A stretch of 20,086 nt of DNA, taken from the IMG/VR virus record IMGVR_UViG_3300011113_000580, positions 1 to 20,086 of that record, one strand, 5' to 3'. How positions within the stretch are numbered: the first letter of the stretch is position 1; every line of letters starts with the position of its first letter. This DNA comes from a virus. Positions 1 through 20,086 of this stretch are shown piece after piece. A model generated the notes under the pieces. It was not told where the DNA came from. It did not search any database and saw only the letters and a program-made list of their open reading frames with translations. Position numbers and translations under genes: made by a program.

Positions 1-130
1 GCAAGCAGTAGAATCTATGAGATATGTGTATAAAAATAATATTAGAACAAATCCAAACGGATTAATAACGGCTAAAAACTTAACTTGGGATAATACAGCC
101 AAAATTATTTATAATACTATTTACGGATAA
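1..130 (+). CDS. C-terminal end of a probable glycosyltransferase (5' truncated by window)
   Basis: An open frame enters from the left edge, with the first whole codon at base 2, and closes at TAA 128-130. It encodes the last 42 residues of a protein. The ending contains NPNGLI followed by LTWDNTAKII, which resembles the C-terminal helix of GT-B (family 1/4) glycosyltransferases, where a Trp-Asp-x-Thr-Ala-like segment packs back on the domain. This is a recollection of family style on a very short fragment, so the product is tentative. That it is coding is well supported by the uninterrupted frame and by the next gene starting 5 bases after the stop. A second, unrelated glycosyltransferase lies at 5425, so glycosylation functions may recur in this genome. 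Confidence 0.5.
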   Translation, partial: QAVESMRYVYKNNIRTNPNGLITAKNLTWDNTAKIIYNTIYG

Positions 131-135
131 ATCAT

Positions 136-651
136 ATGCCAATACCATCAAGAAAACAAAATGAAGATAGACAAAAATTTATTGGTCGTTGTATGAGTAA
201 TGAAACGATGAAAAAAGACTATCCTAATACTCAACAAAGAGTTGCTATTTGCTTGGGACAAACAAAGAAAAAGAGCAAATCCTCTTTGATTGAGATGGTT
301 CATGATGAATTATTAGCAAAAAATTGCTCATGGGATGATGAATGGGATGAGTTTACATGGGATATTGTAGCCAATATTATATATGATGAAGATGATAAGA
401 TCATAGCAGCAGAAAAAAATGGTAGAAAAGTTACTTTAAATAAACCTTTTAGAACTCCAGACGGTCCTAAAAAATTTAGTGTTTATGTTAAAAATGAAAG
501 CGGAAATGTTGTAAAAGTTAATTTTGGTGATCCAAACATGGAAATTAAAAAAGATATTCCCGCTAGACGCAAAAGTTTCAGAGCAAGAATGAGATGTGAC
601 ACACCTGGGCCAAAATGGAAAGCGCGTTATTGGGCCTGTAAATCATGGTGA
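136..651 (+). CDS. Conserved phage protein with two modules, probably structural
   Basis: This is a 171-residue protein starting at the first ATG after the upstream stop. Residues 1-41 form a short module (MPIPSRK, then FIGRCMSNETMKKDYP and QQRVAICLGQ) that I recall at the N-terminus of various phage head-associated proteins. Residues 50-95 are acidic, rich in Trp, Asp and Glu. Residues 97-171 form a second module with LNKPFRTPDGPKKF, VNFGDPNMEI, the basic stretch ARRKSFRARMRC and the aromatic end KWKARYWACKSW. This module also occurs in many phage proteins without a settled function. The basic, Cys/Trp-rich end suggests binding to nucleic acid or another virion protein, which is inference. 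It is followed closely by the ferritin-like gene at 656, suggesting co-transcription. Coding is near certain; function is unknown. Confidence 0.85.
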   Translation: MPIPSRKQNEDRQKFIGRCMSNETMKKDYPNTQQRVAICLGQTKKKSKSSLIEMVHDELLAKNCSWDDEWDEFTWDIVANIIYDEDDKIIAAEKNGRKVTLNKPFRTPDGPKKFSVYVKNESGNVVKVNFGDPNMEIKKDIPARRKSFRARMRCDTPGPKWKARYWACKSW

Positions 652-655
652 AAAT

Positions 656-1186
656 ATGAAAACTATAAAACAATTATTAGAAGAGAATAAAATGGAAACT
701 AAAGCTCAAGAAGTACAAGGCTATAGCTCTGATGCTGTGATAGAACTATTAAAAAAATCATTAAATTTTCATTGGCAACAAACAACATCTTTGTCGGCAC
801 AAGCCGTGCATCTTGAAAGATGGGGTTATAAAAAACTTGCCGCTATTCTAGAAGCAGACGCTAAAGAGGAACATGAACACGCCACCATAAATTTACAAAG
901 ATTAGAATTTTTTGATGTTGATTATCAGCCATTAGTTGTTGCTCCACCAACATGGACTCGTCATGATATGGTGGCCATGATCAAATATAATCTCGATTCT
1001 GTTAGAGAAGCAGCGGCCATAGAAAGAGCCACAATTACAGCAGCAAGGGCTGTAGGAGATGAAATGACAGCAAATACCATGATTCCACTACTGCAAGGTA
1101 GTGAGGACGGTATAAGATTATATGAAGGATACCTTAAACTAATAGAACAAATGGGCATTGATAATTTCTTAACCTTACAGGTATAA
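656..1186 (+). CDS. Ferritin-like (bacterioferritin-like) four-helix protein
   Basis: This 176-residue protein has the helical layout of the bacterioferritin/Dps-like superfamily. Helix A lies around residues 26-52. Helix B carries LEADAKEEHEHA, in which E72 and H75 form the E-x2-H iron-ligand pair. There is then a long loop with FFDVDYQP, helix C around 103-130 and helix D around 135-166, ending EQMGIDNFL as in bacterioferritins (I-G-L-x-N-Y-L). The expected second E-x2-H in helix D reads as GSEDG (148-152), and the helix A glutamate is not evident. The di-iron site may therefore be incomplete and the iron role is uncertain. I chose ATG 656 because it follows the previous stop (649-651) directly. 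ATG 692, which has an AGAAGAG-like sequence upstream, would give a protein 12 residues shorter. A longer in-frame extension to 596 would run through the previous gene and is rejected. Confidence 0.8.
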   Translation: MKTIKQLLEENKMETKAQEVQGYSSDAVIELLKKSLNFHWQQTTSLSAQAVHLERWGYKKLAAILEADAKEEHEHATINLQRLEFFDVDYQPLVVAPPTWTRHDMVAMIKYNLDSVREAAAIERATITAARAVGDEMTANTMIPLLQGSEDGIRLYEGYLKLIEQMGIDNFLTLQV

Positions 1187-1188
1187 CA

Positions 1189-1614
1189 ATGTTTAGATCA
1201 AGAGCAGAAGAAATTTTAGATCAAGTAAAGACAAATATTGAATGTCCACCAGCCACACAAGATATTAGTTTAAATTTAGCTAATAGAAAAATTTGTGTTG
1301 ATAAAGCTAACTACGGCCCTGCAAATCCAGAATTAGACAATCCAGAATTTTGGCAACAAAAAGCTGATTTGTTTAAGACTACTACTGAACAAGCAAAAAC
1401 TATGAGATGCTCTAATTGTGCTGCTTTCATAGTTAAAGAAAAAATGATAAAATGTATTGAAAAAGGTATTTGTGAAGAAGATATGAATGAGGCCGGTAAG
1501 ATTATTGACTTAGCTAATCTAGGTTACTGCGAATTATTTGATTTTAAATGTGCTGGTAGTAGAACTTGTGATGCTTGGATAACTGGCGGCCCATTATCAG
1601 ATTCAAATATATAA
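1189..1614 (+). CDS. Cysteine-rich conserved phage protein, HiPIP-like iron-sulfur candidate
   Basis: This 141-residue protein starts 2 bases after the ferritin-like stop. The first half carries QDISLNLANRKIC, an NYGPANP segment and FWQQKADLF. The second half contains cysteines arranged as MRC74-S-N-C77-AAF, C89, C95, GYC114-ELF, C121 and C127-DAW, followed by GGP. The C-x2-C, C-x-L-F and C-x2-W elements in that order echo the ligand pattern of high-potential iron-sulfur proteins. The protein lacks the export signal usual for bacterial HiPIPs and is longer. I recall the same sequence module in other phages without known function. Metal or Fe-S binding is an inference from cysteine spacing; zinc or disulphides are alternatives. 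Coding is certain from length, context and tight junctions. Confidence 0.85.
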   Translation: MFRSRAEEILDQVKTNIECPPATQDISLNLANRKICVDKANYGPANPELDNPEFWQQKADLFKTTTEQAKTMRCSNCAAFIVKEKMIKCIEKGICEEDMNEAGKIIDLANLGYCELFDFKCAGSRTCDAWITGGPLSDSNI

Positions 1615-1626
1615 ATAAAAATTATA

Positions 1627-1631
1627 AGGAG
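1627..1631 (+). promoter_or_regulatory. Shine-Dalgarno site AAGGA/G for the gene at 1638
   Basis: AAGGAG-type sequence stands 6-7 bases before ATG 1638. It decides between this start and the longer in-frame alternative at 1575, which would lie inside the preceding gene and has no ribosome site. Confidence 0.7.
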
Positions 1632-1637
1632 TTTATT

Positions 1638-2141
1638 ATGAATGATCGTTATAAAGATATACTAAGTTCAGTAAATGAAACTTTAGCAAATGCTGCTAAA
1701 AATACTAGTATTAAATCTAAAGCAGAGGATGGAGATTTTACACAAGTCGAAGAAATGGAAGTTGAAAGTCCAGAAATGGAACTCATGGAATATAAATATG
1801 ATTTTTATACTATGAGTATGGGTGCTATAAAATCAATTGCTGTGCATGCCCAGGCAATACTAGATGCAATAGACAGTCCATCTGTAAAAGAAGGTTTGAC
1901 AGAGAGTTGGTTGCAGGGTAAAATCGCCGTGACAGAAGATTATATGCTAACGATCCACAATTTTCTCATGCATGGAGAAACAGAAACCGATACAGAAGGA
2001 GCGGAGGCAGCAAAGAATCTTCCTGGTTTATGGGAAAATATTCGTAAAAAAAGAGATCGCATGGGGAAAAAATATAAGCCAGCAAAGCCAGGAGACAAAG
2101 ACAGACCAGATCCCGATCAATGGAAAAAATTAACTAAGTAA
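1638..2141 (+). CDS. Conserved phage protein with acidic helical core and basic C-terminal tail
   Basis: This 167-residue protein starts from the ATG with a good AAGGAG site. Residues 1-50 are polar and acidic (EVESPEMELMEY). Residues ~52-115 form a helical domain with SMGAIKSIAVHAQAIL, LTESWLQGKIAV and EDYMLTIHNFLM. The C-terminus is strongly basic: GLWENIRKKRDRMGKKYKP, then a Pro/Lys/Asp-rich end. I recall both the helical domain and the L-W-x-N-I-x-x-K-R tail in many phage proteins located near head genes, sometimes fused to each other or to other modules. A role in the virion or head assembly is plausible but not shown. It closes the first gene group; a 53-base gap with a palindrome separates it from the sigma-factor operon. 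Confidence 0.85.
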   Translation: MNDRYKDILSSVNETLANAAKNTSIKSKAEDGDFTQVEEMEVESPEMELMEYKYDFYTMSMGAIKSIAVHAQAILDAIDSPSVKEGLTESWLQGKIAVTEDYMLTIHNFLMHGETETDTEGAEAAKNLPGLWENIRKKRDRMGKKYKPAKPGDKDRPDPDQWKKLTK

Positions 2142-2148
2142 TATTTAG

Positions 2149-2164
2149 TTAATTAGCTAATTAA
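2149..2164. repeat. 16-bp perfect palindrome upstream of the sigma-factor gene
   Basis: TTAATTAGCTAATTAA is a perfect inverted repeat lying in the 53-base gap between the stop at 2141 and the sigma-factor ATG at 2195. A second, overlapping pair of arms, TAACTAA (2131-2137) and TTAGTTA (2145-2151), could form a small hairpin at the end of the preceding gene. There is no G/C-rich stem or U-run, so it is not a convincing terminator. A symmetric operator for a dimeric regulator is possible. In DNA this AT-rich, one such palindrome per 20 kb is expected by chance, so the intergenic location is the only point in its favour. Confidence 0.4.
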
Positions 2165-2194
2165 AACTTACTAGGACATTAATAAAGGAAAAAT

Positions 2195-2839
2195 ATGATT
2201 ATACCATCAGTTGGTAAGCAGAAGATATCTTATAAAGATCATTCAGAAGTAAATTTTGAGCCACTAGATTTTTATATAAATTTATCTAAAAAAATTATTG
2301 CAAAAATGGGTTCCTCTTTTTTCAATGGTTTATCCAAAGATATGTTGAAGAGCGAGGACTCTATAGCTTTTGTTGCCAATGCTATAATGATGGGCGATTG
2401 GAGATGGAAACAAAATAATGATGATGTAGAAAAACAAAATAAAAGTTTATACTCATATAGGAATCAATGCGCTATCTGGGCAATGAAAACCTATGTTACT
2501 AAACAATATAAGAATAAATACAATAATAAAAAAATTAAAACAGACTATTCTATTAATCATCAGACCGATAGTTTAAGCTTAGAAAGTATTATTCAAGATA
2601 ATTCTCAACGAGAACCAATAGATATTATTATTGAGAAAGAAAACAACAAAGAGATCAACGATCTCCTGTCTAAATTTTTTGAATCTGACATCATTTCTGA
2701 CAAACAAAAAGAATATATAAAACTATATTATTTTGAAAAATTAACACTAGAAAAAATTGGTAAAAAATTTGGAGTAACCAGAGAAGCGATAAGACAAAGC
2801 CTTAGATCGGCTATTAAAAGAATTAGAGAGTTAGTATGA
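2195..2839 (+). CDS. Phage sigma-70-family factor (gp55-like, regions 2 and 4)
   Basis: This 214-residue protein has the layout of a minimal phage sigma factor. Residues ~54-104 resemble region 2, with DSIAFVANAIMMGDWRW and SLYSYRNQCAIWAMKTYV. Residues ~110-165 are an acidic/polar linker where region 3 would normally sit. Residues 168-212 form region 4, with ISDKQKEYIKLYYF, then the helix-turn-helix LTLEKIGKKFGVTREAIRQ and SAIKRIREL. Region 4 binds the -35 element or an equivalent factor and the core flap; region 2 recognises the -10 element. Region 1.1 and region 3 are absent, as in T4 gp55. The start is supported by AAAGGA 8-10 bases upstream. It heads a coupled operon whose next gene overlaps it by 4 bases. 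It most likely directs host RNA polymerase to phage promoters, probably middle or late ones. Confidence 0.85.
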   Translation: MIIPSVGKQKISYKDHSEVNFEPLDFYINLSKKIIAKMGSSFFNGLSKDMLKSEDSIAFVANAIMMGDWRWKQNNDDVEKQNKSLYSYRNQCAIWAMKTYVTKQYKNKYNNKKIKTDYSINHQTDSLSLESIIQDNSQREPIDIIIEKENNKEINDLLSKFFESDIISDKQKEYIKLYYFEKLTLEKIGKKFGVTREAIRQSLRSAIKRIRELV

Positions 2840-3264
2840 ATATATACTCTATTTATGCTATCATAGGAGCTAATCATAAATTTAAAAAAAATTATATTTT
2901 ATCAGTAAATGATCAAGGTATTTTTCTTCCTATAGAAAAAATAAATAATATAAAATTTTTACATAATGAAATAAGATATAATATTAAAAATATGTTTTAT
3001 GATAAAACTAGCGATCTGGTTCAACATATTAATTTATCATATACTGAAGTTCAACATCCACTAGCTTTGCGTTATATAGATTCTATAAATAATAACAATA
3101 ATATTTACACGGAGAATGACTTATTCATATTAACAGGTTTGGTTTTAGACCAAAATCATGAGTCTAAATTAAGTTGGCAAGAATTTTATTTTAAAAAAGA
3201 TATTAAAAATATATCAATTATAGATAATATTATAGATTTTACAATAGAAAAAACAGTATTATGA
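2836..3264 (+). CDS. Hypothetical protein in the sigma-factor operon
   Basis: This 142-residue protein starts with an ATGA overlap on the sigma-factor stop, implying translational coupling. I do not recognise it. It is soluble, with no signal peptide or membrane segment, and rich in Ile, Asn and Lys, reflecting extreme AT content. Visible features are an N-terminal beta-rich stretch (SIYAIIGANHKFKKNYIL), a central HPLALRYIDS and a Tyr/Asp-rich middle. It overlaps the next start by 4 bases. Its position directly behind the sigma gene might indicate a partner or regulator of it, but nothing in the sequence proves that. Confidence 0.75.
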   Translation: MNIYSIYAIIGANHKFKKNYILSVNDQGIFLPIEKINNIKFLHNEIRYNIKNMFYDKTSDLVQHINLSYTEVQHPLALRYIDSINNNNNIYTENDLFILTGLVLDQNHESKLSWQEFYFKKDIKNISIIDNIIDFTIEKTVL

Positions 3265-3644
3265 ATTTATTAAATTTTTTTAAACGTAAAAAATCCGATA
3301 CCAACAAAAAACACAATCAGATAGAGAATACATATTTAGACATTGTTATTTCTTTAAATAAAAATCTAGAAATTGATCTATCAATTTTTTTAGAAGATAA
3401 ATATCAAAATACTAACTTAGATAAGCTTACCTATGCAATGACGTGTGTCGAGTTTATAAATACTGTAGTGTCTGATAAATTAAAACCAGAAGTAACCAAT
3501 ATTATAGACACACAAATTCGTTCACCAATTAATGAGCAGCTAATTAGTGCAATACTATTACTATTGAAAAAAACAGAAAATAAATATTTAGATACAAATA
3601 ATAAAATATATATTAAACCATCTCAGGTTTTTTTAAAATATTAA
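3261..3644 (+). CDS. Hypothetical protein, basic N-terminus and helical
   Basis: This 127-residue protein starts by ATGA coupling with the preceding gene. The N-terminus MNLLNFFKRKKSDTNKKH is amphipathic and basic. The remainder looks helical, with acidic patches (LEIDLSIFLEDKY), the segment LTYAMTCVEFINTVV, and a hydrophobic helix LISAILLLLKK around residues 95-105. I do not recognise the family. A peripheral membrane or protein-binding role would fit the amphipathic start, as inference only. Coding is supported by the coupled start and by the next gene beginning 6 bases after its stop. Confidence 0.72.
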   Translation: MNLLNFFKRKKSDTNKKHNQIENTYLDIVISLNKNLEIDLSIFLEDKYQNTNLDKLTYAMTCVEFINTVVSDKLKPEVTNIIDTQIRSPINEQLISAILLLLKKTENKYLDTNNKIYIKPSQVFLKY

Positions 3645-3650
3645 AATCAT

Positions 3651-4088
3651 ATGGATACAAATAATAAATATATTATTTTTTGGGAGAAATGGAAAGATCC
3701 TTTTGGTTATGATGAAGAAAATAAACAATCTAATATTTTAGATAACCCACCAGATGATTACAACGACTCTGACCCACCAACCTATGCAGAACAAAACTAT
3801 AAGAAAATTAAATGTAAAATTATTGAAACGCCATTTGGTATAATGCCTTTTAATGAAAACACAGCATCAAGTGAAATTTTTAATTTTTGGACTGGTCATG
3901 CCAATTTCCCTGTTACTTTGGATATTGCAAACATAATTGATAACATTGATGGAGTCGAAACATTAAACATATTTACTAAATATAGATTTAGAATAGCAAT
4001 TGGTAAAGCTTTTATTGATTCTGATATTATGAGAAATATTAATAAATCCGTATACGCATACTTAGAGAATAAATATGAGTGTGAATAA
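3651..4088 (+). CDS. Conserved phage protein paired with ClpP-like protease
   Basis: This 145-residue protein begins 6 bases after the previous stop and overlaps the ClpP-like gene by 14 bases. Residues 1-50 are polar and Asp/Pro-rich (NPPDDYNDSDPPTY). Residues ~55-145 form a more conserved-looking domain with IIETPFGIMPFNENTAS, FNFWTGHANFPVT, the helix LDIANIIDNIDGVETL and YRFRIAIGKAF. I recall this F-W-T-G-H ... Y-R-F-R-I pattern from other phage genomes, with no function assigned. The close overlap with the protease gene suggests linked expression. It may be a substrate, adaptor or independent protein; the sequence does not tell. Confidence 0.8.
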   Translation: MDTNNKYIIFWEKWKDPFGYDEENKQSNILDNPPDDYNDSDPPTYAEQNYKKIKCKIIETPFGIMPFNENTASSEIFNFWTGHANFPVTLDIANIIDNIDGVETLNIFTKYRFRIAIGKAFIDSDIMRNINKSVYAYLENKYECE

Positions 4089-4764
4089 TTCTACTAAAGA
4101 ACATGAATTAGACTTAAATAATATTCATGTAAATAATATAGATACTAAAAATAGAGAAATTTTTTTACATTCTTATATTTCAGATCTTGAAGACGAGCCA
4201 GGAATCGACTATAGGGTTGCGACAGTTTTTCAAAAAAATATAAGATATTTGAATAGCATATCCATAGAACCAATATTAATTCATATGCACCTTCCTGGTG
4301 GTTCATGGACCGATTGTCTAGGAATTTATGACGCTATTAAATTCAGTAAATCTAAAGTTATAATATTAGCGTATGGCAGCGTAGAATCCGCTAGTAGTGT
4401 TATTTTACAATCTGCTGATTGTAGAATATTAATGCCAAATACAAATGTAATGCTACATTATGGTTCATTTACTATTAATGAAGAGCATAGCAAAGCAGCC
4501 GCGAGTAGTGTTCAGTGGAACGAAAGAGAATGCGATAAAATGGTTGATATCTTTACTGATAAATGCTTACAAAGTTCTATAGCTAAAAATAAAAATTGGA
4601 AACGACCAATGGCAAAAAAACACATCATCGCACAACTCGCCAATAAATGTGATTGGATACTAACGGCTAATGAAGCGGTTGAATATAATTTTGCTGACGG
4701 TGTATTAGGTACTAAGAGATACTCAAACATTGATGAACTAAAAAATACAATAAAAAGAAAATGA
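4075..4764 (+). CDS. ClpP-fold serine protease
   Basis: This 229-residue protein has the crotonase-like ClpP/S14 fold and a complete triad. The strand-helix segment ILIHMHLPGGSWTDCLGIYD (67-86) corresponds to the I-x-I-N-S-P-G-G region of ClpP. The nucleophile is S105 in YGSVESASS, where bacterial ClpP has G-x-A-A-S-M. The base is H128 in NVMLHYGS. The acid is D193 in KCDWILTANEAVEYNFADG, matching the R-D-x-F-x-S-x-x-E-A stretch. Length is near host ClpP (about 200) plus a polar 40-residue N-terminal extension. No Clp ATPase is visible in the window, so it could use a host ATPase, act alone as a prohead or processing protease, or cleave peptides. Its start overlaps the previous gene and its end overlaps the DeoC-like gene by 4 bases. 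Confidence 0.88.
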   Translation: MSVNNSTKEHELDLNNIHVNNIDTKNREIFLHSYISDLEDEPGIDYRVATVFQKNIRYLNSISIEPILIHMHLPGGSWTDCLGIYDAIKFSKSKVIILAYGSVESASSVILQSADCRILMPNTNVMLHYGSFTINEEHSKAAASSVQWNERECDKMVDIFTDKCLQSSIAKNKNWKRPMAKKHIIAQLANKCDWILTANEAVEYNFADGVLGTKRYSNIDELKNTIKRK

Positions 4765-5423
4765 CATATTTAGAATATGCAATATATGATCTCGACAATA
4801 CAGAAGTTGAGATTAAATCTAATATAGAACTAGCTATACAACAACGTGTTAATGTTATCTCTGTACCATTTGCATTAACTAAATTTTGCAAATCACTAGT
4901 CAAAGGCACAGATATTTTAGTATCTAATGCCATAGATTATCCTCTAGGTATTTCAGATACAAAAACTAGAAATAGCGCAATATCAAATGCTATAGATAAT
5001 GGTGCTCAAAAAATTGATCTTGTATTACAAAATAACTATTTAAGTTTAAAAAAATATGATAAGCTAAAACAAGATATATATTCAAATTTAGAAATTTGTA
5101 AAAAGTATAATATAGAACTTTGCTTCTACTTAGAGTATAGGACATTTACTCATCAGTCTTTAATAAAAGCATGTAATATGCTATATGAAACAGGTTCTAT
5201 CAATAATGTGTACGTTTCCACCGGATATATGCTAGACAATATTGATGATAATATCATAGCTGTGGTTCTATTAAAACAAAAAACAAATATAAATACCATA
5301 TTTAGCGGAAATATTTGGACAGAACAACACGTCAGAACTCTTGTAAAAAATAATATTAATCATATTAGATTTAATAATATCTATAGTGCAATTTTATATA
5401 ATAAATATTTACTAAGCACATAA
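4761..5423 (+). CDS. DeoC-fold (deoxyribose-phosphate aldolase-like) protein, probably catalytically altered
   Basis: This 220-residue TIM-barrel protein resembles deoxyribose-phosphate aldolase (DERA). The N-terminal part holds VSVPFALT-like and NAIDYPLGISDTKTR segments (DERA: V-x-x-F-P-x-G). The middle has AIDNGAQKIDLVL with D86 in place of DERA D102, then ELCFYLEYRTFT. The late strand NVYVSTGYMLD aligns with the DERA K-T-S-T-G strand, but the Schiff-base lysine position is Y151. The second active-site lysine region (K-A-S-G-G) reads TIFSGNI. The fold seems kept while both lysines are lost, so ordinary DERA activity is unlikely. It sits between ClpP and a glycosyltransferase, coupled by a 4-base overlap upstream and 1 base from the next start. 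It could bind a sugar phosphate or act as a structural or regulatory protein. The fold call is good; the function is unknown. Confidence 0.78.
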   Translation: MTYLEYAIYDLDNTEVEIKSNIELAIQQRVNVISVPFALTKFCKSLVKGTDILVSNAIDYPLGISDTKTRNSAISNAIDNGAQKIDLVLQNNYLSLKKYDKLKQDIYSNLEICKKYNIELCFYLEYRTFTHQSLIKACNMLYETGSINNVYVSTGYMLDNIDDNIIAVVLLKQKTNINTIFSGNIWTEQHVRTLVKNNINHIRFNNIYSAILYNKYLLST

Positions 5424-5424
5424 C

Positions 5425-6711
5425 ATGTCTGTAGATAAAATTTTTATTAGTATAGCATCTTACAGAGATGATCAAACAGTTCCTACTGTGGTTGATTGTC
5501 TTAAAAAAGCTAAATTTCCAAACAGATTAGTTTTTGGTATTTGTCTTCAACAAGATAAAAATGAGATAGACACTAGTTACTTAGATAATTATCCACAAAT
5601 TAAAATAATAAATTATCATTGGAAAAATAGTCAGGGGACATGTTGGGCAAGACATCAGATACAGAAACAATTAATCTCTGACGAGACTTATTATTTTCAA
5701 TTAGATTCACATCATAGGTTTGTTGAAAACTGGGATGAATGGTTGATAGACACTTATGAAGAATTGAGAAAAAATTATAATAAACCAATTATTGGTGGGT
5801 ATTGTCCATCATATTTTATATCAGACGATTCCATATTAGCAGACAGTCCTCTACAGACAAATTGCCATTCTGACTTTACAGAAACCGGAGACTTGTTTTT
5901 TAGTTCTAAAGAAATAAATAACTTTATTGAATTAAGAGAACAAAAAGTCAAAACCGTTACTGCAAAATTTTTATCTGGTCATTTTATATTTACTGGAATA
6001 AATTTTTGTAAGGAGTGTCCGTATGATCCTAATTTATACTTTAGGGGTGAAGAATTATCTTTGAGCGTAAGAGCTTATACTCATGGTTATGATTTTTTTC
6101 ATCCAACAAATCCAATTGTTTGGCATGAATATATTAGAAAAAATAAACCAAAACACTGGAATGATCATGTTCCAAAAAATGGTTTTGTTGTTACTGCTGA
6201 ACAAAGATCAGATAAGGCCAAAGAAAAAATTAGATATTTATTAGGCATGGAAAAATCTAATATTAATTTCCAGAAATATGGATTAGGTAATGTTAGGAGT
6301 ATACATGATTATGAATTATATGCGGGGCTGAATTTTAAAACACAACAAGTACATAAATACGCCTATAATATATTGGGTAGGTATCCACATCCATTTACTA
6401 TGACAGAACAAGAATGGTTGTCTGGATTAATGCCTAAATTCAATATAGCAATGCAATTACCCGACGTAAAACTAACCGCTTTACTAAATACTAAGCCTGA
6501 TAATTTTTATATTTTATGTTATAATATAGAAAATCATTTAATTTATAGAAAAAAAATTAACAATCTAGACATGTTCAATAATAAAGAAAAAATTTATGCA
6601 ATGAGTGCGTCGATGGAAACTAAACCATCGAAAATTTATATAAAATCTCATCACGAAAATAGTCAAAAATTAGGAGAAAAATTACTAATTAATAATTTTA
6701 TTATAAAATGA
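5425..6711 (+). CDS. GlcNAc-transferase-like glycosyltransferase
   Basis: This 428-residue protein starts 1 base after the previous stop. Residues 1-~305 match the GT-A fold of the eukaryote-type polypeptide/Skp1 GlcNAc-transferase family (the 'GlcNAc' glycosyltransferase family). The N-terminal strand is KIFISIASYRDDQTVPTV, then LVFGICLQQD, then GTCWARHQIQ (71-80). The metal/nucleotide-sugar motif is FQLDSHHRFVENWD (91-104, with D94-S95-H96). Further matches are the GHFIFTG segment, RGEELSLSVRAYTHGYD, WHEYIRKN and YGLGNVRSIHDYELYAGL at ~285-302. Residues ~310-428 are an extra C-terminal region of unknown role, including YPHPFTMTEQEW. The probable reaction is transfer of GlcNAc or another sugar from UDP onto a protein or glycan. 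The target could be phage DNA, virion protein or host surface. It overlaps the next gene by 4 bases. Confidence 0.85.
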   Translation: MSVDKIFISIASYRDDQTVPTVVDCLKKAKFPNRLVFGICLQQDKNEIDTSYLDNYPQIKIINYHWKNSQGTCWARHQIQKQLISDETYYFQLDSHHRFVENWDEWLIDTYEELRKNYNKPIIGGYCPSYFISDDSILADSPLQTNCHSDFTETGDLFFSSKEINNFIELREQKVKTVTAKFLSGHFIFTGINFCKECPYDPNLYFRGEELSLSVRAYTHGYDFFHPTNPIVWHEYIRKNKPKHWNDHVPKNGFVVTAEQRSDKAKEKIRYLLGMEKSNINFQKYGLGNVRSIHDYELYAGLNFKTQQVHKYAYNILGRYPHPFTMTEQEWLSGLMPKFNIAMQLPDVKLTALLNTKPDNFYILCYNIENHLIYRKKINNLDMFNNKEKIYAMSASMETKPSKIYIKSHHENSQKLGEKLLINNFIIK

Positions 6712-7466
6712 GGAATCAAATTCTATACGTAGCATTGCATGAAAATGATACAAGTTCGACTATCGGACTGTCATACCAATTCATTAATCAAAATACAAGC
6801 ATAGATAAATTTATAAATATCTTTGTAAATACTTATGATCTAGAATTAGTCCATATCTATAAATATTATTTTAATAATGATAAAATAGAGTTTATAATAG
6901 AAAATGACAATACTAAAAAACTAAAAGATATACTAAATAATAATATTAAAAATTTCTCGCATCTGATACTGCTAAATAATAAATTTCTATATAATAAAAA
7001 TTTTAACAACGATATTCTTATGGCGATTAATTCTAATATTGACACGGTAATTGATATAAATAACAAAGACAAGGGATTATCTATCTTCAAAATGTCAGAT
7101 ATTTGTGATGTATCTTTGAGCGAATTGCTATTAAAACAACCAAAAATAGATTCAAGTAGTATGGTTTCTTCAAATATTAATTTTATTAAATATGTGCCAA
7201 AAACTATTGTATATTCGGATAGTTATTGTTTATTTTGTGAATTATCTCATAGAACAGATTCTTTGTCTTATTTAAATTCATATGTTTATATCAATAAAAA
7301 AAATAATAAAGTTTATAATATTGCCAATAATTTTTTAGGTGATTTAGTATATATAATAAATGACTCCTCCCTTTGCATAAACTGGCTAATTAATAATTCT
7401 ACATTACCTATCTTTTATACAAAAGAATATGATTCAGACAGATATATCGATAGGATTCACATATAA
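6708..7466 (+). CDS. Hypothetical Asn/Ile-rich protein closing the sigma operon
   Basis: This 252-residue protein is coupled by an ATGA overlap to the glycosyltransferase. The composition is dominated by Asn, Ile, Lys, Ser and Tyr, following the extreme AT content. No signal peptide, no clear membrane segment and no recognisable domain are seen. The order of N-terminal ILYVALHEND, central FSHLILLNNKFLYNK and later VDIN-type strands is vaguely like a nucleotide-sugar-binding alpha/beta protein. Combined with its neighbour this might point to a partner of the glycosyltransferase, but I cannot support that further. The gene is followed by a 56-base gap before the virion genes, so it is probably the last gene of the operon. 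Confidence 0.72.
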   Translation: MRNQILYVALHENDTSSTIGLSYQFINQNTSIDKFINIFVNTYDLELVHIYKYYFNNDKIEFIIENDNTKKLKDILNNNIKNFSHLILLNNKFLYNKNFNNDILMAINSNIDTVIDINNKDKGLSIFKMSDICDVSLSELLLKQPKIDSSSMVSSNINFIKYVPKTIVYSDSYCLFCELSHRTDSLSYLNSYVYINKKNNKVYNIANNFLGDLVYIINDSSLCINWLINNSTLPIFYTKEYDSDRYIDRIHI

Positions 7467-7507
7467 AATATTATTTTTAAGTTTATTTGTGTATTACTAT
7501 TTAGCCC

Positions 7508-7514
7508 AAAGGAG
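7508..7514 (+). promoter_or_regulatory. Strong Shine-Dalgarno AAAGGAG for the gene at 7523
   Basis: AAAGGAG ends 8 bases before ATG 7523 and is one of the strongest ribosome sites in the window. It fits a highly translated virion gene. The 40 bases before it are AT-rich and contain ATATAAAATATT (7461-7472), a possible -10-like element, but no position is secure. Confidence 0.7.
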
Positions 7515-7522
7515 AAAAATAT

Positions 7523-8050
7523 ATGGCAACTCAACAGGTTAATGGTAGTGCTGTTACATCAACATCCACAAGAAATAATGGCGGTGCGGTTATTAAGGCT
7601 GGCACATCAGCAACATTAGTTGATAATGTGGCTCTAGGCTATTCTAATGTTGGTGTTTTTGGATCATCAGTAGCAGATGGCACAAATACAGATAAAGCTT
7701 TATCGGCTGGTACTTTTTCGTACAATAATCAGAGTCCAATAGCCAAAAGAGTTACAACAACTCTATCTGGCGTATCAAACACTTATTTACAAAGCGGTGC
7801 TGCTAAGCCAGGTCTTGTTCGTAGTATTCATAAGTTAGAAGTTGTTAGAACACGCAGACTAACAACCGCTATTCGTGCTGGATACTGGAATATTTACAGT
7901 GGTTCTTTCACAACACCTCCAACTGTTGCTGTTGATTCTTTTGCTTCAGACGATGCTGCAAATCCATCAAGAAGTGCTCCTGGCGAGCTTACATACAAAA
8001 CTGGCGCTGTAGTACCAGTTCAAGATGACTATGCAGAAAAAACTGGCTGA
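7523..8050 (+). CDS. Probable virion surface protein, unknown family
   Basis: This 175-residue protein is rich in Ala, Gly, Ser and Thr with few charged clusters, quite unlike the preceding operon. Its base composition is also less AT-rich. The N-terminus MATQQVNGSAVTSTSTRNNGG and repeated Gly/Thr/Asn turns suggest a beta-rich extracellular or capsid-surface protein. A more basic central segment (RSIHKLEVVRTRRLTTAIRAG) precedes an aromatic strand YWNIYSGSFTTPP. There is no signal peptide. The strong ribosome site, stand-alone position and following hairpin terminator indicate an independently and strongly expressed gene. Head decoration, tail or fibre-associated roles are all possible; I do not recognise the family. 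Confidence 0.75.
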   Translation: MATQQVNGSAVTSTSTRNNGGAVIKAGTSATLVDNVALGYSNVGVFGSSVADGTNTDKALSAGTFSYNNQSPIAKRVTTTLSGVSNTYLQSGAAKPGLVRSIHKLEVVRTRRLTTAIRAGYWNIYSGSFTTPPTVAVDSFASDDAANPSRSAPGELTYKTGAVVPVQDDYAEKTG

Positions 8051-8076
8051 TAAATGAACTAATAATATAGATACAT

Positions 8077-8112
8077 AATAAGCCAATGATACCTAGGTGT
8101 CGTTGGCTTATT
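8077..8112. terminator. Strong hairpin, likely Rho-independent terminator
   Basis: Arms 8077-8094 and 8095-8112 are near-perfect reverse complements over 18 bases (AATAAGCCAATGATACCT against AGGTGTCGTTGGCTTATT). They pair with only two G-T wobbles. The centre CCTAGG forms the turn, so about 16 base pairs with a 4-base loop are expected. The outer right arm ends in TTATTT followed by TACTTT, a modest U-rich tract. It lies 27 bases after the stop of the gene at 7523 and 20 bases before the gene at 8132. It is by far the strongest hairpin I see in the window. Confidence 0.8.
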
Positions 8113-8131
8113 TACTTTAGGAGTATATAAT

Positions 8132-8449
8132 ATGAGTGAAACTATAATTCATTTTTGGGAAAATATAGCCACAACAAGTATTGGTATAATTGTAACAATG
8201 GTTGGATTTTGGGTTGCTATTGGCCGAAATATGGCTACTAAAAGTGAGGTTGCTCATATGATAGAAACTCAAAGTCCGTATAATCAAGATCGTCAATTTA
8301 TTATGGAAAGATTAGCTAGTAATAAAGAAACCCAAGCAGCCTTTGCAAATGCTCTACAACGTAATACTGAAGTAATGACAGAACTAAAGATACAAATAGC
8401 CACTTTGGGCAAAACTTTGGAGGCTCTTGAAGAGCGTATTGAAAGATAA
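8132..8449 (+). CDS. Membrane-anchored coiled-coil protein
   Basis: This 105-residue protein starts after an AGGAG site 8 bases upstream. It has an N-terminal transmembrane helix (residues ~13-30, ATTSIGIIVTMVGFWVAI). A polar stretch leads into a long helix with heptad-like spacing from ~55 to the end, including MTELKIQIATLGKTLEALEE. The layout is that of a single-pass inner-membrane protein with a coiled-coil domain. In phages such proteins serve as i-spanin-like, holin-associated or infection-related membrane factors, and the sequence does not distinguish these. It has no lipobox and no overlapping partner gene of the o-spanin type, which weakens a spanin call. It stands between the terminator and the tail-fibre genes. 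Confidence 0.75.
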   Translation: MSETIIHFWENIATTSIGIIVTMVGFWVAIGRNMATKSEVAHMIETQSPYNQDRQFIMERLASNKETQAAFANALQRNTEVMTELKIQIATLGKTLEALEERIER

Positions 8450-8494
8450 GTGTATATTAAAATAACACACCACAAAAGTATAAAGGGCTGAAAT

Positions 8495-9085
8495 ATGGGC
8501 GTTAAAATTCAACTATTACGAGGATCAGCAGTATCATGGAGCGGATCAAATCCGATACTAGGCGCTGGTCAACCAGGATTTGAAAGCGATACTAATAAAC
8601 TTAAAATTGGTGATGGATCTACAGCATGGAATGGTTTGAGTTATTTTGGGGGTGGATCCTCTTATAGCGATGAAACTGTTCAGGATCTTTTAGGTAATAG
8701 TTTTTTAATTGCTGGCACAGGTATTGCTTTATCATATAATGATGCTGGTAATACTCTAACAATTAATTCTTCTGGCGTTTCTGTTTTATCTCCTGTGGCT
8801 ATTAGTGGTAGTCAAAATAATTATAATCCTGGTGGTGGTGATGTTTTTAGAATTAGCGCATCGACCACCGGAGTAAACTTAACTGGAATGGTTCTTGGTA
8901 ATGAAAAATTAAGATTATTACTTAATATTGGATCTACAAATAATGTGACACTAGCTCATGAGTCTGCTAGTTCAACCGCTGCTAATAGATTTATAACTCC
9001 TAATGGGGGTAATTATATAGTGGCTCCAACAGGATCAGCTACTTTATTTTATGATGATACTAGCACAAGATGGAGAGTATTGTAA
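8495..9085 (+). CDS. Tail-fibre-like protein with tropism-determinant-type N-terminus
   Basis: This 196-residue protein starts after AAAGGG 7 bases upstream. Residues 1-52 (IQLLRGSAVSW, LGAGQPGFESDTNKLKIGDG, TAWNGLSYFGG) match the small N-terminal domain of the phage major tropism determinant (Mtd) and many fibre proteins. There the G-Q-P-G-F-E-x-D-T-N-K-L-K-I-G-D-G signature forms an attachment or trimerisation module. The rest is Gly/Ser/Asn/Thr-rich beta structure, with GTGIALSYNDAGNTLTINSS and an ending TLFYDDTSTRWRVL that is also usual in fibre proteins. The likely role is a trimeric tail or baseplate appendage. No reverse transcriptase or repeat indicating a diversity-generating element is present. 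It overlaps the next start by one base. Confidence 0.85.
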   Translation: MGVKIQLLRGSAVSWSGSNPILGAGQPGFESDTNKLKIGDGSTAWNGLSYFGGGSSYSDETVQDLLGNSFLIAGTGIALSYNDAGNTLTINSSGVSVLSPVAISGSQNNYNPGGGDVFRISASTTGVNLTGMVLGNEKLRLLLNIGSTNNVTLAHESASSTAANRFITPNGGNYIVAPTGSATLFYDDTSTRWRVL

Positions 9086-9969
9086 TGTTATCCACAAAGA
9101 TTATTGGTGGATCAAAATCATTGCACTTGGAAGCTATTGATTGGCATAATAGGGTCGTAGCAAATGGTGGTAGTGTTAGTCAATATACTCTTAAAGCTGT
9201 GAGCGATTTTTGTAGAGGAATTGACGGTGCTGGAATAAGAAATCGATTTTTAAGATTAAATCTATTTTGTGGTAATAATTTAAATGCTTGTACAGTTCCT
9301 CTATATAGAGGATATAGTTATGGTGGAACTCTTTATGGATCATCCACAGAAACTAATACTAATTTCGTATCATCAGACTATACTGAAACAGGATCTAATA
9401 AGGGTTTAAATACTATTGGAGAAAAATATTTAAATACTGGCCTTACTATTGCTAGCGCATATAATGCGGGTATCAGCTGGGCTAGTAATCATATGGGCAT
9501 TTATATTACTGATAGTAATTTATTTACTGCGGGATGGATGGGCGCAAATGATACTAATTTTGGTTGTTATGATAATACTGCCTTTGCATTTTATTCTCTA
9601 GACGGTGGTACTTATATTGGAGGAGCTGATGCTGGTGATCATACTATCTCAACTGTTATTGGCACCAATAATGGTTTTGCTTTGGGAACATATACTTCCT
9701 TGAGTACTGGTGCTGTATACAGAAACGGAATTAGTGTGACTAATGCTATTGGAGTTTTTAATTCTGAATTTACAACAAGTAATACTTTACCACTAATAGT
9801 AGGTGGAACTAGTTATAGTGTAGATGGGTGTGGCCCCACTGCGTATGAAACAGCTAATACAATTTTAGCTGGATATTCTATTGGATTAGGATTAACATCA
9901 TCTCAAGCATCATCATATAATAATGCTATGCAAGCTTTTCAAACAGCTTTAGGAAGGAAAATAACATAA
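9085..9969 (+). CDS. Probable receptor-binding or fibre tip protein
   Basis: This 294-residue protein is coupled to the fibre-like gene by a TAATG junction. The ATG at 9070, 15 bases upstream in frame, lies inside the previous gene and has no ribosome site of its own. The sequence is Gly/Asn/Ser/Thr/Tyr-rich with many beta-strand-like segments, such as SYGGTLYGSS, GGTYIGGADAGDH and GAVYRNGISV. Cysteines are few. The C-terminus is helical (SSQASSYNNAMQAFQTALGR) and resembles the ends of phage surface proteins with lectin/concanavalin-like folds. No catalytic motif of a depolymerase is visible. Its place after an Mtd-type fibre gene suggests it binds the host receptor or caps the fibre; this is inference. 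Confidence 0.78.
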   Translation: MLSTKIIGGSKSLHLEAIDWHNRVVANGGSVSQYTLKAVSDFCRGIDGAGIRNRFLRLNLFCGNNLNACTVPLYRGYSYGGTLYGSSTETNTNFVSSDYTETGSNKGLNTIGEKYLNTGLTIASAYNAGISWASNHMGIYITDSNLFTAGWMGANDTNFGCYDNTAFAFYSLDGGTYIGGADAGDHTISTVIGTNNGFALGTYTSLSTGAVYRNGISVTNAIGVFNSEFTTSNTLPLIVGGTSYSVDGCGPTAYETANTILAGYSIGLGLTSSQASSYNNAMQAFQTALGRKIT

Positions 9970-10220
9970 TGTTTTTATTAGTAAATAATGATCAATACGT
10001 TGTTTTACAAAGTATCAACGATGCTCATGAGGATCGTAAAATTATGCCAGTTAAATCTAATAATAATAACTGGATAGTACAAGATGATCTACTAACAGAT
10101 TGTACCACCGAAGGAACCACATGGTATGACTGGAAAGATTGGTTAGTCTCTTTAACCCCAACCGATGATATTCCAGCACCAAAACAGCCACGACCAACCC
10201 CAAAACCTAAAAATCCCTAA
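9969..10220 (+). CDS. Small protein with Pro-rich tail next to fibre genes
   Basis: This 83-residue protein starts by TAATG coupling with the preceding gene. The N-terminal half (MFLLVNNDQYVVLQSIND) appears to form a small beta domain. It contains Trp-rich segments (NNWIVQDDLL and TTWYDWKDWLVSL). The last 20 residues are Pro/Lys-rich (PAPKQPRPTPKPKNP). No signal peptide. I do not recognise a family. Coupled translation with the fibre gene suggests an accessory of the fibre, for example a chaperone or small tail protein. Confidence 0.7.
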   Translation: MFLLVNNDQYVVLQSINDAHEDRKIMPVKSNNNNWIVQDDLLTDCTTEGTTWYDWKDWLVSLTPTDDIPAPKQPRPTPKPKNP

Positions 10221-10252
10221 TTGGTGTAATATAAAATATAACCCTTATTAAT

Positions 10253-10256
10253 GGAG
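10253..10256 (+). promoter_or_regulatory. Shine-Dalgarno GGAG deciding the start at 10263
   Basis: GGAG stands 6 bases before ATG 10263. The in-frame ATG at 10251 overlaps this site and has no ribosome site of its own, so 10263 is preferred. Confidence 0.65.
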
Positions 10257-10262
10257 CTAATT

Positions 10263-10496
10263 ATGGCCAGACCATTCACAGACATAACCAAATCAATAAG
10301 CGCTAATAATATTAAAAATGGCACCCTATTAGTAGCTACTGGTGGATTGCGTACTGGATCTTCCAGTAGTTATTTTAATAAGGTTTACGATCAATATGTT
10401 CAAACATATCCAGTCATTACAGACATTCAGAGTAAATATGGTTATAGATTTTATAATGGTCTATTTATTGATAGTGTTGATAACGGCACCGTTTGA
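10263..10496 (+). CDS. Small hypothetical protein, possibly virion-associated
   Basis: This 77-residue protein starts MARPFTDITKSISANNIKNG. The start is set by a GGAG site (10253-10256) six bases upstream. The composition is Gly/Ser/Asn/Tyr-rich (GGLRTGSSSSYFNKVYDQYV) with no signal or membrane helix, similar in style to the neighbouring fibre-related proteins. A frame overlapping it at 10342-10524 is a shadow. Function is unknown. It is separated by 8 bases from the holin-like gene, so they are likely co-transcribed. Confidence 0.68.
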   Translation: MARPFTDITKSISANNIKNGTLLVATGGLRTGSSSSYFNKVYDQYVQTYPVITDIQSKYGYRFYNGLFIDSVDNGTV

Positions 10497-10504
10497 GGTG
10501 ATTC

Positions 10505-10867
10505 ATGATAAAACCCGGATATAGAACTAGTGAATTTTGGTTCACGATGGTTAGTTTTATTTTTAGTGGATTATTTTTAGCTGGTATTATAACAGATAAC
10601 GCAGATAAGGAGGATCTAATTAGAGATGTAAGTCATGGTGTTGAATCGTGCATCCTAATAGGAGGTCAATTGTTTATACTGTACAAATACATAAAGGGTA
10701 GATCAAATATTAAACAATCTTGGTGGAATAGTCAATCAGTACCAATTTCTAAAGAGGTAGAGGCAAATGAATCTAACAAGCAAAGAACTAATAAAAACAG
10801 AAGTAGAAAAACTAATAGCAACAACAAAAGTAAAAGTACAAGAAGTAAAAAGAATAGCAGTAGATGA
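10505..10867 (+). CDS. Holin-like two-helix membrane protein with long basic tail
   Basis: This 120-residue protein has two hydrophobic helices, residues ~11-29 (FWFTMVSFIFSGLFLAGII) and ~47-63 (VESCILIGGQLFILYKY). They are joined by a short acidic loop, DNADKEDLIRDVSH. This size and layout, with a short N-terminus MIKPGYRTSE and charged C-terminus, fit class II-type phage holins and holin-like proteins. From about residue 82 the tail is Lys/Arg/Asn/Ser-rich and disordered (NKSKSTRSKKNSSR at the end). Residues 88-120 are encoded in the 101 bases that also encode the N-terminus of the next gene in another frame. Lysis pore formation is the favoured role, but holins cannot be recognised from sequence alone with certainty. 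Confidence 0.72.
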   Translation: MIKPGYRTSEFWFTMVSFIFSGLFLAGIITDNADKEDLIRDVSHGVESCILIGGQLFILYKYIKGRSNIKQSWWNSQSVPISKEVEANESNKQRTNKNRSRKTNSNNKSKSTRSKKNSSR

Positions 10868-11153
10868 AGCATGGAAAATTTTACAGTTAGCAACAGCAAC
10901 AATTATTCAAATTATTGAATCTATTGGTAATGATTTGGCTGGTCCAGATAAAAAAGCATTAGCAATGGAACTTCTTAATAAATTCTATGATAGTGTGTTT
11001 ACCGTTGTTGATATTCCAGTTGTGCCAAACTTTTTGGAGCCTATGATACATAAGTATGTGAAAGCTTTTCTTATGGTATTGCTAAGTGCCACAATTGATG
11101 CTCTTGTCACAACTTTTAGAAATGCTGGAGTTTTTATTAAGAAAGTAGGTTAA
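10767..11153 (+). CDS. Amphipathic helical protein overlapping the holin candidate
   Basis: This 128-residue protein starts at ATG 10767 behind a good GAGG-type ribosome site (AGAGGTAGAGG, 10753-10763), which supports the start despite a 101-base out-of-frame overlap with the holin-like gene. Residues 1-55 form a long charged/amphipathic helix (ELIKTEVEKLIATTKVKVQE, then AWKILQLATATIIQIIESIG). Residues ~75-115 are more hydrophobic (VFTVVDIPVVPNFLEPMI and FLMVLLSATIDALVTTF), possibly membrane-associated. No known domain recognised. Its position between a holin candidate and other membrane proteins suggests it is part of the same membrane module. Confidence 0.72.
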   Translation: MNLTSKELIKTEVEKLIATTKVKVQEVKRIAVDEAWKILQLATATIIQIIESIGNDLAGPDKKALAMELLNKFYDSVFTVVDIPVVPNFLEPMIHKYVKAFLMVLLSATIDALVTTFRNAGVFIKKVG

Positions 11154-11154
11154 T

Positions 11155-11535
11155 ATGAATTTTACTCAAAGTTTTGAAGAATTTAGTAGAAACGTGAGCA
11201 CAATGGATTTGGCTCTGTATGCTGGTGTTGGAATTATTGTCTGGGTTTTATTTAAGGAAAGACTAAGCCCTATACAAAAACTTATACTATCTCTAGTAGA
11301 CCAAGGTAAAAATTTATTATCAACAAATAAATCTAAATCTTCTACTACTGATGTTGTTATGAATAAAACATCTGTTACTACACATGGTGAGGATGTCTTT
11401 TATCAATTAATTACATCCTGGAAACAAACTAGAGATCTTGCTGTGAAAAGCAATTGTGAGGAAGCCGTAAGGGTTGCAGATGAAATGTTTCCATTTCTAA
11501 GTCCAAGCGTTTGTAATAAGGATGAAAATCTATGA
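11155..11535 (+). CDS. Single-pass membrane protein with cytoplasmic helical domain
   Basis: This 126-residue protein starts 1 base after the previous stop. A transmembrane helix at ~18-34 (DLALYAGVGIIVWVLF) is followed by basic KERLSPIQK, favouring a cytoplasmic C-terminal domain. The C-terminal part (GEDVFYQLITSWKQTRDLAV then EEAVRVADEMFPFLSP) is helical and contains two cysteines (SNCEEA, SVC). It ends in an ATGA overlap with the next gene. Not recognised as a known family; it belongs to the membrane cluster 10505-14093. Confidence 0.75.
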   Translation: MNFTQSFEEFSRNVSTMDLALYAGVGIIVWVLFKERLSPIQKLILSLVDQGKNLLSTNKSKSSTTDVVMNKTSVTTHGEDVFYQLITSWKQTRDLAVKSNCEEAVRVADEMFPFLSPSVCNKDENL

Positions 11536-12020
11536 ATCAAAAAATTGTGCTTGTTATTGCTGGTCTTTTGGTGTTTATTGGTTTAACTAAACCAGATTTA
11601 TCAAAATTTATCAATCGTAATAACAATCCTGTTGTTGTAGACGAAATAATAGTTGTAACACCACCAGCAGATATAAAACTTAGAGAAGTTTGTCAACCAG
11701 TTATTGAAACTCTAAAGGGTAATCCAAGAGATGCTCGTAGACTTTCAAATACGTTTTTGGATATTGCCAGACTAATCGAATTAGACGGAGAAGAAATGGT
11801 CATTAAAAATACAGAAGAAATTAAACAAGCAAATAGTTTGGTTGGCCCAATGTTGCGTCTTGATATAAAAGGTAAGTATCCTTCATTATCTAAGGATTGT
11901 CAAGCAGTAGTTGTTAGTCAAATAGGAGATGATAACGTAACTCTAACAAAAGAATTACGAAGTTCTGCTGTTGAAGCGTTTAGGGGTCTTGGGTGGGCTT
12001 GTTATGAGGGGAGCAAATAA
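11532..12020 (+). CDS. Signal-anchor membrane protein upstream of the papain-like peptidase
   Basis: This 162-residue protein starts by an ATGA overlap. Residues ~4-18 (KIVLVIAGLLVFIGL) form a signal anchor. The linker with Pro/Asn/Val (NNNPVVVDEIIVVTPPAD) and a helical domain of ~110 residues likely lie outside the cytoplasm. That domain holds LREVCQPVIETLKGN, DARRLSNTFLDIARLIELDG and FRGLGWACYEG. Two to three cysteines (C55, C124-like and C157) could form disulphides. No recognised family. It ends in a one-base TAATG overlap with the papain-like peptidase gene, so the two are translationally coupled and may act together, for example as inhibitor, anchor or substrate. Confidence 0.75.
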   Translation: MNQKIVLVIAGLLVFIGLTKPDLSKFINRNNNPVVVDEIIVVTPPADIKLREVCQPVIETLKGNPRDARRLSNTFLDIARLIELDGEEMVIKNTEEIKQANSLVGPMLRLDIKGKYPSLSKDCQAVVVSQIGDDNVTLTKELRSSAVEAFRGLGWACYEGSK

Positions 12021-12946
12021 TGCCTCGTTTTTCACCAAAAGAATTATTTGAAAATTATAAAGAAGGTTTTCAAGGATGTCTTTGGGAACAACATATCTTT
12101 GATAGGCTTTTAGAAGAATCTAAATACGCATATTTTGGAGATGGGGCTAAAAGAATCCAAGGTAGCGGAAAAGGAAAACTATCAACACCATATAAGAGTG
12201 TGCTTAAGTTTGACAAAAGCTCTTACAATGAAAGACAAACCACAGGAGATTGTGTTAGTCATGCAACACGAAATGCTGTAGACGTTACTCGTGCTGTAGA
12301 AATTGATATAGAGGGAGATAAGGAGAGTTGGTTAGCAAGAGGTGCTACAGAAGCGATTTATGGTGCTAGGGGATGGGCTGGCCAAGGAATGAGTTGTTCA
12401 AGAGCAGCCGAGTTTGTTAGTAAAATAGGCGGGGTATTAGTTAGACAAAATTATAAAGGTGTTATAGATCTATCAAAATATAACGGTAGTCTTGGTGCTG
12501 GTTGGGGAGGCAGAGGTCTTCCAGATAAAGTAATCGACCTAGCCAATGACCACCAAATCAAAACAGTAAGTCTAGTTAGAACTATAGACGAAGCAAGAGA
12601 CGCTTTAGCCAATGGTTATGGTTTAGCAGTCTGCTCTAACTATGGATTTAGTAGTAAAAGAGATAGTAAGGGTTTTGCAAAAACTAGTGGCAGTTGGGCA
12701 CACGCTATGGCCTGGATAGCATGTGACGATACTGGAAAAGAGCCGTCGTTTTTAGTGCAGAATAGTTGGGGCAAATGGAATGATGGTGGTCATCCAGAAT
12801 GGGGTCCAATTCCAGATGGTTCGTTTTTAATTAATGCAGAAACCGCAGAAGGAATGTTATCTCAAAGCGGAGCATATGCTTTTAGTCAGTTTGACGGTTT
12901 TCCGGTGCAAAAACTTCCTTCATACGGATTTGAAGATTATCTATAA
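12020..12946 (+). CDS. Papain-like (C1) cysteine peptidase
   Basis: This 308-residue protein has the catalytic architecture of the papain family. Q73 with C78 sits in RQTTGDCVSHATRNAV (oxyanion glutamine five residues before the nucleophile). H228 is in GSWAHAMAWIA. N248 is in FLVQNSWGKWNDGG, matching the N-S-W-G papain motif. No signal peptide or classical inhibitory propeptide is seen; the first ~50 residues (ELFENYKEGFQGCLWEQHIF) are an acidic helical lead. Length suits a mature-size C1 enzyme with an extra N-terminal segment. I recall related proteins in uncharacterised phages. It lies in the middle of membrane and secreted proteins. A role in cleaving host envelope peptides, virion entry or host proteins is possible. 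It is coupled to the previous gene by TAATG. Confidence 0.85.
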   Translation: MPRFSPKELFENYKEGFQGCLWEQHIFDRLLEESKYAYFGDGAKRIQGSGKGKLSTPYKSVLKFDKSSYNERQTTGDCVSHATRNAVDVTRAVEIDIEGDKESWLARGATEAIYGARGWAGQGMSCSRAAEFVSKIGGVLVRQNYKGVIDLSKYNGSLGAGWGGRGLPDKVIDLANDHQIKTVSLVRTIDEARDALANGYGLAVCSNYGFSSKRDSKGFAKTSGSWAHAMAWIACDDTGKEPSFLVQNSWGKWNDGGHPEWGPIPDGSFLINAETAEGMLSQSGAYAFSQFDGFPVQKLPSYGFEDYL

Positions 12947-12970
12947 AATATCGGTGTATTTATATTAATA

Positions 12971-12977
12971 AGAGAGG
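12971..12977 (+). promoter_or_regulatory. Shine-Dalgarno AGAGAGG for the microprotein at 12986
   Basis: AGAGAGG lies 8 bases before ATG 12986 in a 39-base gap after the peptidase stop. It supports translation of the 55-residue frame that follows. The AT-rich sequence before it (TATTTATATTAATA) may hold a promoter, but no pair of elements is secure. Confidence 0.65.
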
Positions 12978-12985
12978 TTATTAAT

Positions 12986-13153
12986 ATGAGATTACTTGAT
13001 AAAATTGCTCTTAATAGATTAATTAGTTTAATACTAGGTTTTATACTAACTATAGTAAAACTTTGTTTACCAGAAAGCGGTGATCAAAACACTATAGATA
13101 AACCAAAAGAAAAAAAGCTTTTTCCAACCATTAGACGAAAAAAGAAACAGTAA
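12986..13153 (+). CDS. Short membrane protein, 55 residues
   Basis: A 55-codon frame begins at ATG 12986 behind a good ribosome site. It encodes MRLLDKIALNRLISLILG at the N-terminus. A hydrophobic helix (residues ~12-28, LISLILGFILTIVKLCL) follows, then an acidic turn and a strongly basic tail (KEKKLFPTIRRKKKQ). The basic tail suggests it stays cytoplasmic. It ends one base before the next start, which supports the gene being real. No family recognised. It resembles small phage membrane proteins of lysis or superinfection-exclusion type, without proof. Confidence 0.72.
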   Translation: MRLLDKIALNRLISLILGFILTIVKLCLPESGDQNTIDKPKEKKLFPTIRRKKKQ

Positions 13154-13154
13154 A

Positions 13155-13469
13155 ATGATTAAATTTACTAGTTGTGTTCTTGTGTGTTCATTAATATTAT
13201 TTTCTTCATATGGTTACAACGGTTCCACAACTGCTGTGGTAACTGTTGTTGGTGGAGTTATTAAAGCTAAACACTCAGAAAGTATTAAAAAATATAAAAG
13301 AAAAGATTGTCCTGTTTGTAAAGGTAAGGGCTGGTATATTAGTGGTGATGATATTCAAAAAGTACCCTGTGGATATTGCGAACCAGAAGAAAAACAAGAA
13401 TCTGAAATAACTCATCCGCCAATAATTATTAAAGGTGGTAATTGCAAAACTAAGGTAATGAAAAAATGA
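13155..13469 (+). CDS. Exported protein with CxxCxGxG zinc-finger-like motif
   Basis: This 104-residue protein has an N-terminal hydrophobic stretch (FTSCVLVCSLILFSSYGY) consistent with a signal peptide, with cleavage likely near residues 19-22. There is no clear lipobox. A second hydrophobic segment TTAVVTVVGGVI (25-36) could be a membrane segment. The central part holds C52-PVC55-KGKG and C72-GYC75, which is one repeat of the DnaJ-type CxxCxGxG zinc-binding motif with a paired CxxC. The tail is Pro/Lys-rich. A zinc-binding role is inferred from cysteine spacing. Being exported is unusual for this motif. It ends with a 4-base overlap to the next gene. Confidence 0.75.
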   Translation: MIKFTSCVLVCSLILFSSYGYNGSTTAVVTVVGGVIKAKHSESIKKYKRKDCPVCKGKGWYISGDDIQKVPCGYCEPEEKQESEITHPPIIIKGGNCKTKVMKK

Positions 13470-13855
13470 ATAACGAAGATTTAAAAGTTATTGCAGAAAA
13501 AATTATCGCTAAGGTTCCTAATAAAGAACCAGAAAAATTTGGTAGTATTATTATGATACTTATGGTTATAAGTATTATTTTAACATTAATTAGAGTTATT
13601 CAGGAGTGCAATAAAAAGAAAATATCCATCTTCAATAGAAAACAAAAATACGAATATTATGGGCAGCAAGTTAAAGATATTTCTATTAGAAGGTCGTGGT
13701 TTACAAAAATGATTGTAAAGAAATCCATTCGTAAAGAATTAGATAAAGAAGATTATAAATTATATGGCAATGACTTAGCAAACGCTATTTTAGACACAGG
13801 AGAAAATCTCAAGGAGGATGAAATTATTACTTTAGTGGAGGCAGCAAATGTTTAG
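13466..13855 (+). CDS. Single-pass membrane protein with cytoplasmic basic domain
   Basis: This 129-residue protein is coupled by ATGA. Residues ~27-44 form a transmembrane helix (SIIMILMVISIILTLIRV). The preceding ~25 residues (DLKVIAEKIIAKVPNK) are polar. The C-terminal part is basic near the membrane (NKKKISIFNRKQK), followed by a helical domain (SIRRSWFTKMIVKKSIRKEL, then acidic LDKEDYKL). Basic residues directly after the helix favour a cytoplasmic C-terminus. No known domain. It overlaps the next gene by 8 bases and belongs to the same membrane cluster. Confidence 0.72.
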   Translation: MNNEDLKVIAEKIIAKVPNKEPEKFGSIIMILMVISIILTLIRVIQECNKKKISIFNRKQKYEYYGQQVKDISIRRSWFTKMIVKKSIRKELDKEDYKLYGNDLANAILDTGENLKEDEIITLVEAANV

Positions 13856-14093
13856 TTTATTAGTGTGGTGTGTATATGGAATTTTTGTTGGTAGTATAGC
13901 AAAAACAATAGTTCCAGGGGATGAAAATTTCGGCTTTGTAAAAACAATAGTATTAGGGGTTGCTGGATCATACGCCGGAGGTATAATAACATATCTGCTG
14001 GGAATGAGTCCGCTACAAGCATCTGGATTATTCATGGGTGTTGTAGGAGCAGTTGTGGCATTGGTCCTATACAACAAATTATCAACAAAATAA
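13848..14093 (+). CDS. GlsB/YeaQ/YmgE-like (transglycosylase-associated) membrane protein
   Basis: This 81-residue protein has three hydrophobic segments, ~2-18, ~29-50 and ~56-77. They carry the Gly-rich pattern of the family: YGIFVGSIAKTIVPGD, then VLGVAGSYAGGIITYLLG and FMGVVGAVVALVLYN. The I-x-G-x-I-A-K-x-x-x-P-G-D signature and the Gly-x-x-G-G in helix 2 are as expected. Length matches the ~80-residue bacterial members. The biological role of the family is poorly known (stress-linked membrane proteins). Proteins of this shape have been compared with holins because of size. The ribosome site GTGGAGG (13835-13841) supports the start, and the deaminase gene follows 1 base after the stop. 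Confidence 0.8.
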   Translation: MFSLLVWCVYGIFVGSIAKTIVPGDENFGFVKTIVLGVAGSYAGGIITYLLGMSPLQASGLFMGVVGAVVALVLYNKLSTK

Positions 14094-14094
14094 A

Positions 14095-14571
14095 ATGCGT
14101 CCATCTTGGACAAACTATTTCTTAGGACTAGCTAAAGTAGTCTCTCAACGTAGTCACGATATTCAAACTCAACATGGTTGCGTAATTACTGATAGACAAA
14201 ACCGCATACTAGGAGTAGGATATAATGGATTTGCTCGTGGTTTGGATGATAAATTATTACCAAACACTAGGCCAGACAAATATCCATGGATGATACACTC
14301 AGAGCGTAATGCTCTTTCAAATTGTGTTGTGCGTCCTGAGAACGGAATAGCATATGTTACTGGACAATGCTGTAATGATTGCATAATGGCTTTATGGCAA
14401 GAGGGGGTTACAAAAGTCATTATGTCTGATGATCATGGTACACATTTATTTGATAGTGAAGCTCAAAAAAGATTTGATATATTTATAAAAATGACTGGCA
14501 TGGATATAGAATATATTCAACCAGATCTTTCATGGATTACAAAAATAAGCGGTGTATTAAATGATAATTAG
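14095..14571 (+). CDS. Deoxycytidylate deaminase-like zinc enzyme
   Basis: This 158-residue protein is in the cytidine/dCMP deaminase superfamily. The zinc site has H68-x-E70 (MIHSERNAL, with E70 as proton shuttle) and C93-x2-C96 in TGQCCNDCIMAL. The residue before C93 is Cys instead of the usual Pro. The N-terminus WTNYFLGLAKVVSQRSHD and GYNGFARGLDD are as in dCMP deaminases (G-Y-N-G). Likely converts dCMP to dUMP for dTTP synthesis; related cytosine-nucleotide substrates cannot be excluded. ATG 14095 is chosen because the in-frame ATG at 14053 lies inside the previous gene. It precedes the reductase and fits a nucleotide-supply module. Confidence 0.85.
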   Translation: MRPSWTNYFLGLAKVVSQRSHDIQTQHGCVITDRQNRILGVGYNGFARGLDDKLLPNTRPDKYPWMIHSERNALSNCVVRPENGIAYVTGQCCNDCIMALWQEGVTKVIMSDDHGTHLFDSEAQKRFDIFIKMTGMDIEYIQPDLSWITKISGVLNDN

Positions 14572-14695
14572 TTTTTATATATGTTTAATATTTTATTTAT
14601 ATTCTATAATTTTCACCACCGATCACAACTCAATAATGAATGCTTTTAGTTTTACTGTTGTGACAGGATTACTTGTTCTAATCAATAGGAGATGA
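14561..14695 (+). CDS. Membrane microprotein, 44 residues, between deaminase and reductase
   Basis: A 44-codon frame starts at ATG 14561, overlapping the deaminase stop by 11 bases, and ends at TGA 14693-14695, one base before the reductase ATG. It fills the otherwise empty 125-base gap exactly. The product has two hydrophobic stretches, residues ~2-18 (IISFYICLIFYLYSIIF) and ~29-42 (FSFTVVTGLLVLIN), joined by a polar turn TTDHNSIMN. The reductase ribosome site AGGAG (14687-14691) lies in its last codons, which suggests translational coupling. No ribosome site of its own is obvious. Function unknown. Confidence 0.5.
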   Translation: MIISFYICLIFYLYSIIFTTDHNSIMNAFSFTVVTGLLVLINRR

Positions 14696-14696
14696 G

Positions 14697-16889
14697 ATGT
14701 CTGCTCTTCAAGAATTACAAAATTATACATTTGTCAGTAAATATGCTCGTTGGCTAGAGGATAAGAACCGTCGTGAAACGTGGAAAGAGGCGGTTGAACG
14801 AGTAAAAAATATGATGCATACCAAGTATAGTGAATTTGGTATAGCAGATGATATTGATTGGGCTTATGATGTAATGTATAAAAAGCGTGTTCTTGGTAGC
14901 CAAAGAGCGTTACAGTTTGGTGGCGATCCTATTCTAAAACGACATGCTAAAATTTATAATTGTACTGCAAGTTATTGTGATAGATTAAGATTTTTTCAAG
15001 AATGTTTCTGGTTATTACTCTGTGGCAGTGGGACCGGATTTAGTGTGCAAAAACACCACGTTGCTAAACTACCATCATTAGAACACGAAGTAGAAGAAGG
15101 CAAAGGACGAGTACATTTAGTTGAAGATAGTATTGAAGGATGGGCTAATAGTCTTGGTATTCTATTAAGTAGTTATTTTAGCAAACCGGTTGAAGAATTT
15201 AAAGACTGGAAAAATACTCATGTTATTTTTGACTTTTCACAAATTCGTCCAAAAGGATCTTCGTTAGCCAGCGGTGTCGGCAAGGCTCCCGGATATGAAC
15301 CATTAGCAAATGGATTAGAAAAAATAAGAGCACTTTTAGATCGCTGCTTAACTAATGGCCAAAAAAAATTGCGTCCAATTGACGCTTATGATATTGTTAT
15401 GCACAGTAGTGATGCTGTGTTAAGCGGTGGTGTTAGACGTAGCGCATCATTGGCATTATTTAGTCCCAATGATGAAGAAATGGCCAAAGCCAAAACTGGC
15501 AATTGGTATATTGATAATCCACAACGAGCACGCAGCAATAATTCGGCACTCTTATTAAAGAGTGAAACAGAATTTCATGAATTTAAATCTTTGATGGAGA
15601 GTGTTAAAGAATTTGGTGAGCCAGGATTTATTTGGAGTGAATCAACAGAGATGATCTTTAATCCTTGTGTTGAAATTGGTATGTGGCCTGTTGATGAAGA
15701 AAGCGGCAAGAGTGGATGGCAAGGTTGCAATTTATCCACTATTAATTGCTCTAGCGTAACAGATGAGGAAGATTTTTATGAGAGATGCAGAGCAGCAGCT
15801 ATTATTGGAACTCTACAAGCTGGTTTCACTAAACTAGAATATCTTGGTGAAATTAGTCAAAAGATTTTTGAAAGAGAAGCATTGTTGGGAGTATCATTAA
15901 CTGGTACTATGGAAAAACATGAATTAGTATTGACCGAAAAGGTACTAACTAAGGGCGCTAAGATTGCTGTTGAAACAAATAAAGAACTATCAAAAAAGAT
16001 CAAAATTAATCAAGCAGCAAGAGTAACGTGTTTAAAGCCAGAAGGAACTAGCAGTAGTATGCTTGGAACCAGTTCTGGTATTCATCCACATCATGCCAAA
16101 CGCTATATACGCCATGTACAGGCAAATGTTTTAGAAGCACCATACCAGCACTTTAAGAAATTAAACCCACAAGCCTGCGAGAAGTCTTGCTGGTCAGCAA
16201 ACAATACTGATGAGGTTGTAAAGTTTCCAATTGAAGTGCCAGACGGAGCCAAATTAAAGAACCAACTTCCAGCAGTCGATATGCTTAAAGTTGTCAAAGA
16301 AACTCAAAAGAATTGGGTACATTCTGGAAAAAATAGATCCTTGTGTACCCAAGACTATTTGAGCCACAATGTTAGCAACACAGTTACTGTAAAACCAGAT
16401 GAATGGGATGATGTTACCAAATTTATTTATGATAATCGTAAATATTTTGCTGGTATTAGTCTTATTCCCCAAAGTGGAGACAAAGATTATACTCAAGCAC
16501 CATTCACAACTGTTTATACAAGCAGAGAAATTGTTAAAGAATATGGTGATGCAGCATTATGGTGTTCTGGTTTGATCGAATTAGGCTTAAATGCTTTTAA
16601 TAATAATTTGTGGGCCGCTTGTGATTATGTTAGTATGAATCAAGCAAAAGAGAATGATAGTCAGGATAAGTTATTATTTGTGACTAAAATGAAAAATTTT
16701 GCTGGTAAATATTTCAATAGTGACCTTAAACGTCTAACATATTGCATGAAAGATGTTTATAATTGGAAGATCTATTGTGATCTATTTAATAGTTTCAAGA
16801 AGGTTGATTATACGCAACTATCAGAGACTGAGGACAATACAGTAGGAATTGAAGAAATTAGTTGCGCCGGTGGTGCTTGTCTAATTTAA
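14697..16889 (+). CDS. nrdJ: Adenosylcobalamin-dependent (class II) ribonucleoside-triphosphate reductase
   Basis: This 730-residue enzyme reduces ribonucleoside triphosphates to deoxyribonucleotides using a radical generated from adenosylcobalamin. It has the monomeric RTPR layout (about 740 residues in lactobacilli). Visible features: RALQFGGDPILKRH; a Cys at 89 in IYNCTA, fit for one of the substrate-reducing pair; LLLCGSGTGFSVQ; N322-P-C324-V-E326 in FNPCVEIG, matching the catalytic Asn-Cys-Glu set; C344 in GWQGCNLSTIN, partner Cys; CLKPEGTSSS at 445; HPHHAKRYIRHVQ; and the C-terminal redox pair C723-AGGA-C728 followed by LI. Between E326 and C344 there is a small insertion relative to the Lactobacillus enzyme. 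The start is set by AGGAG. No thioredoxin-like partner is in the window. Confidence 0.95.
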   Translation: MSALQELQNYTFVSKYARWLEDKNRRETWKEAVERVKNMMHTKYSEFGIADDIDWAYDVMYKKRVLGSQRALQFGGDPILKRHAKIYNCTASYCDRLRFFQECFWLLLCGSGTGFSVQKHHVAKLPSLEHEVEEGKGRVHLVEDSIEGWANSLGILLSSYFSKPVEEFKDWKNTHVIFDFSQIRPKGSSLASGVGKAPGYEPLANGLEKIRALLDRCLTNGQKKLRPIDAYDIVMHSSDAVLSGGVRRSASLALFSPNDEEMAKAKTGNWYIDNPQRARSNNSALLLKSETEFHEFKSLMESVKEFGEPGFIWSESTEMIFNPCVEIGMWPVDEESGKSGWQGCNLSTINCSSVTDEEDFYERCRAAAIIGTLQAGFTKLEYLGEISQKIFEREALLGVSLTGTMEKHELVLTEKVLTKGAKIAVETNKELSKKIKINQAARVTCLKPEGTSSSMLGTSSGIHPHHAKRYIRHVQANVLEAPYQHFKKLNPQACEKSCWSANNTDEVVKFPIEVPDGAKLKNQLPAVDMLKVVKETQKNWVHSGKNRSLCTQDYLSHNVSNTVTVKPDEWDDVTKFIYDNRKYFAGISLIPQSGDKDYTQAPFTTVYTSREIVKEYGDAALWCSGLIELGLNAFNNNLWAACDYVSMNQAKENDSQDKLLFVTKMKNFAGKYFNSDLKRLTYCMKDVYNWKIYCDLFNSFKKVDYTQLSETEDNTVGIEEISCAGGACLI

Positions 16890-16904
16890 CAACTCCTATT
16901 GTAA

Positions 16905-17643
16905 AGGGTAAAACTTGAGAAAAAATTCTAAGAACTCTAAAAATAAATCTAAAGTTATTGATGCTACTCAAGAATTGGTTGTACATCAGCTTTATCGTAA
17001 TAGATTAAAGCCAAGAAGTGAAAATCAAAAAGAATATATTAGAACTATAGCAGAAAATACTATTACTTTTTGCCAAGGTTTGGCCGGTAGTGGTAAGACG
17101 CATATTGCCATAGGAATGGCTTTAGAATACTTATTAGAAAATAAAGTTAATAGAATTATTATTACAAGGCCGGTATTAGAGGCTGGTGAAAAAATTGGTT
17201 ATTTGCCCGGTACAGCAGAAGAGAAACTACATCCTTATTTATTACCTATTATTGATGAAATTAATTATTTTATTTCTCATGCTCAATACGCTAGTTTGAA
17301 ATTAAATAATAAGATAGAGGTTGTTCCACTAGGATTAATGAGAGGTCGTAATTTTCATAATTGTTTTATTGTGGCAGATGAGTGTCAAAATGCTTCGTAT
17401 GAGCAGTTAAAAATGCTATTGACAAGAGTTGGAACACAAAGTAAATTAGTATTGACAGGAGATATCGGCCAATCTGACTTAAGCAGACATTTACAGGGTG
17501 GCTTTATAGATTTAATAAATGCTTTAGACGGAGTAGAAGGTATTGGTAATTCTAAATTAGAATCATCAGATATTGTAAGAAACCCAATTATTGCTAAAAT
17601 TTTATCACGACTAGATTCTTACGAAAATGGAAACCAAAAATAA
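16905..17643 (+). promoter_or_regulatory. Shine-Dalgarno and TTG start of the PhoH gene
   Basis: AAAGGG at 16903-16908 stands 6 bases before TTG 16915. No ATG occurs in frame until after the Walker A motif, so the gene must use TTG (or a start further upstream). This is the only non-ATG start that I find convincing in the window. The coordinate range given covers the region whose translation it controls. Confidence 0.6.
16915..17643 (+). CDS. PhoH-like P-loop ATPase
   Basis: This 242-residue protein starts at TTG. Residues ~35-205 form the PhoH-type RecA-like core. Walker A is G55-LAGSGKT-62 in FCQGLAGSGKTHIA. The IIITRPVLEAGEKIGYLPG motif (81-99) is diagnostic of PhoH (T-R-P-x-x-x-x-G-E-x-x-G-x-L-P-G). 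Walker B is FIVADECQNASYEQLKM (151-167, D-E-C-Q-N in place of the usual D-E-A-Q-N). LVLTGDIGQSDL (178-189) is the following sensor-like motif. The basic N-terminus (RKNSKNSKNKSK) may bind nucleic acid. PhoH proteins are ATPases that are frequent in phages and probably act in RNA or phosphate-related metabolism. It overlaps the HNH gene by 17 bases. Confidence 0.9.
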   Translation: MRKNSKNSKNKSKVIDATQELVVHQLYRNRLKPRSENQKEYIRTIAENTITFCQGLAGSGKTHIAIGMALEYLLENKVNRIIITRPVLEAGEKIGYLPGTAEEKLHPYLLPIIDEINYFISHAQYASLKLNNKIEVVPLGLMRGRNFHNCFIVADECQNASYEQLKMLLTRVGTQSKLVLTGDIGQSDLSRHLQGGFIDLINALDGVEGIGNSKLESSDIVRNPIIAKILSRLDSYENGNQK

Positions 17644-18211
17644 ACAGTGTTTGTTATTAAATTCAGATTATTCTCCACTTTCTATTATATCATGGAAAAG
17701 GTCTTTAATATGGTTGGTTAAATATGAAGACAACCCAAGATATGGTATAGAAATTATTGATTTCTTTAAAAATGATTTTATTAATGGAACAAATAATAAA
17801 AAATATCCTATTCCAGCAGTAGCTAAAACCCAAAGATTTTTTAGAATAAATAATCAACCTATAACATTTTCTAGAAAAAATATATACATTAGAGATAATT
17901 ATACATGTCAATATTGTGGTAATTCTTTTGATATTAAAAATTTAACTTATGATCATGTTATTCCTAAAAGTAAATGGAAGAATTCAATATCTTCATTAAC
18001 ATCATGGACTAATATTGTTACAGCATGTGTTGATTGCAATAGAAAAAAGGGAAACAAAACCCCAGCACAAGCCAATATGCCCTTAAAAACATTTCCTTCT
18101 ATACCAACTAATAAACATATAAGATACTTGCCTGTTATCTCTCGTCTATCTAGTATAAAAGAGAACATTCCCCAAGAGTGGAAAATTTATTTACCAGAAT
18201 CATATTTCTAA
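17627..18211 (+). CDS. HNH endonuclease
   Basis: This 194-residue protein has a C-terminal HNH nuclease: C94-x2-C97 (NYTCQYCGNS), the catalytic D109-H110 in LTYDHVIPKSK, N129 in SWTNIVTACVDCNRKKGNKT, and C134-x2-C137. All expected zinc-knuckle and catalytic residues are present, so it is probably active. The N-terminal ~75 residues (QCLLLNSDYSPLSIISWKRS) match the lead found in many bacterial/phage HNH proteins of the McrA-like kind. It overlaps the PhoH gene and abuts the zinc-ribbon gene, so it sits inside the operon. It may be a free-standing homing-type nuclease or a phage DNA-processing enzyme. No intron is visible nearby. Confidence 0.88.
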   Translation: METKNKQCLLLNSDYSPLSIISWKRSLIWLVKYEDNPRYGIEIIDFFKNDFINGTNNKKYPIPAVAKTQRFFRINNQPITFSRKNIYIRDNYTCQYCGNSFDIKNLTYDHVIPKSKWKNSISSLTSWTNIVTACVDCNRKKGNKTPAQANMPLKTFPSIPTNKHIRYLPVISRLSSIKENIPQEWKIYLPESYF

Positions 18212-18600
18212 TGCCAACTTATTCATATTCATGCAATAATTGTAGTTCTAATTTTGAACTATTTTTTTATATTAAGGATTATATCGAACATCCAAGATGT
18301 GCGGTTTGTCAAAGCAAAAAGACTAATAGAGACTATAATAAAGATGCTCTGACACAGAGCGCTTCTGTAAGGAAATTGGATTGTGAACTTAAAACTATAG
18401 GTGATTTGGCCCAAAGAAATTCTGATAGAATGAGTGATGACGAGAAAGCCAGCTTATATTTAAAACACAACGCCTATAAACTAGAGGATAATCAAAAAGA
18501 ATTGCCCTCTGGAATGTCTAGGATGAAAAAACCTCCAAAACCAAAATGGCCTGGATCTAATAATCAACAAATAAAAAAGAGAAGAAAACCAAATGGATAA
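18211..18600 (+). CDS. FmdB-type zinc-ribbon protein
   Basis: This 129-residue protein begins at ATG 18211, overlapping the previous TAA by one base. The ATG at 18178 is inside the upstream gene and is rejected. The N-terminus MPTYSYSCNNC with C8-x2-C11 and C30-x2-C33 (RCAVCQSKK) forms the small FmdB/CxxC zinc-ribbon domain, with the typical Y-x-Y-x-C-x-x-C start. Residues ~60-90 hold a helix DLAQRNSDRMSDDEKAS, and the C-terminal 35 residues are Pro/Lys-rich and basic (KKPPKPKWPG, KKRRKPNG). Zinc binding is solid; the role, likely transcription-linked or nucleic-acid-binding, is not established. It overlaps the next gene by 8 bases. Confidence 0.85.
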   Translation: MPTYSYSCNNCSSNFELFFYIKDYIEHPRCAVCQSKKTNRDYNKDALTQSASVRKLDCELKTIGDLAQRNSDRMSDDEKASLYLKHNAYKLEDNQKELPSGMSRMKKPPKPKWPGSNNQQIKKRRKPNG

Positions 18601-18967
18601 TAATATATTTAAAATTAATAATAAAACAGATGATGTACTAGATTATGTATATTATACAACTCTTGGTGATCATGAAACGATTGACGATGACGGCAATCCC
18701 AGAATAGGAGATAAAGAAAACTGTCTTGCTTATATAAGACAAAACGATAAAGATAAACAATACTATATCAAAGTTGGTACATATGGTAAAATATATAATC
18801 CAATAGGATTATTCTCAGAGGGTAGATCTAAAAAATTCTTATCAAAAATTGGAAAGAACGAATATACATTTAGTAAGGTTAATCAAAAAGTTTTTGATAT
18901 GTATGTAAATTTTTTAAGAACAAAAAATATAGCATGGCTAAATAATGCAGAAAGGGAACTAGCATGA
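18593..18967 (+). CDS. Conserved hypothetical protein
   Basis: This 124-residue soluble protein starts inside the previous gene's last codons. The N-terminal acidic segment (HETIDDDGNPRIGDKENC) precedes a probable beta domain with YYIKVGTYGKIYNPIGLFSE. A C-terminal part KVNQKVFDMYVNFLRTKNIAWLNNAEREL is helical. The G-x-x-Y-N-P-x-G and F-x-F-L-x-T-K pattern looks like a phage-conserved family, but I have no function for it. Its place between zinc-ribbon and HTH genes upstream of a recombinase suggests a replication/recombination neighbourhood. It overlaps the next start by 4 bases. Confidence 0.75.
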   Translation: MDNNIFKINNKTDDVLDYVYYTTLGDHETIDDDGNPRIGDKENCLAYIRQNDKDKQYYIKVGTYGKIYNPIGLFSEGRSKKFLSKIGKNEYTFSKVNQKVFDMYVNFLRTKNIAWLNNAERELA

Positions 18968-19305
18968 AGAAAAACGAAAAAACTATTAACAACTATGCGG
19001 TTTATTATTTATCTGATAAGAATAAATCTATAAAAGAAATTTCTGAAGAACTTGGGTTGACTTCTAAGATGGTGAGTGATATAATTTCTTCTAGGGAAGT
19101 TGAAAAAAATTCTGAGATAAATACCACATCTTCAAAGGTCACTAGTAAGGATTTAATGATCAGAGAAACATCAAATAAGAAAACCAAATCTGTTGCAATT
19201 ATGACAAAATCTGCATCAGAAGTTAATGATTCTTTTAGACAAAAGATTAATAATGCCACATCTAGGACTAGCAGAGATGCTATACATAGACCAAATAACA
19301 AATGA
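18964..19305 (+). CDS. Small helix-turn-helix protein upstream of the recombinase
   Basis: This 113-residue protein starts by ATGA coupling. Residues ~8-43 contain an HTH of the kind found in sigma/transposase-like regulators: YAVYYLSDKNKSIKEISEEL then GLTSKMVSDIISSRE. Residues ~60-95 (KDLMIRETSNKKTKSVAIMT, KSASEVNDSFRQKI) form a second, apparently conserved motif; the end is basic and Asn/Arg-rich. The first helix pair could bind DNA. A role as a regulator or as a recombinase/replication accessory is plausible from position. It overlaps the next start by 4 bases. Confidence 0.75.
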   Translation: MKKNEKTINNYAVYYLSDKNKSIKEISEELGLTSKMVSDIISSREVEKNSEINTTSSKVTSKDLMIRETSNKKTKSVAIMTKSASEVNDSFRQKINNATSRTSRDAIHRPNNK

Positions 19306-19712
19306 AATATATTTCAAAATACTCCAATGGTAAACACATATCATGTGCTCAATATATAACAGAAATTATTTGTGAAAATAAAGCTAAGAAAGAAAAAAAG
19401 GACCTACATTATAGATTTTGGACTAATAAAGAATGGTCTGCATACTACAGGAATCAAATTGCCACTGCTAATCAATTGCTTTTAAAATATGATGAACAAG
19501 CGATAATTAGGGCAATAAAAGCTAAAGAAGCAGAGAAAATTTATTCTTTGCGTGCTCCTCATCTTATTCCTATCATAGAAAAAGAAGAGAAAGCTTTGGC
19601 ATTAGAAAATAAAAATTTATCTAAAGAATTTGATCGATCAGAAAATAAAGTTTATAACACAAAAAACTTAAAAAATAAATCCATATTATCCAAATTAAAG
19701 GAATTAGAATGA
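19302..19712 (+). CDS. Conserved phage protein next to the recombinase
   Basis: This 136-residue protein starts by ATGA coupling. The N-terminal half has SKYSNGKHISCAQYITEIIC, ENKAKKEKKDLHYRF and WTNKEWSAYYRNQIATANQ, a charged helical domain with several Trp, Tyr and His. The middle has IIRAIKAKEAEKIYSLRAPH, and the C-terminal third (residues ~95-136) is highly charged and probably disordered. I recall such K-Y-x-x-G-K-x-I-S and F-W-x-x-x-x-W patterns in other phages next to recombination genes, with no assigned function. It is likely co-translated with the RecA-like protein, whose ATG overlaps its stop by 4 bases. Confidence 0.78.
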   Translation: MKYISKYSNGKHISCAQYITEIICENKAKKEKKDLHYRFWTNKEWSAYYRNQIATANQLLLKYDEQAIIRAIKAKEAEKIYSLRAPHLIPIIEKEEKALALENKNLSKEFDRSENKVYNTKNLKNKSILSKLKELE

Positions 19713-20086
19713 GTTTAAAAGAGGATATCACTAAGCAATTTGGCTCTGATATTATTTTGAATGGTAATGCGGTGGTTGATAAGACAACATTAACAATTCC
19801 AATTAGTCCGTCTTTAGATATTGTTTTAAATGGTGGAATTCCGGAGGGTAGTTTTGTTGTGTTGACAGGGCAACCTAAGTGTGGTAAAACGACAACATCC
19901 TTGGATTTTTCTGCTACAGCACAAAGAGATGAGTATGCTCACAGCTCTTTTAAAGATGGCAGAGAAGTGTATTACCTAAATATCGAAGGTAGATTAAAAA
20001 AGAGAGATTTAGAAGGAATACCAGGACTAAAATTAGATAAATTTCATATTATAGGATCTCAAACGGGTAAAATTCTACATGCTGAA
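19709..20086 (+). CDS. RecA/UvsX-like recombinase (3' truncated by window)
   Basis: The frame opens at ATG 19709, overlapping the previous stop, and runs to the window edge (126 residues seen). Walker A is G54-QPKCGKT-61 within FVVLTGQPKCGKTTTSL. The following strand has YYLNIEGRLKKRDLE, in which E93 corresponds to the RecA/UvsX catalytic glutamate region. The N-terminal lead LTIPISPSLDIVLNGGIPEG matches the pre-Walker segment (x-T-G-x-x-x-L-D-x-x-L-G-G-G-I-P-x-G) of RecA-family proteins. Expected function: ATP-dependent strand exchange in phage DNA recombination and replication. UvsX versus a RecA-like DnaB-loader ATPase cannot be settled without the rest. Confidence 0.85.
   Translation, partial: MSLKEDITKQFGSDIILNGNAVVDKTTLTIPISPSLDIVLNGGIPEGSFVVLTGQPKCGKTTTSLDFSATAQRDEYAHSSFKDGREVYYLNIEGRLKKRDLEGIPGLKLDKFHIIGSQTGKILHAE

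Follow-up and report, generated by a model that had tools for sequence, protein, structure and literature searches.

A conserved gene block around a papain-like peptidase as a probable holin-lysin cassette of uncultured phages

The window, an IMG/VR virus record of 20,086 bases whose positions serve as coordinates throughout, contains at 10505–14093 a block of nine ORFs that is probably a holin-lysin cassette in which a papain-like cysteine peptidase (g23) would act as the lysin. The main reason for calling the block a lysis cassette is that unrelated holin-type proteins are exchanged beside a constant enzyme, and the same exchange leads us to favor lysis over a role in the envelope or in exclusion. 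Lysis by tailed phages is expected to depend on a peptidoglycan hydrolase of their own. A large uncultured group, represented by at least 595 IMG/VR stretches, seems to use the papain-like peptidase as its lysin, which if true would add a lysin class and account for genomes in which endolysin searches fail. The preliminary description had suggested that the block might serve lysis, the host envelope or exclusion, with the peptidase replacing or supporting a lysin, and this suggestion is supported by the conserved gene order and by the absence of matches to eight Pfam peptidoglycan-hydrolase families in 22–28 large relatives.

All nine ORFs listed in that description are present at the coordinates given there and lie on the + strand (Table 1). 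The g19 and g20 genes overlap out of phase by 101 nt, shorter overlaps join g21/g22 (4 nt), g22/g23 (1 nt), g25/g26 (4 nt), and g26/g27 (8 nt), and the single real gap in the block, 39 nt, separates the peptidase gene from g24. Hydropathy analysis gave one strong and one weak helix in g19 and a C-terminal hydrophobic stretch in g20. A helix lies at the N terminus of g21, g22, and g24, the start of g25 resembles a signal, and g26 and g27 have one and three helices, respectively. A Pfam search with the nine block proteins gave no match above cut-off except for g27, which passes Transgly_assoc (PF04226) with 28.5 bits against a cut-off of 25.3, bearing out its earlier designation as GlsB-like. 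The window has no DNA-level match among phage records.

Table 1. Coordinates and properties of the block genes, the putative active-site codons of the peptidase and a possibly associated gene
Feature	Position	Strand	Remarks
g14, N-terminal helix and coiled coil, 105 aa, possible associated regulator	8132..8449	+	
g19, type-A holin candidate, 120 aa	10505..10867	+	two hydrophobic segments (second weak), K/R-rich C-terminal tail
g20, membrane-associated protein, 128 aa	10767..11153	+	weak PHROG holin match
g21, single-pass protein, 126 aa	11155..11535	+	family across all three holin types
g22, N-terminal signal anchor, probably extracytoplasmic domain, 162 aa	11532..12020	+	
g23, papain-like cysteine peptidase, proposed lysin, 308 aa	12020..12946	+	no signal peptide, no TM
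Q73 codon, putative oxyanion-hole Gln	12236..12238	+	invariant
C78 codon, putative nucleophile	12251..12253	+	invariant
H228 codon, putative catalytic His	12701..12703	+	177/177 homologues
N248 codon, putative catalytic Asn (NSWG motif)	12761..12763	+	177/177 homologues
g24, basic single-pass protein, 55 aa	12986..13153	+	type A only
g25, exported, zinc-ribbon-like C..CxGxG...C motif, 104 aa	13155..13469	+	
g26, single-pass protein, 129 aa	13466..13855	+	123 loci, several types
g27, GlsB/YeaQ-type Transgly_assoc protein, three helices, 81 aa	13848..14093	+	

Judged by its putative active site and predicted fold, g23 is a putative papain-like C1-type peptidase. The complete Q73/C78/H228/N248 set noticed earlier follows the papain order and is invariant in the homologues; H228 and N248 are kept in all of them (Table 1), and Q73 and C78 in the 175 of 175 that have letters at these positions, the two others having gaps. 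An AlphaFold2 model built from 85 diverse sequences reached a pLDDT of 89.2 and a pTM of 0.91, compared with a pLDDT of only 40 from a shallow alignment. A fold search of the PDB with this model returned 189 matches at E ≤ 0.001 with moderate TM-scores of 0.5–0.6, of which the best were xylellain (PDB ID 3ois) and cathepsins, with an identity of only 14–15% to the best match. The best 50 of the 189 were all C1 enzymes, with no CHAP or NlpC structure among them, and the comparison with these folds proposed in the preliminary description thus points to a C1/cathepsin-like rather than a CHAP/NlpC-like fold for the modeled peptidase. In a viral library the fold matches were to C1 proteins from uncultured phages and to one protein bearing the name peptidoglycan-binding-like, with weak matches to two mycobacteriophage Lysin A proteins. 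Pfam Peptidase_C1 was matched by 8 of 24 close members (best E 6.5e-4, A1 members), the window peptidase itself gave no match to PF00112, and the L204 member scored 17.8 bits against the curated cut-off of 20.7. The protein is accordingly referred to here as papain-like and not as a PF00112 member. Hydropathy analysis of the peptidase revealed no signal peptide or hydrophobic segment, and the protein matched no known peptidoglycan-hydrolase domain.

A small two-helix protein of holin type lies beside the peptidase in 242 of 251 loci, that is, in every testable locus (242/242), the contigs of the nine remaining loci having less than 1.4 kb upstream of the peptidase. These proteins comprise three types, A, B, and C, two of which occur together in one locus only. 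Profile comparison of type A with type B and with type C, at low profile depth, detected no relation and gives no support to a common origin of either pair. Type A, to which g19 belongs, is present in 88 loci, and two helices are found in 48 of its 88 family members. Type B is about 70 aa long, and its stop codon precedes the start of the peptidase by a median of 3 nt; type C is about 58 aa long and is encoded downstream of the peptidase. Small two-helix proteins are easily over-called as holins. Type C matches several PHROG holin families (best E 3.3e-5), types A and B match no holin profile, and for g19 a holin role is suggested by topology and position. Searches in the reciprocal direction, from holin to peptidase, located the enzyme within 3 kb on the same strand in 77/80 type-A, 76/80 type-B, and 75/80 type-C loci (228/240 in total). 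Three short type-B contigs have the holin followed by ribonucleotide reductase, without the peptidase, and one type-C contig has no peptidase within 6 kb. At its smallest, in 22 type-B loci with full flanks, the module is recognized as pas21, holin, and peptidase only, after which fibre-type genes follow.

The remaining members accompany the peptidase to different extents. The g21 and g22 families are found in 225 and 232 of the 251 loci, respectively, with all three holin types, and some type-C relatives have g22 and a CxxC domain fused in one protein (L124 7560–8318 and L132 are examples). Restricted to type A are g20 (88/88 type-A loci; match to the PHROG holin family phrog_6918 at E 0.0016), g24 (68/88), and g27. 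The exported CxxC protein g25 is present in 80/88 type-A loci, and in types B and C the gene right after that of the peptidase encodes a protein with a g25-like motif. In most loci where it is recognized, the CxxC protein is located closely downstream of the peptidase; in some type-B relatives it bears a lipobox, and L123 has it as a thioredoxin fusion. Outside the block, g14 has a median identity of 84% among relatives, and loci of types B and C have the similarly built proteins pas21 and cc17, which suggests a link of g14 to the cassette. S8-like and exported S1-like protease ORFs were also seen by eye in these phages.

A single-sequence query retrieved 206 peptidase relatives from IMG/VR; an alignment raised the number to 310 and a broader alignment to at least 595. 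Among 75 type-A contigs of close-branch relatives that have complete flanks of 2.6 kb on each side, the strict order g19-g20-g21-g22-peptidase-g25-g26-g27 is kept in 68, so the gene order of the block is conserved in related phages. The peptidase is the best-conserved member, with 75–85% identity in the close branch compared with about 50–67% for its neighbors. Contigs from SAR202 and Lokiarchaeota MAG bins encode relatives of the peptidase at 53–56% identity, and in these contigs the module is reshuffled and partly fused and the holin-type, g21, g22, CxxC, and g26 proteins are kept. The relatives are up to 244 kb long and come from uncultured freshwater and marine phages; tblastn against 50,697 phage records found no peptidase homologue in cultured phages, nor did tblastn against phage records find cultured relatives of the CxxC protein, holins B and C, or g22. 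No peptidase homologue was found among plasmids.

The claim that no classical endolysin is visible extends from the window to its relatives. In 22 relatives of 95–229 kb there was no match to PF00959, PF13539, PF01510, PF01464, or PF08291, and in 28 records including other branches none to PF01551, PF00877, or PF05257, with working controls for all eight peptidoglycan-hydrolase families. CHAP and NlpC/P60 domains, as candidates for a standard endolysin, gave no Pfam match in the block and none in the 28 relatives (0/28). Searches for GH19 and GH108 also gave no matches in relatives, but their controls were silent and absence of these two families is not claimed. Inspection by eye of about 100 proteins shared by two long relatives (224 and 229 kb) revealed no peptidoglycan hydrolase, and a Pfam search with giant virion-type proteins from one of the two, 224 kb long, found no hydrolase domain. 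A classical endolysin is probably absent from these phages, whose contigs may be incomplete. No spanin profile match was obtained and no spanin pair was identified; the module does contain exported or lipobox-bearing CxxC proteins and the signal-anchored g22.

In the mechanism that we infer, g19, or one of the unrelated types in other clades, would form the holin as a small two-helix membrane protein. The peptidase, a cytoplasmic product with no signal, would escape through the lesion formed by the holin when infection ends and would cut a peptide-containing layer of the host envelope, replacing a peptidoglycan hydrolase, while g21, g22, and the CxxC protein would probably assist on the outer side of the membrane. 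The layer that is cut could be either the peptides of peptidoglycan or a protein layer. The arrangement resembles the canonical holin-endolysin cassette in that a small two-helix membrane protein adjoins a soluble enzyme that lacks a signal peptide, one holin type can replace another beside a constant enzyme, and the genes occupy a late position near fibre genes. It differs in that the enzyme is papain/C1-like and not a recognized peptidoglycan hydrolase, no spanin pair accompanies it, and several extra membrane and exported genes are present. Mycobacteriophage Lysin A carries papain-family N5 (C39-like) domains (PMC3314691), which would share with the peptidase the use of a papain-superfamily cysteine peptidase in phage lysis. 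However, N5 typically occurs within a multidomain lysin, together with an amidase or glycosidase and with wall-binding parts, whereas the peptidase described here is single-domain and lacks a recognized partner enzyme. The split endolysin of Gordonia phage BetterKatz consists of the cysteine protease-like gp29 and the glycoside hydrolase gp30, with the holin gp31 beside them (PMC4982276); it likewise has a cysteine protease-like gene adjoining a holin in a lysis cassette downstream of tail genes, but no glycoside hydrolase partner was found in our case. By analogy with these precedents for cysteine-protease lysins (PMC3314691, PMC4982276), the cassette may be a variant on them. With xylellain and the cathepsins the peptidase shares the predicted fold and the Q-C-H-N order of the active site, despite the low identity given above. 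Among the points that weigh against a cassette are the usual preference of C1 peptidases for proteins over peptidoglycan, the lack of holin profile matches for types A and B, and the few contigs that have a holin and no peptidase; in addition, an endolysin of an unrecognized family may be encoded elsewhere in the genome, and the peptidase adjoins tail-fibre genes, as a virion protein might.

An unlikely, more far-reaching form of this reading is lysis by proteolysis without any peptidoglycan hydrolase, in which the peptidase and disulfide-reducing CxxC or thioredoxin-fused proteins would together dismantle a disulfide-linked protein layer in the wall of hosts of the Planctomycetes or Verrucomicrobia type. 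Such a layer is a possible target because of the exported CxxC and thioredoxin partners of the peptidase. In older literature the walls of planctomycetes are protein sacculi that have disulfide bonds and lack peptidoglycan (PMC2754498), and later papers report peptidoglycan in planctomycetes (PMC4432640). Genes for DUF1501 proteins were found in 24 of 45 relatives with all three holin types, at E values down to about 1e-130, and one of these phage genes adjoins a PSD1/PSCyt2 gene; PSD and PSCyt domains, at first described as specific to planctomycetes, have since been found in Verrucomicrobia (PMC5615132). By itself DUF1501 is no exclusive marker, as Caulobacter and Deinobacterium controls also match. 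Taken with the PSD1/PSCyt2 gene, it provides a hint of Planctomycetes or Verrucomicrobia as hosts, and the proposed cassette, if it is one, would offer a handle on the lysis of bacteria of this type, whose cell walls are a matter of long-standing debate (PMC2754498; PMC4432640). A contig of a Flavobacteriales MAG contains one close relative. An archaeal host, considered on account of the Lokiarchaeota bin of some relatives, is argued against by sigma-70-like factors, and tetranucleotide comparison with SAR202 contigs was non-discriminating for a SAR202 host.

The presence of the peptidase among fibre-type genes in many loci, and a conservation as strong as that of structural proteins, could also be explained if it were a virion-associated or morphogenetic protease, acting in head or tail maturation or as entry cargo, with unrelated late genes as its membrane neighbors. 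We regard this as unlikely: a gene close by already encodes a candidate head maturation protease of ClpP-like type (phrog_94, E 1.6e-21), and a fixed pairing with exchangeable holin-type proteins would not be expected for a maturation protease. Quite unlikely is a block that remodels or seals the host envelope, in superinfection exclusion or envelope takeover, with the peptidase processing host envelope proteins. The many single-pass and exported proteins and, in type A, the stress-type Transgly_assoc protein g27 would suit such a function, but some type-B loci have lost the accessory proteins and kept the holin-type protein and the peptidase, and Pfam and PHROG searches with the block proteins found no known exclusion family. 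Very doubtful is a cytoplasmic host-takeover or protein-recycling enzyme, with the holin served by another, unrecognized lysin; C1 peptidases normally cut proteins and not peptidoglycan, the enzyme has no signal peptide, and further proteases, S8-like and exported S1-like, are encoded by these phages, but the pairing of the enzyme with the holin is tight and reciprocal, and the corresponding slot in L303 is filled by another protein with invariant Cys and His and not by an unrelated gene.

In L303 the usual peptidase is missing and a different gene pair occupies the g22-peptidase slot. The second gene of the pair encodes a 296-aa protein with no match in Pfam, PDB sequences, or phages. Its family keeps the Cys-His pattern THECT...GHA.P, a motif that we read as possibly papain-like; as a homologue of the peptidase the protein was not significant in hhalign. 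The same family occurs in a few other phages, where it also adjoins small membrane proteins.

The gene for the holin candidate g19 (type A) runs out of phase into that for the membrane-associated protein g20, and relatives including L004 and L303 have a similar overlap, in which the holin candidate's basic tail lies over the g20 start. In L303, a type-A contig, the place of the papain-like peptidase is taken by another protein family, whose Cys and His motifs never vary; this family also occurs in a few other phages, adjoining small membrane proteins. In three contigs (L371, L427, and L429) ribonucleotide reductase comes after a type-B holin, and no peptidase lies between the two.

The group is far from cultured phages, as shown by the ribonucleotide reductase of the window, whose top match among phage records, Rhizobium phage RHph_I1_18, stands at 46%. 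Three phage contigs of the peptidase-bearing group (L123, L124, and L125) have been assigned to SAR202 and Lokiarchaeota MAGs, where they are probably mis-binned, a caution against MAG-based host calls. DUF1501 genes are present in 24 relatives, including G028 and G017, phage contigs of the same group, and may be host-derived metabolic genes. One of them adjoins a PSD1/PSCyt2 gene, and together these phage-borne genes hint at Planctomycetes or Verrucomicrobia hosts.

By-eye reading of two long relatives showed three further peptidases and an exported thioredoxin-like protein common to both; a ClpP-like protein of the window is backed separately.

Coordinates of features in the window and in related phages
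Feature	Source	Position	Basis
g19/g20 overlap, out of phase, 101 nt	window	10767-10867	
Ribonucleotide reductase, 730 aa	window	14697-16889	
Second Cys/His-motif family	L303; L530-L534	3775-4665 (L303)	
DUF1501 gene	G028 (L523 84-2703)	C1:3368-4552	
DUF1501 gene	G017	C1:38009-39136	
S8-like peptidase	G002	190734-191636	by eye
Exported S1-like peptidase	G002	211454-212212	by eye
ClpP-like peptidase	G002	173664-174359	by eye
Exported thioredoxin-like protein	G002	194880-195347	by eye
1878-aa protein, FGE-sulfatase and DUF285 domains together	G002	162004-167640	
5267-aa tape-measure-type protein	G002	79162-94965	PF10145
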